NCBI GenBank assembly: GCA_002356215.1
Contig: AP017959.1
Location: forward strand, 744,001 to 808,000
Length of the DNA stretch: 64,000 nucleotides
DNA from: [Synechococcus] sp. NIES-970
GTDB taxonomy: Bacteria; Cyanobacteriota; Cyanobacteriia; Cyanobacteriales; MRBY01
Direction: 5' to 3'
Shown: in pieces, positions 1 through 64,000 of the stretch
How the letters are laid out: each line of letters opens with the position of its first letter
Position numbering within the stretch: position 1 is the first letter of the stretch
The notes under the pieces: generated by a model
What the model was told of the DNA's origin: nothing
Database searches by the model: none
Seen by the model: the letters and a program-made list of their open reading frames with translations, nothing else
Translations under genes and position numbers: made by a program

Positions 1-90
1 ATCCTCGCCGATGTGATCAAAATTGCCCACCCTGATGTGTTGCCCGACCACGAACTTTTCTATTACCAACATCTGCAAGATCCCCAGTGA
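1..90 (+). CDS. ABC transporter substrate-binding protein, C-terminal end (partial)
   Basis: Reading frame 1 is open from the window edge to a TGA at 88-90 and encodes the last 29 residues, ending in a segment with HPDVLPDHELFYYQHL. Tails of this type (a Pro-Asp-His-Glu-Leu followed by aromatic residues) close periplasmic binding proteins for iron-siderophore or cobalamin uptake. The stop overlaps the GTG start of the FecCD permease that follows (GTGA), so the two are translationally coupled. Most of the gene lies outside the window, so substrate cannot be assigned. Confidence 0.6.
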   Translation: MLADVIKIAHPDVLPDHELFYYQHLQDPQ

Positions 91-1139
91 AAATTCCCTA
101 CTCCACTACCCCTTTAACCTTTTTGCCGTGGCCCACTGTGCGGTGGCGATCGCCCTCTTTACTGCTGGTGTTGGGGCTGGTCTGGGGAGGCTTGTTTTTT
201 CTGAATTTAGGGCTGGGCTCGACGACAATTCCCTGGGATCAACTGTTGGCGATCGCCCTAGGCCGCCCCGTCGATAATCCAGTTTGGGCCAATATCGTTT
301 GGCAACTGCGTTTACCGCGGGCGATCGCCGCGACCTTTGCGGGGGCCGCCTTGAGTATTAGTGGTCTCCAGATGCAAACCCTGTTTAACAATCCCCTCGC
401 CGGCCCCTTTGTACTGGGGATCAACTCTGGTGCGAGTTTAGGGGTGGCGATCGTCCTGCTCGGGACGGGGTTTATGGGCGGTGTGCTCGGCACGTTGAGC
501 GTGGCCATGGCTGCCAGTCTCGGGGCCGTTGCTGTTTTTTTATTAATTTTGGCGATCGCCCGGCGTGTCCCCCACAACAGCACCTTACTAATTTTGGGGC
601 TGATGTTGGGCTATGTGAGCAATGCTTTAGTGACCCTCCTGTTGCACTTCAGTCCTGCTGAAGCCCTGCGCCTCTATCTCAGTTGGACATTCGGCAGTTT
701 CGCGGCAATCCACCGGGAACAGTTACCTATTTTTATTACCCTCATTCTTGCTGGTGGCTTACTGGCATTTTTCCAAGCGAAACCCCTCAATGCTCTCCTA
801 TTAGGCAAACAATACGCCGAGAGTGTGGGCCTCAATCTCCGGGCTACCCGCCGCCAAATCATTGCTAGTACAGCGCTGCTGGCAGGTTCTGTCACTGCTT
901 TTTGTGGCCCTATTTCCTTTATCGGGATTGCTGTGCCGCACCTTTGTCGAGGCTTACTGAAAACCGTTGACCATCGTCTATTGGTTCCGGCGGTAACTCT
1001 TTTGGGGGCAAGTTTAGCGCTCTTGGCAGATATCATCGTGCAATTGCCGGGCAGCGAACTGACTTTACCCCTAAATGCGGTTACAGCAATGTTTGGCGCT
1101 CCAATTATTATTATTTTAATTTTACGTCGGCATTCTTAA
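87..1139 (+). CDS. FecCD/BtuC-family ABC transporter permease (iron-siderophore or cobalamin type)
   Basis: A 350-residue, very hydrophobic protein of the usual length for FecCD permeases. It shows the family features: an N-terminal membrane segment (about 20-45), the Leu-Arg-Leu-Pro-Arg stretch near residue 75, GLQMQTLFNNPLAGP near 100, and CGPISFIGIAVPHLCR near 275, which is the region contacting the ATPase. It would form the membrane channel importing ferric siderophore, heme or B12. The GTG start overlaps the stop of the upstream binding-protein gene. No ATPase gene follows, so it is either upstream of the window or elsewhere. Confidence 0.88.
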   Translation: MKIPYSTTPLTFLPWPTVRWRSPSLLLVLGLVWGGLFFLNLGLGSTTIPWDQLLAIALGRPVDNPVWANIVWQLRLPRAIAATFAGAALSISGLQMQTLFNNPLAGPFVLGINSGASLGVAIVLLGTGFMGGVLGTLSVAMAASLGAVAVFLLILAIARRVPHNSTLLILGLMLGYVSNALVTLLLHFSPAEALRLYLSWTFGSFAAIHREQLPIFITLILAGGLLAFFQAKPLNALLLGKQYAESVGLNLRATRRQIIASTALLAGSVTAFCGPISFIGIAVPHLCRGLLKTVDHRLLVPAVTLLGASLALLADIIVQLPGSELTLPLNAVTAMFGAPIIIILILRRHS

Positions 1140-1201
1140 CTGCGGCGAGGTGCACGGCAGATCGAAGCTTTCAAATTGTTTATCTGCATTTTCGAATCAC
1201 C

Positions 1202-1810
1202 ATGGAAGAATATTTAAGAGCCAGTCAGGTTATTGATTGTCAACATCCTGAAATTGTTAACCTTGCACAAAAAATTGCATTAGGCCACCAAAGCTCAACA
1301 GCGATCGCCAAGAAATGCTTTGAGTGGGTACGAGATGAAATTCGTCACAGCTTTGATTACCAGATGAACCCTGTGACTTGTCGCGCTTCTGATGTTCTTA
1401 GACATAAAACAGGTTATTGCTATGCTAAGAGCCATTTGTTGGCGGCCTTATTGCGGGCAAACCAGATTCCCGCAGGGTTTTGTTATCAGCGCTTGAGCAT
1501 CGATGATCAAGGCGCCCCTTATTGCCTACATGGTTTCAATGCAATCTATTTACCTGAAATAGGTTGGTATCGTGTTGATGCAAGGGGCAACAAAGAAGGA
1601 GTTAACGCTCAATTTTCTCCCCCTCAGGAACAGTTAGCGTTTAAGATTCAATTTCCTGAAGAGGCAGATTTTCGGGCAATTCTTCCTGAGCCACTGCCAA
1701 TTGTAGTTGAGGCATTGCAAGCCCAAACAACTTGGGAGGGGATGCTTCAGAGACTTCCAGATGTAACCCTAGCCTCTGCAAATAGCTATGGTCTGGCACT
1801 CGATCATTAA
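1202..1810 (+). CDS. transglutaminase-like domain protein
   Basis: A 202-residue protein with a transglutaminase/protease-like core. The Cys is in TGYCYAKSHLLAALLRA (about residues 80-95), the His in CLHGFNAIY (about 117), and the Asp in WYRVDARGNK (about 132), giving the Cys-His-Asp triad in the expected order. No signal peptide is visible, so it is probably cytoplasmic. Bacterial members include peptidases and amidases, and the substrate here is unknown. It lies about 60 bases after the FecCD permease on the same strand and may be co-transcribed. Its last codons overlap a possible minus-strand ORF (1769-1945). Confidence 0.8.
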   Translation: MEEYLRASQVIDCQHPEIVNLAQKIALGHQSSTAIAKKCFEWVRDEIRHSFDYQMNPVTCRASDVLRHKTGYCYAKSHLLAALLRANQIPAGFCYQRLSIDDQGAPYCLHGFNAIYLPEIGWYRVDARGNKEGVNAQFSPPQEQLAFKIQFPEEADFRAILPEPLPIVVEALQAQTTWEGMLQRLPDVTLASANSYGLALDH

Positions 1811-1945
1811 TCCAAGCTTAGTGATAGATGGTGTCGAATCCATATTTTCTTGTCTCACATGGCTGTTTAGTGCCATAAAAATGTCGTTGAGATGGATAAC
1901 TTCACGTACTGCATTTAACAACTTACCCGATGGGGATGCTGCCAT
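1769..1945 (-). pseudogene. possible small ORF or gene remnant, unknown
   Basis: On the minus strand a frame is open from a TAA at 1991-1993 to a TAG at 1769-1771. The first ATG is at 1945 and gives 58 residues, including KLLNAVREVIHLNDIF and ENMDSTPSITKLGLM. The composition reads like real protein rather than random sequence, but there is no clear ribosome binding site and it overlaps the 3' end of the transglutaminase-like gene by about 40 bases. I do not recognise the family. It may be the tail of a gene truncated when this accessory region formed. Confidence 0.2.
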
Positions 1946-2122
1946 ATACAGCTTTTTAAGCTTTATATCTTCATAAAAGCACTGTACAGATTATGCCTAG
2001 AAAATATCTCATTTCGGGCGTTTATCCAGAAATATTCTATATAAAAATAACAGAGAGAATATTATGTGAAAAGCATCTCTATAATTACTTAATTAGGCTG
2101 CATTCATATTAGAGGGAAGCCA
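1811..2122. other. AT-rich spacer at the start of an accessory region
   Basis: This stretch of about 310 bases separates the transglutaminase-like gene from the first acetyltransferase. Apart from the possible minus-strand remnant at 1769-1945 it holds only AT-rich sequence with stop codons in all frames. There is no convincing promoter and no terminator with a T tract. It contains no HIP1 octamer, unlike most spacers in this window. Confidence 0.5.
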
Positions 2123-2620
2123 GTGATCATCGCACCCGTTCAAAAACATGAGAGGCAGGCATTACTTGACTTGGCCGTGAGCACAGGACTATTCACTCCT
2201 GAAGACGCAGAAGGACTTTTGGGAAGAGTATTAGATTCCTTGACTGCGGGTGACTTGCCCAGCGGTCACACTGCTGTCTCATGTCGTGAATCATACGGAA
2301 GCCCGGTAGTTGGTTGGTCATATTTTGCGCCAGACCCGTATGCAGAGAAAGTATGGAATGTGTGGTGGATCGGCGTCAGTCCAAGTCATCATGGCATGGG
2401 CGTCGGCCAGGCACTTCTTGCGCATGTTAAACAAGCGGCTATAGCATCAGGGGTTCGCATCATTGTTATCGAGACAAGCGATCAGGCGCCCCTAGCAAGA
2501 GCTCGGCAGTTCTACCTCAAGCTCGGATATAAAGAGTGTGGGCGTATCCCAGATTTTTATGACAAAGGTGATGCGAAGGTTATCTTCTCGTGCTCTATCA
2601 CGGGGGCAACTGGAGCTTAA
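2123..2620 (+). CDS. GNAT-family N-acetyltransferase
   Basis: A 165-residue single-domain GNAT protein. The acetyl-CoA loop is recognisable as GVSPSHHGMGVGQALLAHVK (about residues 87-106), matching the Q/R-x-x-G-x-G/A pattern, followed by a strand with IIVIETS and the C-terminal ARQFYLKLGYKECGRI motif. It would transfer an acetyl group from acetyl-CoA to an amine, but the substrate cannot be told. It starts with GTG after a GGGAAG purine run. It lies in a HIP1-poor patch with two more GNAT genes, suggesting acquired accessory DNA. An imperfect repeat beginning in its stop codon recurs after the third GNAT gene. Confidence 0.82.
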   Translation: MIIAPVQKHERQALLDLAVSTGLFTPEDAEGLLGRVLDSLTAGDLPSGHTAVSCRESYGSPVVGWSYFAPDPYAEKVWNVWWIGVSPSHHGMGVGQALLAHVKQAAIASGVRIIVIETSDQAPLARARQFYLKLGYKECGRIPDFYDKGDAKVIFSCSITGATGA

Positions 2621-2663
2621 CGGGTTATCACAGGTCAAAAAACGCCTGAATAAGGCGATCGCC
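2617..2663. repeat. imperfect direct repeat, left copy
   Basis: Two blocks, TTAACGGGTTATCACAG (2617-2633) and GAATAAGGCGATCGCC (2648-2663), recur in the same order at 5091-5107 and 5110-5125 with 14/17 and 14/16 matching bases. Spacing between the blocks differs (14 versus 2 bases). The copies bracket about 2.5 kb holding the amidotransferase and two GNAT genes. They could be the remains of a duplication or of insertion boundaries. Chance similarity, helped by the common HIP1 core, is not excluded. Confidence 0.35.
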
Positions 2664-3104
2664 TGGGCATACTGAGTTCATCTTGGTACTCAATCTCGAA
2701 GAAGAGTTAGAAAGAACTTCATGATTCAACGTTAGTTGCAGTCAAAAGCCGTGAAGAAAAGCCAGAGATTTTGAATAAAATGTATGAATTTAAGTGGCAT
2801 TCTATCATTTCATATTCATAGGCTAAATATATTCCGGAAGAAGATTTTTTGCCTTTTAATACAGTAAAAACTCCCTCGAAAAGAGCGTTGATGTCCAATA
2901 AAATAGTAAAACGTCAAACTATTATAGTAAATGTATGACAATTCTGATTTAGTAAATTAATCTAAAGTCTTCGTAGGGCAATGAAATTTTCGACAATCAT
3001 TGATCGGGAATTTTAAAAAAATGGAGATGAAAGGTGAAAAATAGATTTATTGACTAGAGTTTTAATTTCAGATTTAAGCTCTAAAATTAAATTACAGAAG
3101 AAAA
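2621..3104. other. long AT-rich spacer with a coding fragment
   Basis: About 485 bases without an intact gene. A 36-codon open fragment runs from 2711 to the TAG at 2819-2821. It has no start codon near its 5' end and reads like the tail of a lost gene (includes TLVAVKSREEKPEILNKMYE). Further on the sequence is AT-rich, with the heptamer TAGTAAA repeated three times between about 2900 and 2960 and an inverted repeat TTTAATTT/AAATTAAA (3061-3068, 3084-3091) just before the amidotransferase gene. No consensus promoter is clear. Confidence 0.4.
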
Positions 3105-3794
3105 ATGAAGAAAAAAATCGCACTTTTAGGAGAGTATACTCCAACATTTAAACCCCATATTTTTACAACTACAGCGATCCAACATTCTTGCTCATTATTA
3201 TCAATCGATATTGACGGGGATTGGGTTTCAACCGACGATATTAGTGATTCGCTGTTTGATATTTATTCTGGAATTTGGGTTGCCCCTGGTAGTCCTTATA
3301 AAAGTATGGAAAAGACTTTATGGGCAATTCAGTATGCTCGTGAGAATGGTATTCCTTGTTTCGGAACTTGTGGTGGATTTCAGCACTTCATTATTGAGTA
3401 TGCCCGCAACATTCTGGGATTCGAAGATGCTCAACATGCAGAGTATGATCCCTATGCCTCTAAACTATTTATTTCTCAGCTTGACTGCTCATTAGCTGGA
3501 CGAGAAATGACGTTAAACTTTATAGCAGAGTCACAAATTGCAACTATTTATGGAGCATTAAACGCAGTCGAGCGATACTATTGCAATTTTGGCGTCAACC
3601 CTGAGTTCATTCCACTATTGAAGAGTAATTCTTTAAATATTACAGGTTCAGATAGTGAGGGGGAAGTGCGAGTGATCGAGCTTCCTTCTCATCCATTTTT
3701 TATTGGAACGTTATTTGTACCTCAAGCACAATCAACTCCTGAAGCTCCACATCCCTTAGTGACTGCATTTTTGAAAGCAGTTTTTAACTATTGA
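3105..3794 (+). CDS. CTP-synthase-like glutamine amidotransferase homologue lacking catalytic His/Glu
   Basis: A 229-residue protein that resembles the C-terminal class I glutaminase domain of CTP synthase (PyrG) standing alone. It has an oxyanion-type loop APGSPY (about 60-65), the nucleophile elbow FGTCGGFQH with Cys89, and the C-terminal SHPFFIGTLFVPQ block. In PyrG the corresponding block reads ...FHPEF..., carrying the catalytic His and Glu; here these positions are Val205 and Gln207. Glutamine hydrolysis by the normal triad therefore looks impossible, and a binding, salvage or alternative hydrolase role is more likely. It has no synthetase domain or pyrimidine neighbours and sits among acetyltransferases in accessory DNA. 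Confidence 0.75.
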   Translation: MKKKIALLGEYTPTFKPHIFTTTAIQHSCSLLSIDIDGDWVSTDDISDSLFDIYSGIWVAPGSPYKSMEKTLWAIQYARENGIPCFGTCGGFQHFIIEYARNILGFEDAQHAEYDPYASKLFISQLDCSLAGREMTLNFIAESQIATIYGALNAVERYYCNFGVNPEFIPLLKSNSLNITGSDSEGEVRVIELPSHPFFIGTLFVPQAQSTPEAPHPLVTAFLKAVFNY

Positions 3795-3890
3795 TGCAAG
3801 TTCAAGTGGTTAGTGCGTCATTTTAAGCTCCCCTGTCTAGATAAAAAACCGAATTGCCTTGCTAAGATTCATTGTTTGTTGCTGTTAAAC

Positions 3891-4484
3891 ATGGATAAAA
3901 TTTCTTGGGATCTGACTCTCTCAACTGAACGCTTGATTCTTCGTCCTCAAAAACCTAATGATTATGAAGCATGGTATGCAGGATTTTCAGGTCGTTTGCC
4001 TAGTCAATATCAATATGATGAAGGGCTTATTGATTTAGAGGGTTGTGATTTAGATTGGTTTGCGGCATTGTGCCAGCGCCATCAACAACAAGCAATAATG
4101 GATCGAGCCTATATCTTTGCAATTTTTTTGCGAGAGACAGGACAACACCTAGGGCATGTTGACTTATCTACAATTCGACGAGAAGAGAATCAATGGGCGA
4201 ATTTAGGATATGGAATTCACAATCAATATCACCGTCAAGGATTCGCTAAAGAAGCGGTTTATGCTGCATTAATCGCTGGGTTTGAGGAATTAAGCTATCA
4301 TCGGATTGAAGCCGCGATCAATTTGGATAATACACCGTCAATCGCGCTTGCCGAGAGTGTGGGAATGCAAAAAGAATGTATACGATGTGGATTTTTTTAT
4401 GAGAATAAGCAGTGGGTTGATCATTTGATCTATGTAGCTTTTCCACTTGACTTTGGCCTAGCTGAAAAACCGCCCATGGTTTAG
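3891..4484 (+). CDS. GNAT-family N-acetyltransferase, RimJ/RimL type
   Basis: A protein of about 197 residues. It begins LTLSTERLILRPQKPND, the typical opening strand of RimJ/RimL-like acetyltransferases, and contains GYGIHNQYHRQGFAKEAVYAA, the acetyl-CoA loop with Q-G-F/Y-A, followed by HRIEAAINLDNTPSIALAESVGMQKE, the usual C-terminal signature. The frame is open back to a GTG at 3813, but the ATG at 3891 fits the family start much better. It probably acetylates a protein N-terminus or a small amine; the target is unknown. It lies about 100 bases after the amidotransferase homologue on the same strand. Confidence 0.82.
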   Translation: MDKISWDLTLSTERLILRPQKPNDYEAWYAGFSGRLPSQYQYDEGLIDLEGCDLDWFAALCQRHQQQAIMDRAYIFAIFLRETGQHLGHVDLSTIRREENQWANLGYGIHNQYHRQGFAKEAVYAALIAGFEELSYHRIEAAINLDNTPSIALAESVGMQKECIRCGFFYENKQWVDHLIYVAFPLDFGLAEKPPMV

Positions 4485-4544
4485 TGAGCACAAACATTTG
4501 CTCATAACAGATAAACCAGAATGTGAAAAATCAGGAGCGCGCGA

Positions 4545-5021
4545 GTGTCAGTTCAGATTGTCCACCTCACTGAAAATGACGTTGCTTTGTTGCAGTCTAT
4601 CAATGCAATGTTTGGTGTGGTATTCGATGACGCAGGGAGTTATTCCAGCAACAAGCCATCATCAAGCTACCTTCAAACATTGCTTGGTACATCCAGCTTC
4701 ATTGCATTAGCTGCTGTTGATGGGCAAGAAGTTGTAGGTGCGATCGCCGCGTATGAACTAAAGAAATTTGAGCAGCAGAGAAGCGAAATTTATATCTATG
4801 ATCTCGCAGTCGTTTCGACCCATCGCAGGCAAGGGATTGCCACGGCTCTTATTCAGGAGCTAAAAGTTATCGGTGCTGCACGCGGCGCATATGTGATTTA
4901 TGTTCAAGCTGATAAAGGCGTAGAGGATCAACCCGCTATAGAGTTATATTCAAAGTTGGGGACCATTGAGGATGTATTTCACTTCGATATTGCAGTTGAG
5001 GGTGGCCACAAAAATACCTAG
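4545..5021 (+). CDS. GNAT acetyltransferase of the AAC(3)-I (aminoglycoside 3-N-acetyltransferase) type
   Basis: A 158-residue protein close in length to AAC(3)-I enzymes, sharing several of their blocks in order: FIALAA (about 51), FEQQRSEIYIYDLAV (about 74-88), HRRQGIATALI (about 93-103, the acetyl-CoA loop), GAYVIYVQAD (about 114-123) and a final HFDI. Family members acetylate the 3-amino group of gentamicin-type aminoglycosides. Whether this one confers resistance or has a native amine substrate cannot be decided from sequence. It is the third GNAT gene in an accessory patch. AAC(3)-I genes are best known from integron cassettes, but no proper attC site is seen here. Confidence 0.82.
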   Translation: MSVQIVHLTENDVALLQSINAMFGVVFDDAGSYSSNKPSSSYLQTLLGTSSFIALAAVDGQEVVGAIAAYELKKFEQQRSEIYIYDLAVVSTHRRQGIATALIQELKVIGAARGAYVIYVQADKGVEDQPAIELYSKLGTIEDVFHFDIAVEGGHKNT

Positions 5022-5090
5022 CCACTGTTGTTGGATGATTCGGAAATTCAAATTCGGAGCGTAGCGGAAAATTGACCGCAGAGCGCTGCG

Positions 5091-5125
5091 TTAAGGGATC
5101 ATCACAGATGAATAAGATGATCGCC
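5091..5125. repeat. imperfect direct repeat, right copy
   Basis: TTAAGGGATCATCACAG (5091-5107) and GAATAAGATGATCGCC (5110-5125) repeat the two blocks found at 2617-2663, with 14/17 and 14/16 matches. This copy begins about 70 bases after the AAC(3)-I-like gene, and beyond it normal HIP1-rich housekeeping sequence resumes. It may mark the right end of the accessory segment. Confidence 0.35.
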
Positions 5126-5217
5126 TTACCTCAAGCATCACGGAAGCATTGCGATTTTTGGCGGCTCCTAGGGAATCAAGTACACTGGAGGTGCTTTTTG
5201 AATATTGTGCTGAACTC

Positions 5218-5694
5218 ATGGTTGTAGGGTCTATGGCGATCGCCTTTAAAGCAAGTCGGTGGTTTCTCAGTGGTTTGATTGCAGTGAATCTGATTGGTTG
5301 TAATCCCTGGACAGTGCTTTCTGAGGAGGAGGACCAGACAATCAGCGCCTTACAGACCCTAGAGCCCGGCGTAGAAGTACAGGTTGAGGGCATTGTGCGA
5401 CAGCGTGTACCTCTCCTTAACCAAGGGGCCTATGAGCTCGAAGATTCGACGGGCCGTATTTGGGTCATTACAACCGCTGAAGCTTTACCAACAGAAGGCA
5501 CAAGTCGCCGAGTTTCAGGACGTTTAGAGTTTCATGATGTCCAATTACAACAACAAAATTTTGGTGAATTTTTCATCCAGGAAGCAGACAATGCTGACCT
5601 CGTGGAACAGGGTGAAATCTCGACCCCCCAAATCCCCATAAAAGAACACCTTGACTTTCAGTTTTTACCCCATAAGGCCCAGCAAAAATCCTGA
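5218..5694 (+). CDS. putative lipoprotein with OB-fold-like domain, unknown function
   Basis: About 158 residues from the ATG at 5218 (the frame is open to a TTG at 5149; an ATG at 5233 is also possible). A hydrophobic signal stretch (FLSGLIAVNLIGC) ends in a lipobox-like Cys, so the protein is probably a lipid-anchored envelope protein. The mature part holds a short beta-rich region (GVEVQVEGIVRQRVPL to GRIWVIT to RRVSGRLEF) that reads like an OB fold. I do not recognise a named family. It stands alone on the plus strand and converges with thf1. Confidence 0.55.
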   Translation: MVVGSMAIAFKASRWFLSGLIAVNLIGCNPWTVLSEEEDQTISALQTLEPGVEVQVEGIVRQRVPLLNQGAYELEDSTGRIWVITTAEALPTEGTSRRVSGRLEFHDVQLQQQNFGEFFIQEADNADLVEQGEISTPQIPIKEHLDFQFLPHKAQQKS

Positions 5695-5741
5695 ATTTCA
5701 AGGTGTTTTTTCAGAAGTTCAAGTTTCGTGGGTACGACCCC

Positions 5742-6476
5742 CTAGGCATCTGCACTAGATTCGGTAGTTTCGGGTGACTCTATAGAAGCTGCGACTTTTG
5801 CCTGTGCTTCTGCTTCTTCTTTTTCCCGACGTTTGCGTTCTGCTAGCAGGGCATCTTCGAGTACGGCGAGGACCTGATTCATTTTCTCTAGGTTACTGCG
5901 ATACAGATCGAGGTCTTTTTGCATTTTTTCCGCGGGCAAATTTAAGCCTGTGGTGACGGTCGTCAACATTTCGTCGCGTTTTTCGGAGTCTTCGAGCAGT
6001 TGAGGTTCTGATTCGCCGAGAAAAGTATATATTCCGATGGCAAAAAGACGACTATATTTAAAGTTTTTGTTTTTGGCGATCGCCTCAATTTTTTCCCACA
6101 GCTCCTGGGCGCCTTCTGGGGGAACATCCTGGCGAAAACAGTCAATCAGTTGCGTGCCAGAACAACGCTTGGCCAGTTCCAGGAGGGCGATCGCATCCTG
6201 TTTGTAGTGTTCTGCCGTATCACCGACAGCCTGGCACATACTCTGGAAAATCGAGTCCTTATCCGCTTCCGGGCGATACCCCTGCATAAACCGTTCGAAG
6301 GAAGTGACGACTCCCAACGCATAGAAAGGGTCGTAGCGAAAGTCTGCATTAACTGACAGTAAATGCATTTCCACTAATAATTCTTCAACCACCCGCCGAA
6401 AAATCGAATTGATTGGCCGGGTATGATACGTATAAAAATCACGCTTCGTATCGGAAACGGTGCGAACTTGACTCAC
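5742..6476 (-). CDS. thf1: Thf1/Psb29 thylakoid formation protein
   Basis: A protein of about 244 residues with the conserved Thf1/Psb29 body: RTVSDTKRDFYTYHTRPINS at the N-terminus, VVEELLVEMHLLSVN, then the YDPFYALGVV block and FERFMQGYRPE. A charged coiled-coil-like tail rich in Glu, Lys and Ala follows (about 190-244). In cyanobacteria the protein is linked to photosystem II assembly/repair and to FtsH protease stability. The frame extends to a TTG at 6503, but family members begin a few residues before RTVSDT, so the in-frame GTG at 6476 is preferred. It follows the atp operon on the same strand, beyond that operon's terminator. Confidence 0.92.
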   Translation of the reverse strand: MSQVRTVSDTKRDFYTYHTRPINSIFRRVVEELLVEMHLLSVNADFRYDPFYALGVVTSFERFMQGYRPEADKDSIFQSMCQAVGDTAEHYKQDAIALLELAKRCSGTQLIDCFRQDVPPEGAQELWEKIEAIAKNKNFKYSRLFAIGIYTFLGESEPQLLEDSEKRDEMLTTVTTGLNLPAEKMQKDLDLYRSNLEKMNQVLAVLEDALLAERKRREKEEAEAQAKVAASIESPETTESSADA

Positions 6477-6592
6477 AAATAGGACCCACGATTGACATTT
6501 CAATATTCTATTCTGACGTTTTCAGAGGCGTTTGCCAAGGTAATGACGTTGGGCGATCGCCCCCTTGATTTATTTCCGTAATTACTGTGCAC

Positions 6593-6624
6593 AAAAAAAG
6601 AGCGGCACCCAAGTACCACTCTTT
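6593..6624 (-). terminator. rho-independent terminator of the atp1-atpC operon
   Basis: Read on the minus strand, AAAGAG and a GGT arm pair across a short loop with GCC and CTCTTT, immediately followed by a run of T. It lies about 60 bases after the atpC stop and before thf1, so it would end the large ATP synthase transcript. Confidence 0.7.
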
Positions 6625-6682
6625 GATTTTAAAAACGACCAATCTTGATTGGCCCATAAACCTGGGCCCGAAGTCACCAAGA

Positions 6683-7627
6683 TTAGAGGGCATTAGCCCC
6701 TGCAACCACCTCTAGCAGTTCCTGGGTAATAGCCGCCTGACGTGCCTTGTTGTAGGACAAGGTCAGGGTTTTCATCAGTTCAGAAGCGTTATCACTGGCG
6801 TTGTTCATCGCCGTCATTCGCGCTGCTAATTCGCTGGCTGCTCCCTCTTGGAGTGCCCGGAGTAACTGGTTACTGAGGTACAAAGGCAGCAGAGCATTGA
6901 GAATATCTTTCGGATCTTGCTCAAAGATCATGTCTGCCGGTAGTTCCTTCACTTCGGTCGAAACTTTTTCCCGCTCCACCTGGAACTTACCGCCCCGGGT
7001 GATTAGGTTAAAGGTTTCATCGTCTGGATTCGTTAAAGCTTCGGGAACCAACGGTAAAAGCGTCTGGATTACGGGCTGAGAGCTAATCAAAGACACAAAG
7101 CGAGTGTAGATCAATTCGATTTTGTCTACCTCTTCTGCGAGGAACAAAGAGAGCAGTTCATCGGCAATGTCAGAAGCTTCCGCTGCCGAGGGAATCTGCT
7201 CTAAACCGGAGTAGGACTTAGCGATGGGGGCTTGGCGATTTTGGAAATATTGCACCGCTTTACGACCCACCAGCACAAACTTATAGTCGATGCCAGCCGC
7301 TGCTAATTCCTTGGCTCTCTGTTCTGCCTTGCGGATAATGTTGGCATTGTAGCCACCACAAAGGCCGCGATCGCCGGTGATAACCAACAAACCCACACAT
7401 TTCACTTCCCGTTGCTTCAGGAGGGGCAGATCTGCTTCCTCGAGACGTAAACGGCTCTTGAGGCCATAGAGCACCTGCAAGAGGGTATTAGCAAAGGGAC
7501 GGGTGGAGGTTACCTGTTCTTGGGCGCGGCGTACTTTTGCTGCGGCCACCAGACGCATCGCTTCGGTAATTTTCTTGGTATTTTTGACCGATTGAATCCG
7601 GTCGCGAATCCCCTTTAGGTTTGGCAT
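6683..7627 (-). CDS. atpC: F1F0-ATP synthase gamma subunit
   Basis: A 314-residue protein opening [24 protein letters not shown], the classic gamma N-terminal helix, with [14 protein letters not shown] near residue 85 and a C-terminal helix containing [29 protein letters not shown]. It is the rotating central stalk linking catalysis in the alpha3-beta3 head to the c-ring. The length includes the roughly 35-residue insertion (about 195-235) typical of cyanobacterial and chloroplast gamma subunits, but no Cys pair is seen there, so thiol regulation as in plants is not expected. It is the last gene of the operon. Named atpG in E. coli nomenclature. Confidence 0.98.
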
Positions 7628-7710
7628 GAGTAATATCCCTTAGTTCGATTCTGGGTCGCCCGTAAGCCTTGATGATGCTCATCTTTGGCCCCAGGCGACA
7701 GATAATCTGC

Positions 7711-9279
<1,569 letters not shown>

Positions 9280-9330
9280 TCAAAATTAAGTGGTCGGCAT
9301 GAAAAACTGGTCAAGAAGTACTAACGCAGC

Positions 9331-9888
9331 TTAATTTGAGCCTAGGAGGTCCATGCTAATCCGACGGAGTTGACCCCGTAAGCTGGCATCAAAGACTTTG
9401 GATCCGACCTTAATTACCACCCCACCGATGAGGTCGGCATTGGTAGTAATGTTTAATTCAACGGCACTAGCTCCGGTCATCTGTTTGACCTGGTCAGCGA
9501 TCGCCGCCTCTTGATCCGCAGAGAGGGCTTGGGCACTCGTTACGTCAGCAAGAACGACATTGTTGAGTTTCCGTTGGAGTGCGATGAACCCTTCACAAAT
9601 TCCATCCAAGAAGGTGATCCGGCGACGATCAACAAGAAGCAGCAAGAAGCTGAGGAAATAATTATCCACATCTTTGCCACAAACCGCTTGGAGGACGCTC
9701 TTTTTCTCCTCGGCTTTCACCAGAGGATTCATCACAAAAGACCGGAAATCGGCTGATTCCTGGAGGATTGCTAACAAAGCCCGGGCATTTTCGGCAAACA
9801 CCTCAACTTTGTTTGTGTCCTGCGCAAGGGTCATCAGCGCGCCAGCATAGGGCTCAACGACTTGAGCGATCATTGCGTTACCCTTCAT
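9331..9888 (-). CDS. atpD: F1F0-ATP synthase delta subunit
   Basis: A 185-residue delta/OSCP subunit. It has EPYAGALMTLAQ near the N-terminus and the C-terminal GGVVIKVGSKVFDASLRGQL motif diagnostic of the family. It caps the F1 head and joins it to the b/b' peripheral stalk. The start ATG overlaps the atpF stop (ATGA) and is preceded by a GGAGG ribosome binding site inside the end of atpF, so the two are translationally coupled. A second ATG five codons on is the alternative start. Called atpH in E. coli. Confidence 0.97.
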   Translation of the reverse strand: MKGNAMIAQVVEPYAGALMTLAQDTNKVEVFAENARALLAILQESADFRSFVMNPLVKAEEKKSVLQAVCGKDVDNYFLSFLLLLVDRRRITFLDGICEGFIALQRKLNNVVLADVTSAQALSADQEAAIADQVKQMTGASAVELNITTNADLIGGVVIKVGSKVFDASLRGQLRRISMDLLGSN

Positions 9889-10412
9889 GCGCCACCTCCC
9901 AATTGTGCAATGCTGCGATCAACTAACTTAGCTTGAGCAGACTCATCTAAATTAGACCGCAGTTGAGCTTCTACTTTTGCCAGAGCAAGTTCGGCAACCC
10001 GTCGCTTGAGCTCGGTGATCACCTTAGTTTGTTCTGTACTGAGTTCTTTGACGGCAGAGGCTTTGAGTTTTTCAACTTCCTCGCGACCTTTTGCCAAAAT
10101 TTCCTGCTTGGTCTTTTCGGCGGCTACCTTAGCTTCCTCGCGAATAGTCACGGCCTGAGCTTGGGCTTGCTCGAGGTCTTTTTGGGCTTTTGTCAGTGCT
10201 TCTTGGGCTGCTTTAGCGCGGCTTTCGGCATCTTTTAGATCGGCGACAATTTTGCTCTTGCGCGTCTCCAAAACGTTGCCAATAAACTTGCTCCCATAGA
10301 CGTACAGAACCCCAATGATGATCGCAAGGTTGATAATGTTTGTTTCTAAAATGTCGAAGTTTAAATGAAAACCACCCTCCGATGCGGTGGCAAGGTAGGA
10401 AATAATTCCCAT
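9885..10412 (-). CDS. atpF: F1F0-ATP synthase b subunit
   Basis: A 175-residue b subunit with one membrane helix (about residues 25-45, NIINLAIIIGVLYVYGSKFIG) followed by a long charged helix rich in Ala, Lys and Glu that builds the peripheral stalk. In cyanobacteria it pairs with b' as a heterodimer. The next gene, atpD, overlaps its stop codon by four bases. The 130-base AT-rich spacer upstream separates it from atpG (b'). Confidence 0.97.
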   Translation of the reverse strand: MGIISYLATASEGGFHLNFDILETNIINLAIIIGVLYVYGSKFIGNVLETRKSKIVADLKDAESRAKAAQEALTKAQKDLEQAQAQAVTIREEAKVAAEKTKQEILAKGREEVEKLKASAVKELSTEQTKVITELKRRVAELALAKVEAQLRSNLDESAQAKLVDRSIAQLGGGA

Positions 10413-10545
10413 GATATCGATCTACCCCAGCGCTATTTGCTTATGGTGTATACATCTAAATAAATGGTTGACTCTTTAATTTTTAAAGATATAAAAACTT
10501 GAAATCTTCAAGAGTTCCCATCTAGGCAGCGAAAACCGCACTACC

Positions 10546-11031
10546 CTAAAGCTTTGCCCCAACTAGTTTGGAGGCGATCGCCTGGCTGAGAGAATCCACC
10601 TGTTGCTCAAGGGACTTGAACGCAGATTCCCGCTGTGCCTCGATCTCCAGGGCAGCCTTTTCCCGCTCTGCCAAGGCCTCAGCTTGGGCCGACTTGATTT
10701 CGTCTGCCACCACTTTTTGGGCTTCAGCCTGAGCTGCAGCAATCACATTCTGAGCTTCCCGGCGCACATTGCGGAGTTCTTGCTCATATTGAACTGCCAA
10801 GTCTTCCGCCTTCTGTTGACGCTCTTTGGCGTCTACCAGATTGGTGCGGATATAGTCAGAACGGTCGTCAATTGCCTGACCAATAGGCTTATAAAAAAGC
10901 TTATTTAACAACGCTGCCAAGACCAAAAACTGAATGGCCATCACCGGGAGCGTTGCGTCAAAATCAAAAAGACCACCCTCAGCGGTTTTCTCGACTGCTT
11001 CAGTTGCTAAAACAATTGTCCAGTGTGTCAT
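10546..11031 (-). CDS. atpG: F1F0-ATP synthase b' subunit
   Basis: A 161-residue second b-type stalk subunit found in phototrophs. It has an N-terminal membrane segment (about 28-48, [24 protein letters not shown]), then a long amphipathic helix with repeated Ala-Glu-Ala blocks ([15 protein letters not shown]). Together with AtpF it forms the heterodimeric peripheral stalk. Named atpF2 in some schemes. It lies between the c and b subunit genes, in conserved cyanobacterial order. Confidence 0.96.
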
Positions 11032-11185
11032 TTATCAATTGACCCCACCGTGTTTGGGTCTCATAGAGTTTATACATCTAGGGCAATTTGCCCCATCGTC
11101 TCACTAAGGGACCGGGCCTAGGCCATTAAGCAGCTTTTGAAAAACAAACCCTAACTCAATGGCCTAAACCCAGTCCAGTGTCTTC

Positions 11186-11449
<264 letters not shown>

Positions 11450-11595
11450 TTATTGAAGTGGGTATAAACAGGTCTCTAAAACAGATCCCCGTCAAAAAAA
11501 TTAACAGAAAAAGTGACCAGAAACACAAACAAACTTGAAATTTCTAGTGAGCCCGGAGGCACATATCAATAATCCTGAAGATTTAAAAGCTTCCC

Positions 11596-12336
11596 CTAGT
11601 GATGACCTTCCATGGCTTCAGCGATATACGCCGCAGCAAGGGTAGAAAAGATCAACGCTTGGATCGCACTGGCAAATAAACCGAGTGCCATCAGGGGTAA
11701 GGGAATAATCAGGGGAACCAAGAATACCAAAACACCAACCACTAGTTCGTCCGCGAGGATGTTTCCGAAAAGACGGAAGCTCAGGGAGAGAGGTTTGGTG
11801 AAATCTTCCAGGATGTTAATCGGCAGGAGGATGGGGGTTGGTTCCAAATATTTTTTCAGGTAACCAATTCCACGCTTTCTGAACCCAGCATAGAAATATG
11901 CCAAGGAAGTCAACAGGGCTAGGGCAACGGTGGTGTTGATATCGTTCGTGGGAGCAGCCAGTTCACCTTCGGGGAGGCCAATGATTTTCCAGGGCACGAG
12001 GGCACCGGACCAGTTGGCAACGAAGATGAAGAGGAACAATGTGCCAATAAAAGGCACCCAGGGACGATATTCTTTTTCTCCCAGTTGGTTTTTCACCAGG
12101 TCGCGAATGAATTCGAGCGCGTATTCCATGAAGTTTTGGAAACCGCTGGGGATGCGCTGAACATTGCGGGTTGCCAGGAGAGAGGCAAAAAGGAGCACAG
12201 CAATCACGAACCAAGAGGTCATGAGTACTTGGCCGTGGACCTTCAGGCCACCGAGTTCCCAATAGAAATGTTTGCCGACTTCGAGTTCAGCAAGGGGAAA
12301 TAAACTAAATGTAGTTAAACTATTAAGCATTTCCAT
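11596..12336 (-). CDS. atpI: F1F0-ATP synthase a subunit
   Basis: A 246-residue membrane protein containing the proton-channel half-sites. The essential Arg is in [20 protein letters not shown] (about residue 190), and the last helix has [15 protein letters not shown]. It forms the stator half-channels against the c-ring. The N-terminal [21 protein letters not shown] is typical of cyanobacterial and chloroplast a subunits. Called atpB in E. coli naming. It lies about 55 bases downstream of atp1. Confidence 0.98.
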
Positions 12337-12390
12337 TTGATGATCTTTCCCCGGTTCTTTCGCTGGACAGTCAGAGGCTAGGGCGCGATT

Positions 12391-12843
12391 CTACGACGAT
12401 CGCCCAGAGAGCAATAAGCTATTAGGCAGAACGTAGACGAGGATGGCAAGCTTGTAGGTGAGAAACCCCAGAAAAGCGGGTAGAACTTCTAGTTGCTCCA
12501 GTTGGGTGGCGATCACGATTAGGCCTACAAAGAGGGCTAATCGGCCGGAACCGGTCCTGGGATTGGCGCTACTGATTTTTTCTACGCTTTTTGCCAGCAT
12601 TCTCAAATAAATTATTCCGACGCCAGCACCAATGAGATAACTCACGGCGGTTTGGGCAGAATAAAAGTACCAAACCATCAGGGCGATCGCCCCACTGATG
12701 GCAAGAGTCACAAAAAAAATGGACCGTTTGAGCTGATAATACTCGTCCATTGCGGCGGCACTTGCCGGTGTTCCCTCACTGCCTGAAGTTGTATCAGAGA
12801 GCTTAGGAGATTCTGGTTGGCTTTGAGACTCAGATGAATTCAC
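12391..12843 (-). CDS. atp1: ATP synthase assembly/accessory protein Atp1 (AtpI-type)
   Basis: A 150-residue protein with a polar N-terminal tail of about 30 residues and then four hydrophobic segments (SIFFVTLAISGAIALMVWYF, YLIGAGVGIIYLRML, LALFVGLIVIATQL, and a final hydrophobic stretch). Its place as first gene of the atp operon, directly before the a subunit, and its size match the small hydrophobic Atp1/UncI protein that helps c-ring assembly. An internal ATG at residue 32 (MDEYYQLKRS) is a possible alternative start. Sequence conservation in this family is low, so the call leans on position. Confidence 0.85.
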   Translation of the reverse strand: MNSSESQSQPESPKLSDTTSGSEGTPASAAAMDEYYQLKRSIFFVTLAISGAIALMVWYFYSAQTAVSYLIGAGVGIIYLRMLAKSVEKISSANPRTGSGRLALFVGLIVIATQLEQLEVLPAFLGFLTYKLAILVYVLPNSLLLSGRSS

Positions 12844-12858
12844 GCTCAGCAGGTTAAA

Positions 12859-12923
12859 TGATCAAAAAATTGATCAATGTATTTGACTGTCAATGTTGCT
12901 TTGTACAAGGGAAACAGTACAAA
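12859..12923. promoter_or_regulatory. inverted repeats in the atp operon upstream region
   Basis: Just upstream of atp1 are two inverted repeats. TGATCAA/TTGATCA (12859-12865 and 12870-12876) has a 4-base spacer. TTTGTAC/GTACAAA (12900-12906 and 12917-12923) has a 10-base spacer. They could be operators or leader hairpins. They do not fit the NtcA site (GTA-N8-TAC). The rest of 12844-13106 holds no gene. Confidence 0.4.
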
Positions 12924-13106
12924 CCACGTGCAATCATATCACGCCATCGTCACAAACCTTAAAAAAGTACAGCGGCTCAGGTCAAGGGATTTTTGAGAGG
13001 ATTGAAACCCTTGGAGGACAATCGTTTTGGGACAAAACTGAGCTATTTTAGTTAAGGTGCGATCGCCTTTGGGGCACACCACACCATTGCACTGGGAGGA
13101 AAAATA

Positions 13107-13199
13107 TTGATCGATACGTCAATTTTGGACTGGGTGGCGATCGCCGGCTATTTTGGGGTTACCCTATTGGTCTGCTGGCAAATTTTTCTGCGCCGTTAA
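13107..13199 (+). CDS. possible 30-aa single-pass membrane protein
   Basis: A TTG start at 13107 is preceded by a GGGAGG ribosome binding site at a good distance. It opens a 30-codon frame ending in TAA at 13197-13199. The peptide has a short acidic start, a hydrophobic core (WVAIAGYFGVTLLVCWQIF) and an Arg-Arg end, so it would be a one-helix membrane protein with a positive-inside C-terminus. It resembles the style of small photosynthetic or NDH-1 subunits, but I cannot match it to PetL, PetM, PsbM, Psb30 or PsaM. It lies between the atp operon and the aldo/keto reductase gene. Confidence 0.5.
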   Translation: MIDTSILDWVAIAGYFGVTLLVCWQIFLRR

Positions 13200-13247
13200 G
13201 CCCATTACTTTTAAAAACACCGAAAACATTTACTTGAACGAATACTG

Positions 13248-14222
13248 ATGATCGACCAACTCTCCCTGCCAGCTATGGGTTGTGGCACCTGGGCCTGGGG
13301 TAATCGCCTCCTCTGGGGTTACGATCCGGTGATGGATCAAGAACTCCAGCAGGTGTTTGATTTCTGCGTTGCCCAAGGAATTACCCTTTTTGATACGGGG
13401 GATTCCTATGGTACGGGGCGGCTGAGTGGTCGCAGTGAAAGTCTTCTCGGGGAATTTTCCCAAGCCTATCAAGGGCCAAACCAAGCAAAAATCATTCTCG
13501 CAACCAAGTTAGCCCCCTATCCCTGGCGCCTCACGGCAGGGGCAATGAAACGAGCCTATAGAGCCTCTTCAGAGCGTCTACAGCGTCCAGTGGATCTGGT
13601 GCAAATGCATTGGTCGACGGCGAACTATGCCCCTTGGCAGGAAAAAAATCTGTTGCGGGGTTTAGCAGAACTTTATGGTGCGGGCTTGGTGAAAGGGGTC
13701 GGCTTATCGAACTATGGAGGCGATCGCCTCTGTAAAGTCCACCGCTGGTTCGAGGAGTGGGGTGTGCCGATTCGGACCCTGCAGGTGCAATACTCGTTGC
13801 TTTCAACGGATCCCGTGCTGAAATATGACGTGAAGGTGGTGTGTGACGAATTGGGCATTCAACTGATCGCCTACAGCCCCCTCGCCCTCGGCCTACTCAC
13901 GGGAAAATACAGCCTTGATAAACCTTTGCCCAAAGGCCTCAGACGACGAGTATTTAAGCAAATCTTGCCCAATATGGAGGAATTGCAAGGCTGTCTGACT
14001 GAATTGATGAGCATTCACCAAAAAACCATGGCCCAGATTGCCTTGAACTGGTGCATCTGTAAAGGGACAATCCCCATTCCCGGGGCAAAAAATCTGGCCC
14101 AGGCCGAAGAAAATGCCGGAGCTTTAGGCTGGCAGCTTGCGCCAGCAGAGGTAGAAGCCCTCGATCGAGCCGCGGCCAAAGCCACGAAAACCATGGTGCA
14201 AAATCCCTTTCAATCCCGCTAA
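13248..14222 (+). CDS. aldo/keto reductase
   Basis: A 324-residue TIM-barrel oxidoreductase. The catalytic tetrad of the family can be placed: Asp and Tyr in LFDTGDSYGTG (about 45-55), Lys in ILATKLAPYPW (about 87), His in LVQMHWST (about 119). The NADPH-binding end has IPIPGAKNLAQAEENAGAL (about 280-300). It reduces carbonyl compounds with NADPH; the physiological substrate is not evident. It appears to be a single gene between the small membrane ORF and a conserved hypothetical. Confidence 0.9.
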   Translation: MIDQLSLPAMGCGTWAWGNRLLWGYDPVMDQELQQVFDFCVAQGITLFDTGDSYGTGRLSGRSESLLGEFSQAYQGPNQAKIILATKLAPYPWRLTAGAMKRAYRASSERLQRPVDLVQMHWSTANYAPWQEKNLLRGLAELYGAGLVKGVGLSNYGGDRLCKVHRWFEEWGVPIRTLQVQYSLLSTDPVLKYDVKVVCDELGIQLIAYSPLALGLLTGKYSLDKPLPKGLRRRVFKQILPNMEELQGCLTELMSIHQKTMAQIALNWCICKGTIPIPGAKNLAQAEENAGALGWQLAPAEVEALDRAAAKATKTMVQNPFQSR

Positions 14223-14275
14223 AGCTCGGCTCGTTTCAAGTTCAATATTTATTGATTGATTTTTTCTGAATTGTC

Positions 14276-14644
14276 ATGACCATTTCCCCGAGCGCCGCCC
14301 CACCCATCGAATCCCCTGAGCAACTGGCGGAATACTTGGCCCAGGCGCAAACCTGGCAGGCGGTAGAAACCCTGACCCAAACTTACCCAAGCTTTAAAGC
14401 GGCGGCCTGGAAATTGCTCTCTGAGGCTGAGCAGCAACACATCCTCGAACTGAAACGCTGGAAAGATGTGGCGATCGCCCAAATATTTCCCCCCGGTTGC
14501 CGGGTACAGCGCCGCCAAGATCCAGAACAAAAACAAGGGAAAGTCGTAGATTATTTGGAAGCCTATGGGACTTATTACGTTGTCTTTACCGTCGATGGTT
14601 TTACAGACTGGTGTCCTGGGGAAATGTTAGAAAGAGTCCCTTGA
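14276..14644 (+). CDS. conserved hypothetical protein, 122 aa
   Basis: A 122-residue soluble protein of no recognised function. The N-terminal two-thirds is helical and Ala/Gln/Glu-rich. The C-terminal 45 residues (FPPGCRVQRR to VVDYLEAYGTYYVVFTVDGFTDWCPGEML) look like a small beta-barrel of SH3 or KOW kind. It starts at an ATG about 50 bases after the aldo/keto reductase gene on the same strand. Codon use matches its neighbours, including a HIP1 site, which supports a real gene. Confidence 0.6.
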   Translation: MTISPSAAPPIESPEQLAEYLAQAQTWQAVETLTQTYPSFKAAAWKLLSEAEQQHILELKRWKDVAIAQIFPPGCRVQRRQDPEQKQGKVVDYLEAYGTYYVVFTVDGFTDWCPGEMLERVP

Positions 14645-14754
14645 AATTGCGGCCAACCCCTCTGCAATATCAACATATATTGCCGGCCCACAATCCCGGA
14701 TCAGGGCCATGCTATGAAAAAGACTGTTGCTCCATTTCGATTCAACCTGAGCCC

Positions 14755-14976
14755 ATGCGTGATACTTCCGAAATTCGCTTTCGCCTCCACCACGAGCTAA
14801 ACCAGTGCTACCAAAAACTGTTTGATGACCTCGCCACCATGGACATCAAAGAAGGGGACGCCGCCACCGTTGCCCAACGACTACTCAACTCCCGCCTTGA
14901 TGCCCTCAAGCATTTGGTTGACGACACCGAGCGATCAGCCTACGAAGCCCGCTATCCAGAGGATGCAGAAGAATAG
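14755..14976 (+). CDS. conserved hypothetical protein, 73 aa
   Basis: A small acidic, helical protein of 73 residues from the ATG at 14755 (starts MRDTSEIRFRLHHELNQCY). The frame is open upstream to 14497, but that part overlaps the preceding gene in another frame and reads as non-native sequence. It has no membrane segment. It looks like a small cyanobacterial protein with a two-helix hairpin; no function can be assigned. It converges with ispG. Confidence 0.55.
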   Translation: MRDTSEIRFRLHHELNQCYQKLFDDLATMDIKEGDAATVAQRLLNSRLDALKHLVDDTERSAYEARYPEDAEE

Positions 14977-15029
14977 GGGACCCCTGAATAAGCTCCATAA
15001 AAAATGAGGGGTCATTATCCATGTCCCCT
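14975..15029. terminator. structured intergenic region between convergent genes
   Basis: The AGGGGACCCCT block (14975-14985) is itself palindromic and can also pair as GACCCCT with AGGGGTC (15007-15013) or as AGGGGAC with GTCCCCT (15023-15029). One of these hairpins probably serves as a bidirectional terminator for the hypothetical gene and ispG, though no long T run follows. Confidence 0.4.
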
Positions 15030-15065
15030 CACCTGCAAAATTTTTAGCTCAAAATTACGGATCAA

Positions 15066-16283
15066 CTAGGCCGGATCTACCCAACGGCCATCGGCTTTAA
15101 TCAGGTTAATCAGTTCCTCAACTCCTTGATCTTCAGGGACTTTGCGGATTTCTTCCCGACCCCGATAGAGGGAAATAATTCCTGGGGTTTTGCCTACATA
15201 GCCATAGTCCGCATCGGCCATTTCGCCGGGGCCATTCACAATGCAGCCCATCACCGCGATGTCTAAGCCGGTGAGGTGTTTGGTTGCCTCGCGTACCTTG
15301 TGCAACACTTCCTCTAGGTTAAATAGTGTCCGGCCACAGGAAGGGCAAGCCACATATTCCACCATGGTTTTCCGCAGGCCCAGGGCTTGGAGAATGCTAT
15401 AGCACACGGGGATTTCCTTTTCGGGGGCTTCGGTGAGGGAAACACGGATCGTATCGCCAATGCCTTCCGCGAGGAGCGTCCCAATGCCAGCGGTGGATTT
15501 AATCCGACCATATTCACCATCCCCCGCTTCCGTGACCCCCAGGTGGAGAGGATAGTCCATGCCCAGTTCATCCATGCGCTTGGCCATGAGGCGATAGGCT
15601 GCCAGCATCACGGGGACCCGGGAAGCTTTCATGGAAATGATCAGGTTGTGGAAGTCGAGGGATTGGCAAATGCGAATGAATTCGAGGGCCGATTCAACCA
15701 TGCCTTCGGGGGTGTCGCCGTAGGTAAAAAGCATCCGTTCGGCAAGGGAGCCATGGTTAACGCCAATGCGCATGGCCTTGCCCTGATCCCGCAGGGAAAC
15801 GACCAAGGGTTCGAGGGTTTCGCGGATTTTTTCGCCGATCGCCGCAAATTCTGCCTCGGTATAGCCGGTGCGATCGCCACTGGGCTGTTCAAAAACATAG
15901 AGGCCGGGGTTAATGCGCACCTTATCTACATGTTTTGCCACTTCCAGGGCAATTTTCATGCCGTTGTGGTGCACATCGGCCACGAGGGGCACAGGCTGGT
16001 AGGTAGCCGCAAGTTTTTCCTTAATTTCGGCCAAAGAACGGGCATGGGCCATGCTGGGAACGGTCACCCGGACAATTTCGCAGCCAATTTCATGGAGGCG
16101 GCGAATCGCGGCAACAGAACCATCTACATCGAGGGTATCTTCGTTGATCATCGACTGGACGACCACGGGATAGTCACTGCCGATGGTGACATTACCGATC
16201 TTCACCGCTCTGGTTTTACGGCGGTGAATGGTGGTATCGACGAGGGAATCAGTCGTTGAGGCGGAACGCTCTAAAGCTTGCAT
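15066..16283 (-). CDS. ispG: 4-hydroxy-3-methylbut-2-enyl diphosphate synthase (IspG/GcpE)
   Basis: A 405-residue enzyme of the MEP isoprenoid pathway. It converts methylerythritol cyclodiphosphate to HMBPP with electrons from ferredoxin in cyanobacteria. The N-terminal TIM barrel begins [16 protein letters not shown]. The C-terminal iron-sulfur domain has [16 protein letters not shown] (about 307-322) and [12 protein letters not shown] (about 345-356), supplying the Cys ligands and Glu of the 4Fe-4S cluster. It is the last gene of a minus-strand group (17898 to 15066). Two other MEP genes, ispF and dxs, lie further right in the window. Confidence 0.98.
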
Positions 16284-16353
16284 AGGACTCGAGGAGAAGG
16301 AATTACAAAAATTCGCTGATGACTAATCCCCAGGATAAGTGCTAGCGAAGGGC

Positions 16354-17448
16354 CTAGGCAACGGAGAATGGCATCTTCCCCATGAAGTGTTCGAAGTCAA
16401 AGTGCTTTTGGAACAGGGCTTGGGCCACTTCTACTTTGATCGGTTCCTGGAGGCGTACGTGGTCAAAGGCCTGGTCGATAATCTCCACGGTGGTGAGGGT
16501 GTCGTAGTCCACGGAGAGAATGGGAATTTCGAGATCTTCAGCGCGGTTGAGGATAATTTCCTGGGGGGCCACATGGCCGGTGAGGATCAGACATTGGGTC
16601 GATGTTTCTAGGGCTGCCAGTTGTAAATCTGTGCGATCGCCCCCGGTGACCACCGCCATATTTTGCCGTTGGCGGAAGTATTTCAGAGCGGAGTTCACAT
16701 TCATCGCGCCAATGGTCAGGCTTTCTACCATCAGATCAAGGCGATTGGTGCGACAGAGCACTTCAGCATTGAGGCGTTTGACCAGTTCCCGCACCGTCAC
16801 ACTGCGGAGAATCCGGTCGGCGGGCACGAGGCCATAGACGTCAATGCCCCGCTGGGCCAAGAAAGGTTTAATCTGGGTTTCGGCAATTTCGAGGGCTTCG
16901 GGGGGGATTTTGTTAACCACAACCCCCATCAGGCGATCGCCGAGAAAACGATAAACCGTTAGTAAGCTGTCGATCAATAATTTGTGGTTGTAAGGAATCA
17001 CCAGGAGAATTTTGGCATCGAGACTCGCCGCGATTTCCCCGGCAGACAGGTTAAATAAACTCCCTTCCCAGAGGCTGTTGGGCGCTTCGATAAAGGTGAT
17101 ATCACTGCTGATATTGTCTAAATCATCCTTGAGTTTTTGGGGATAATCCGTGTGGTCTTGGCCCGTGAGTCTTTCTGTCACCGTCGCTTCATCGAGAAAA
17201 AGCACCGGCGATCGCACATCTGCTTCCTTGAGGCCAAAAGCGTCTCCCAAGAAACGCAAATCATCTTCAATGCGGGGGAGAGGACCATTCTGTTCGTTGT
17301 GCCACACTGTGCCGATGGGTTTGCTATAGGCTACTGATACCCCTTTTTGTTTCAGGCTCTGAACCAGCCCGAGGAGCACAGCAGATTTACCACTGTAGGG
17401 TTCGGTCGAGGCAACAACGATACATTGGGTTGAATTGGTCACACCCAC
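16354..17448 (-). CDS. DRTGG-domain P-loop protein (BioD/phosphotransacetylase N-domain-like)
   Basis: A 364-residue protein. The N-terminal half is a dethiobiotin-synthetase-like P-loop domain with VVASTEPYSGKSAVLLGL (about 11-28) and FIEAPNSLWEGSLFN near 120. The C-terminal half has a DRTGG domain recognisable by SLTIGAMNVNSALKYF and VVTGGDRTDLQ (about 245-275). The same pair of domains forms the N-terminus of some phosphotransacetylases, but the catalytic acetyltransferase domain is absent. A nucleotide-binding regulatory role is likely; the actual function is unknown. It lies about 70 bases upstream of ispG on the same strand. Confidence 0.8.
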   Translation of the reverse strand: MGVTNSTQCIVVASTEPYSGKSAVLLGLVQSLKQKGVSVAYSKPIGTVWHNEQNGPLPRIEDDLRFLGDAFGLKEADVRSPVLFLDEATVTERLTGQDHTDYPQKLKDDLDNISSDITFIEAPNSLWEGSLFNLSAGEIAASLDAKILLVIPYNHKLLIDSLLTVYRFLGDRLMGVVVNKIPPEALEIAETQIKPFLAQRGIDVYGLVPADRILRSVTVRELVKRLNAEVLCRTNRLDLMVESLTIGAMNVNSALKYFRQRQNMAVVTGGDRTDLQLAALETSTQCLILTGHVAPQEIILNRAEDLEIPILSVDYDTLTTVEIIDQAFDHVRLQEPIKVEVAQALFQKHFDFEHFMGKMPFSVA

Positions 17449-17517
17449 AACTCCTTTAGAAGTGCATATTCTCTAAAACCCACAATAACGGAATTTCGCA
17501 GCATCGCAAACCATGAC

Positions 17518-17898
17518 CTAGTCTTTTCTCAGACCCAACAGTTCCCGATAAAAATCCTTCGGAAAGTCGATCACCCCGTCCCGCGCAAAGCCCATGAGCA
17601 GGTCAATGAGGTAGTCTACAAACTGGTTATTTGGCAAAGTAACACTGTAACTAAGATCGGCTTGGGCATCAAACTGCAAGCGGCAACTGGTCATTTCTGA
17701 CGGCAATTTTGACACATACCAACTGGCCACAAAAGGAATGGGTTCACCCCCTTCAATAATTCTTTCCCCTTCGATGGCCCCAATCTGATATAGTCCAAGG
17801 GCTTTAGGCAATGTTTTCTGTTTATTTTTGGGGTAATAGGGAGCATAGATCATCACTTCTCCCTTGCCTGCAGGTTGAATGTTTTCAAGAACGGCCAT
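17518..17898 (-). CDS. conserved cyanobacterial protein, possibly EbsA-like
   Basis: About 126 residues from the ATG at 17898 (starts MAVLENIQPAGKGEVMIYAP). The frame extends to 18003, but that extension has poor conservation character. The body is beta-rich (GGEPIPFVASWYVSKLP, LSYSVTLPNNQFVDYLIDLLM) and ends DFPKDFYRELLGL. It has no signal peptide. It may belong to the cyanobacterial EbsA family linked to type IV pilus function and biofilm suppression, but I recall that family only loosely, so the name is tentative. It is first in the minus-strand group leading to ispG, and its promoter region faces dusA. Confidence 0.5.
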   Translation of the reverse strand: MAVLENIQPAGKGEVMIYAPYYPKNKQKTLPKALGLYQIGAIEGERIIEGGEPIPFVASWYVSKLPSEMTSCRLQFDAQADLSYSVTLPNNQFVDYLIDLLMGFARDGVIDFPKDFYRELLGLRKD

Positions 17899-18054
17899 AG
17901 TTTTTGATTGAGGTTCCCCACAAGAACTGGTTAGCGTTAGGAATACATCGAATTGTAGCCTGTTGTCTGGCCTCTGCTCCTGTTCCCTGAGAGGCGTCTG
18001 CAATGACCTGTGATCCCCTGATATGCTTTTGGTCTAATCGGAAATACTAAAAAC

Positions 18055-19038
18055 ATGGTTTGTCCTCACCTCCTGAGTGTGGCCCCAATGATGGACCGCA
18101 CCGACCGCCATTTTCGTTACCTAATGCGCCAAATTACCCGGCGGACATTGCTCTATACGGAGATGATTACCACCCAGGCGATTATCCATGGCGATCGCCC
18201 GAAACTGTTAGATTTTGACCCAGCGGAACATCCGATCTCACTCCAACTGGGGGGCGACAACCCAAAGGAACTAGCCGCATGTGCCAAGGTGGGGGAAGAC
18301 TGGGGCTACGACGAAATTAACCTCAATGTGGGCTGCCCTAGCCCTAGGGTGCAGCAGGGGAATTTTGGCGCTTGTTTGATGACCCAACCGGAGTTGGTGG
18401 CCGATTGTGTGGCGGCGATGCAGAGGGCGGTCAATATCCCCGTCACCGTAAAACATCGCATTGGTGTCGATGAGCAGGATAGCTACGCAGACCTCTGTCG
18501 CTTTATCGAGATTGTCTCGGCCACGGGATGCGATCGCTTTTCGGTTCATGCCCGCAAAGCCTGGTTACAGGGCCTCAGTCCGAAAGAAAATCGCACAGTG
18601 CCTCCCTTGCGTTACGAAGATGTTTATCAGCTAAAGCAGGACTTTCCTCACCTCTGGATCGAGATCAACGGCGGGATCACGGAGCTAGAGCAAATTCAAG
18701 CCCATTTAACCCAAGTGGATGCGGTGATGGTGGGCCGGGCCGCCTACGACAATCCCTATCTGTTTGCGACGGTAGACCGTGACATCTATGGGGAAGCCAT
18801 ACAACCCAAGAGCCGCCATGAAATTGTCGAAGCAATGTTGCCCTACATTGAACGCAGCACCAAAGCTGGGGTAAAACTCCATAGCATCAGTCGCCATATG
18901 CTCGCCTTATTTTTGGGGCAGCCGGGCACAAAGGCTTGGAAGCGCTACATCACCGAGGAAGCAAGGGGTTTTACCGTAGGGCGAGAAATTATTGAACAGG
19001 CTTTGGCTTTGGTGCCTGATTTGACTGGCGTCGGCTAA
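18055..19038 (+). CDS. dusA: tRNA-dihydrouridine(20/20a) synthase DusA
   Basis: A 327-residue FMN-dependent tRNA-modifying enzyme. It has LSVAPMMDRTDRHFRYLMR at the N-terminus (FMN site), EINLNVGCPSPRVQQGNFGACLM with the catalytic Cys near residue 103, and FSVHARKAWLQGLSPKENR near 165, which is specific to the DusA subfamily. It reduces uridine 20/20a in the tRNA D-loop. It starts a tight plus-strand group with the DUF1537 kinase (29-base gap) and rsmG (30-base gap). Confidence 0.95.
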   Translation: MVCPHLLSVAPMMDRTDRHFRYLMRQITRRTLLYTEMITTQAIIHGDRPKLLDFDPAEHPISLQLGGDNPKELAACAKVGEDWGYDEINLNVGCPSPRVQQGNFGACLMTQPELVADCVAAMQRAVNIPVTVKHRIGVDEQDSYADLCRFIEIVSATGCDRFSVHARKAWLQGLSPKENRTVPPLRYEDVYQLKQDFPHLWIEINGGITELEQIQAHLTQVDAVMVGRAAYDNPYLFATVDRDIYGEAIQPKSRHEIVEAMLPYIERSTKAGVKLHSISRHMLALFLGQPGTKAWKRYITEEARGFTVGREIIEQALALVPDLTGVG

Positions 19039-19067
19039 GAGCAAGCTGGGGTTTAACGGAGAAAAAG

Positions 19068-20387
19068 ATGCAACGACCGAAAATCATTGTGATCGACGAT
19101 GACCCGACCGGCTCCCAAACGGTGCATAGCTGTCCGTTGTTGCTGCGTTGGGATGTGGCTACCCTGTGCCAGGGCTTACGAGATCCTGCGCCCATTTTGT
19201 TTATCCTGGCGAATACCCGCGCGTTGACAGAACCAGAGGCGATCGCCACCACCACAGATGTTTGTCAAAATCTTAAAATCGCCCTCGCCCAGGAAAACAT
19301 CGAGGAATATTTAGTTGTCAGTCGTTCGGATTCCACGTTGAGGGGCCATTTTCCGGCTGAAACCGAGGCGATCGCCAAAATATTAGGGCCATTTGATGCT
19401 TGTTTTTTTGCGCCGGCATTTTTTGAGGGGGGGCGCATCACCCGCGCTGGGATCCATTATGTACGGGACAATGAACGCTTGATCCCCGTGGCCGAGACGG
19501 AATTTGCCGGCGATCGCCTCTTTGGGTTTCAAGATAGTTTTTTACCCGATTTCATCGCGACAAAAACAAAAAACGCAGTCACGGCGGATCAAGTAGATTG
19601 TCTCAATCCAGGGAATTTACCTAAAAATTTCCAAGACTATTTTGGCAGGCTTCAAGCTGGAAAATATGTTGTCCTCGATGGTGAGTGCCAGGCTGATTTT
19701 GATTGTTTAATGCCGGCCCTATTTGGCGCGATTCACCAGGGAAAAAAGTTTCTCTTTCGCAGTGCTGCTAGTTTGCTCACCTCCCTCGCCAGTCTTGGTC
19801 CGCAACCAATCCCCCCAGAAAAGAGTTTTACCGTCAGGCGATCGCCCCAACCAGGATTAATTATTGTCGGTTCCCACACGCAAAAAACCACTGCCCAACT
19901 GACAGAACTGCTGCAATTGACCAGCGTTGTCGGCATTGAAATCGATGTTGAGCAATGCCAAACGTCCCAGGATCGTCAGCGGTTAAGGGAAAACGTTTTA
20001 TCCGAAATTTATGCCATTCATCAGGCCCACAAAACCCCCGTCTTGTTTACAAGTCGTGGTGTCATCACCAGTGGGCAAACGGCTCAGAACCTTAAATTTG
20101 GGGACAATATCACTGCATTTTTCCTTGAAATCATCGCCCAGCTCCCCCCGGATCTCGGCTTTATCATCAGCAAGGGCGGCAACACGACGAATGCCCTGCT
20201 GCAAAAGGGTTTAAAGGTTCCGCTCATTCAGCTCCTCGGCCAAATTATCCCTGGCTGCTGTCTGGTACAAACAGAAGCGGAACACCCGCAATTTCCTCAA
20301 TTGCCCGTGGTGCTGTTTCCTGGCAATGTGGGCGATCGCCACAGCTTAGTCCTGACCTATGAACGGCTGCAAATGCCTACTCCCTAA
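19068..20387 (+). CDS. four-carbon acid sugar kinase family protein (DUF1537)
   Basis: A 439-residue protein with the family's N-terminal IVIDDDPTGSQTVHSCPLLLRWD, the SDSTLRGHFPAE motif near residue 87, and a C-terminal nucleotide-binding part with GFIISKGGNTTNALL (about 365-380). Characterised relatives (OtnK, DtnK) phosphorylate four-carbon acid sugars such as threonate. None of the usual partner genes (aldolase, isomerase, dehydrogenase) is nearby, so the cyanobacterial substrate is open; a repair or detoxification role is possible. It is sandwiched between dusA and rsmG and is probably co-transcribed. Confidence 0.85.
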   Translation: MQRPKIIVIDDDPTGSQTVHSCPLLLRWDVATLCQGLRDPAPILFILANTRALTEPEAIATTTDVCQNLKIALAQENIEEYLVVSRSDSTLRGHFPAETEAIAKILGPFDACFFAPAFFEGGRITRAGIHYVRDNERLIPVAETEFAGDRLFGFQDSFLPDFIATKTKNAVTADQVDCLNPGNLPKNFQDYFGRLQAGKYVVLDGECQADFDCLMPALFGAIHQGKKFLFRSAASLLTSLASLGPQPIPPEKSFTVRRSPQPGLIIVGSHTQKTTAQLTELLQLTSVVGIEIDVEQCQTSQDRQRLRENVLSEIYAIHQAHKTPVLFTSRGVITSGQTAQNLKFGDNITAFFLEIIAQLPPDLGFIISKGGNTTNALLQKGLKVPLIQLLGQIIPGCCLVQTEAEHPQFPQLPVVLFPGNVGDRHSLVLTYERLQMPTP

Positions 20388-20417
20388 ACGCTTTTTTATC
20401 TATCCTGATAATTCCCC

Positions 20418-21167
20418 ATGAACGATATCGCCCTCCAATTTCGTGACCTCTTCCAGCAGTATGCAAACCCTGACCTGTGGCAGCCCGATGTAGCCCTTGA
20501 TCCCTCACTGGCGGACCTTTATCAGGGCATTTATGAAGGCAACCAGCGACTCAATCTCACTCGGATCACCTCCCCAGAAGATTTTTGGGAAAAGCACCTC
20601 TGGGATTCCTATGCTGCTCTGAAATTAGACGTCTTAGGCCAACGTTTGACCCAACCCCAAACAGTTATTGATGTGGGCACGGGCGGCGGTTTTCCTGGCT
20701 TACCCCTGGCGATCGCCTTTCCCCAGTGGCAAGTCACTTTGCTCGATTCCACCCGCAAAAAAATCAACTTTCTTGTGGACCTGAGCCGAGGGCTGCAACT
20801 CAATACCCAAGGCATCGCGGACCGGGCCGAAACCCTGGGCCAAGACCCCAACCACCGCGAACGTTACGATATCGCGACGATCCGCGCCGTGGGGACAGCC
20901 TCCCTCTGCGTGGAATATCTATTGCCCCTGCTGAAAAGAGGTGGTCTGGCGATTCTTTACCGGGGTCAATGGAGCGCCGAAGAAACTGAACAGCTCCAAC
21001 CGGCGATCGCCCAATGTGGCGGCCAACTGCTCTCGACTTATTCCTTTACAACCCCGATCACCCAGGGCCAGCGCACCTGCCTTTATATCGAGAAAATTCG
21101 CCCCACCCCTAAGCAATTTCCCCGGGCGATCGGCCAGCCCAAACAATCCCCCCTTGCCCCGGTTTAA
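20418..21167 (+). CDS. rsmG: 16S rRNA (guanine527-N7)-methyltransferase RsmG
   Basis: A 249-residue class I SAM methyltransferase. It has the RsmG signature NQRLNLTRITSPEDFWEKHLWDS (about 40-62), the SAM motif VIDVGTGGGFPGLPLAIAFP (about 83-102), and VTLLDSTRKKINFL. It methylates G527 in the 530 loop of 16S rRNA. In many bacteria loss gives low-level streptomycin resistance. It is the third gene of the dusA group and is followed by the promoter region of atpB. Confidence 0.95.
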   Translation: MNDIALQFRDLFQQYANPDLWQPDVALDPSLADLYQGIYEGNQRLNLTRITSPEDFWEKHLWDSYAALKLDVLGQRLTQPQTVIDVGTGGGFPGLPLAIAFPQWQVTLLDSTRKKINFLVDLSRGLQLNTQGIADRAETLGQDPNHRERYDIATIRAVGTASLCVEYLLPLLKRGGLAILYRGQWSAEETEQLQPAIAQCGGQLLSTYSFTTPITQGQRTCLYIEKIRPTPKQFPRAIGQPKQSPLAPV

Positions 21168-21284
21168 GCCGTACAGCATAAGCACCTCAGGCCCTTAGGG
21201 AATCTTATTTACTTGATCCCAAGAGATGGTACTCTGGGTATGGCAAATTTTTAAATTTGGTTAAAACTTTAGGTACAAAGTCAA

Positions 21285-21304
21285 GCTTTGGCCTAGGGCA
21301 AAGC
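21285..21304 (+). promoter_or_regulatory. stem-loop in the atpB leader
   Basis: GCTTTG and CAAAGC (21285-21290 and 21299-21304) form a 6-bp hairpin around the loop GCCTAGGG, ending 20 bases before the atpB start codon. It could influence mRNA stability or ribosome access. No consensus promoter was certain in the 156-base spacer after rsmG. Confidence 0.35.
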
Positions 21305-21317
21305 CAATTGATAGTAG

Positions 21318-22775
<1,458 letters not shown>

Positions 22776-22798
22776 GTCTTAGATAGCCGAAGATATTG

Positions 22799-22830
22799 GG
22801 TCAGTGCTACCGTCAAACGTGGTACTGACC
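22799..22830 (+). promoter_or_regulatory. intercistronic stem-loop between atpB and atpE
   Basis: GGTCAGT (22799-22805) pairs with ACTGACC (22824-22830), and ACC with GGT inside, giving a bulged hairpin in the 101-base spacer. No T run follows, so it is more likely an mRNA processing or stability element than a terminator. It could help set the beta:epsilon ratio of 3:1. Confidence 0.5.
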
Positions 22831-22876
22831 TTAACTGTCAAGTCTCCCTTTATTTTTTTGAATTAGATTTAAGCAA

Positions 22877-23281
22877 ATGGCTTTAAAAGTACGAGTGATC
22901 ACCCCAGACCGGACGGTATTGGACGACAGCGTCGAAGAGGTCATCCTGCCGAGTAGCTCTGGTCAAGTCGGTATTTTGTCTGGTCACGCTCCTCTCCTGA
23001 CAGCCCTCGAATCCGGCGTGATCCGGGTCCGCACCAATGGTTGGGAAAATATCGCGATTACCGATGGCTTTGCAGAAGTGGAAGCCAATGAAGTAAAAGT
23101 GTTGGTAAATGCGGCTGCTAAGGGCCAAGATATTGACCTTGAAGAAGCCCGTCAAGCTTTCGAGGCAGCTCAAGCTCAGCTTGAACAGACAGATACCACT
23201 GACCGGAAAGCCGTCTTTGATGCCCGCAAGGAACTCAAGCGCACCCGGGCCCGTTATATGGCTGCGGGCGGTATGGCTTAG
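22877..23281 (+). CDS. atpE: F1F0-ATP synthase epsilon subunit
   Basis: A 134-residue epsilon subunit. The N-terminal beta-sandwich has [20 protein letters not shown] and [18 protein letters not shown]; the C-terminal helical hairpin is Ala/Glu-rich. It sits at the foot of the central stalk, binds gamma and the c-ring, and can inhibit ATP hydrolysis. It follows atpB by 101 bases and ends the operon. Called atpC in E. coli naming. Confidence 0.98.
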
Positions 23282-23332
23282 GCTATTTTTGTCCTGACAG
23301 CGACATCCTAAAACGACATTTTATGAATAAAA

Positions 23333-23362
23333 ATGGGCAGCTCTTAGGCTGCCCATTTTTTT
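23333..23362 (+). terminator. rho-independent terminator after atpE
   Basis: ATGGGCAGC and GCTGCCCAT form a perfect 9-bp stem around TCTTAG, followed by seven T. The A-rich sequence before the stem gives a U tail on the other strand too, so it probably also ends the convergent ycf65 transcript. Confidence 0.9.
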
Positions 23363-23440
23363 ATAGAAAATTAATTAGAAAATAAAAACTGTAAAAACTT
23401 AGCTAGTGATTACGTTTAAAACAAATTTAGGTAATAAACC

Positions 23441-23743
23441 TTAGTTGCTACCACTGAAGGCGACTTCAGGGAATTTAGCCTGTGCTTCGGCCATACTGGT
23501 CTTTTTGCCATGTTCTTGCCAGTAGTTGATGACTTCTGTCGCTTGGTTGAGCACTTCAATGCGCTCTGCTTCAGAAATCCAGTGCTTCGCTTCCATTTCG
23601 TCTTTTAACTGTTGCCAAGCATCGTTGCGGGGCCAGAAGAAATAGGCGGTGAGGGGACTCGTGCCTTTACCGACGACTTGATCTACGGCGATCGCCACGT
23701 CTTTATCTAACCAAAGTACCTTTAAAAGAAATCTCTCTGTCAA
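23441..23743 (-). CDS. ycf65: plastid-specific 30S ribosomal protein 3 homologue (PSRP-3/Ycf65)
   Basis: A protein of about 100 residues with the highly conserved PSRP-3 body: [40 protein letters not shown] and [20 protein letters not shown]. It binds the small ribosomal subunit in cyanobacteria and chloroplasts. The frame is open to a TTG at 23761, but a second TTG at 23743 is preceded by GGAGG at proper spacing and gives the family's usual short N-terminus, so it is chosen. It converges with atpE across the shared terminator. Confidence 0.93.
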
Positions 23744-23926
23744 AGAAGCCTCCAAACCCAAATTTTAGACAAATGGTTTCAAAAATTTACAGTCTATTAT
23801 TCTACATTGAAGCGGGAGCTTTGGCTGCCCCTAAGAAAATCTCCTGAATTTTTTGCGGCGGAACCCATCGTTGCGATCGCCCCCCGCCATGTTATTGGGA
23901 CAGGTGAATGTTAGACTATCTAAATG

Positions 23927-23994
23927 TAGACAAATTTCTTTGTCTATACCACCCCGATTAAGCAATCCTGAAGTGGGCCTGACCCGCTTTTTTT
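23927..23994 (+). promoter_or_regulatory. candidate transcription attenuator in the rimP-infB leader
   Basis: Two structures lie in the plus-strand leader just before rimP. TAGACAAA/TTTGTCTA (23927-23934 and 23939-23946) is a perfect 8-bp hairpin with loop TTTC. AGTGGG/CCCGCT (23972-23977 and 23983-23988) is followed by seven T (23988-23994), a classical intrinsic terminator that ends 17 bases before the rimP start. The upstream plus-strand gene (atpE) already has its own terminator 600 bases away, and ycf65 runs the other way. A terminator here therefore has only a leader RNA to stop, as expected of attenuation control. Confidence 0.6.
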
Positions 23995-24011
23995 GTTGTC
24001 TAAATTTGCCC

Positions 24012-24476
24012 ATGGCTCATCCCCTCATTTCTCAAATCATGACCTGTGCCGAACCCATTGCTGCAGCGTTGGGTTTAGAAGTGGTGGACGTGGTATTCCA
24101 GACGAATAAAAAACCACCGGTATTACGAATTGATGTGCGGAATCTCTCCCAAGAAACAGGGCTGGAGGATTGTGAACGTTTTAGTCGCCAATTCGACCCT
24201 GAGTTGGAGGCCCAAAACATCATCCCTGGAGCCTATGTGCTGGAGGTATCAAGCCCTGGTACTGACCGTACCCTAAGCACTGACCGGGAATTTATCGCCT
24301 TCCGGGGCTTTCCGGTACGAGTCAAAACCTATAGCCCCTACAAAGATCACAAGGAGTGGTGCGGCACGCTCAAGGAGCGGGATGAAACGGCGATCTATCT
24401 CAATCAAAAAGGAAAGGCGATCGCCATTCCTTGGGAACTCGTTGCCAAAGTACAACTCGACGATCACCAAGCCTGA
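24012..24476 (+). CDS. rimP: ribosome maturation factor RimP
   Basis: A 154-residue RimP protein. The N-terminal alpha/beta domain has ALGLEVVDVVFQTNKKPPVLRIDV and ETGLEDCERFSRQFDPELE (about 17-75), then YVLEVSSPGTDRTLSTDREF, and a C-terminal SH3-like barrel (WCGTLKERDETAIYL). It acts in 30S subunit maturation. The frame is open upstream to 23853, but the ATG at 24012 matches the family start and the upstream part contains the leader structures. It is first in the operon with nusA, ylxR and infB. Confidence 0.95.
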   Translation: MAHPLISQIMTCAEPIAAALGLEVVDVVFQTNKKPPVLRIDVRNLSQETGLEDCERFSRQFDPELEAQNIIPGAYVLEVSSPGTDRTLSTDREFIAFRGFPVRVKTYSPYKDHKEWCGTLKERDETAIYLNQKGKAIAIPWELVAKVQLDDHQA

Positions 24477-24539
24477 ACAGTCCCCGATTCCCTCCCAGTT
24501 TTGTTCATTATCGATTCTTTTCTACTTCCTTAAATCTCT

Positions 24540-25760
24540 ATGTCCCTTGTAAGTCTCACCGGTTTAAGTGCCCTCGTTGCCGAAATCAGCGATCGCCATA
24601 ATCTGCCCCAAAGCGCCGTCCATGAAGCCCTACGCGAAGCTCTTCTCAAAGGCTATGAACGCTATCGCCGTTCCCTGACCCTCAACCAAACGACCCCTTT
24701 TGCTGAAGATTATTTCGATAACTTTGAAGTAGAACTCGATCTCGATGATGAAGGGTTTCGGGTCTTAGCAACGAAAGTCATTGTCGAAGAAGTCGAAAAT
24801 ACTGACCATCAAATTGCCCTCCGGGAAGTCCAAGAGGTGGCCAGCGAAGCCCAACTCGGCGATTCTGTTATTCTCGATGTCACCCCTGAACAAAGTGATT
24901 TCGGGCGGATGGCAGCGATCCAAACCAAGCAAGTTTTGCTCCAAAAGCTACGGGATCAGCAGCGCAAACTGGTTCAGGAAGAATTTCAAGAACTTGAAGG
25001 GGAAGTGCTCCAAGCCCGGGTACTTCGTTTTGAGCGCAATTTTGTCGTCATGGCGGTTACCAGTGCCTTTGGCCAGCCGGAAACCGAAGCGGAGTTACCC
25101 CGCCGAGAACAGCTCCCCAATGACAACTACCGCGCCAACACCACTTATAAGGTTTATCTCAAAAACGTCAAAGAAGGCTCCCATCGAGGACCGCAGCTCG
25201 TCGTTTCTCGGGCCGCTGCAGATCTCGTGGTTTATCTGTTTGCGAACGAAGTACCAGAAATCGAAGAAGAAATTGTCCGTATCGTCGCGGTCGCCCGGGA
25301 AGCAAATCCCCCCAGCCGCTATGTAGGCCCCCGGACTAAAATTGCCGTCGATACCCTTGAGCGGGACGTAGATCCAGTCGGTGCTTGTATCGGGGCGCGG
25401 GGTTCTCGAATTCAGGCGGTGGTCAATGAGCTGCGCGGCGAAAAAATCGATGTGATCCGTTGGTCTCCTGATCCTTCGACCTATATTGCGAATGCCCTCA
25501 GTCCAGCCCGGGTTGATGGGGTAATTTTGGTCGATGCAGAAGAGCGGCAGGCCACAGTACTTGTTCCCGAAAATCAACTGAGTCTCGCCATCGGGAAAGA
25601 AGGGCAAAATGTTCGTTTGGCCGCCCGTTTGACGGGATGGAAAATCGATATTAAAGACAGTGCTAAATACGAGGCGGAACAGCAGCAAACCCCCGCTCCA
25701 GAGGTTGAAGTGGCGATGCCAGAAGCACCGGTAGAAGAAGCCGCATCGACGGAAGTCTAA
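24540..25760 (+). CDS. nusA: transcription termination/antitermination protein NusA
   Basis: A 406-residue NusA. It has the N-terminal RNA-polymerase-binding domain (about 1-130), an S1 domain (LQARVLRFERNFVVMAV and on), and two KH domains with GACIGARGSRIQAVVNELRG (about 280-300) and AIGKEGQNVRLAARLTGWKI (about 350-370). The C-terminal acidic repeats of E. coli NusA are absent, as usual in cyanobacteria; a Glu/Pro/Ala-rich tail replaces them. It lies 63 bases after rimP. Gene order rimP-nusA-ylxR-infB is widely conserved. Confidence 0.97.
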   Translation: MSLVSLTGLSALVAEISDRHNLPQSAVHEALREALLKGYERYRRSLTLNQTTPFAEDYFDNFEVELDLDDEGFRVLATKVIVEEVENTDHQIALREVQEVASEAQLGDSVILDVTPEQSDFGRMAAIQTKQVLLQKLRDQQRKLVQEEFQELEGEVLQARVLRFERNFVVMAVTSAFGQPETEAELPRREQLPNDNYRANTTYKVYLKNVKEGSHRGPQLVVSRAAADLVVYLFANEVPEIEEEIVRIVAVAREANPPSRYVGPRTKIAVDTLERDVDPVGACIGARGSRIQAVVNELRGEKIDVIRWSPDPSTYIANALSPARVDGVILVDAEERQATVLVPENQLSLAIGKEGQNVRLAARLTGWKIDIKDSAKYEAEQQQTPAPEVEVAMPEAPVEEAASTEV

Positions 25761-25811
25761 GGGTTGAGAACATTTGCTTGAGATCAGGCGATCGCCCCAG
25801 GAACGATTACT

Positions 25812-26066
25812 ATGGAACCAAACCTACGCCGCTGTGTAGCCTGTCGAAAACTAGCCCCGAAGGAATCTCTTTGGCGAGTCATTCGAGTCTATCCATCCCA
25901 GCAGGTACAATTAGATCGGGGTATGGGGCGTTCTGCCTATCTCTGCCAGGACCACCGTTGTTTGGAAATGGCCCAGCGTAAGGATCGGCTCGGGCGATCG
26001 CTCAAAAAAAATGTCCCCCCCACTATTTATCAAACCCTTCAAGAACGCTTATCTTCCCTAGATTAA
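25812..26066 (+). CDS. ylxR: YlxR/RnpM family RNA-binding protein
   Basis: An 84-residue basic protein with the family hallmark RRCVACRKLAPKESLWRVIR near the N-terminus, GRSAYLCQDHRCLEMAQ in the middle, and a Lys/Arg-rich end. YlxR folds as a small RNA-binding protein, and in Firmicutes a homologue (RnpM) modulates RNase P; other reports describe nucleoid or regulatory roles. It lies in its conserved place between nusA and infB. The ATG at 25812 is the only sensible start. Confidence 0.88.
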   Translation: MEPNLRRCVACRKLAPKESLWRVIRVYPSQQVQLDRGMGRSAYLCQDHRCLEMAQRKDRLGRSLKKNVPPTIYQTLQERLSSLD

Positions 26067-26302
26067 GACCTGAGGGTCTGGCCCAAAATCCTCGGCATAT
26101 ATCTGCTATAGATCAAGGATTTTAAATAAAATTATTCTCAAAATTATTAAGATCAAATTTTTATTTTTACTGTTGAACTCTAGTGCCCCCGGAGGCCCCT
26201 CCATTCTTCATTTTTACCTAAGCTAACTGGATTTAGATTGCCACAATCCAGGCCTATCCCCCACCCCCATCCGTACGACTAGCAATTTAAGGACATTATT
26301 GA

Positions 26303-29221
26303 ATGAATAACGAAAAAGTTAGAATTTACGAACTCTCAAAGGAATTAGATCTCGAAAACAAGGATATTTTAGAATTTTGTGCTCAGCTGGCCATCGATGT
26401 GAAGAGCCATAGCAGTACCATTACCGTTGAAGAAGCAGATAAAATCCGGGCGATCGCCACACAAAAGCGCCCCCATCCCCCGAAGGTCCAGCGTCCCCAG
26501 AAAAAGAAAAAGCAAGAAATTCTCTCTGTACAACACCAATCTTCGACAGAGCAAGCGCAAACTGGTACTTCAACTGTCGCTACTCCCCCCAGCCCCCCAG
26601 CCCAATCTCCCAAAAAGTTAGAACGCCCTAAACTACAAGCTCCGCCGCCCCGGAGTGCCGCCGTGCCAAAACAGGACACAACCCCAGTTGTTGCGCCCCC
26701 CCCCAAAGCAGAAACGACCAACCCCCCAGCCGAACCAGCTCCAGCCGTTGCTAAGCCGAAGCTCATGGGCCCTCCCCCGCGGCCAGTCGCTAAATCCGCC
26801 ACCAAAGCCGAAGGCTCTCCAGAACAGGCGAGTGGCGCAACCCAAGCGGATGTCCGGGCAAAATCTCTGTCAAAAAATACCGCTGAGCCCCCTGCAAAAC
26901 CACCAAAACTCCGGCCCAAGCCCCAAATTGTTGGTACTGTTAGCAAAAAAGTAGCTGCTCCCGTACCTGCAATCGAGCCTGACCTAGATGAAGAAGTAAC
27001 CGCAGCTCCAGACCTCGATGGAGATGACGGGGCAACCCCAGACGTCCTACTCGCTCCCCCCAAGCGTCCCGTCGCAAAACCGAAGAAAACCATTGGTGGG
27101 CCCATTAAGCCCGGTAAACGCAAAGTCTGGGAAGAAGAGGAAGAGGACGAATCAGAGGCGAATAAAGCAAAAACCACCAAACTTAAGCGTCGTCCAGTTG
27201 TCATTGATGATGACGACGATGATGAGTTCGGTACATCTCTCAATAACAACGCGGATATTCCCTCCGTTAGTCTGTCAATCGCACGGCCTCCGAAGCCAAA
27301 GGATCTATCTGCTGGAGCGCCCAGTAAGCCAACCCCCTCTCGGCCTAAAAAGCCCGCCGCAAAGCGAGGGAGTGGTGGCAGCCATCAGCAGAAAGAACAA
27401 CGACGCGATCGCCGGGAAGTCCAAGCCCCGCCCACTGAGATCTCACTCACTGAAACCATGACCCTCCGGGAAATGGCAGAGGTCCTTTGTATCCCAGAAA
27501 CAGATATTATCCGCCGCCTCTTCAGCAAAGGGATTGCGATTAATATCACCCAAACCCTGGACTATGACATCGCCCAGATGGTAGCCGAGGAATTTGAAGT
27601 GAAGGTTGTTGTGGCAGATGTAGAAGCCGCTGCCACCAAATCTACCGAAATGGTTGAGTTCGACGATCTAGAACACCTCCAGCAGCGTCCTCCCGTCGTG
27701 ACCATCATGGGACACGTTGACCACGGTAAAACGACTCTCCTCGACTCGATCCGCGAAACTAAAGTCGCCCAAGGGGAAGCTGGTGGGATTACCCAACATA
27801 TTGGGGCGTACCATGTGGACATCGAACACAATGGTAAACCGGGACAAATTGTCTTCCTAGATACCCCTGGCCACGAAGCCTTCACCGCTATGCGTGCCCG
27901 GGGTGCCAAGGTTACAGACATTGCGATTCTTGTGGTTGCCGCCGACGATGGCGTTCGTCCCCAGACCCTGGAGGCTATCCGCCATGCCCAAGCCGCAAAA
28001 GTTCCCATCGTTGTTGCCATCAACAAAATGGACAAAGTCGGCGCAGAGCCTGATCGCGTAAAACAGGAACTCTCTGAACAGGGACTCCTTTGTGAGGAGT
28101 GGGGCGGTGACACAATCATGGTTCCCGTCAGTGCATTGAAGGGCGAAAACCTCGATACATTACTGGAAATGATCCTGCTTGTATCGGAGATCGAAGAACT
28201 CTCTGCCAACCCCGATCGCCTCGCAAAAGGCACAATTATCGAGGCCCACTTGGACCGCGCCCGCGGGCCTGTGGCCACTCTCCTCGTCCAAAACGGCACA
28301 TTGCGCGTGGGCGATATCATCGTTGCGGGCTCTGTGATGGGCAAAATCCGGGCAATGATTAGCGATCGCGGCGAAAAAGTTATTGAAGCGACACCTTCCT
28401 TTGCCGTGGAAATTCTCGGCTTAAATGAAGTCCCTGCCGCTGGGGATGAATTTGAAGTTTATCCCTCCGAAAAAGAAGCCCGGGCGATCGCCGACGAGCG
28501 GGCCGAAGGCAAACGTCAGTCCCGTCTCCAACAGGCGATGTCCTCCCGTCGGGTCAGCCTCAGTAGCCTTTCTGCCCAAGCCCAGGAAGGGGAGCTCAAG
28601 GAGCTCAATCTTGTCCTCAAGGGTGATGTTCAAGGTTCCGTTGAAGCAATTCTCGGCTCTTTGCAGCAGCTCCCCCAAGATGAAGTTCAGATCCGTGTAC
28701 TCCTGTCGGCACCTGGTGAAATCACCGAAACTGACGTAGATCTCGCCGCGGCCAGTGGTGCAATCATCATTGGCTTCAACACCACCCTAGCCCCGGGTGC
28801 TAGACAGGCCGCTGAGCAGGAAGGGGTTGATATCCGTGAATACAACGTTATCTATCGTTTCCTAGAAGAGATTCAAGGGGCGATGGAAGGTCTGCTCGAT
28901 CCCGAAGAAGTAGAAGAACCCTTAGGTCAGGCGGAAGTGCGGGTCGTCTTCCCCGTGGGCCGTGGTTCCGTAGCTGGTTGTTACGTCCAGTCCGGCAAGG
29001 TGGTACGGAACCGGATGATCCGCGTCCGCCGTGGCAACACCATTGTTTATAACGGCTCCCTCGATTCCCTGAAACGGGTCCGGGAAGATGTTCGGGAAGT
29101 CAGTGCTGGCTATGAATGCGGCATCGGCGTTGATAAGTTCAGTACCTGGAAAGAAGGGGACATCATCGAAGCCTACGAAATGATCTTCAAGCGCCGCACC
29201 TTGGCTGGCCGCACCAGCTAA
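26303..29221 (+). CDS. infB: translation initiation factor IF-2
   Basis: A 972-residue IF-2. It starts with an IF2-N module ([20 protein letters not shown]). A long Pro/Lys/Ala-rich disordered linker follows (about 55-370), with Asp/Glu-rich runs near 280-310, then a second IF2-N ([20 protein letters not shown]). The GTPase domain has [12 protein letters not shown] (about 469), DTPGHEAF (about 520) and NKMDKVG (about 574), and domains II-IV follow to the end. It delivers initiator fMet-tRNA to the 30S subunit. It is preceded by a 236-base AT-rich spacer after ylxR that may hold its own promoter, and it ends the operon. Confidence 0.98.
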
Positions 29222-29260
29222 TTGACTTTCATGAAACAGAAGTCATTCTAAACTTGCTGC

Positions 29261-29293
29261 AATACCTCTCAGACCATGGGGGGTATTTTTTTT
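29261..29293 (+). terminator. rho-independent terminator after infB
   Basis: AATACC (29261-29266) pairs with GGTATT (29282-29287), followed by a run of T. It lies about 40 bases after the infB stop and separates the operon from petN. Confidence 0.65.
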
Positions 29294-29400
29294 GTGGGCG
29301 ATCGCCTGGGAGCATTAGCCCGGAATGACCGGGTTTTGGAGCGACTCTTTGATAAGATATGGGATGATTATTCTGTTGCAATATCAAGGCGTTATTAAAA

Positions 29401-29490
29401 ATGGATGTTCTTTCTTTAGGTTGGGGCGCAATGCTCGCTCTCTTTACTTGGTCGATCGCCATGGTTGTTTGGGCACGTAACGGTTTCTAG
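29401..29490 (+). CDS. petN: cytochrome b6f complex subunit VIII (PetN)
   Basis: A 29-residue single-helix protein reading MDVLSLGWGAMLALFTWSIA and ending MVVWARNGF, essentially the canonical PetN sequence. It is a small subunit needed for stable assembly of the cytochrome b6f complex in the thylakoid membrane. It is too short for normal ORF thresholds. A second small membrane ORF begins 4 bases after its stop, followed by a terminator at 29694-29722, so the two probably share one short transcript. Confidence 0.96.
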   Translation: MDVLSLGWGAMLALFTWSIAMVVWARNGF

Positions 29491-29494
29491 GATT

Positions 29495-29632
29495 GTGGAA
29501 ACAGTTTTTTTAAATTCGCTTTTTTTGGGAGCCCTTGCCCTACTTCTGCTGGTCAGCGGTGGCATCTCCTACTTGACCTTCGTGGAATGGCGTGATCGCC
29601 GTCGTCAGGATCGCGATAAACGAGGCCAATGA
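29495..29632 (+). CDS. 45-aa single-pass membrane protein downstream of petN
   Basis: A GTG at 29495, four bases after the petN stop, opens 45 codons to the TGA at 29630-29632. The peptide has a hydrophobic helix (SLFLGALALLLLVSGGISYL) followed by a strongly charged tail with WRDRRRQDRDKRGQ, so it would sit in a membrane with the tail on the cytoplasmic or stromal side. I do not recognise it. Tight spacing to petN and the shared downstream terminator suggest co-expression with the b6f subunit. No strong ribosome binding site is seen, so translation may be coupled to petN. Confidence 0.6.
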   Translation: METVFLNSLFLGALALLLLVSGGISYLTFVEWRDRRRQDRDKRGQ

Positions 29633-29693
29633 ATGTCCTTTGCCCATGGCTCATCTGGGTTGGTTTTTCAGACCCATCTTGATAAAGATCAAT

Positions 29694-29722
29694 AATCTCC
29701 TGCTCAACCAGGGGATTTTTTT
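29694..29722 (+). terminator. rho-independent terminator after petN and its companion ORF
   Basis: AATCTCCTG pairs with CAGGGGATT (one G-T pair) around a short loop, followed by seven T. It lies about 60 bases after the 45-aa ORF and before deoC. Confidence 0.8.
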
Positions 29723-29812
29723 ATGGCGGCTACGGGGTAAAGTTTCCAAAACTATGCTCCCAGAACAACGATTATTTCTGCCACAATCAAAAGAGCCCCC
29801 TCCCCAAAAACC

Positions 29813-30499
29813 ATGGTCATTCCCGCGAACGAAATTGATTTAGCCCAATATCTTGAACATTCCCTGCTGCATCCAGCGGCAACCTATGAGCAGGTCAAAG
29901 AATGCTGCCAAGTGGCAGAGCAATTTAACTTCCCGGCCGTCTGTCTTTACCCGACAGCGATGCGGACTGCCCGGGATTTTTTGAAACAACGCTCGATTCA
30001 ACTGTGCTGCGTGGTGGGATTTCCGGCTGGGGCACACACCATAGGCACAAAACTCTATGAAGCCCAGGAAGCCGTCGAAAATGGTGCCACAGAGTTAGAT
30101 CTGATGTTAAATCTGGCCCTGCTCAAAATGGGAGACTCGGAAAAGCTCTACCAGGAAGTGGCCCAAATCGTCGAAATGACCAAGGTTCCGATTAAAGCCA
30201 TTTTAGAAACAGCCCTGTTAACGGACACAGAAAAACGCCTTGCTGCGGAAGTTTGCCTGGATGCTGGAGCCAGTTATCTGAAGACTTCAACGGGTTGGTT
30301 CGGGGGCGCCACCACCGCTGATGTGAAGCTGCTCTATGGGATTACGAAAGGAAAAATTGGCATCAAGGCAGCTGGGGGCATTAAAACCGCAGATCAGGCG
30401 ATCGCCCTCATCCAAGCTGGGGCAAACCGCTTGGGTACATCCCGCAGCCTCAGCATCATTCAGGAACGGGAACGGCAGAGCGATGATGAAGCTTGGTAA
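29813..30499 (+). CDS. deoC: deoxyribose-phosphate aldolase
   Basis: A 228-residue class I aldolase that splits 2-deoxyribose-5-phosphate into glyceraldehyde-3-phosphate and acetaldehyde. The Schiff-base Lys lies in [18 protein letters not shown] (about 155-172). [14 protein letters not shown] (about 128-141) and [18 protein letters not shown] (about 183-200) form the rest of the active site and phosphate site. The length is normal. It is followed closely by recO (52-base gap), probably in one transcript. Confidence 0.96.
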
Positions 30500-30551
30500 A
30501 AACGGGGTTACTGTTGACCTAAGCCAAGCCGATGGGAAGCGGTAAATTATC

Positions 30552-31364
30552 ATGTCTTTTAAAGTCACTGGCATCATCATCAAAGGAGCCCCCCTGTGGG
30601 AAGCAGACCGCCTCGTGACCATTCTCACGCCAGACCAGGGCCTTGTCAGGGCCGTCGCTCCAGGGGCCAGACAGCACCGCTCAGCTTTGCGAGGCCGGAC
30701 AGAACTGCTGGTGGTGAATGATTTTTTGTTAACTCGGGGGCGATCGCTCGACCGAATTCAACAGGCAGAAACGATCACTTCTTACGCTGGCCTAAGCCGT
30801 GATTTTGCAAAACTAGCGGTGGGTCAGTACCTGGCAGAAGTGGTGAATCACCTCGCCGTGAGCCAAACGCCCCAGCCAGAACTATATGCCTTGCTCTTAG
30901 AACACCTAAGGCGAATTGAGCTTATTGAGTTAACACCTCCAGAAAGGGTTTCCCAGGTGATTGCTCACCTCACCCAAGGCTTATTTCATCTCGTGGCGAT
31001 CGCTGGTTTTGCGCCTCAAGTACAGCGCTGCAGTGTGACCCAAGTGGCCATTGAACCGAATTTTGCTGATCCCCGTTGGCGCATCGGCTTTAATCACGAG
31101 ATGGGGGGGATCATGACCCTGGGGTCAGGGAATATCCCCCCTGATCAACGCTTAACGGCCCTAGAACTAGACCTCTTACAGATATTACCGGACCGTGATT
31201 TACCTGGCTTACAACGTTGGTCTGTCGATGAACAAATGATTTTTCCTTTAGAAACGGCTTGGCTCCGGGTGGAAAATTTATTGCGGCAGTATCTTGAACA
31301 CCACATGGGCAAACGTCTCAAGTCGGCGACCCTCATCGATACCCTAGCGCCCCTCGCTTTTTAG
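30552..31364 (+). CDS. recO: DNA repair protein RecO
   Basis: A 270-residue RecO. It has an N-terminal OB fold beginning KVTGIIIKGAPLWEADRLVTIL (about 3-24), GLVRAVAPGARQHRSALRGRTELL, and a helical C-terminal part. It loads RecA onto SSB-coated single strands together with RecF/RecR. The zinc-binding Cys cluster present in some RecO proteins is not seen. It lies downstream of deoC and converges with the unknown membrane protein at 31420. Confidence 0.93.
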   Translation: MSFKVTGIIIKGAPLWEADRLVTILTPDQGLVRAVAPGARQHRSALRGRTELLVVNDFLLTRGRSLDRIQQAETITSYAGLSRDFAKLAVGQYLAEVVNHLAVSQTPQPELYALLLEHLRRIELIELTPPERVSQVIAHLTQGLFHLVAIAGFAPQVQRCSVTQVAIEPNFADPRWRIGFNHEMGGIMTLGSGNIPPDQRLTALELDLLQILPDRDLPGLQRWSVDEQMIFPLETAWLRVENLLRQYLEHHMGKRLKSATLIDTLAPLAF

Positions 31365-31419
31365 GGACAATATTTTAGGAATGCTCCCTTGCATGGGATC
31401 GCTAACTATCAGGATTTCC

Positions 31420-32541
31420 CTAGGGCGACCCCACACCTGGGGGATTTGTGATGGTCTCGGCAGCTTGGGCCGCTTGGAAGCGCTGCTGGGCGATCGCCAA
31501 ATTTTCTCGATAGTTGATGAGTTTTTCCTGGGCAAAATCATGGTAGAAATCCGAAGGAGGAATTGCTTCTAGGGTTGCGATCGCCCCTTGCCATTGCTGG
31601 ACGATTTCTTGCCACTGGGCTGCCCCAAGGGACTGATTTTCAGCAAGTTGAGCAGCCTTGGCCGCTTGGGAAAGACCATTGATTAGGGCAGCGAGGCTAG
31701 CATCGAGGGATTGATAGTCCAGCAATTGCCCTTGAATCTCCGCAGCCCGGGGCGACCACTGGGGAATGTCTTCTAAGGTGGCGATCGCCTCGCGTAAATT
31801 GGCTTGAGCTTGAAAAATTTCTTGGCCAGAAGGGACTTCAGGGGCGGTAAATAACTCTCGAGCGGGGGCGGCCAGTTGACTCGCCCTTATCAAAGGTTGA
31901 CAGGGCCCAACCACACAAGGACGGCTCAAAACATAGCCTCCTGCGCCAATAATTGCGACTAAAATACCAACCCCCACAAAAACGAGACCCTTCTTTTTGG
32001 GGCGATCGCCGATGGTTTGTACCGATGCGGCCAAATCATCCGGGGTAGCATCGCTAGAGATCAAGCCCTCAAAGTCCTTTTGAATTTTTGGTTCCGCCTC
32101 AGGTACTGTCTCTGCTTCCCCATTCGTCTCAGCAAAAAACGGTTCAGCGAGGGTGTCAAACCCAATATCTGTGGCAAATTCTGTTTCCAAGTCTGCCCCG
32201 TCCAGGTCAGTTTCGGGGAACGGGGGGAATGTCGGGGAGCCCATTTCGCTAGCATCTAAAAGGTAGAAGGCATAGGGTTCACTCGCACCAATGACCCGCA
32301 AGTAAATGCCGACCTGGGGCTGTTCAGAAAAACTTGCGGCCTGGAGGCGATCGCGAATCAGCCGAAAAATTGGCCGTTGGGCCACCGCTGCCGGAGCCGA
32401 ATGCTGCACGAGGACAAGGAGTTCTCCCGCCTTAAAAACACACCGCACTTGTACCGGATTTGTGGGGAAGTATGACGCCTCGAGTTGGGCGCGGAGATCG
32501 ACCTGTAAATCCTGGAGATTTAGCGGTGCAACATCGGACAT
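31420..32541 (-). CDS. conserved single-TM membrane protein, unknown
   Basis: A 373-residue protein in three parts. An N-terminal folded domain (about 1-100; DLRAQLEASYFPTNPVQVRC, LLDASEM) is followed by an acidic linker (110-185). One membrane helix (GLVFVGVGILVAIIGAGGYVL, about 190-210) follows, then a C-terminal helical, Gln/Ala-rich domain (about 225-365) that may form coiled coils. The topology suggests a cytoplasmic N-domain and a helical domain outside or in the lumen. I do not recognise the family. It is downstream of the double permease gene on the same strand, about 100 bases apart. Confidence 0.6.
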   Translation of the reverse strand: MSDVAPLNLQDLQVDLRAQLEASYFPTNPVQVRCVFKAGELLVLVQHSAPAAVAQRPIFRLIRDRLQAASFSEQPQVGIYLRVIGASEPYAFYLLDASEMGSPTFPPFPETDLDGADLETEFATDIGFDTLAEPFFAETNGEAETVPEAEPKIQKDFEGLISSDATPDDLAASVQTIGDRPKKKGLVFVGVGILVAIIGAGGYVLSRPCVVGPCQPLIRASQLAAPARELFTAPEVPSGQEIFQAQANLREAIATLEDIPQWSPRAAEIQGQLLDYQSLDASLAALINGLSQAAKAAQLAENQSLGAAQWQEIVQQWQGAIATLEAIPPSDFYHDFAQEKLINYRENLAIAQQRFQAAQAAETITNPPGVGSP

Positions 32542-32640
32542 AACCGGAACAATAGCCTATGGACTTGAGACGCCACCGTAAGTAAAGCTCAAAAAAAAAG
32601 TCTTGTCAAAAGCCCCGGGCGATCACCTGTTTTTCAACAC

Positions 32641-34278
32641 CTAGCAGGTCTTCTGGCGCAAAAAACTACTCAAACTATCCACCGCACAGGTCAGCAGTAG
32701 AAAGCAAACGAGAGTTACACTCACCCCCGCATAGTTAAAACTACTCAATTGCTCCGTGAGTAACCGTCCCAGACCCCCTGCCCCCACCAAACCAACGATC
32801 ACGGTCTCCCGCAGACACACTTCCCAGCGATAGAAGCTATAAGCAATAAAATTTGGCAAGGTCAAGGGTACAGTGCCGTAGAGCCACACATTAATTTCAG
32901 TACTCCCCAGATTTCGCAAAGCTTTGAGGGGTTCAGGGGGCACATTTTCAATTACCTCGGTCATCAAGCGTCCTAAAATCCCGAGGTTATGCAACCCCAG
33001 GGCGATCGCCCCCGGCAAAATTCCCGGAAACATCACAAACACAATCACCAAAGCCCAAATCGGCGCGGGAATGCTGCGACAGAGCAACAGCGATAGATGG
33101 CTGAGAAAATGTACAGGCCAAGGGAAACTTCCCTGATTTTTTGCAGCCAAAAAAGCGAGGACAAAGCCCCCGAGGCCCGCCAAGGCGATCGCCAAAATCG
33201 ACATTTCGACGGTTTGTAAACAGAGGATTCCCAACTGTTTTAGTTGGGCCCCATCCAGTTGGAGTTGTTGGAGCTGTGTCGCCACCTCCCCCAAAAACCG
33301 TTGGCCCCGACCAGACCAGAGCCGGGCCCAATCCGGGGCAATGTACCAAAAACCCCAAGTCACCAATCCCAAACCCAGGACCATCGTTCCCAAGAGCCAG
33401 TCCCGCCGCCGGACCCCCACTTTGTACTGACGACTATTGAGGTCTAAACGGCTGGTGCAACCCAATCGCACCCGCAGGAGACGACTCGTCCAATCGACGA
33501 TTCCATTGAGGGCAATCAAAGCGTAAAACAATGTCCAAAGCTGCCCATAGCGCAGGGACTGTAAACTGAGATAAATTTCATAACCCAGGCCCCCTGCCCC
33601 AATAATCCCTAGCACTGCCGCCGAGCGTAGGGAGCATTCAAAGCGATAAAAACTATAGGACAACAAGTTAAATAGCGCCTGGGGTAAAATACCATACAAA
33701 AAAGCCTGGGCCACGGGGACACCGCTATGAATGAGCGCCGTAAATCCTTGCCTTGGGGTTTCATCAATGATTTCTGCAAAAATTTTCGCGACGATCGCCC
33801 CAAAGGGAATGGCGATCGCCCCCAGGGCCACCACCGAATCTAGACCCCAAAAGTTGATCAAAATCAAGCCCCACACCACCTCATGGATCGCCCGGGGAAT
33901 TGCCAAGATCGCCCGAATCGTTCCATATCCTCCCCCCTTAGCGCCGGGAAAAGCCACTTCCCAAAGTAATTGGGCGCTGAGTAAGCCAGCAAACATGCCC
34001 AGCACCAAGCTTAAAAAAGTGCCACAGACCGCATAGGCAAAGGTCGTCAAGGTGGCCCGGAGGGTCAATGCGAGAAAATCTACCGTTAGATCTGGCTGGA
34101 GAGCAGCCCCAAAAAATCGTTGTAAATTGGCCCAACCTTGGAGATTGACGGCAGCCCCCCCCCGACAAATGACATCTAACAAGCTGAGGGCGATCGCTAG
34201 GGCAAAGCAGCCATATCCCCAAGTCTGGGGTCGGATATCTCGGGGCAAGGGTGGGGAGATTCTAAATATCAGTGGCAA
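32641..34278 (-). CDS. fused tandem PhnE-type ABC permease (phosphonate/phosphite family)
   Basis: A 545-residue protein made of two homologous PhnE-like permease halves. Each half has the Glu-x-Ile-(D/E)-x-x-P start of the ATPase-contact loop and ends in a near-identical block: YSFYRFECSLRSAAVLGIIG then AGGLG in half one (about 215-240), and YSFYRWEVCLRETVIVGLVG then AGGLG in half two (about 480-505). It would supply both transmembrane subunits of a phosphonate, phosphite or related oxyanion importer as one chain. No PhnC ATPase or PhnD binding protein lies nearby. It is divergent from psbX. Confidence 0.85.
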   Translation of the reverse strand: MPLIFRISPPLPRDIRPQTWGYGCFALAIALSLLDVICRGGAAVNLQGWANLQRFFGAALQPDLTVDFLALTLRATLTTFAYAVCGTFLSLVLGMFAGLLSAQLLWEVAFPGAKGGGYGTIRAILAIPRAIHEVVWGLILINFWGLDSVVALGAIAIPFGAIVAKIFAEIIDETPRQGFTALIHSGVPVAQAFLYGILPQALFNLLSYSFYRFECSLRSAAVLGIIGAGGLGYEIYLSLQSLRYGQLWTLFYALIALNGIVDWTSRLLRVRLGCTSRLDLNSRQYKVGVRRRDWLLGTMVLGLGLVTWGFWYIAPDWARLWSGRGQRFLGEVATQLQQLQLDGAQLKQLGILCLQTVEMSILAIALAGLGGFVLAFLAAKNQGSFPWPVHFLSHLSLLLCRSIPAPIWALVIVFVMFPGILPGAIALGLHNLGILGRLMTEVIENVPPEPLKALRNLGSTEINVWLYGTVPLTLPNFIAYSFYRWEVCLRETVIVGLVGAGGLGRLLTEQLSSFNYAGVSVTLVCFLLLTCAVDSLSSFLRQKTC

Positions 34279-34345
34279 GATCCGGCGGAGAGTATGGCAA
34301 AATTATCAACAAATAATTATTAAACACATTAAGGAAACCTTCATT

Positions 34346-34465
34346 ATGACTCCCTCTTTGGCAAACTTTTTCTACAGTCTCTTAGCTGGCACTTTGGTGG
34401 TAGTCATTCCCGCCACCGCATTTCTAATTTTCATCAGCCAGCAAGACAAAATCAAGCGTCAATAA
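34346..34465 (+). CDS. psbX: photosystem II protein PsbX
   Basis: A 39-residue single-helix protein reading MTPSLANFFYSLLAGTLVVV and ending FISQQDKIKRQ, matching PsbX in length and in its conserved N-terminal MTPSL and C-terminal Gln-x-Asp-Lys-x-Arg ends. It is a small PSII subunit near cytochrome b559. It is preceded by an AAGGA ribosome binding site. A GC-rich inverted repeat (GAGGTGG/CCACCTC, about 34491-34526) follows as a possible terminator. Confidence 0.95.
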   Translation: MTPSLANFFYSLLAGTLVVVIPATAFLIFISQQDKIKRQ

Positions 34466-34490
34466 ATTTCCCCCCTATGGGCAAGCTAAT

Positions 34491-34526
34491 GGAGGTGGGC
34501 CTTACCCTCGGGCTGTCCACCTCTAT
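34491..34526 (+). terminator. possible terminator after psbX
   Basis: GGAGGTGG pairs with CCACCTC, with further GGCC/GGGC pairing inside. The T tract is weak, so this may be an mRNA-stabilising 3' hairpin instead. Confidence 0.4.
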
Positions 34527-34602
34527 TGTCGTTGAATAAGATATCGTAGAGGCTGGAAACGGAAGCCGTTACTATAGGTAGTAGAGTCAAGGGAGATCAA
34601 AG

Positions 34603-35499
34603 ATGGTTAATTTTGGGCTAAATTCCGCCAGCATTTTAGGGATCGCGTTGGCCGCGGCAGGAGCATCCCTCTATTTTCTCCGGTCGGTGCGCCCAGAACT
34701 CTCCCGGGACCATGATATTTTTTTTGCAGCTGTTGGTTTGCTCTGTGGCTTTATTTTACTTTTCCAAGGTTGGCGCCTAGACCCCATTCTCCAGTTTGGG
34801 CAATTTCTCCTATCTGGCTCGGCAGTATTTTTTGCCATCGAATCGATCCGCCTCCGGGGACTGGCCACAGAGCAGGCCCGTCGCAATACCCCCATCGTGG
34901 ATGATGAGCGACCGGTCAGTCGAGTTTACAGAGCAGAACTAGACCAGATTGAGCCCTACCAAGGGGAAGAACGCTATGAACGTCGCCTACGGGGTTATCC
35001 GGAACCGCGCTCCAGCCGCAGTCGTGGTTATGAAGATGAAACGCCCCGGGGCAGTGGTAGCCGTCCCAGTCGCAATCGTCCTCCCAGTGATTATGGCGAT
35101 CGCCCCAGCCGTCCTACCCCCCCAAACAATCGCCGCCCTAGTCGCCCTGCCCCTCCCAACAATCGCCGTCCTCGCCCAGACCGATATGATGATGCCTATG
35201 GTCAGGAAGGAAGCGTGACAGATGTGTGGTCTGAAGATGCATGGAATGAAGGCGATCGCCCTGTAGAGGATGCGCCCCGTCGTCCCCGTCGCCCCCGTCC
35301 GGAGGATGACGCGCCCCGTCGTCCCCGTCGCCCTCGCCCCGATGCCTATGGGTTAGCCGATGACGAAGTGGCCACCGTTGATTATCAACCCATCGATGGG
35401 GGCTTTGGGGACGATCAAGATTGGGATGATCCGGCCCCGGACATGCCCGATGCCCCTGAAGGCGATCGCCCAAATAACCCCGTAAATTTCGACTATTAG
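34603..35499 (+). CDS. ycf66: Ycf66 family protein with long charged C-terminal tail
   Basis: A 298-residue protein. The N-terminal 90 residues hold three membrane segments and the Ycf66 pattern (NFGLNSASILGIALAAAGAS, RPELSRDHDIFFAAVGLLCG, IESIRLRGLA). The remaining 200 residues are disordered, rich in Arg, Pro, Asp and Asn, with internal repeats (PPNNRRPSRPAPPNNRRPR; APRRPRRPRPEDDAPRRPRR). Ycf66 occurs in cyanobacteria and some plastids; its function is not established. The tail is low-complexity and probably fast-evolving. It has a good ribosome binding site (AGGGAG) before the ATG. Confidence 0.85.
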   Translation: MVNFGLNSASILGIALAAAGASLYFLRSVRPELSRDHDIFFAAVGLLCGFILLFQGWRLDPILQFGQFLLSGSAVFFAIESIRLRGLATEQARRNTPIVDDERPVSRVYRAELDQIEPYQGEERYERRLRGYPEPRSSRSRGYEDETPRGSGSRPSRNRPPSDYGDRPSRPTPPNNRRPSRPAPPNNRRPRPDRYDDAYGQEGSVTDVWSEDAWNEGDRPVEDAPRRPRRPRPEDDAPRRPRRPRPDAYGLADDEVATVDYQPIDGGFGDDQDWDDPAPDMPDAPEGDRPNNPVNFDY

Positions 35500-35538
35500 G
35501 ATCTGGCTTAAAGTTCTTTGTTAGGTCTATCAATTGAC

Positions 35539-36069
35539 GTGCCTAGGCCAATTCTCCGTTTTTTCTGGCTCCTTACGCTCCTCCTGGGGCTGGGAGGCTG
35601 CTCCTTTGGAAACACATCCCTGACTCCGGTTTCCCTGAACAGCCGTTTTCACGATGAACAGCCGGCCCTGAGTGGGGATGGCCGCTGGCTTGCCTTCATT
35701 TCTAATCGCCATGGCACCAGTGAGCTGCTTTTTTATAATCTAGAGCAACGGCAGTTCGTCGAGCTCCCCAATGTGAATCAAAACAATGCCATTTATGAGA
35801 GTCCGAGCCTCAGTCGCACGGGACGGTATTTGGTTTACCTATCGAGCCCCCTGGGAAAACCCGATATTATTCTCTATGACCGGGCAACCAAGCGGTCTGA
35901 TATTTTGACCCAAGGCTACCGGCACTGGGTACGCAACCCGAAAATTAGTCCCGACGGCCGTTATGTGGTGTTTGAATCGGCGCGCCGGGGTCAGTGGGAT
36001 ATTGAGGTGCTAGACCGAGGCCCGAATATTGAATTTGATCTCCCCCAGGAGGTTTTGATCAATCCCTAG
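35539..36069 (+). CDS. TolB-like beta-propeller lipoprotein
   Basis: About 176 residues from a GTG at 35539 (a TTG at 35518 is also in frame). A signal sequence (ILRFFWLLTLLLGLGGC) ends in a lipobox Cys. The mature part holds three TolB/PD40-type propeller repeats: DEQPALSGDGRWLAFISNR, YESPSLSRTGRYLVYLSSP and VRNPKISPDGRYVVFESAR. Three repeats are too few for a closed propeller, so it may oligomerise or bind as a fragment. It is a likely envelope protein with no partners nearby. It lies 39 bases after ycf66. Confidence 0.75.
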   Translation: MPRPILRFFWLLTLLLGLGGCSFGNTSLTPVSLNSRFHDEQPALSGDGRWLAFISNRHGTSELLFYNLEQRQFVELPNVNQNNAIYESPSLSRTGRYLVYLSSPLGKPDIILYDRATKRSDILTQGYRHWVRNPKISPDGRYVVFESARRGQWDIEVLDRGPNIEFDLPQEVLINP

Positions 36070-36122
36070 ATCAGGGTAAGAGGTAGAGAAATCATTGTGG
36101 AGTAATGTAATTTTTTTTCAGG

Positions 36123-36150
36123 TTGACAAGAAAATTAATCGGAGTATGAT
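36123..36150 (+). promoter_or_regulatory. sigma-70-type promoter upstream of the small membrane protein
   Basis: TTGACA (36123-36128) and TATGAT (36145-36150) are separated by 16 bases, a near-consensus -35/-10 pair. The expected start site is near 36157, giving a leader of about 125 bases before the ATG at 36281. Confidence 0.7.
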
Positions 36151-36182
36151 TTTACATAACTTAATCTTGTCATTGTAAAATC
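36148..36182. promoter_or_regulatory. inverted repeat overlapping the promoter -10
   Basis: GATTTTACA (36148-36156) and TGTAAAATC (36174-36182) form a perfect 9-bp inverted repeat with a 17-base spacer. It starts inside the -10 element and runs over the predicted start site, the position expected of a repressor operator. As RNA it could also form a leader hairpin. No known cyanobacterial regulator site is matched. Confidence 0.5.
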
Positions 36183-36280
36183 TTAGTCTGGACTACCCCG
36201 CCTTAGCCCCACAGACAGACAAGCATTCTGTTCCAGGCGATCGCCTAATTGTTAGCAACGTCAGCTAGTGCATCTGAAAT

Positions 36281-36496
36281 ATGATTAATCCATCGATTTT
36301 GAGCCTTGGTATTGCTGCGGGAGCGACCTGTTTAAGCGTCTCCAGTAAAGAAGAAATTGTTAAAGTTGCCACCGGCTTTGTCGCCGTTCTTGCCGGTCTT
36401 CTAGCCCTCTGTTATGCGCCCTGGGAAATTAAGGTTTTGGTTGTGGTCGTGCCGGTGATTATAGAACGCCTCAGAGCCCGCGCCTCCGGTCAATAG
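36281..36496 (+). CDS. small membrane protein, 71 aa, unknown
   Basis: A 71-residue hydrophobic protein with two probable membrane helices (SILSLGIAAGATCLSVSS and FVAVLAGLLALCYAPWEIKV to VVVPVIIERL) and a short basic end. No family is recognised. It is preceded by a near-consensus promoter with an overlapping inverted repeat and a long leader, suggesting regulated expression as a single gene. It converges with the YheT-type hydrolase. Confidence 0.65.
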   Translation: MINPSILSLGIAAGATCLSVSSKEEIVKVATGFVAVLAGLLALCYAPWEIKVLVVVVPVIIERLRARASGQ

Positions 36497-36515
36497 GGTT
36501 CAAAATTTTTATCTT

Positions 36516-37610
36516 TTAATTTGACGCGATCTCATTAGAAGCTCCCACCACCGCTTTTTTATTCTGGGGATCGAGACGTTGGTCAAACCAGTCTAAGATT
36601 CTTTGCCATGCCCACCAGGGATCTGAGTCGCCCCAATGGTCTTGGCATTGGCGATCGCTAACATAGCCCACATGACCCCCAAAGCGAGTAATCCGAGTAT
36701 CAAGATTTTTATTTTGGCGACTCACCGCCTCTAAGTCGTCCACCAAATCCGGGACAAACAGCGGATCATCCGCTGCATACAAAATAAACGTGGGTCGCTG
36801 TAAATCACCTAAAAAATATAGGGGGCTGGTGGCTTCGTAATAGTCTTTTGTGGTCGCAAATCCCAGGGGCGGGATCACCAAATACTGGTCAAATTCCCGA
36901 ATTGTGGTTGCTTTTTCGATCATCTCTGGTTGGAAAGAATCGGGATGGTATGTGTGCAACTGCCAAGCGAGTTTTTGTAAATTTTTGGCGATCGCCTGCT
37001 CAAAGTTGCGCTTGAGGGGATGTTTTTCCAGATAAGACAAAGAACGGTGCGATTCTAAGCTGGGGCAAATGACGGCCCCCGCCAGAATATCTCCGGGTTC
37101 TAGACCGAGAGACCGGAGATCTAATTCCTGAGCTTTTTTCAAACCCCAGAGTGCTAACTGCCCCCCGAGGGAGTAGCCCGTAAAGAAAAAGGGAGGTTTT
37201 AACCCCAGGTGTTGTTTCCCCTGGGCGGCCAAACGGACAAAATCTTCCCCTTCATACAGGCCATCACTGGTCAGGTCTGGCGAAAGGGCGGCAGTTTTGC
37301 CATGGGCCCGCCAATCGAAGAACAAAATTCCGTAGCCTGCCTGGTGAGCTTTGTGGGCTAGAATTTCGAGAAACCACTGGTCTTCAAGGCTGCCCGTAAT
37401 CCCATAGGTGGCAACAATGGTTCCTTTCGTTATTTGGGGTTGGCTGTACTGGCAAAAAAGGGGAGTTTGGTTCGCCCCGGTCAGGACCACATCCTGAAAT
37501 TCGGGGGGACTATCTTTGGTTTGCGATCGCCACCGTTTAGCAGCCCCAAAAGCAGTGTAGATGGTTATCGCAACGCCAGACCGTAACCAGAGGGGCGGTT
37601 GATAAAACAT
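36516..37610 (-). CDS. YheT-family alpha/beta hydrolase
   Basis: A 364-residue hydrolase. It has an N-terminal hydrophobic stretch, the oxyanion-region TIVATYGITGSLEDQW, FFDWRAHGKTAAL, the nucleophile elbow FTGYSLGGQLAL with Ser near residue 148, Asp in LYAADDPLFVPDL and His in FGGHVGYV near the end. Members of this family are esterases of unclear substrate, often near-membrane. It is on the minus strand next to the ABC-F gene, separated by only about 20 bases, and is transcribed in the same direction, so it probably follows it in one unit. Confidence 0.85.
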   Translation of the reverse strand: MFYQPPLWLRSGVAITIYTAFGAAKRWRSQTKDSPPEFQDVVLTGANQTPLFCQYSQPQITKGTIVATYGITGSLEDQWFLEILAHKAHQAGYGILFFDWRAHGKTAALSPDLTSDGLYEGEDFVRLAAQGKQHLGLKPPFFFTGYSLGGQLALWGLKKAQELDLRSLGLEPGDILAGAVICPSLESHRSLSYLEKHPLKRNFEQAIAKNLQKLAWQLHTYHPDSFQPEMIEKATTIREFDQYLVIPPLGFATTKDYYEATSPLYFLGDLQRPTFILYAADDPLFVPDLVDDLEAVSRQNKNLDTRITRFGGHVGYVSDRQCQDHWGDSDPWWAWQRILDWFDQRLDPQNKKAVVGASNEIASN

Positions 37611-37628
37611 AAATCAAGGCTTAATTAC

Positions 37629-39329
37629 TTATTTATTACCAGCTTTTTTTGCCAATTGCTTTGCTTTTTTCGCCGCTTTCTTCGCTGCTTCCTGTTCTGT
37701 TTTGAGGCGCTGGCGTTCAGCTGCTTTTTCCTGTTCGATTTTTTCGAGATAGTAATGGTAGTCGCCGTTATAGACAACAAACTCACCATCGCGAATTTCG
37801 ACGATTTTATTGGCTACCTGGGAAATAAAGTAACGGTCATGGGAGACGATCGCCACCGTGCCGTCGTATTCCTTGAGAGCATCTTCGAGCATCTCTTTGG
37901 CAGGAATATCAAGGTGGTTGGTGGGCTCATCGAGAATCAAGAAATTGGCTGGGGTGAGGAGCATTTTCGCCAGGGCAAGGCGAGCTTTTTCGCCCCCACT
38001 GAGAGCTCCCACTTTCTTAAAGACTGTATCGCCACTGAATAGGAACTGTCCCAACAACGTCCGTACTTCGCCGTTTGTCCAATCGGGGACTTCATCATGG
38101 ATCGTATCCATCACGGTTTTTTCGAGATCTAGAGCTTCGGCCTGATTCTGCTCGAAGTAGCCAGGGATAATGTTGTGGGTTCCCAGTTTGACACTGCCTT
38201 CATCGTAGCTTTCCATGCCCATGACCATCCGTAGGGTGGTGGACTTGCCACAACCATTGGGCCCCAGGAAGGCAATGCGATCGCCCCGTTCGATTGCCAG
38301 ATTTGCCCCCAGGAACAAAAGTTTGTCATCGTAGGTATGGGTGAGGTCTTTGATCGTCACCACCTCTTGGCCACCCCGGGGGGCTGGGGGAAATTTAAAC
38401 TTGAGGGTACGCACATCACTAATGGGCGCTTCAATGCGTTCCACTTTATCGAGCAATTTCTCGCGGCTTTTTGCCTGGGTGCTGCGGGTGGCACTGGCCC
38501 GGAATTTTTCGATAAATTCTTGCTGTTTGGCTAAATCTTTTTGTTGCCGTTCAAAGGCAGACAGTTGAGCGTCTTTATTTTCGGCTTTCTGTTGGAGGTA
38601 TTGGGAATAGTTGCCCAGATAGGTGGTGGAAACTCCCCGCTCCGTTTCGACAATTTTGGTGCAGAGGCGATCGAGAAATTCCCGGTCATGGGAAATAATC
38701 ACCATCGGCGTTTTTAGGCCGCGCAGGTAATTTTCGAGCCATTCAATGGTTTCTAAATCTAGGTGGTTGGTCGGCTCGTCCAGGAGTAAAATATCGGGTT
38801 CCTGGAGCAGGATTTTACCTAAACTGATTCGCATCTGCCAGCCGCCACTAAAAGAGCTGACCAGGCGATCGCCATCCTCGATTTCAAAGCCCACTTCCGG
38901 GAGGATTTTTTCAATCTGCGATTCTAGACGGTAACCGTCGAGGGCTTCAAACTTCCGTTGGGCCCGGTCAAGCTGGTGAATCAGATCATCTAAATCTGCA
39001 TCAGGCTCGGCCATCTCATGCTGGATCCGGTGCATATCATCCTGCACAGCGTTGGCTTCTACGAACACCGTCCACATTTCTTCGCGTACGGTGCGGGTCG
39101 GTACCACATCAAATTCTTGGGTCAGATGGGCGATGCGCAGATCAGCAGGACGCACAATTTCCCCATCGGTGGGCTCAATTTCCCCCATAATGATCTTCAT
39201 CTGGGTCGATTTTCCGGCCCCATTGACCCCCACGAGGCCAACCCGTTCGCCAGTTTTTACTTCCCAGTTAATGTCCTTGAGAACTTCGCCGGTGGGATAA
39301 ATTTTGCGGATGTGCTCAAGTCTCAACAT
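37629..39329 (-). CDS. ABC-F family ATPase (ribosome-associated)
   Basis: A 566-residue protein with two ABC domains and no membrane part. The first has VGVNGAGKSTQMKI (about 33) and FSGGWQMRISLGKIL; the second has FLGPNGCGKSTTLRM (about 358) and LSGGEKARLALAKML. Between them is the helical linker (QLSAFERQQKDLAKQQEFIE and on) that in ABC-F proteins reaches the ribosomal P-tRNA site. The C-terminus is Lys/Ala-rich. Relatives (EttA, Uup, YdiF) act in translation quality control or antibiotic protection, and the exact subgroup is uncertain. Confidence 0.92.
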   Translation of the reverse strand: MLRLEHIRKIYPTGEVLKDINWEVKTGERVGLVGVNGAGKSTQMKIIMGEIEPTDGEIVRPADLRIAHLTQEFDVVPTRTVREEMWTVFVEANAVQDDMHRIQHEMAEPDADLDDLIHQLDRAQRKFEALDGYRLESQIEKILPEVGFEIEDGDRLVSSFSGGWQMRISLGKILLQEPDILLLDEPTNHLDLETIEWLENYLRGLKTPMVIISHDREFLDRLCTKIVETERGVSTTYLGNYSQYLQQKAENKDAQLSAFERQQKDLAKQQEFIEKFRASATRSTQAKSREKLLDKVERIEAPISDVRTLKFKFPPAPRGGQEVVTIKDLTHTYDDKLLFLGANLAIERGDRIAFLGPNGCGKSTTLRMVMGMESYDEGSVKLGTHNIIPGYFEQNQAEALDLEKTVMDTIHDEVPDWTNGEVRTLLGQFLFSGDTVFKKVGALSGGEKARLALAKMLLTPANFLILDEPTNHLDIPAKEMLEDALKEYDGTVAIVSHDRYFISQVANKIVEIRDGEFVVYNGDYHYYLEKIEQEKAAERQRLKTEQEAAKKAAKKAKQLAKKAGNK

Positions 39330-39401
39330 TTAGAAAGAACTCCTGTTTGGGATTAGCATCAGTCTATAACAAATTGTAAACTTTTTTCGTTTCTCCCCAT
39401 C

Positions 39402-40064
39402 ATGACCCGTAGCACCCTCAATCTTGATGAAAATCTTTATAACTATCTATTGAATATTTCCTTACGGGAACATCCCATTCTTCAAGAACTGCGGGAAATC
39501 ACCGCCCAGCATCAAGCGGCCCAGATGCAAATTGCCCCGGAACAGGGTCAATTTATGGCCTGGCTCGTGCAATTAATGGGGGCAAAGAAAACCTTAGACA
39601 TTGGCGTTTTTACCGGATATAGTGCCCTCGCTGTGGCGATCGCCCTCCCCCCAGATGGCCAAGTCATTGCTTGCGATCGCGACCCCAGGCCAACGGCGAT
39701 CGCCCAAACCTACTGGAAGAAAGCCGGAGTTGCCGACAAAATTGATCTCCGTCTTGCCCCGGCCCTAGACACCTTGGCGCAACTCCTTGAGCATGGGGCT
39801 GCAGAAAGCTTTGATTTTGCCTTTATTGATGCGGATAAGGGCAACTACTTAAACTACTTTGAAAAATGCTTCGCTTTGGTGCGACCTGGGGGCGTTATTG
39901 CCATTGATAATGTGTTGTGGTCCGGGCGGGTCGCCGACCCCCATGACCAAGACAAGCGCACCCTAAAAATTCGCGCCTTTAATGAATTTTTGCATCAAGA
40001 CCCTCGGATTAGTTTAACGGTGTTGCCCATGGCTGATGGTCTGACCTTAGCCCGGAAGTTGTAG
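39402..40064 (+). CDS. cation-dependent O-methyltransferase (class I, CCoAOMT-like)
   Basis: A 220-residue methyltransferase. It has LDIGVFTGYSALAVAIALPP (SAM motif, about 65-84), CDRDPRPTAIAQTYWKKAG, FDFAFIDADKGNYLNYFEKC (metal-site Asp, about 137-156) and GGVIAIDNVLWSGRV. Cyanobacterial relatives methylate catechol-type phenolics; the native substrate is not settled. It lies alone on the plus strand, divergent from the ABC-F gene and ending 7 bases before the convergent glycosyltransferase gene. Confidence 0.9.
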   Translation: MTRSTLNLDENLYNYLLNISLREHPILQELREITAQHQAAQMQIAPEQGQFMAWLVQLMGAKKTLDIGVFTGYSALAVAIALPPDGQVIACDRDPRPTAIAQTYWKKAGVADKIDLRLAPALDTLAQLLEHGAAESFDFAFIDADKGNYLNYFEKCFALVRPGGVIAIDNVLWSGRVADPHDQDKRTLKIRAFNEFLHQDPRISLTVLPMADGLTLARKL

Positions 40065-40071
40065 GGATTTT

Positions 40072-41013
40072 TTAGGGATTTTTTTCGAAGCCCACCGCTT
40101 TTTTGATCGTAAAAATAGGCCGCTGTTTCACTTCATCGTAAATTCGTCCGATATATTCCCCGAGAATCCCTAAACAAATAAGCTGTACTGCCCCGAGAAA
40201 GAAAACAGCAATAGTAATCAGGGTATAACCGATCAACTGGGGCGGCGCGTCATAAATCCGCCAGAACAGCACCAGAATGATCATGGCGATCGCCACCAAT
40301 GCCGCCATTAAGCCTAAATAAGTGGCAATTTTGAGGGGTTTACGAGATAGGGAAATAATGCCATCTATGGCGAGGTTTAAAGATTTACGAAAAGTGTACT
40401 TCACCTTACCAGCAAAGCGGGGATCCCGGTTAAATCGAACGGCAGTTTGGGGAAAACCAATCCATGCCCGTAACCCCCGGATATAACGGTGTTTTTCTGG
40501 CATGCTGTTGAGAATATCCACCACTTGGCGGGACATTAAACAAAAGTCACCCGTGTCCGTTGGAATGGGAATCTCTGTAAACTGATTTAAGATGCGATAG
40601 AAGCCGTAGGCCATCAGTTTTTTCAGCCAACTTTCCTGGGCCCGGCTCAGGCGCTGGGCATAGACTACATGGTAGCCACTGCGCCATTGCTCAATCAGTT
40701 GTGGCAGTAGTTCTGGCGGATCTTGGAGATCCGCATCCATGATAATGACCGCTTCTCCTTGGGCATATTGCAGGCCGGCGGTCACTGCGATTTGATGGCC
40801 GAAATTCCGGGCTAAACTAAGGTAATGGACGCGAGAATCGCTTTGATGGAGTGCTTCAAGGATTGCAAGGGAACGATCCTTGCTGCCGTCGTCAACTAAA
40901 ACTAACTCCGTGGAGCCATCTAATTGGTCAATCACCTGGACAACCCGCCGATACATTTCGCGTAGATTGTCTTCCTCGTTATAAACCGGAATGATAATGG
41001 AGTAAGTAATCAT
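40072..41013 (-). CDS. GT2-family membrane glycosyltransferase (GtrB/DPM1-like)
   Basis: About 313 residues from the ATG at 41013 (a TTG at 41043 is also in frame). The N-terminal GT-A domain has [33 protein letters not shown] and [19 protein letters not shown] with the DxD-type metal site. Two C-terminal membrane helices (about 230-290) match polyprenyl-phosphate glycosyltransferases of the GtrB/ArnC/DPM1 type. It probably transfers a sugar to a lipid carrier for envelope glycans. It lies about 30 bases after lepB on the same strand. Confidence 0.9.
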
Positions 41014-41043
41014 CAAAGAACACGTTCTAGGAAGCCATGACAA

Positions 41044-41616
41044 TTAAATGATGCTTCCAAAGTGATTGAAGGGCCAGAATTTAAAAATGGCATGGCCAAT
41101 GATATGTTCTGCGGGGACAAAACCCCAGATATGGGAATCATTACTATTGTTGCGATTATCCCCTAGGACAAAGAATGTGTGCTCAGGAACTGTTAATTCC
41201 GGCAATTCGTAGTCTGGCTTTGCGGCGATAAAAGGCTCTGTTAAGGGCTCTTGATCCACATAAACACTGCCGTTGTGCACAGACACCGTTTGCCCGGCGG
41301 TGGCAATGACACGTTTAATAAAAGCCTGTTGGGGATTGTAGCCCAGGAGTTCGAGTTGGGGGGGCGTCCGAAACACCACTACATCCCCCTGGTGTACGGG
41401 CTGGAAATGGTAGGACAATTTTTCGACCACAATGCGATCGCCTAAATCAAGGGTCGGCAACATGGAGCCGGAGGGGATATAACGGGGTTCGGCGATCAAC
41501 CAGCGCACCACAATGGCGATCGCCAAAGCGATGAGCAAAACACGAATATTTTCCCAAAGGGCAGCCCACCCCTGCGATGGCTGGTTAGCAGATGTTTTTT
41601 CGCCCTGGTTAGCCAT
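41044..41616 (-). CDS. lepB: signal peptidase I
   Basis: A protein of about 190 residues from the ATG at 41616 (the frame is open to 41694, but that part has no family character). It has one N-terminal membrane helix (IRVLLIALAIAIVVRWLIAE), the catalytic Ser in PSGSMLPTLDLGDRI (about 50), the Lys base in QAFIKRVIATAGQ (about 100), and GDNRNNSNDSHIWG near 150. It cleaves signal peptides of exported and thylakoid-lumen proteins. It lies between a small membrane protein gene and a GT2 gene on the minus strand. Confidence 0.95.
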   Translation of the reverse strand: MANQGEKTSANQPSQGWAALWENIRVLLIALAIAIVVRWLIAEPRYIPSGSMLPTLDLGDRIVVEKLSYHFQPVHQGDVVVFRTPPQLELLGYNPQQAFIKRVIATAGQTVSVHNGSVYVDQEPLTEPFIAAKPDYELPELTVPEHTFFVLGDNRNNSNDSHIWGFVPAEHIIGHAIFKFWPFNHFGSII

Positions 41617-41645
41617 AAATTGTTTCAGACCTTGGTGATACGGCT

Positions 41646-42017
41646 TTATATTGTGGCACGTCCACGCTGGTTCAGAACAGACTGCCACAACCACAACAGA
41701 AAGCGGCGTAAGGAATTGGGAGATTGCGTTCCCCAGAGGTTAATCGCCACACAAACAGCCCCAAAAGCCGGTAGGAGAAACGTCGGGATCATCACGACCC
41801 CGATCAAAAACCAGGTGCTCACATGGAGTACCATCAGCGTCACCCCTCCATAGACCGCGATCGCATTTTTTTGGATGAGACTAGGGGGAGCCTGGCGCAC
41901 CACGTAGACCAGGGTCAAGAAACTCAAAATCAGATTAAAAGGGACAAGGCCACCACAGATGGCAATGCAGTGACACCGGGAAAATTCGCACAACTGCTCA
42001 AAAATACTGCTCAACAT
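41646..42017 (-). CDS. conserved multi-pass membrane protein, 123 aa
   Basis: About 123 residues from the ATG at 42017 (starts MLSSIFEQLCEFSRCHCIAI; the frame extends to 42077 without a better start). It has three to four hydrophobic segments (LVPFNLILSFLTLVYVV, AIAVYGGVTLMVLHVSTWFL, VVMIPTFLLPAFGAVCVAIN) and a basic C-terminus. Function is unknown. Its position 29 bases before lepB suggests co-transcription. A HIP1-centred perfect palindrome separates it from lptB upstream. Confidence 0.6.
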   Translation of the reverse strand: MLSSIFEQLCEFSRCHCIAICGGLVPFNLILSFLTLVYVVRQAPPSLIQKNAIAVYGGVTLMVLHVSTWFLIGVVMIPTFLLPAFGAVCVAINLWGTQSPNSLRRFLLWLWQSVLNQRGRATI

Positions 42018-42129
42018 AGGCACAATAAGGGGTTCAACCGGGAAAAATCTGGTTCCTCTAGCTTTGAGCCTAACCAATTCTTAGGAACTTTTGCCTAACG
42101 TTTTATGAAGGTAGCGCCTTGACGAAATC

Positions 42130-42155
42130 TCCAGTGAGGCGATCGCCTCACTGGA
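42130..42155 (-). terminator. 26-base perfect palindrome centred on HIP1, after lptB
   Basis: A perfect 26-base palindrome with half-sites TCCAGTGAGGCGA and TCGCCTCACTGGA begins 2 bases after the lptB stop (minus strand). Its centre is the HIP1 octamer. On the minus strand it would fold into a strong GC-rich hairpin with only a short T run after it, so it may act as a weak terminator or a 3'-end protector. Confidence 0.55.
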
Positions 42156-42157
42156 TT

Positions 42158-42901
42158 TCAACTGGAAAAAATATTCCGCTCAAAATTTTCCCCGAGGTAA
42201 TATTGGCGCACGAGGGGATTGTTATAGAGCTCTTCCGTATTGCCAGCGGCGAGGATTTCCCCGTCTCGCATGATGTAAGCGCGATCGGTAATCGCTAGCG
42301 TTTCTCGCACATTGTGGTCAGTGATTAAAATACCCATGCCCCGTTCCCGCAGTTGGGCGACGATCTGTTGGATTTCGGCCACGGCGATCGGATCGACCCC
42401 CGCAAAGGGTTCATCAAGTAAGAGAAATTTTGGCCCCTTGCCCCCCACCGCTAAGGCGCGGGCCAATTCGGTGCGTCGCCGCTCTCCCCCAGAAACCAGA
42501 CGTCCCTGGGTATTGACGATGCGATTGAGGCGGAATTCCCCGAGCAGTTCCTTAAGGCGATGTTGCTGTTGCCGAGGGGAAAGGGGCGATTGTTCTAAGA
42601 CCAATTGAATATTTTCCTTAACCGTGAGATTGCGAAAAATACTCGGTTGTTGGGTGAGATAACCAATGCCCAATTGTGCCCGTTCATCGAGGCTGAGGGG
42701 CGTAATATTTTCCCGTTGCAGCCAAACGCGGCCCTCATTGGGTTTAATCAAACCAGTCGTAATGTAGAAAGTTGTCGTTTTTCCGGCACCATTAGGTCCT
42801 AAAAGACCGACGATTTCCCCTTGATTAACTTTGAGATTGACACGATTGACAATGACACGTTTGCCATAGGTTTTACGGATATTTTCGAGAACGATGGTCA
42901 C
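42158..42901 (-). CDS. lptB: lipopolysaccharide export ATP-binding protein LptB
   Basis: A 247-residue ABC ATPase with GLLGPNGAGKTTTFYITTGL (Walker A, about 32-51), LTQQPSIFRNLTVKENI (Q loop and LptB-type region, about 83), VSGGERRRTELARALA (signature, about 142) and LLLDEPFAGVDPIAV (Walker B). It powers LPS transport from the inner to the outer membrane with LptF/LptG. The start lies 3 bases after the lptA stop, so the two are tightly coupled. LptF/G is not seen in this window. Confidence 0.94.
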   Translation of the reverse strand: MTIVLENIRKTYGKRVIVNRVNLKVNQGEIVGLLGPNGAGKTTTFYITTGLIKPNEGRVWLQRENITPLSLDERAQLGIGYLTQQPSIFRNLTVKENIQLVLEQSPLSPRQQQHRLKELLGEFRLNRIVNTQGRLVSGGERRRTELARALAVGGKGPKFLLLDEPFAGVDPIAVAEIQQIVAQLRERGMGILITDHNVRETLAITDRAYIMRDGEILAAGNTEELYNNPLVRQYYLGENFERNIFSS

Positions 42902-42904
42902 AGT

Positions 42905-43375
42905 TTATTCGTCGTCAGGGAGGGTAATCGGGGCAGGGGTGGAAGATTGGCCATTCTGAGACTCTTGTTCAACCACGAGATAACGAGCCTCTACTTGTTC
43001 ATTGGAGTTCGGAGTGGCAACGAAACGGCCTTCATCAATGGCATAGGTCATGCGTTCAGCGCGGAGGCTATTGCCTTCTTGGAGGACATAGACATTGCCC
43101 GTAAGCACCAGTATACGTTCCTCTGAAAAGTATTGGGCTTGGGCCGCTGTAGCTTGGATGTCGCGGGCTGGGTAGTTGATGCGGACATTGCCCCGGGCTG
43201 TAATGATGCCGCTCTCTGTGTTGGCCTCTTGGATATCGGAGAGGACAGTGAGGGCATTGGCTGTTTGGGCTTGGACTGTCTGTTGTCGGGGAAATTGGCT
43301 GAAGCTTGCGGCGATCGCCAGGGTAATCCCCCCCAAGCCATAAATGATCTGATTCCGAAAGCCCTTGACGGTCAT
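42905..43375 (-). CDS. lptA: LptA/OstA-like periplasmic LPS transport protein
   Basis: About 156 residues from the ATG at 43375 (the frame reaches 43450, but the preferred start places a signal sequence IIYGLGGITLAIAASFS near the N-terminus). The mature part has the OstA-type jelly-roll pattern: GIITARGNVRINYPARDIQA, AQYFSEERILVLTGNVYVLQ, and EGNSLRAERMTYAIDEGRF. It bridges the periplasm to carry LPS. A Pro/Thr/Asp-rich tail follows. It is directly upstream of lptB. Confidence 0.85.
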   Translation of the reverse strand: MTVKGFRNQIIYGLGGITLAIAASFSQFPRQQTVQAQTANALTVLSDIQEANTESGIITARGNVRINYPARDIQATAAQAQYFSEERILVLTGNVYVLQEGNSLRAERMTYAIDEGRFVATPNSNEQVEARYLVVEQESQNGQSSTPAPITLPDDE

Positions 43376-43499
43376 AACTGCTGTCCTTACTGCAAACAAT
43401 GCATTAGCGTTTAATCTCAAGACGCAACCATAGATGTTTGGGTTGCCCATTCACCTTTCTATAGTAAGGCGGCTGTTTCTGTTTTTTGCAACAATTTGT

Positions 43500-44711
43500 T
43501 CAGGTCGAAAGCAGCATCACCTGGAGGCGATCGCCTGGGGTAATTTCTGGGGTTCCGGTGGGGACAATGGCGAGGGCATTGGTTTGGGCAAGATTGACCA
43601 AATTTGCGGAACTATGGCCGCCCCCCGCCGGCTGGAATACATAGCCCGTGGCCTCTGTCCGTAAAGTGCCCCAAAGATAAGCATCCCGCGAACCAGCCCC
43701 TTTGAGGGTTTGGCCGCAGGTGGCCCAGACAAAGCTGGGAGCATAGGCCCCTGTATAACCAGCAAGTTTTTTCAAGGCCGGTTGCACAAAACGCCAGCAG
43801 CCTACCAAGGCCGACACGGGATTCCCTGGTAGCCCAAAATAGAGTTTATTCCCTGGGAATTTCGCCACAGTTAGGGGTTTACCCGGACGGATTGCGACGC
43901 TGCGAATGAAGATTTCGCCCCCCAATGTTTCGAGGAGTTTTTCTACATAGTCGAAATCTCCCACCGAAACGCCCCCCGTAGAAAGCACCACATCGGCACT
44001 GGCGATCGCCTCAGCCATGGTCGCCTTTAATTGTGCCGGATCGTCAGGGACAATGCCGAGGTTTTTGGCGATCGCCCCTTGGCTCTGGATAAAGGCTGTT
44101 AGGCCATAGCGATTGGAATCAACAATCTGGCCCATGCGTAAAGATTCTTCAGGCGATCGCAACTCATCCCCTGTAGAAAAAATCGCGACCACTGGCCGCC
44201 GATAAACGGGAAATTCAACACATTGACAGGCGGCCAAAACTGCCAAATCCGCTGGCCCTAGCCGTTGCCCTGCCTGGAGAATGGGTTTGCCTGCCTGGTA
44301 ATAATCGCCCCGCTGCCGGACAAACTGTCGGTAGGTGGGATTTTGTAAAATTTTGACCAGGGTTCCCTGGTGCTTAGTATGCTCTTGCATCACTACTGTA
44401 TCGGCCCCCTCCGGTAACATAGCCCCCGTAAAAATGCGCGCTGCCTGACCCCCTTGGAGGGATTGACTGGGGACTTGGCCAGCGGGAATGATTTCAATCA
44501 CCTCTAATTCAACGGGTGTTTCCTTGAGATCCGCAAATCGGATTGCATAGCCATCCATCGCCGCATTGTCCCAGTGGGGAATGTCTAATTTCCCTGTAAC
44601 TTCGGTGGCTAAAATTCGCCCCAGACCTGTTTCGAGGGTCGCTGTTTCAGTGCCCGTAAGGGGGGCGATCGCCTGGAGAATTAATGTTTGAGCCTGGTCA
44701 ACGGGAAGCAT
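43500..44711 (-). CDS. moeA: molybdopterin molybdenumtransferase MoeA
   Basis: About 403 residues from the ATG at 44711 (a TTG at 44738 is in frame). It has the MoeA features: GLGRILATEVTGKLDIPHWD then NAAMDGYAIR (about 35-65), GQAARIFTGAMLPEGADTVVMQE (about 92-115), VAIFSTGDELRSPEE, and STGGVSVGDFDYVEK (about 246-260). It inserts molybdate into molybdopterin to form the cofactor used by nitrate reductase. No other mo genes are adjacent. It lies 49 bases before the DUF4126 gene's end on the same strand. Confidence 0.95.
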   Translation of the reverse strand: MLPVDQAQTLILQAIAPLTGTETATLETGLGRILATEVTGKLDIPHWDNAAMDGYAIRFADLKETPVELEVIEIIPAGQVPSQSLQGGQAARIFTGAMLPEGADTVVMQEHTKHQGTLVKILQNPTYRQFVRQRGDYYQAGKPILQAGQRLGPADLAVLAACQCVEFPVYRRPVVAIFSTGDELRSPEESLRMGQIVDSNRYGLTAFIQSQGAIAKNLGIVPDDPAQLKATMAEAIASADVVLSTGGVSVGDFDYVEKLLETLGGEIFIRSVAIRPGKPLTVAKFPGNKLYFGLPGNPVSALVGCWRFVQPALKKLAGYTGAYAPSFVWATCGQTLKGAGSRDAYLWGTLRTEATGYVFQPAGGGHSSANLVNLAQTNALAIVPTGTPEITPGDRLQVMLLST

Positions 44712-44759
44712 TGATAAAACAAGATTTTTGCCCACCAATCATAGCAAGTTCAGCTGCAG

Positions 44760-45341
44760 TTAATCGGGGCGAGCTTCTGTGTCCGGGGCGACTCGATTTT
44801 CGTCGTAATAGCGTTTCCATTCCGTTGAACTGCGCACCGCTAACCAGAGCAAAATCATCGCAATAATCCCTCCCTGCTCTGGAGACTGAAAGGCAAACAG
44901 CACCAGCACCACACAGAGAAAATCCTCCAGAAACGACCACCATAGAGGCAATCCCCGGAGACGAAAAAACCAGCCTGTTAACGTTAATTTTAAGACAAAG
45001 GCCACCAGTGCTCCGATTAGTCCCACCAACCAGAGGGGCTCAAATTCTAAACGAATCACTTGGGCTACTGTTAAACTCAAGACTGCCCCGGCAATGGGAC
45101 TGAAAACGAGGGCGATCGCCTGCAGAATCCGTTGTCCTAAAAGCCGCTTCGAGCCAAACAGTTCAAACACCGCCCACATGGTGAAAATCGCCACCAAAAC
45201 CCGGGGGGGCAACCACCCAATGACAGGTAAATTGGCCACCAGTTCATCACTGTAGAGCAGCAAAATAATCAGCAATGGTAAACCAATGCGCATTCCTGCC
45301 GCCGCCGCTGCCGACAATACCGCCAAAAATCCGATGACCAT
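44760..45341 (-). CDS. DUF4126-like membrane protein
   Basis: A 193-residue protein with about five membrane helices. The N-terminus (FLAVLSAAAAAGMRIGLPLLII) has the Gly/Ala-rich start of DUF4126 proteins, and a Gly-Pro-Ala-rich loop follows. The C-terminus is charged (EWKRYYDENRVAPDTEARPD). Function is unknown. It is upstream of moeA on the minus strand with a 48-base gap, so it may share its transcript. Confidence 0.7.
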   Translation of the reverse strand: MVIGFLAVLSAAAAAGMRIGLPLLIILLLYSDELVANLPVIGWLPPRVLVAIFTMWAVFELFGSKRLLGQRILQAIALVFSPIAGAVLSLTVAQVIRLEFEPLWLVGLIGALVAFVLKLTLTGWFFRLRGLPLWWSFLEDFLCVVLVLFAFQSPEQGGIIAMILLWLAVRSSTEWKRYYDENRVAPDTEARPD

Positions 45342-45479
45342 GCAAGAACCACAAATTTGTATGCGACACAGTGGGCAGGGAAATTGTTCCTAGTCTATCG
45401 TGTCCCTTTCACCATAGACTTCTATCTTTTTACGGAATTGGCAAGGGGAAACTTAGGCGATCGCCTGCGGGAACTAAAC

Positions 45480-46265
45480 CTACGATTGGACTAATGGAAA
45501 ATCAGCGGGTTTAAGCCAGCGACAAATCTCTGTTTTTAAACCATTTAAATCCTTGGAAAGCCCCTGCTTGAACCACTGACCGAGGGTGTCGAGGGGCGAA
45601 AAGCCGGCGCTAAATTGCCAATCGAGGTCTTGACCGAGGGGGGTGAGGTGATTGCCAGTTAAGGTGCGAGCAGCCACCATCGCCGGGAAGCGCTCTAACA
45701 AAATGGGAGTGAGATCTTGGGTTTGGTCGAGGGTGTCATTGTTGAACTGAATCAACAAATTGCGGCGAATCTGGTAACTGGTTTGGATAATTTCTGTGGT
45801 CTCTGGGGGGGAAGGGGTAAACTCAAAATTAATGTTGTTATCGGGGTCAAATTGCTCGAAAAAGGGAATCGATTTTTTCACCGGAAAATTGTTGTAGGAC
45901 ATGAGAATATTCCCTGCCCGTTGTACGTTGAATAAGCTGCCGATTAGTAGGTGAATTTTGCAGCCCATGCTGTGGCCTACCCCATAAACAGGCAGATACC
46001 GATAGCCGAGTTGATTAGAATTTTGCAGGCGCTCTAGAATATTTTCAAAGCGGTTCAACACCTGCCGGGCGATCGCCAAATGGTCAAAGGTATTTACAAA
46101 AGGCGTGGTGATGATGGCGTAACCTTCAGCGGCCAATTGTTCCAGGAGCCACTTGTAGGTCAATTGCGGTGCGGTTCCCACGAAAGCCCCCCCCAAAAAA
46201 TGAATAACGCCCACCGGTTGTACCGGGATCAAGATCCAACTGCCACCAGACTCTTGCCAAATCAT
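45480..46265 (-). CDS. DUF1350 family alpha/beta-hydrolase-like protein
   Basis: A 261-residue protein found in cyanobacteria and plant plastids. It begins with GVIHFLGGAFVGTAPQLTYKW, and has LLEQLAAEGYAIITTPFVNTFDHLAIA and the nucleophile-elbow-like GVGHSMGCKIHLLIGSLF (about 118-135), so an alpha/beta hydrolase fold is likely. NIEFTP-type strands and ALTGNHLTPLGQDL-like sequence near 220 give the expected late His. No function is established. It lies 28 bases after the DUF6282 gene's end on the same strand. Confidence 0.82.
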   Translation of the reverse strand: MIWQESGGSWILIPVQPVGVIHFLGGAFVGTAPQLTYKWLLEQLAAEGYAIITTPFVNTFDHLAIARQVLNRFENILERLQNSNQLGYRYLPVYGVGHSMGCKIHLLIGSLFNVQRAGNILMSYNNFPVKKSIPFFEQFDPDNNINFEFTPSPPETTEIIQTSYQIRRNLLIQFNNDTLDQTQDLTPILLERFPAMVAARTLTGNHLTPLGQDLDWQFSAGFSPLDTLGQWFKQGLSKDLNGLKTEICRWLKPADFPLVQS

Positions 46266-46293
46266 TGTTCGCCGTTTACTGCTTGTAAAACTT

Positions 46294-47262
46294 TTATTGT
46301 AGAAGCTTTTCAGGGTTGCTGTGGCGCATCAAATCCAGTTCAGACTGTGTAATCCCAGCAGCGGCAAGCTGGTCTAAAAAAGTTTGGTAACCCTCAATGG
46401 GAGAGGGGTCGAGGGCACGGCCAAGATCAGTGCTGAGGATGAAATGTTTGGCCCCAATGGTTTGGATCGCAGCGGCCATGGCCTCAATGCTCACCGCCTG
46501 CCAAGCTTGGTGATCCGCTTCCACAGCATTTTCTCCCATCAGGGTATTCACATAGGTCAGCTCCAAAAAAGCCCCCTGGTTGGCGATCGCCTGCATTTGC
46601 GCGAGGGTCAAACCGGGGACAGTGGCCATGGCATGGGTGACCACAATGTTTTTTACCCCCAATTGTTTTGCCACCGGAACAACCGTGAGAATTTCCGCCG
46701 GAGAAACATGGCCGGTGCCCAAAACCAAGTCATGATCAGCAATGTATTGCAAAATTTCCTTCATTTCCGGCACCAGATGGCCATAGCGGGCGACCCGTAG
46801 TCCACCAAAGGTCTGTTTTAGGGTTTGACGGTGGTGGGCCGCATCGATGGTCGGCAGCCAGACCACTTTCCCCCGGCCTTCCCCCAGACGGTCCATGGTT
46901 TCTACGGCCTTGAGGTTTAAACCACCCACGGTTTCATTCAGGACGACGCCCCCATACACTTCAATATTGGGGATAACCTTGTGGGCAACCACGGCACGAT
47001 CGGCAGTAGGAGTGACATGATTTTTTAAAACAAGGGCGGCCATCCCGGCCTCAGCCGCTTTTTGTACGAGGGTTAGATCGTCATACAAACGGGGCGTCAC
47101 ATCGGGGGCCGAGTGGACGTGGAAATCAATACTGCCGTTGAAATTGTCTAAATTTGCGGCGATCGCCCAAAAGTCACCCACTGCCCAAAAACACAGGCCC
47201 AGGTATCCCACCAGCAACCCTTTAAAAAGAGCGAAAATTCTAGGATGAAGGGTGGATCGCAT
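46294..47262 (-). CDS. exported DUF6282 amidohydrolase-like protein
   Basis: A 322-residue protein with an N-terminal signal or anchor segment (FALFKGLLVGYLGLCFWAVG) and an amidohydrolase-like metal site: SIDFHVHSAPDVTPR (two His, about 44-58), ALVLKNHVTPT (Lys, His, about 75-85), GTGHVSPAEIL (about 190) and FILSTDLGRALDPSP (Asp, about 273). Family members are mostly cytoplasmic; this one appears exported to the periplasm or lumen. The substrate is unknown. It is divergent from psbI. Confidence 0.75.
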   Translation of the reverse strand: MRSTLHPRIFALFKGLLVGYLGLCFWAVGDFWAIAANLDNFNGSIDFHVHSAPDVTPRLYDDLTLVQKAAEAGMAALVLKNHVTPTADRAVVAHKVIPNIEVYGGVVLNETVGGLNLKAVETMDRLGEGRGKVVWLPTIDAAHHRQTLKQTFGGLRVARYGHLVPEMKEILQYIADHDLVLGTGHVSPAEILTVVPVAKQLGVKNIVVTHAMATVPGLTLAQMQAIANQGAFLELTYVNTLMGENAVEADHQAWQAVSIEAMAAAIQTIGAKHFILSTDLGRALDPSPIEGYQTFLDQLAAAGITQSELDLMRHSNPEKLLQ

Positions 47263-47346
47263 CGTATGATATGTTACGTTGATTAAACTATCCTCATAAA
47301 ACCAATTGTACCCTCTGGTTTTGTGTCCACAGGAGACCTATAAAAT

Positions 47347-47463
47347 ATGCTTACCCTTAAAATTGCCGTTTACATCACAGTCATTTTCTTTGTATCTCTG
47401 TTTATCTTCGGTTTTCTATCCAGCGACCCGACCCGGAACCCCGGTAGAAAAGATTTCGAATAA
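47347..47463 (+). CDS. psbI: photosystem II reaction centre protein PsbI
   Basis: A 38-residue protein, [20 protein letters not shown], ending [16 protein letters not shown], almost exactly the canonical PsbI. It is a one-helix subunit that binds early to D1 and helps PSII assembly. It has a strong AGGAG ribosome binding site 12 bases before the ATG, and a perfect terminator at 47521-47553, so it is a monocistronic unit. Confidence 0.98.
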
Positions 47464-47520
47464 ATTGCCATGGGCTACTCATAACAAGAGGCCAACCTGG
47501 TTAATGACAACAAATGACGG

Positions 47521-47553
47521 TGGGGCAGTGTCCTAGGACAACCCCATTTTTTT
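47521..47553 (+). terminator. rho-independent terminator after psbI
   Basis: TGGGG and CCCCA close a stem that also pairs TGTCC with GGACA, followed by seven T. It lies about 60 bases after the psbI stop. Confidence 0.88.
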
Positions 47554-47611
47554 GTGGGCAAAAACCCCTAGTTCGCTACATTGGAAGAAAGAATTTGATT
47601 TGAATTTAACG

Positions 47612-47899
47612 ATGGTCAGATCTGCCCTGCCTTTAACCGCTTTTGTGTGGATCCTCGCAGCTCCCTTCGCGATCGCCTTGCCGCCCCCTGAGGATCTTCC
47701 CGAAGAAGTGCTCCGCACAGAGATCATTACCGAAGGGCGATCGCCCGTAGATGGATCTCCGGTCACAGCCCAGGAATACGCCGAAATTCAGCAGGAACAG
47801 GGGGAACGAAATTTGCCCCCCACCGTCAATGCAGACGTTCAACACGTTATTTTTTTGCTGCGTATCCGTAAGCTTGTGCAGACGATACTCCCCCTCTAG
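47612..47899 (+). CDS. small exported protein, 95 aa, unknown
   Basis: About 95 residues from the ATG at 47612 (the frame is open to 47552, which overlaps the psbI terminator). A signal peptide (ALPLTAFVWILAAPFAIALP) is followed by an acidic, Pro/Glu-rich mature part (PPPEDLPEEVLRTEIITEGR) and a C-terminus with NADVQHVIFLLRIRKLVQTI. It is probably periplasmic or lumenal. The conserved-looking C-terminal 30 residues suggest a real, small cyanobacterial family, but I do not know its function. Confidence 0.6.
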   Translation: MVRSALPLTAFVWILAAPFAIALPPPEDLPEEVLRTEIITEGRSPVDGSPVTAQEYAEIQQEQGERNLPPTVNADVQHVIFLLRIRKLVQTILPL

Positions 47900-48091
47900 G
47901 AGTTGAGGAAAATTGCGTTGAGACGTCGCCCCAAACCATAAACTTTTGTTGACTAATCATGAGAGAAGGGGAGAGGCGACAGAAAATCCAGTGCTAAAAT
48001 GCTGGAAATTCTAGGGGAAATAGCCTAACACTAGAGCAATTAGGTGGCCCCACAAAACTCGCAAAAGTTGTCCATTTTGGTGAAGAGGATC

Positions 48092-49306
48092 ATGAACATT
48101 CGCGCAGGTTTCACGGCCCTAGGGGTAGGTATGGCAGCCCTAGGACAACTGGCCCTCCCCCCCGCTGCCCAGGCTAATGGTAGTTTATTCGGCGCGCAGA
48201 ATTTAAACCCAGGGGATGTGGTGGCGATCGCTGTCCCATTTTCTAGTGGCGCGGCCTACAATCTGTTGATTGTGGAGCAATTAAGCAATAGCCGGGCCTG
48301 CTGGCGAGAGCAAGGCGGGACACCCACAACCATTGATCCTCTCCTGTTGCAGTTTGATTTCACCGGGGTTTGCGGCCGCAGCACCGATTCCAACGGCTAT
48401 TCTCTCCGGTTGGGAGAACAAGACCTCGGTTGGCGCTATAATCTCCGCCTTGTGCAAGAACGGGGGATGCTCGTCCTCAAGGCATTCGATGTGGAAAATC
48501 CCTCGCGATCGCCGATTGAGGTGGGAAACACCGGGGGGCTGGGGGAAGGAATGCTGAAAATCAACCTCAATCCTGGTTGGCGTATGGCAAAGCGCACCTA
48601 TGAAGGAAGAACCCTCGGCCACGTTTATCTCGTCAACGATCAAGGAGTCGATCAGCTCATTGCCGCGACGCCCCAAACAGCAGCCCCCCAATCAAGTCCG
48701 CCCTCTACGCCAATCGCCACAGCAGCGGCCGCTCCTACCCCCATCACCATATCTACCCCGGCCCAAACCCCGAGTACCACACCGGATGTGACAGTTAGAA
48801 CAACGGAGCCTCTCTTCCCCGGGACAGGCCCGGTACAAATTTTCGTCCCCCCCTATGAAGAAAGCCAAGGTGGGTCTAGTGAAACCCTCGTTGCCGCTGT
48901 CCCCGTTTCCCCGTCGCCGGCAGCACCCACAACCATAACATCAACCCCAGCACCTGTTGTCATTAGTGGCAATGTATTACCTGTGCCTCGTACCTCAATA
49001 CCCACCTTGAGCTCCAGTAACACAGGCATGATTCGCCTAGAAGAACCGACAGGCCAAGTACCGCCGCCGCCCAATTCCACTTCTCTGGCCCAGAGTTTGG
49101 GTCTGCGTTACCGAGTTGTGGTCGATGCCCAAACCCCAGATCAACAGAACCGTCTCAAGGGGATTATCCCCGATGCGTTCAATATCCGGGTGGGCGATCG
49201 CCGGATGATGCAAGCGGGAGCCTTTGCTGAAGAATTTGAAGCCCAGGAACTCCAAGCCCGTTTAAATCAAGTCGGCTTAGCGGCGCAAATTGTCCCCGTG
49301 CAATAG
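48092..49306 (+). CDS. DUF3747 protein with C-terminal SPOR-like region
   Basis: About 404 residues from the ATG at 48092. A signal peptide (FTALGVGMAALGQLALPPAAQA) is followed by the DUF3747 domain (about 30-170; FGAQNLNPGDVVAIAVPFSS, WREQGG, DFTGVCGRSTDSNGYSLRLG). A Pro/Thr/Ser-rich linker of about 150 residues leads to a C-terminal 70-residue region (RYRVVVDAQTPDQQNRLKGI; QAGAFAEEFEAQELQARLNQ) that reads like a SPOR domain, which binds denuded peptidoglycan. It is a likely periplasmic cell-wall protein. The next gene starts at the base after its stop. Confidence 0.8.
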   Translation: MNIRAGFTALGVGMAALGQLALPPAAQANGSLFGAQNLNPGDVVAIAVPFSSGAAYNLLIVEQLSNSRACWREQGGTPTTIDPLLLQFDFTGVCGRSTDSNGYSLRLGEQDLGWRYNLRLVQERGMLVLKAFDVENPSRSPIEVGNTGGLGEGMLKINLNPGWRMAKRTYEGRTLGHVYLVNDQGVDQLIAATPQTAAPQSSPPSTPIATAAAAPTPITISTPAQTPSTTPDVTVRTTEPLFPGTGPVQIFVPPYEESQGGSSETLVAAVPVSPSPAAPTTITSTPAPVVISGNVLPVPRTSIPTLSSSNTGMIRLEEPTGQVPPPPNSTSLAQSLGLRYRVVVDAQTPDQQNRLKGIIPDAFNIRVGDRRMMQAGAFAEEFEAQELQARLNQVGLAAQIVPVQ

Positions 49307-49684
49307 ATGCTGAATTTTTCGGACATTTTTGTGGCGATCGCCGCCGAATCTTGGTCAGAAGTCGTCGTTTTTTATAGAGGACTTTTTGGCTGTGACCCGG
49401 TGGTATACAGCTCGGAGCGTTATGCAGAGTTCCAAGTACAGGGCGTCAAGCTCGGAATTTTTAAACCCAGTGCTCACCACAGGGCCGAATTTCAAAAGCC
49501 AGCCGGAGCCCTAGGTTTATGTCTAGAGGTGGAAAATTTAGAAGAGGCGATCGCTACTATCAAGCAATTAGGGGGCGCAGTCCAAGGTGAAATTACCCAA
49601 GCCTCCCATGGCCGTGAATGCTATGCCTATGACCCAGCTCGCAATCGCCTAATTCTCCACCAGGCATGGGCGAATAATACTTAG
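49307..49684 (+). CDS. VOC/glyoxalase superfamily protein
   Basis: A 125-residue protein with one VOC fold: FYRGLFGCDPVVYSSERYAEFQ (about 25-46) and GLCLEVENLEEAIATIKQLG (about 70-89), ending RNRLILHQ. Such proteins bind a metal and act as lyases, dioxygenases or resistance proteins, usually as dimers. The start is immediately after the stop of the DUF3747-SPOR gene, so translation is coupled. The substrate is unknown. Confidence 0.78.
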   Translation: MLNFSDIFVAIAAESWSEVVVFYRGLFGCDPVVYSSERYAEFQVQGVKLGIFKPSAHHRAEFQKPAGALGLCLEVENLEEAIATIKQLGGAVQGEITQASHGRECYAYDPARNRLILHQAWANNT

Positions 49685-49687
49685 AAA

Positions 49688-49924
49688 TTAGCGTCCTATT
49701 GTCTCTTCAACCTCTTCTACCGCTTCTTCTGTGCGTTCATTGGGGTTTTGAAATCTTTTCTGCGGAAAAATGCTCAAAATTGCCTCATTTAAAGTTGTCT
49801 TAATTTCCTTACTCGCTCCCTTTAAAGGCTCTGGTAAAAACAAATCTCCCACAGCAATAAAAGCAAGAAGTAAAAAAACACTGAGCTTAATAATGCCACC
49901 TGTACTCAGAAATTTTACTTTCAT
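49688..49924 (-). CDS. small membrane-anchored protein, 78 aa, unknown
   Basis: About 78 residues from the ATG at 49924 (the frame extends to 49954). One hydrophobic helix (GIIKLSVFLLLAFIAVGDLF) near the N-terminus is followed by a charged, Glu-rich tail (NERTEEAVEEVEETIGR). No family is recognised. It is convergent with the VOC gene, with only 3 bases between the stops. Confidence 0.5.
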   Translation of the reverse strand: MKVKFLSTGGIIKLSVFLLLAFIAVGDLFLPEPLKGASKEIKTTLNEAILSIFPQKRFQNPNERTEEAVEEVEETIGR

Positions 49925-50078
49925 TGATGATTTTCTCCGCTCAAACCGACCCAAATGTTCTCTCTCAAATCAATTCTAGACCAGGGATTGAACCTAAACT
50001 AGCTGACGCCCTGTGGCCACAAAACCCCAAGGCCGTACAATATCAACCATTCCCATTCTTGTCGTACCAGTAATCACC

Positions 50079-50411
50079 ATGAGCGAAGAAACCCCTGATC
50101 TAAAGCCGGAGAAAGCCCCCGCTAGCGAGGCTCTCCCAAGTCCTCTTCGCTGCTGGTATGGCACAGCGGTGGCAGGTGCGATGTCCCTTACGGCCTATCT
50201 TTTGACCAGTAAAGTCATCGCTGGGTTTGCGAGTAAACCCCCCACAGGCAATGAGCTGGCCGTCCAGATTGGGATCACGGTGCGCACATTAATTATGGGT
50301 CTCTTCACCATGGCAACGGGGGTTTTTGGGTTGATTGCGGTGGGTCTGTTTATTCTTGGGCTCCAATCTCTCTTCAGTGGCCAAAAAACGAGCCCTCCGG
50401 GGGATGCCTAA
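50079..50411 (+). CDS. DUF3082 family membrane protein
   Basis: About 110 residues from the ATG at 50079 (the frame is open to 50013). An acidic N-terminus (MSEETPDLKPEKAPASEALP) is followed by two membrane helices (YGTAVAGAMSLTAYLLTSKV and IMGLFTMATGVFGLIAVGLF then ILGL). The layout matches the cyanobacterial/plastid DUF3082 proteins; function is unknown. It converges with the histidine kinase gene. Confidence 0.75.
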   Translation: MSEETPDLKPEKAPASEALPSPLRCWYGTAVAGAMSLTAYLLTSKVIAGFASKPPTGNELAVQIGITVRTLIMGLFTMATGVFGLIAVGLFILGLQSLFSGQKTSPPGDA

Positions 50412-50429
50412 CCGAACGCAAAAAAGGCT

Positions 50430-50462
50430 AGTTTTGCCCTGAAGATTTGGTGGGCAAACCAG
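50430..50462. terminator. possible shared terminator hairpin
   Basis: GTTTTGCCC and GGGCAAAC, extended by imperfect CTAG/CCAG pairing, form a hairpin between the convergent DUF3082 and histidine kinase genes. The T tract is poor. Confidence 0.35.
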
Positions 50463-50470
50463 TGGGGATA

Positions 50471-51787
50471 TCAGAGACTGCGGGGTAGATAGACGGAAAA
50501 GACTGTGCCTTGGCCTTTACTATCAACGGTGATTTTGCCGCGATGGTTATTGGCGATCGCCATGGCGATCGCCAAACCTAAACCGGAGCCTGTACTACTG
50601 TCTCCCGGGCTGGTACGGGCTGGGTCGAGACGGTAAAAACGGTCAAAAATATTCGGCAGATTTTCGGCAGGAATACCAATACCATTGTCTTGGACAGTGA
50701 TTTGGAGAGTTTCCCCAGAGGTGCGGCTTGTTTTTTCCTTCACCTGCATGGTGACGGTAATTTGTTTGGGTTTTTCGCCCCAATCTTGGGGGAACGCATA
50801 GGCGATCGCATTGCCGATTAAGTTAGTAAAAAGGCGTGCCATTTGATCCCAGTCTCCCAAAATCAAGTAAGGCTCTTCTAGGGCGGCTTCCCCCAAGATA
50901 TTGAGCTGGAGGTCAATGTTTTCTTGACGACAAATTGCCCGCTGCTCTTCGATCACTTCCAACAGCAGCGCATCTAAGGGCAGCGGTTCAAATGCAGCTT
51001 GGAGCACACCGCTGTCGCTGCGGGCTAAAAACAGGAGATCATTGACCAAACGCCCCAGCCGTTGGGTCAGTCGCTCGATTACCTTGAGGTTTTGCTGCCT
51101 TTGGTCAGGTTCTGGGTAGGCGATCGCCATTTGGACATTGGTCTGGATCATGGCGATCGGGTTACGCAGTTCGTGGGAAGCATCCGCCGTAAATTGCCGC
51201 AGTTGCTGATAGGACTCTTTGACGGGCTCCATGGCAATGCCCGACAATAGCCAACCGATCACTGCCCCGCAGGTAATCATGATGGCGATGCCCAGGCTGA
51301 GATCGAGGACTAATTTGCGAATGGGCCGGGTCACCTCAAACCAGGGATGGCTCACCCGGAGATAGCCGAGAACGTAACGGTCTACTTCAAGGCGATCGGT
51401 AATTTGCCGCAGTAGATAATCGCCGCCGAGTCGTACCGTTTCGCCGCGGGGATGCCACTCCAAGGGCAGGGCTAGGGGTTCGGCAAAAGTAGACCAGAGC
51501 ATTTCTCCGGTGGGGCTAAAAAATTCTAGGTCAATGCGGTCATCCTCCCCTGTGGGCGATCGCTGACGAAAACTTGCCTCCAGATTAATCCGGTAGCCCA
51601 AAGATTCATCGGGTTCGATGATGAGCGATCGCTCCACCACCTCCACCACATGTTTGAGGGTGTCATCAATCCGTTCGATCAAGGTGTAGCGCACGTAGAA
51701 GTAAACCCCCGTCGCAAAAACCAGTAACAAAATTGCAGTGATCGCCGTATACCAGAGCGCAAGACGATTCCGGGTCGTTTGAAACAT
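50471..51787 (-). CDS. orphan sensor histidine kinase
   Basis: A 438-residue membrane kinase with two helices (LALWYTAITAILLLVFATGV near 10-30; LSLGIAIMITCGAVIGWLLS near 165-185) enclosing a periplasmic sensor region of about 130 residues. Then come the H box FTADASHELRNPIAMIQ (His near 206), the N box (LIGNAIAYAF), G1 DNGIGIP and G2 GSGLGLAIAMA. No clear HAMP module is seen. No response regulator is adjacent. It follows ispF by 48 bases on the same strand and may be co-transcribed with it. The signal is unknown. Confidence 0.9.
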   Translation of the reverse strand: MFQTTRNRLALWYTAITAILLLVFATGVYFYVRYTLIERIDDTLKHVVEVVERSLIIEPDESLGYRINLEASFRQRSPTGEDDRIDLEFFSPTGEMLWSTFAEPLALPLEWHPRGETVRLGGDYLLRQITDRLEVDRYVLGYLRVSHPWFEVTRPIRKLVLDLSLGIAIMITCGAVIGWLLSGIAMEPVKESYQQLRQFTADASHELRNPIAMIQTNVQMAIAYPEPDQRQQNLKVIERLTQRLGRLVNDLLFLARSDSGVLQAAFEPLPLDALLLEVIEEQRAICRQENIDLQLNILGEAALEEPYLILGDWDQMARLFTNLIGNAIAYAFPQDWGEKPKQITVTMQVKEKTSRTSGETLQITVQDNGIGIPAENLPNIFDRFYRLDPARTSPGDSSTGSGLGLAIAMAIANNHRGKITVDSKGQGTVFSVYLPRSL

Positions 51788-51835
51788 GATGATTAGACCG
51801 TTGGCATGGTGATTGTAACGGGGGTGATTCAGGAT

Positions 51836-52315
51836 TTAGGGCTGCATCAAAAGGACAACGGCATGGACACAAATACCTTTTTCTTCCCCCATGGCATCGA
51901 GTTTTTCGTTGGTTGTTGCTTTTATGCCGACTTGGTCTGGGTTGATACCCAGAACCGTGGCAAGGCGATCGCCCATCGCTTCAATATGGGGTTTGAGTTT
52001 CGGTTTTTCCGCAACAATCACCGTATCAATATTGCCAATGTGCCAGCCTTTCGCTTGAATGAGCCCATGGACCTGCTTGAGCAATTCAAGGCTATCAGCT
52101 CCCTTCCACTGGGGATCTGTGGGGGGAAAATAATGGCCAATATCCCCCAAGCTTAGCGCCCCCAGCATCGCGTCCATGATTGCATGGGTGAGCACATCCG
52201 CATCACTATGGCCATCTAAACCGAGGTGATGGTCGATGGAAATGCCGCCGAGGATCAATGGGCGACCAGAAACAAGGCGGTGGACATCGTAACCATTGCC
52301 AATGCGGATTTTCAT
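51836..52315 (-). CDS. ispF: 2-C-methyl-D-erythritol 2,4-cyclodiphosphate synthase
   Basis: A 159-residue MEP-pathway enzyme that makes methylerythritol cyclodiphosphate. It has the metal-site [17 protein letters not shown] (Asp8, His10), [38 protein letters not shown], and the C-terminal [20 protein letters not shown]. Normal length; it forms trimers. It is not fused to IspD. It lies upstream of the histidine kinase. ispG and dxs are in the same window. Confidence 0.97.
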
Positions 52316-52481
52316 AGGGGTGCTGCAGTGAACATAAAATCAATGGTTAGGGTAGCATATCCATCTAAACGACCCAGGGTACCGCAGGGGATGTGCTTGG
52401 GTGAAAGCGGCAGATAAAAGTACATTTAAAGGCAATTTGTTGTTTATCCCTGTTTGGGTGTAGTTGTGCAGGAGAAAAAAG

Positions 52482-53999
52482 ATGGTGGTAACAGGCCGAT
52501 GGTGGCAAAGGTCGATAATTGGTACTTTAATCTGTGGCAATATCAGCATTTTTGGTGTGGTTGCCCCTGGGGCGATCGCCCCCAATCGCGTGTTAGCACA
52601 GTCGACATCTGAAACCATTAGTACCCAGTCGTTGTTCACGGAGTTGTGGCTCCTGAATCAAAATTTTTTGGCGATCGCCCTGGCCCTAGAAACAATCCCA
52701 AGGGATTTGGCGGCGGTCAATGGGGGCACTCAGGAGTTTGAGCCCCAAATAGTTCAGGACTATGGTGCAAGTCTGCAACGGCTCCAAGCCCAGGTCGGTC
52801 TGCTCGAAACGCAACTGGTGGGGGTCGAGGATCAGACCCAACGGGCCGCTTTAGGGGAGGCGATCGCCGATTTTGATCGCCATCTCAAAAACCTCGTAGA
52901 TCTGATTCAACCCCTAGAGACAGGCTTTAACCCTGAGGCGATCCGCCGTATCCAGGAATTTTTAGATTTTTTTGAACAGCGCAATCTCAGCGAGGCGGAC
53001 TATGGTTTTTATGGCAGTGTGACCCAAACAGAACTGGAAAATTACCTCAATCAGCAGCTCTCGGAGCTCAGGGAAACCCTCAAAACCCTCAATGAAACAG
53101 CGACCCAGGGGGCGATCGCCCCAGATTTAGAAACCAGCATTAACTTTCTCTACACCAGCTTGAGCCTGGGGGCTGCCCTTGATGATAGCGACGCGACCTT
53201 TCCGGCCCTCATCCAACAGCTGCAACGGGATAACCTCGCCCTCCAGCGTCGCCTCAATACCACCTACTTCTTGTTTGCTTTGGTCCTGTTCCTGACGGGG
53301 GGAACCCTTGCCTTTCTATATTTTCAAAAAGCACCACAAAAAAAACACCCCGGTCAACAATATTTTCCAGATGCCGCCCCAGAGCCTTTTGATCTCGATC
53401 ACCTCGAAGCGACGATCATCAAACGGCTCCAACGCACCTATGAGCTCAAACCCAGGCAAAGTGAGTCGACGCCCACATCAGGGCTAAGGCAAGCTTTTGT
53501 CCCACCGGTATCCCCTGAGTTAGACATAGAAACTGCGGCGGCAACGGAGTCGAATGTCACGTCAGATTTTGAAGCGGTGTTTCCGGTGCAATTTTTAAAC
53601 CCCTATGATGCCCTTGTAGACACCTACAATGCAGATGCCCAGGCGCTGGAATCCCAGGCGATCGCCCTCAGGCCCCAACCATCATCAGCCATCGTTGCAC
53701 CGCCGGCGGATGAAGCGGAACCTTTTTTATCAAACCTCATGTTTCAAACCCATGACCAGGGCACTTATTGGGCGATCGAGACCCAAGGCCATCACTACCT
53801 CGTTCCCCGCGCGGACCTACCGATTGCCACCGATGATCAGGTAATGTTCCAACAGGTTTTTGTCTGCTACGGGAGCTTTGGGCCGACACCCCAAAAGATA
53901 AAACTCTTGAAGCCAGCTCGTGTTGCCAGCAGCGACCAAGCAGACCTTTGGGAACTGGTACAACCAGGAATTGTGGTCCTCGAAAATATTGAAACATAG
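52482..53999 (+). CDS. exported single-TM protein with coiled coil, unknown
   Basis: About 505 residues from the ATG at 52482, which has an AGGAG ribosome binding site. The N-terminus has a signal-like segment (SIIGTLICGNISIFGVVAPG then AIAPNRVLAQS). A helical region follows (about 50-265), with coiled-coil-like Gln/Leu/Glu repeats. One membrane helix (TTYFLFALVLFLTGGTLAFL, about 270-290) leads into a linker and a C-terminal beta-rich domain (SNLMFQTHDQGTYWAIETQG and on). The family is not recognised; the architecture suggests a membrane-linked scaffold. Confidence 0.6.
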   Translation: MVVTGRWWQRSIIGTLICGNISIFGVVAPGAIAPNRVLAQSTSETISTQSLFTELWLLNQNFLAIALALETIPRDLAAVNGGTQEFEPQIVQDYGASLQRLQAQVGLLETQLVGVEDQTQRAALGEAIADFDRHLKNLVDLIQPLETGFNPEAIRRIQEFLDFFEQRNLSEADYGFYGSVTQTELENYLNQQLSELRETLKTLNETATQGAIAPDLETSINFLYTSLSLGAALDDSDATFPALIQQLQRDNLALQRRLNTTYFLFALVLFLTGGTLAFLYFQKAPQKKHPGQQYFPDAAPEPFDLDHLEATIIKRLQRTYELKPRQSESTPTSGLRQAFVPPVSPELDIETAAATESNVTSDFEAVFPVQFLNPYDALVDTYNADAQALESQAIALRPQPSSAIVAPPADEAEPFLSNLMFQTHDQGTYWAIETQGHHYLVPRADLPIATDDQVMFQQVFVCYGSFGPTPQKIKLLKPARVASSDQADLWELVQPGIVVLENIET

Positions 54000-54160
54000 G
54001 GCCTTTTAAACGCTATTTTCGCTGGTGGCGGAACATTAAGGGCGATCGCCCAGACAATAGATCCCGTCCAGGCCCTGTGGTGGAAAGCTAAAATTTACCT
54101 TAAAATAGCAGCAACTACGGGCAACATTTGCCTCGCTTTATGGTTTTGAGGAGTTTCAAT

Positions 54161-54691
54161 ATGAGCCGCGCTAGCATCGCTACGAAGCAACTCGGTGGTT
54201 TGGCGATCGCCACGATCCTTTACACAGGACTGGGGAGTCTCTTCCAACCCGTTGCCCAAGCCCAAGCCGCCTACGGGAGCTATCTTGGGGCGGGTGCCAG
54301 CGTTGGTGTTGGTGCTGACTGGAACGGTGAAGGTCACCAACTTGGTGCTGTTTTGGCCGCCCGCTACAAATTCTTACGTTCTCCCATTTCTCTCCGCACC
54401 CAAGCATTTATTAGTTCCGGAAGCACGGCGATCGTGCCGACGATTTCCTACGATATGCCCTTGAGCTGGCAGCTAGATGCCTATGTGGGGGCGGGCTATT
54501 CTTTCGCGACAGGGGATAAGCCTTCTCCCGTGGGCGACAGTAACAGCCTGGTGATTCAACCGGGCCTCGATTATGCTCTCCCCAATAGTAATACAGTAAT
54601 TTTTACCAATGCAGTCTGGGCCCTTGATGCCTACAAAGGGGAAAATTCCAGCGCCTTATCTCTCCAGGGTGGTCTGGGACTCCGATTCTAA
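54161..54691 (+). CDS. outer-membrane beta-barrel-like protein
   Basis: About 176 residues from the ATG at 54161, chosen for its GAGGAG ribosome binding site (starts at 54128 and 54140 are also in frame). A signal peptide (LGGLAIATILYTGLGSLFQP then VAQAQA) is followed by alternating beta-strand sequence rich in Gly, Tyr and Ser (GSYLGAGASVGVGADWNGEG, LDAYVGAGYSFATGD) ending LSLQGGLGLRF with a C-terminal aromatic residue, as expected for an outer-membrane barrel of about eight strands. Function is unknown. Confidence 0.65.
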   Translation: MSRASIATKQLGGLAIATILYTGLGSLFQPVAQAQAAYGSYLGAGASVGVGADWNGEGHQLGAVLAARYKFLRSPISLRTQAFISSGSTAIVPTISYDMPLSWQLDAYVGAGYSFATGDKPSPVGDSNSLVIQPGLDYALPNSNTVIFTNAVWALDAYKGENSSALSLQGGLGLRF

Positions 54692-54762
54692 GCGGCGATT
54701 TGGCCCATAAAAAAGTACAATTGAACCGTATTGAGGCGATCGCCGGAGGAAACTGAACTGAA

Positions 54763-55230
54763 ATGAATAGCTGTGTCTTCGTAGCCCGTATCCTTGGGGA
54801 ACCAGAATTGCGCTACACCCCCGAGAACACCCCCCTGACCCAAATTACAGTGGAAGTTCCGGCACTGCGAGAAGGGGATCCTGCTTCTCAACTCAAGGCG
54901 ATCGGTTGGGGTGATAGCCTCAGCCAAGAAATTCAGCAAAATTACCACGATGGTGATCAGGTCATTTTAGCTGGACGCTTAACCATGAATACCGTAGAGC
55001 GGCCAGAAGGCTTTAAGGAAAAAAAAGCAGAATTGGTGATCTCCCAGATCCAAGCCCTCGGTGCTGGGTTACCTGCTATGAACAATACTTCTCCAAGTTA
55101 CACAAGCCCGGCAGTAGCGGCCCCCGTAACTCCCAGTAATGTTGTGCCCATCAATCCCATGGCAGCCGCTCCGACCCCAGCTTCTGTTCCCAGTGAACCA
55201 GAACCTAACCTTGATGACATTCCCTTCTAA
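54763..55230 (+). CDS. ssb: single-stranded DNA-binding protein
   Basis: A 155-residue SSB-type OB-fold protein: NSCVFVARILGEPELRYTPE (about 2-21), LTQITVEVPALREGD, and GDQVILAGRLTMNTVERPEG. A Pro/Ala/Ser-rich linker leads to the acidic tip ending DDIPF, the peptide that recruits repair and replication partners. It binds ssDNA in replication and repair. The mnmE start lies 3 bases after its stop. Confidence 0.92.
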   Translation: MNSCVFVARILGEPELRYTPENTPLTQITVEVPALREGDPASQLKAIGWGDSLSQEIQQNYHDGDQVILAGRLTMNTVERPEGFKEKKAELVISQIQALGAGLPAMNNTSPSYTSPAVAAPVTPSNVVPINPMAAAPTPASVPSEPEPNLDDIPF

Positions 55231-55233
55231 GCT

Positions 55234-56634
55234 GTGAATCTAGGGGATACTATTGTGGCGATCGCCAGTGCGGTCGTGCCGAATCAAGGCAGCATTGGCA
55301 TTGTACGCCTATCGGGGGAGGCCGCCCTACCCATTGCCCGCCAGCTTTTCCAGGCTCCGGGCCAACAAGTCTGGGAAAGTCACCGTATTCTGTATGGCTA
55401 TGTGCGCCAACCGCAAACCCAGGCGATCATTGATGAAGCCTTGCTACTGCTGATGTTAGCCCCCCGTTCTTTTACTGCGGAAGATGTGGTGGAATTCCAT
55501 TGCCACGGCGGGATTATGCCAGTGCAACAGGTGTTGCAGCTCTGTGTAGAGGCAGGTGCTCGCCTGGCTGAACCCGGCGAATTTTCCCTACGAGCTTTTT
55601 TAAATGGCCGCATTGACTTGACCCAAGCCGAAAGCGTTGCCGAACTGGTGGGCGCCAAATCACCCCAATCAGCCCGGGTTGCCCTTGCGGGAATCCGGGG
55701 TAAACTGGCCCAGCCAATTCGTCAGTTGCGAGATCAATGTCTAGATATTTTGGCCGAGGTGGAAGCCCGCATCGACTTTGAAGATGATTTGCCTCCCCTC
55801 GACGAGACGCAAATTCAACGGGACTTAACCCGAGTTCTTGGGGAAGTGGCGCAAATTTTGCAGACTGCTGACCGGGGAGAGCTGTTACGCACGGGTCTAA
55901 AAGTGGCGATCGTCGGCCGGCCCAATGTGGGAAAATCTAGCTTATTAAATGCCTGGAGTCGCAGCGATCGCGCCATTGTAACCGACTTGCCAGGAACAAC
56001 ACGGGATGTGGTGGAATCGCAGTTAGTTGTGCAGGGTATTCCGGTGCAAGTGCTGGATACAGCGGGCATTCGGGAAACGGAAGATACTGTTGAAAAAATT
56101 GGTGTGGCCCGCTCCTTAGCTGCCTCCCAGCAAGCAGACTTAGTCCTTTTTACCATCGATGCGGCGGCGGGTTGGACCGCTGCGGATCAAGAGATTTTCC
56201 AACGGCTGATTGGAACGACTCCTCATCAAGAACGGGAACGTCCCCAGCCAATTTTGTTGGTGATCAATAAAACGGATATTGCCCAGGCGGAAAATATTGT
56301 GGTCCCCCCCCAGGTGCAACGGGTCGTCAAAACCGCCGCCGCCCAGAACCAGGGTCTTGATGATCTTGAACAGGCGATCGCCGAACTCGTCCAGGGAGGT
56401 CAGGTGGGAGCCGCAGACCTTGACTTTGCGATCAACCAACGCCAAGCAGCAGCCTTGACCCAGGCCCAACAGGCTCTCCTCCAGGTGCAGGAAACAATCA
56501 CCCAGGCCTTACCCCTCGATTTTTGGACGATTGATTTGCGTAGTGCCGTCCAAGCCCTTGGGGAAATTACCGGGGAAGGGGTAACAGAATCGGTATTAGA
56601 CCGCATTTTTAGCCGTTTTTGTATCGGGAAATAG
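55234..56634 (+). CDS. mnmE: tRNA uridine-5-carboxymethylaminomethyl(34) GTPase MnmE
   Basis: A 466-residue GTPase that with MnmG modifies the wobble U34 of certain tRNAs. The N-terminal domain begins [20 protein letters not shown] and has [14 protein letters not shown]. The G domain has [16 protein letters not shown] (G1, about 222), TDLPGTTRD (G2), [11 protein letters not shown] (G3) and NKTD (G4). The C-terminus ends FSRFCIGK with the catalytic Cys. The GTG start lies 3 bases after ssb. Length is normal. Confidence 0.97.
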
Positions 56635-56642
56635 CCTCTTCC

Positions 56643-57968
56643 TTAAGTGCGAATTTCAAACTGATTGAGATAACTGTCCACTTGGTTTGGCAAAAAAGCC
56701 CGCTGATCGATGAAGTGTAATTCTGATTTGAGGGGTTCCGGGGGCAGTCGGAGGCCGAAGGCTGGGGCGATTTCTTCGTAAATTTCCGTGGGATAGGCCG
56801 CCGCCACCACCTCCAGGGCATTTTCTGGATATGTCCTTAGGTTAAAGTGTTGCCATCGGACCATCTGGGTCAGGAGCCAGAGTCCGTGGGATTGCCAACA
56901 ATAATTGGCTTGATCCGGAGTCGGCAATTGTCCCCCCTGGCCAAACCAAATGGGACTGTCCCGCCGAGGGATGGGGCGATCGCCTATGCCCCCATAAAAA
57001 TATTCCCCTCCTAAGAGGGCAATGATTTGGGTGGGCTCAAGCCCTAAATTTGTGGCGAATAAAGCACCGACCGTGGTCGCATTCAGCGGATTTTGGCAAT
57101 ATTGGCAGCCCTCTAGGGTGGCAGCTATCAAGGCTTTGGCGGTGTTGGGATTGGTTTCTAACCAGCCCGCACTGGTGGTAATCACAGGCCCAGGATGTCC
57201 TTGCCACACATCTCCTGAAAGGTACTGCACAAATCCGGCCCCGTTGGCGATCGCCTGCTGTCCCCAAGGCTCTTGGCTACAGTAACCCTGGACGACCCCC
57301 GCCTGGAGTTTATGGTGGAGTTCTGTGGGAGCAAAGGCCAATAGCTCTAAATCACGGTCTGGATGGAAACCCATCTCGGCCCACCAATATCGATAAAGAT
57401 AGGCGGCTACGCTGTATTGATCATCGACAGCAAAGGTTTTATCCGGTAGAGCCCGCACATAACTGCGGTAGGCGGCCGCAAATTCTGGGAAGTTAGCATA
57501 ATCGATCCCCGCCCGGATATTACTGTCCCAGGTGCGCTGGCGGCCACAAAAAACGCCCCCATGGCGATAGAGCTGCATCAGGGCCACCAGATTTACAGCG
57601 GGGGTTTTGAGCTGATAGATCAGGGGCGTTGTAAAAGCGGTGATCGCTGCATCAAAACGCGCTTCCAATAAACCCTGTTCCACGGCCTCTTGATCTGCTT
57701 GGGGGTAGAACTGTACTTCGAGGCCATATTGGGCGAAAAAACCTTGTTCCTGGGCGACGAGCCAGGGGGCGATCGCTAAATTGGCCACATAGCCCACATT
57801 TAAAGTCTGCTTTTCTGGGGTAGGGAGGTCGAGGCGTGGCCCAGATTCCTCGGTAGCCGATGGGGCAGAATTTGTCGGCCAGCCCATCTCCGGCAGTTGG
57901 GCACAGGCTGTGAGGCCATAGCCCCAGGCGGCAAAGGCTCCGTATTTGAGTAGGTGGCGACGTTTCAT
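56643..57968 (-). CDS. orphan Tat/lipoprotein ABC substrate-binding protein (NrtA/CmpA-like)
   Basis: About 441 residues from the ATG at 57968 (the frame reaches 58022). The N-terminus MKRRHLLKYGAFAAWGYGLT then AC combines a twin-arginine-like motif with a lipobox Cys. The mature part has the NrtA/CmpA/NMT1 pattern: LNVGYVANLAIAPWLVAQEQ (about 55-74), FFAQYGLEVQFYPQ, ARFDAAITAFTTPL, and GYCSQEPWGQQAIANG near 220. It would bind nitrate, bicarbonate or an aromatic/pyrimidine-type solute at the membrane. No permease or ATPase is adjacent, so partners are elsewhere or it acts as a sensor. Confidence 0.8.
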   Translation of the reverse strand: MKRRHLLKYGAFAAWGYGLTACAQLPEMGWPTNSAPSATEESGPRLDLPTPEKQTLNVGYVANLAIAPWLVAQEQGFFAQYGLEVQFYPQADQEAVEQGLLEARFDAAITAFTTPLIYQLKTPAVNLVALMQLYRHGGVFCGRQRTWDSNIRAGIDYANFPEFAAAYRSYVRALPDKTFAVDDQYSVAAYLYRYWWAEMGFHPDRDLELLAFAPTELHHKLQAGVVQGYCSQEPWGQQAIANGAGFVQYLSGDVWQGHPGPVITTSAGWLETNPNTAKALIAATLEGCQYCQNPLNATTVGALFATNLGLEPTQIIALLGGEYFYGGIGDRPIPRRDSPIWFGQGGQLPTPDQANYCWQSHGLWLLTQMVRWQHFNLRTYPENALEVVAAAYPTEIYEEIAPAFGLRLPPEPLKSELHFIDQRAFLPNQVDSYLNQFEIRT

Positions 57969-58119
57969 CGGCAAAATATAGACAGACTCCCAAATTTTAC
58001 GAGTTCCCCCAGGCGATCGCAATTTCTATGGGTAGATCTTCTGGCTGGCGATCATCGCGAAAATCCCCAGAGCCACATGATGACCCCAGGGATTTGCCTT
58101 AAGCTACTCTGCCTAGACC

Positions 58120-60036
58120 CTAGACGGCGGTGGCAGCGGGGGTTGCTTCTGTCTGAAAAAACGCCGCCCGAATCGATTCGGCCATCTGAGCCGGCGTCAA
58201 ACCGTGGGCAACCTTCGCTTCAGCGGGGGTCCCATGTTCCACTAAGACATCTTCAACGCCAAAGCGCTTCACAGGCACCAGAACATTATTATCCTGGAGG
58301 GCTTCACAGACCGCCGAACCAAAGCCACCCATCAGACAGCCTTCCTCAAAGGTGGCCACTTTGCCAATTTGCTTGGCCAGGGGCGCGATCAGGTCTTTGT
58401 CGAGGGGTTTCACAAAGCGGGCATTGATCACCGTCGCACTGATGCCATGTTCGCTGAGGATTTCGGCCACCTGCAGGGTGGGGTGTACCATCGCTCCATA
58501 GCCAATCAAAAGGATGTCATCTCCATTGCGAAGAATTTCCCCTTTGCCAATGGGCAAGGGTTCCCAACCGTCTTCCATCAGGGGCGCTCCCACGCCACTG
58601 CCCCGGGGATAACGCATGGCGATCGCCCCGTCGGTGTATTCAATGCCCGTAACGAGCATCCGTTGTAATTCCGCTTCGTCCTTCGGGGCCATCACCACAA
58701 TATTCGGAATCAGGCGCAGATAGGCAATGTCATACATCCCCTGGTGGGTTGGCCCATCAGCCCCGACAATCCCGGCCCGGTCGAGACAGAAAAAGACAGG
58801 GAGTTTCTGAATACAAACATCGTGGATAATCTGGTCGTAGCCCCGTTGTAGAAAGGTGGAATAGATCGCTACCACGGGCCGGATGCCTTCACAGGCCAGA
58901 CCCGCTGCCAGGGTCACGGCATGTTGTTCTGCAATGCCCACATCAATATATTGCTTTGGCAATTTTTGTTGGAGTTTATCCAAGCCTGTCCCTGTGGCCA
59001 TCGCTGCCGTAATGCCAATAATTTTCGGGTTATTTTCGGCGAGGGTTGTGAGGGTATGGGCAAAAACTTTGGTGTAGCTCGCTGGCGTAGGTGTTTTGGA
59101 GGGATAGGCTTTCCCCGTTGCCAGGTCAAAGGGAGATTGGGCATGGTAACCGACTTGATCTTTTTCGGCGATCGCATAGCCTTTCCCTTTGACTGTGGCC
59201 ACATGGACGAGGGTCGGGCCTTTGGCCTTGTGGGCTTGTTTGAAGGTGCGAATTAATTCCTCTAGGTTGTGGCCATCTACAGGGCCAAAGTATTTAAAGC
59301 CTAATTCTTCAATCACGGCCCCCACTTTAGAGACCGCCAAACGCTTCATGCTGTCCTTGAGTCGTTCCATTTCTGGGGTGAGGGAGTCACCGACGAAAGG
59401 TAAATGCTTTACCTGTTCTTCAAGGTTGTCCGTAAGAAACTGCACCGGATCGCTGAGGCGGACTTTGTTCAAATAACGGGAAATAGCGCCCACATTCGGC
59501 GAGATGGACATTTCATTGTCATTGAGCACCACCATCAGATTTGTATCAGGAAGATGACCTGCATGGTTAATCGCTTCCAGGGCCATGCCCCCCGTTAAAG
59601 CGCCATCACCAATCACTGCGACACATTTAAAATCTTCTCCCTTGGCATCTCGGGCCAGGGCCATCCCTAGGGCTGCCGAAATACTGGTAGAAGCATGACC
59701 CGCCCCAAAGTGATCAAAGACATTTTCGCTGCGTTTGAGATAACCTGCGACCCCATCTTTCTGGCGGAGGGTATGAAACTCGTTGTAGCGTCCAGTGATC
59801 AGTTTATGGGGATAGGCTTGGTGACCCACATCCCAAATGACTTTATCGCGGTCAAGATCGAGGGTTTGGTAGAGGGCAAGGGTCAGTTCTACTACCCCTA
59901 AACCAGGGCCCAGGTGACCGCCGCTGGCGGCAATGGTTTGGAGGTGCTTTTCACGAATCTGCCGGGCAACCTCCTCCAACTGACGGATCGATAAACCGTG
60001 GAGTTGGTTGGGATGGGTAATTTCACTAAGATGCAT
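58120..60036 (-). CDS. dxs: 1-deoxy-D-xylulose-5-phosphate synthase
   Basis: A 638-residue thiamine-diphosphate enzyme, first step of the MEP pathway. It has [18 protein letters not shown] (about 40-58), [16 protein letters not shown], the TPP motif [20 protein letters not shown] (about 150-169) with [12 protein letters not shown], and the transketolase-type Glu in [17 protein letters not shown] (about 375). It makes DXP from pyruvate and glyceraldehyde-3-phosphate. It lies downstream of ols on the same strand, with a 186-base spacer, so it may have its own promoter. Confidence 0.98.
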
Positions 60037-60222
60037 GGGTTTTTCTCAAAGGCCATCTGATAAAGGGGTCTAGTTCTCAGGATATCAGGTCTAACAATTT
60101 TCATCAGAACATGTGAGATTGTACCGGATAGCCCAAGGGAATTTTGGAAGCATTCAGGAGTAGTAAGTCATAGATCAGAATCCAATATTTTCTGCCTTGA
60201 CGATCGCCCCCTGAAATATTTT

Positions 60223-63200
60223 TTATTGTGTTTGGGGCAGTTTATTCGGGGCGAGCTGTTGGCCGATAATTTGGGCGATCGCCTGGGGATTTTCAAAATG
60301 GAGATTGTGGCCACCAGATACGGTCAGGCGCTGGGCCTGGGGGAGGGCCATTTGGATCGCCTGGAGATCGGCAGGGCGGTTAAATTCACTCTGATCACCG
60401 TAGATCAAAGTGAGTGGCGCCGTGATGTCTTTGAGCAACGCCAAATAGCGGCGCCGACTGATGCCGTTAAATTCAATCCCTGCCCGGGTGCGGAGAAAAG
60501 GATCCCAGCGCCATTGCACGCCATCATCTTTGGGAATAGTACTGCGGGCGGTTAGGGCCACCGATAGGTCTTGGGAGAGGTGGGGGGTGGCTTGGCGCAA
60601 ACGGCGGGCGGCCACGGCCACACTCGGAAATGTGGGGTGTTGGGGGGGCTTCGCGAGGTAGTCCAGGTGGGTGATTAAGTGATTACCCGTTTCAGCATCG
60701 TCGATGTCGTTGGGGACGATGGTTTCCACCAAAATTAAATTCTGCACATTTTCTCGGCGAATCCCGGCATACATGGCGCCAATCACCGACCCCATGGAGT
60801 GGCCCACAAGGGTGAAGGGCTGCGTTGTTAATTGTTTGCTTAGATCATCTACATCGGCAAGAAAATCCAACATGCTGTAGGACTGGCCATGGGCAGATTT
60901 GCCATGACCCCGCAGATCCGGTGCGACCACCCAATAACCCTGGGCGGCCAGTTGGGGGGCAATGAGCTGCCAAGAGGCTCCCTGTTCGAGGATGCCGTGG
61001 AGCAAGAGGATCAACGGATGCTGGCGATCGCCCCACTCACAGAGACAGGTTTCCAAGCCCCGCACTTGAATGAACCGTTCCCCCATGGCCTGATGAGCAG
61101 GCTGAGTTTCAACGGCCTTGATATCGTCCTGGGGCAGCTCATATCTGAAGCGATGGGCCAGGTTGATGGTGCGCGGTTGCAAGGGGTGAGGCAAGCTAAT
61201 GGATCGCCATTTTTCTGCCAGACTCGGATCAATACTTTTGTGCTGGAGAAAATTAGGATCACCGACTCCCATGGACTGTTCATGGAGACCATCGGTCAGG
61301 CGATCGCCGCTGTAGGGATTGAGGAGGGCTTCGTTAAAATCGACCCCAAGAAACGCACAAATTTGTGTTAAAACAGCGCGGGGATCACGCACCAAATCTT
61401 CATAAATAACCTGGAGATATTGATCGCCATTAACGCTCTCACCCAAACCTAAAATATTGTGATTACTTTCGGTCCAAATTGACTCTGCCAAGGCATAGGG
61501 ATTCTGTTTTTCTGCTCCCAAAAGTTTATCCATCCGTAGCCGGGTAAAGGATTCGATCACAGCATAGGGATGGCGGACCAGGTGGATATATTTTGCTTTT
61601 TCAAAAAGGATTTCACTGTGGTCTAGAATATGGCGATCGCTGCCATAACTAGGGGATTTATCAATGAGTAAACGATCGCCCGCCTGCTGTTGCAGATAGG
61701 CATAAATTTCGGCAATGGATTTATTGTCTCGTACCCATTGTTTGACCTTTTTTTGACTTTCTGGGGCAGTTAATTGCTCCAAGTCCATTAACGCCCGTTG
61801 CAGCCCTTCGCCCAGGTGAGATGGCCCCAGTTCCCCATGGCGATCGCCCATGGTTTCAAAGGGGAGCAGATGCAGTTCTGGGGGCGAATAGAGCGCCGGA
61901 TGCCCTGCCAACATTACCCGCAACAATGTCGATCCAGACCGGGGACTAGAGAGAATAAAGGCAATGGGATTGGGATTTTTGCGGGCAGGTTTCTGCCACT
62001 GTTGTTTTGTTTTTACCGTGAGGCCCTGGGCGGGGGCCACTGCCGTTCCCGTCGCCGCCTTGGGGTCATGGGCTTTGGTGAACTCCGCGGCCAGATAAGC
62101 TGTCAGCACATCCAATCGGGGCCGTTCATAGATTTCCCGGGGATAGAGCATCAGTTGTAGATCTTGCTTGAGGGCGGCGATCGCCTCCATCACCATCAGG
62201 GAATCCATCCCTAGATCTAAAAGACTATCGTGGGGTTGAATTTTTTGGCGGTCTAACTTGAGAATTTGCGCCACAGAATGACGTAGATATTCCAATAGAT
62301 AAGCTGCTCGTTTTTCTGCTGTCAGGGTGAGTAACTCAGTGAAAATTGAGAGATTTTTTTGAGGTATTTGTTCCTCTGTAATTACCGCTTGGAAATAGTC
62401 GCTATGGGTCAGTCCCGGGAACTGTTTTGCCAGGGTAGACCAGTCGGCTTTAAAGACACCAATCTCGCCCTGTTTACCTAACAGTGTTTCAAGTATGTCT
62501 AAACCCTGTTGTGGTTGAATTAGGTCTAGGGCTTGGTTCGTTAATGCCGTTGCCATTCCCCCCGCGGCCCAAGGCCCCCAATGGATCGCTAGGGCGGGTA
62601 AGCCCTTGGCCTGCCGATGTTGGGCGATCGCCGTCATAATGCGATTAGCCGCCGCATAATTACATTGGCCTGGGGAACCCAACACACTTGCAACAGAGGA
62701 AAAAAGGACAAAAAAATCGAGATTTAAGTTTTGACTATGGCGATGTAAATACCAAGTTCCGTTAACTTTTGCGGCCGCAACAGCTTGAAAATTTTCCCAG
62801 GTTTGTTTTTGCAGTAAGCCATCGGCTAACGCACCCGCTGTATGAAAAATGCCACGAATCTGAGAATAGATTTGAAACAGTTTTTCAACCTGGCTTTCAT
62901 CTGCCAAATCACAGGGATAAACAATGGCATTTTGCGGCAGATCTATGGAAATTTTGGGGTGACGATGGCGGCTGAGAAGGATGATTTTTTCGGCCCCTTG
63001 ATCGGCGAGCCAGTGGGCAATTTTACGCCCAATCGCCCCTAAGCCACCCGTCACTAGATAAGTTCCCTGGGATTGAACTGGCACCTTCTTGATGGCTCTA
63101 TGGGCTTGGGGCTGCAGTTGGGCCCCATAGAGTTGACCCCGGCGCATTGCTAAATGTTGAAACTGATTTTGCTGACAAATTTGGACTAGATTCGGCAGGG

Positions 63201-64000
63201 TTGTATCTAGGTCGATAATTCCCCCCCACAACTCTGGATGCTCAAGGGCGATCGCCTGGCCTAACCCCCATAATCCGGCCTGGGCAAAGCCTTCTACAGA
63301 ATCACTTTCGAGCACCCGCTGGCTTTGGTGGGTCACAAACCAGCAGGGCACAGCAAATTTTTGTTGATCAAGGGCTTGGATGAGCTTCAAGGCCGTGGCG
63401 CTGGTCGAGCGTTGCCCTTGTTCTAGGTCTGATGTCGGCACTGTTGGGGGACAAATCTGAAGAACCCCCGCTAAATGTTCCCGCTCGATATAACTGAACA
63501 ATTCGTCAAAACCATCGGGAGAGACCTGCCAGAAATCATCCCCAGAAAACTGATTTTTGGTCCCCAGATAAACAAATTTGGCTTTGGTGAATTGCTGATA
63601 AATAGCTTCACTAACGGGATGGCGATCGCCTAAAATCAACCATTGTTTTTCTGGCTGTTGAGCTATCCCTAAACTTTGAATCGGCTTCCAGACCGTGCGA
63701 TAAAACCAACCATGACTATTTTCCGCTGGTGCGGCATTAGACTGTGTCCAGGATTGGGGATTAAACCAGTAGCGCTGCCGCTGAAAAGGATAGGTCGGCA
63801 AAATGAGTTTCCGGTGACCAAAACCCGCTTCCACGACTGGCCAATGCACGTCAAAGCCCTGTTCATAAAGTTTCCCGAGACTGATGAACATCTCCTGGAG
63901 GGGGTCACTTTGGGGACGCAGGCTCGGTAGCCACAGGGCGGCCTGTTCTGGGAGACAATGGCGTCCCATACTTAGGAGCACTGGTTTCGCTCCAATTTCG
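60223..64000 (-). CDS. ols: olefin synthase Ols, 3' part (AT end-KR-ACP-ST-TE), partial
   Basis: The frame is open through the right edge, so the N-terminal FAAL, ACP, KS and most of the AT lie outside. Visible in order: the AT tail (EIGAKPVLLSMGR), a KR with GTYLVTGGLGAIGRKIAH (near 63070) and FSSVASVLGSPGQCNYAAAN, an ACP with DSLLDLGMDSLMVMEAI (near 62210), a sulfotransferase with FILSSPRSGSTLLRVML (near 61940), and a thioesterase with LVGHSMGSVIGAMY (Ser, near 60800) and GGHNLHFEN near the end. This ACP-ST-TE ending performs beta-sulfation followed by decarboxylative elimination in the PCC 7002 pathway to 1-nonadecene and 1,14-nonadecadiene. Confidence 0.93.
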   Translation of the reverse strand, partial: EIGAKPVLLSMGRHCLPEQAALWLPSLRPQSDPLQEMFISLGKLYEQGFDVHWPVVEAGFGHRKLILPTYPFQRQRYWFNPQSWTQSNAAPAENSHGWFYRTVWKPIQSLGIAQQPEKQWLILGDRHPVSEAIYQQFTKAKFVYLGTKNQFSGDDFWQVSPDGFDELFSYIEREHLAGVLQICPPTVPTSDLEQGQRSTSATALKLIQALDQQKFAVPCWFVTHQSQRVLESDSVEGFAQAGLWGLGQAIALEHPELWGGIIDLDTTLPNLVQICQQNQFQHLAMRRGQLYGAQLQPQAHRAIKKVPVQSQGTYLVTGGLGAIGRKIAHWLADQGAEKIILLSRHRHPKISIDLPQNAIVYPCDLADESQVEKLFQIYSQIRGIFHTAGALADGLLQKQTWENFQAVAAAKVNGTWYLHRHSQNLNLDFFVLFSSVASVLGSPGQCNYAAANRIMTAIAQHRQAKGLPALAIHWGPWAAGGMATALTNQALDLIQPQQGLDILETLLGKQGEIGVFKADWSTLAKQFPGLTHSDYFQAVITEEQIPQKNLSIFTELLTLTAEKRAAYLLEYLRHSVAQILKLDRQKIQPHDSLLDLGMDSLMVMEAIAALKQDLQLMLYPREIYERPRLDVLTAYLAAEFTKAHDPKAATGTAVAPAQGLTVKTKQQWQKPARKNPNPIAFILSSPRSGSTLLRVMLAGHPALYSPPELHLLPFETMGDRHGELGPSHLGEGLQRALMDLEQLTAPESQKKVKQWVRDNKSIAEIYAYLQQQAGDRLLIDKSPSYGSDRHILDHSEILFEKAKYIHLVRHPYAVIESFTRLRMDKLLGAEKQNPYALAESIWTESNHNILGLGESVNGDQYLQVIYEDLVRDPRAVLTQICAFLGVDFNEALLNPYSGDRLTDGLHEQSMGVGDPNFLQHKSIDPSLAEKWRSISLPHPLQPRTINLAHRFRYELPQDDIKAVETQPAHQAMGERFIQVRGLETCLCEWGDRQHPLILLLHGILEQGASWQLIAPQLAAQGYWVVAPDLRGHGKSAHGQSYSMLDFLADVDDLSKQLTTQPFTLVGHSMGSVIGAMYAGIRRENVQNLILVETIVPNDIDDAETGNHLITHLDYLAKPPQHPTFPSVAVAARRLRQATPHLSQDLSVALTARSTIPKDDGVQWRWDPFLRTRAGIEFNGISRRRYLALLKDITAPLTLIYGDQSEFNRPADLQAIQMALPQAQRLTVSGGHNLHFENPQAIAQIIGQQLAPNKLPQTQ

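Follow-up and report, generated by a model that had tools for sequence, protein, structure and literature searches.

The window, a 64,000-nt stretch of [Synechococcus] sp. NIES-970 (GCA_002356215.1, AP017959.1, positions 744,001-808,000 of the forward strand), carries rimP, nusA, ylxR and infB in succession downstream of a short leader, as identified by Pfam. The leader's upstream neighbor, PSRP-3/ycf65 (Pfam), is divergent and lies on the minus strand, and the nearest upstream plus-strand gene, atpC, ends about 690 bp from the leader and has its own hairpin with a T run, which leaves nothing for a terminator in the leader to terminate and bears out the initial annotation on this point. The features of the region are as follows.

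23912..23917, plus strand: candidate -10 box TAGACT, from comparative evidence, with a predicted transcription start at about 23924
23925..23948, plus strand: predicted 5'-terminal stem-loop of the leader RNA (perfect core 23927-23946), from its fold, a structure kept in relatives and compensatory changes
23949..23969, plus strand: spacer including the stretch CACCCCGAT, kept within the genus
23970..23990, plus strand: intrinsic terminator stem-loop GAAGUGGG-CCUGA-CCCGCUUU, from fold and conservation
23988..23994, plus strand: U tract of seven
23995..23998, plus strand: GTTG, a conserved (A/G)TTG right after the U tract
24012..24476, plus strand: rimP (Pfam RimP_N, DUF150_C)
24540..25760, plus strand: nusA (Pfam NusA_N, KH_5), presumed regulator and target
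25812..26066, plus strand: ylxR (Pfam YlxR)
26303..29221, plus strand: infB, encoding IF-2 (Pfam IF-2, IF2_N)

Two further elements were seen upstream of the leader. Between the convergent atpC and PSRP-3, a AATGGGCAGC-TCTTAG-GCTGCCCATT hairpin at 23329-23363 with A and T runs on either side is apparently a bidirectional terminator, and a segment around TTTACAGTCTATTATTCTACATTGAAGCG at 23766-23816, kept within the genus, is probably the minus-strand promoter region of PSRP-3.

The leader comprises a perfect 8-bp hairpin, TAGACAAA-TTTC-TTTGTCTA (23927-23946; 10 bp counting flanking pairs), and an intrinsic terminator, GAAGTGGG-CCTGA-CCCGCTTT (23970-23990), whose T7 occupies 23988-23994 and ends 17 bases before the rimP ATG at 24012; the initial annotation had placed hairpin, terminator, T run and gap exactly to the base. 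The 76-nt leader folded at -21.8 kcal/mol (z -4.3) into these two hairpins, closed by a weak outer stem, a stability equaled in 0 of 200 shuffles, while the terminator alone reached a z of -2.7 against shuffles, with a moderate stem of -9.8 kcal/mol. Its pattern occurs a single time in the genome. When the surrounding 14 kb was scanned for generic terminators, 20 sites were returned compared to 18.8 in shuffles, and given this lack of excess the case for the terminator rests on conservation. We also considered a leader peptide and rejected it, as no start codon with a frame lies between the predicted +1 and the terminator, and the ATG near 23923-23925 is directly followed by TAG.

To assess conservation, we gathered rimP upstream regions from 110 genomes of the order, of which 108 were readable. 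The pattern G(T/C)GGG-loop-CCC(G/A)C-T4+ was present on the sense strand in 104 of these 108 regions, and occurred in 0 of them antisense and in 0 dinucleotide shuffles. Among the 104 order-level leaders the terminator loop measured 5 or 6 bases in 96, the U tract was exactly seven in 83, and ATTG or GTTG came next in 79. The four exceptions comprised a changed stem (L072), an insertion (L110) and two related genomes without the motif in the region read (L084, L101). Within the order the distance from terminator to start codon ranged from 10 to more than 300 bases, a variability that argues against a ribosome-binding or translation signal. The initial annotation had named a lack of conservation of the hairpin with its T run as grounds for abandoning its proposal; we found the reverse, and its premature terminator at the head of the operon accompanies rimP/nusA almost universally, at a distance from the start codon that varies. 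Beyond the order, most class-level genomes retained the motif or a version of it built on a different GC stem, and retention extended to other cyanobacterial orders and, within these, to a deep family that resembles Gloeobacter (L165, L169). The motif was absent from a picocyanobacterial-looking family (L142-L151) and from the majority of genomes in a distant family of the phylum whose genomes are small; as judged from sequence, the terminator motif is lost in picocyanobacteria. The last ~100 bases before rimP in L142-L151 hold another conserved stretch, GCCTGACGG..CCTCC-loop-GGAGGCAGGTCA..GTCGGGC, which had no Rfam match.

A sigma-70 consensus scan at the locus found no promoter above chance, and a comparative search for -10 boxes was therefore used. 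TANANT boxes were concentrated 60-90 nt upstream of the terminator stem across 132 leaders, and TANRNT preceded the 5' hairpin by 0-14 nt in 76 of 135 leaders and by 7 nt in the window, where this -10-like box, required by the leader model, precedes the hairpin core by 9 nt. Such boxes just before the hairpin place it at the extreme 5' terminus of the predicted RNA. When 131 leaders were compared, folding was strongest between 62 and 26 bases ahead of the terminator stem (mean z -1.93 versus about -0.3 elsewhere), and stems in the 5' hairpin region outscored those of control regions (p 2e-13). The structure is kept while its sequence varies between genera: within the window's genus one C-G pair has become T-A, and in one relative clade 96% of cells pair and four of the eight pairs have changed on both sides, far above slid controls. 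The covariation suggested by the initial annotation as a check was thus found for the 5' stem in one relative clade, as compensatory changes at those four pairs. The hairpin is probably most simply read as a 5'-end stabilizer or pausing aid. In a large clade including Nostoc, Fischerella and Scytonema, a CTTC(T/A)TGGAAG box whose spacer (GATATCCCTATCGCAGGAAG) is almost constant is conserved 25-40 nt ahead of the terminator stem (e.g., L189, L198, L045). We rejected this box as a general antiterminator, given that it occurs only in some clades and is absent from the window's genus.

An exact scan for AAGTGGG-N4-7-CCC(A/G)C-TTTTTTT-(A/G)TTG across ~85,000 bacterial and archaeal genomes gave 80 readable loci among the matches listed, of which 76, from several phyla, lay upstream of rimP and/or nusA. 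All 39 cyanobacterial loci among these matches preceded rimP, and 37 of the 41 non-cyanobacterial loci listed preceded rimP and/or nusA, with L203 unreadable. The exact consensus stood elsewhere at L214, L215 and L216 among the matches listed, in the first case before a signal-peptidase-like gene. At 11 of the loci listed, mostly from Planctomycetota and Chloroflexota, the element lay directly before nusA with no rimP detected between them, which indicates that the element follows nusA. Titles of the matches listed covered Marinimicrobia, Planctomycetota, Deltaproteobacteria, Desulfobulbaceae, Chloroflexota and Hydrogenedentota, and further Acidobacteria/Thermoanaerobaculia, Alphaproteobacteria and Eggerthellaceae; many of the cross-phylum matches are metagenome bins, so single taxon labels may be wrong. 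Near-alike leaders in bins labeled Marinimicrobia, Rhodospirillaceae and unclassified (L185, L221, L232, L244) probably include at least one wrong label. In L248, L229 and L243 (Desulfobulbaceae/Deltaproteobacteria), an ACATCG...CGATGT-type hairpin stands a few bases upstream of the terminator.

We propose, with a probability of roughly three in four, that the region comprises the promoter and 5' leader of the rimP-nusA-ylxR-infB operon, and that the leader is a NusA-stimulated attenuator of the rimP-leader type without an antiterminator fold. Pairing of upstream segments with the 5' arm of the terminator did not exceed chance (mean z -0.05), and a competing antiterminator is therefore not indicated. 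The B. subtilis NusA leader studied by Mondal and colleagues in 2016 reportedly works without an antiterminator as well. Transcription would start near 23924, and the nascent RNA would first fold the 5'-terminal stem-loop, probably an element of stability or pausing, before RNA polymerase reaches the intrinsic terminator, a modestly strong one with a GUGGG/CCCGC stem and U7. Some complexes would stop there and release an RNA of ~70 nt, and the others would continue into rimP and nusA. Polymerase-bound NusA would stimulate stopping, such that high NusA turns the operon down and low NusA turns it up, a negative feedback by early termination that needs no alternative antiterminator fold. Because the stop signal is almost invariant and sits in the same place in nearly all related cyanobacteria and in several other phyla, the leader is very probably a switch that holds NusA at the right level.

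Three observations make NusA-stimulated early termination the most likely mechanism. In B. subtilis, NusA-stimulated termination in its own 5' leader sets the NusA level (Mondal et al. 2016, as relayed in the review PMC12288461). With Synechococcus elongatus RNA polymerase, NusA enhances intrinsic termination in vitro (PMC13289151). Finally, cyanobacteria are without Rho (PMC13289151), and a search of the NIES-970 genome for Rho gave no match above the family cut-off. The comparative evidence strongly supports attenuation; NusA as its sensor we infer, and the start site and termination in vivo are predictions. The autoregulation by NusA put forward in the initial annotation is thus consistent with our results and most likely, given the loci where the element directly precedes nusA and the B. 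subtilis and S. elongatus precedents, with the identity of the sensor as its inferred part. Three points speak against this interpretation: the conserved stem sequence could serve another factor, picocyanobacteria and most genomes of the distant small-genome family live without the motif, and of the c...g that flanks the loop in the GGGc(...)gCCC stem of Naville and Gautheret the window has one half (GGGc...aCCC). A bolder extension, which we offer tentatively and consider somewhat doubtful, is an ancient sensor read at the sequence level, in which polymerase with NusA would recognize AAGUGGG-loop-CCCRC-U7-RUUG itself. This near-invariant cassette of <30 nt would then govern nusA operons in many phyla, follow nusA even without rimP between them, and have been lost in picocyanobacteria in favor of another conserved leader.

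Among the alternatives, an attenuator with another sensor, in which RimP, a ribosome-assembly signal, NusG or the elongation state sets read-through, is unlikely but survives best. RimP is encoded by the first gene in all cyanobacterial cases read, feedback by RimP was also weighed by Naville and Gautheret (PMC2965389), and the RNA-level evidence presented here does not discriminate between sensors; however, the same element precedes nusA directly at the 11 listed loci without detected rimP (Planctomycetota, Chloroflexota and others), and the sensor demonstrated in B. subtilis, according to PMC12288461, is NusA. We give still less credence to a fixed partial terminator, a weak stop that trims the operon to a constant fraction while nothing senses it. 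The moderate stem of -9.8 kcal/mol and the lack of a detected alternative structure would suit such a device, but any weak stop would do, and a stem sequence, U7 length and RTTG conserved across phyla would be unneeded. Very improbable is a leader that mainly serves as a free small RNA gene ("actuaton"), whose ~70-nt RNA acts in trans while the operon lives on read-through. Units of sRNA and mRNA built in this way are known in Synechocystis (PMC5386190), and a stable 5' hairpin with a terminator would yield a discrete RNA; yet the RNA outside the terminator varies freely between genera, unlike a trans-acting sRNA, and the main text of PMC5386190 does not name rimP or nusA. A reading of the element as a chance hairpin, or as the usual 3' terminator of some upstream gene, would fit the generic scan but is refuted by the divergent upstream gene, by the distance and separate hairpin and T run of atpC, and by the motif staying with rimP in nearly every order-level genome.

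In Synechococcus elongatus, canonical intrinsic terminators close only 22% of transcription units (2026 study, PMC13289151). A strongly conserved terminator of this kind ahead of nusA would offer a clear native system for testing how termination depends on NusA in cyanobacteria. The presence of one exact cassette on the nusA operons of several phyla also means that an old idea (1985-2016), in which NusA reads the leader of its own operon, can be tested by comparing bacteria.

The closest known system is the rimP-leader, which in its original description ranks as the most ubiquitous attenuator of bacteria and has a GGGc(...)gCCC stem, no antiterminator, NusA as the best candidate regulator and 4-130 nt between terminator and gene start (Naville & Gautheret 2010, PMC2965389). 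The window element likewise lies 5' of rimP-nusA-infB, has a G-rich 5' arm, a C-rich 3' arm and a T stretch (here GTGGG/CCCGC and T7), stands 17 nt from the gene start, inside the published range, and combines a variable distance to the start codon with the absence of an antiterminator structure. It differs in that the GGGc...gCCC flank is half present (GGGc...aCCC in the window, mostly GGGt in relatives), the c...g being printed in lower case in PMC2965389, which we read as less conserved, and in that the conserved stem is AAGUGGG/CCCRC with U7 and RUUG, preceded by a structurally conserved 5'-terminal hairpin. On sequence grounds, the window's leader has the main defining features of a rimP-leader. 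The main text of Naville & Gautheret 2010 (PMC2965389) makes no mention of cyanobacteria, and the literature searched contained no treatment of the rimP-leader in this phylum. Rfam RF01770 (rimP) is similarly the leader of the rimP-nusA-infB operon in Escherichia coli, where GGGCTTTAGGCCC-T7-ATGT precedes rimP in K-12, a downstream hairpin with a GGG/CCC stem and U7. This 102-position gammaproteobacterial model, with E. coli as positive control, matched neither the window nor its genome, nor sampled relatives at gathering score, and an Rfam search of the window region at gathering score and at E up to 10 gave no match. The B. subtilis NusA attenuator has its terminator within the 5' UTR of the nusA operon; in the leader studied here a terminator is present, and the start site that would place it in a 5' UTR is predicted. 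The B. subtilis attenuator was shown experimentally and has a leader of ~180 nt (PMC2965389), whereas the cyanobacterial leader, predicted at ~70 nt, is known from anatomy and conservation. Synechocystis actuatons (PMC5386190) resemble the predicted arrangement in that a terminator closes a short 5' RNA and read-through yields the mRNA of the gene that follows, but those listed are defined by abundant sRNA. The kind of element is therefore known (Naville & Gautheret 2010; Mondal 2016), and its cyanobacterial form, for which the literature searched gave no analysis, adds an extended consensus, a covarying 5' hairpin and evidence that the element tracks nusA rather than rimP.
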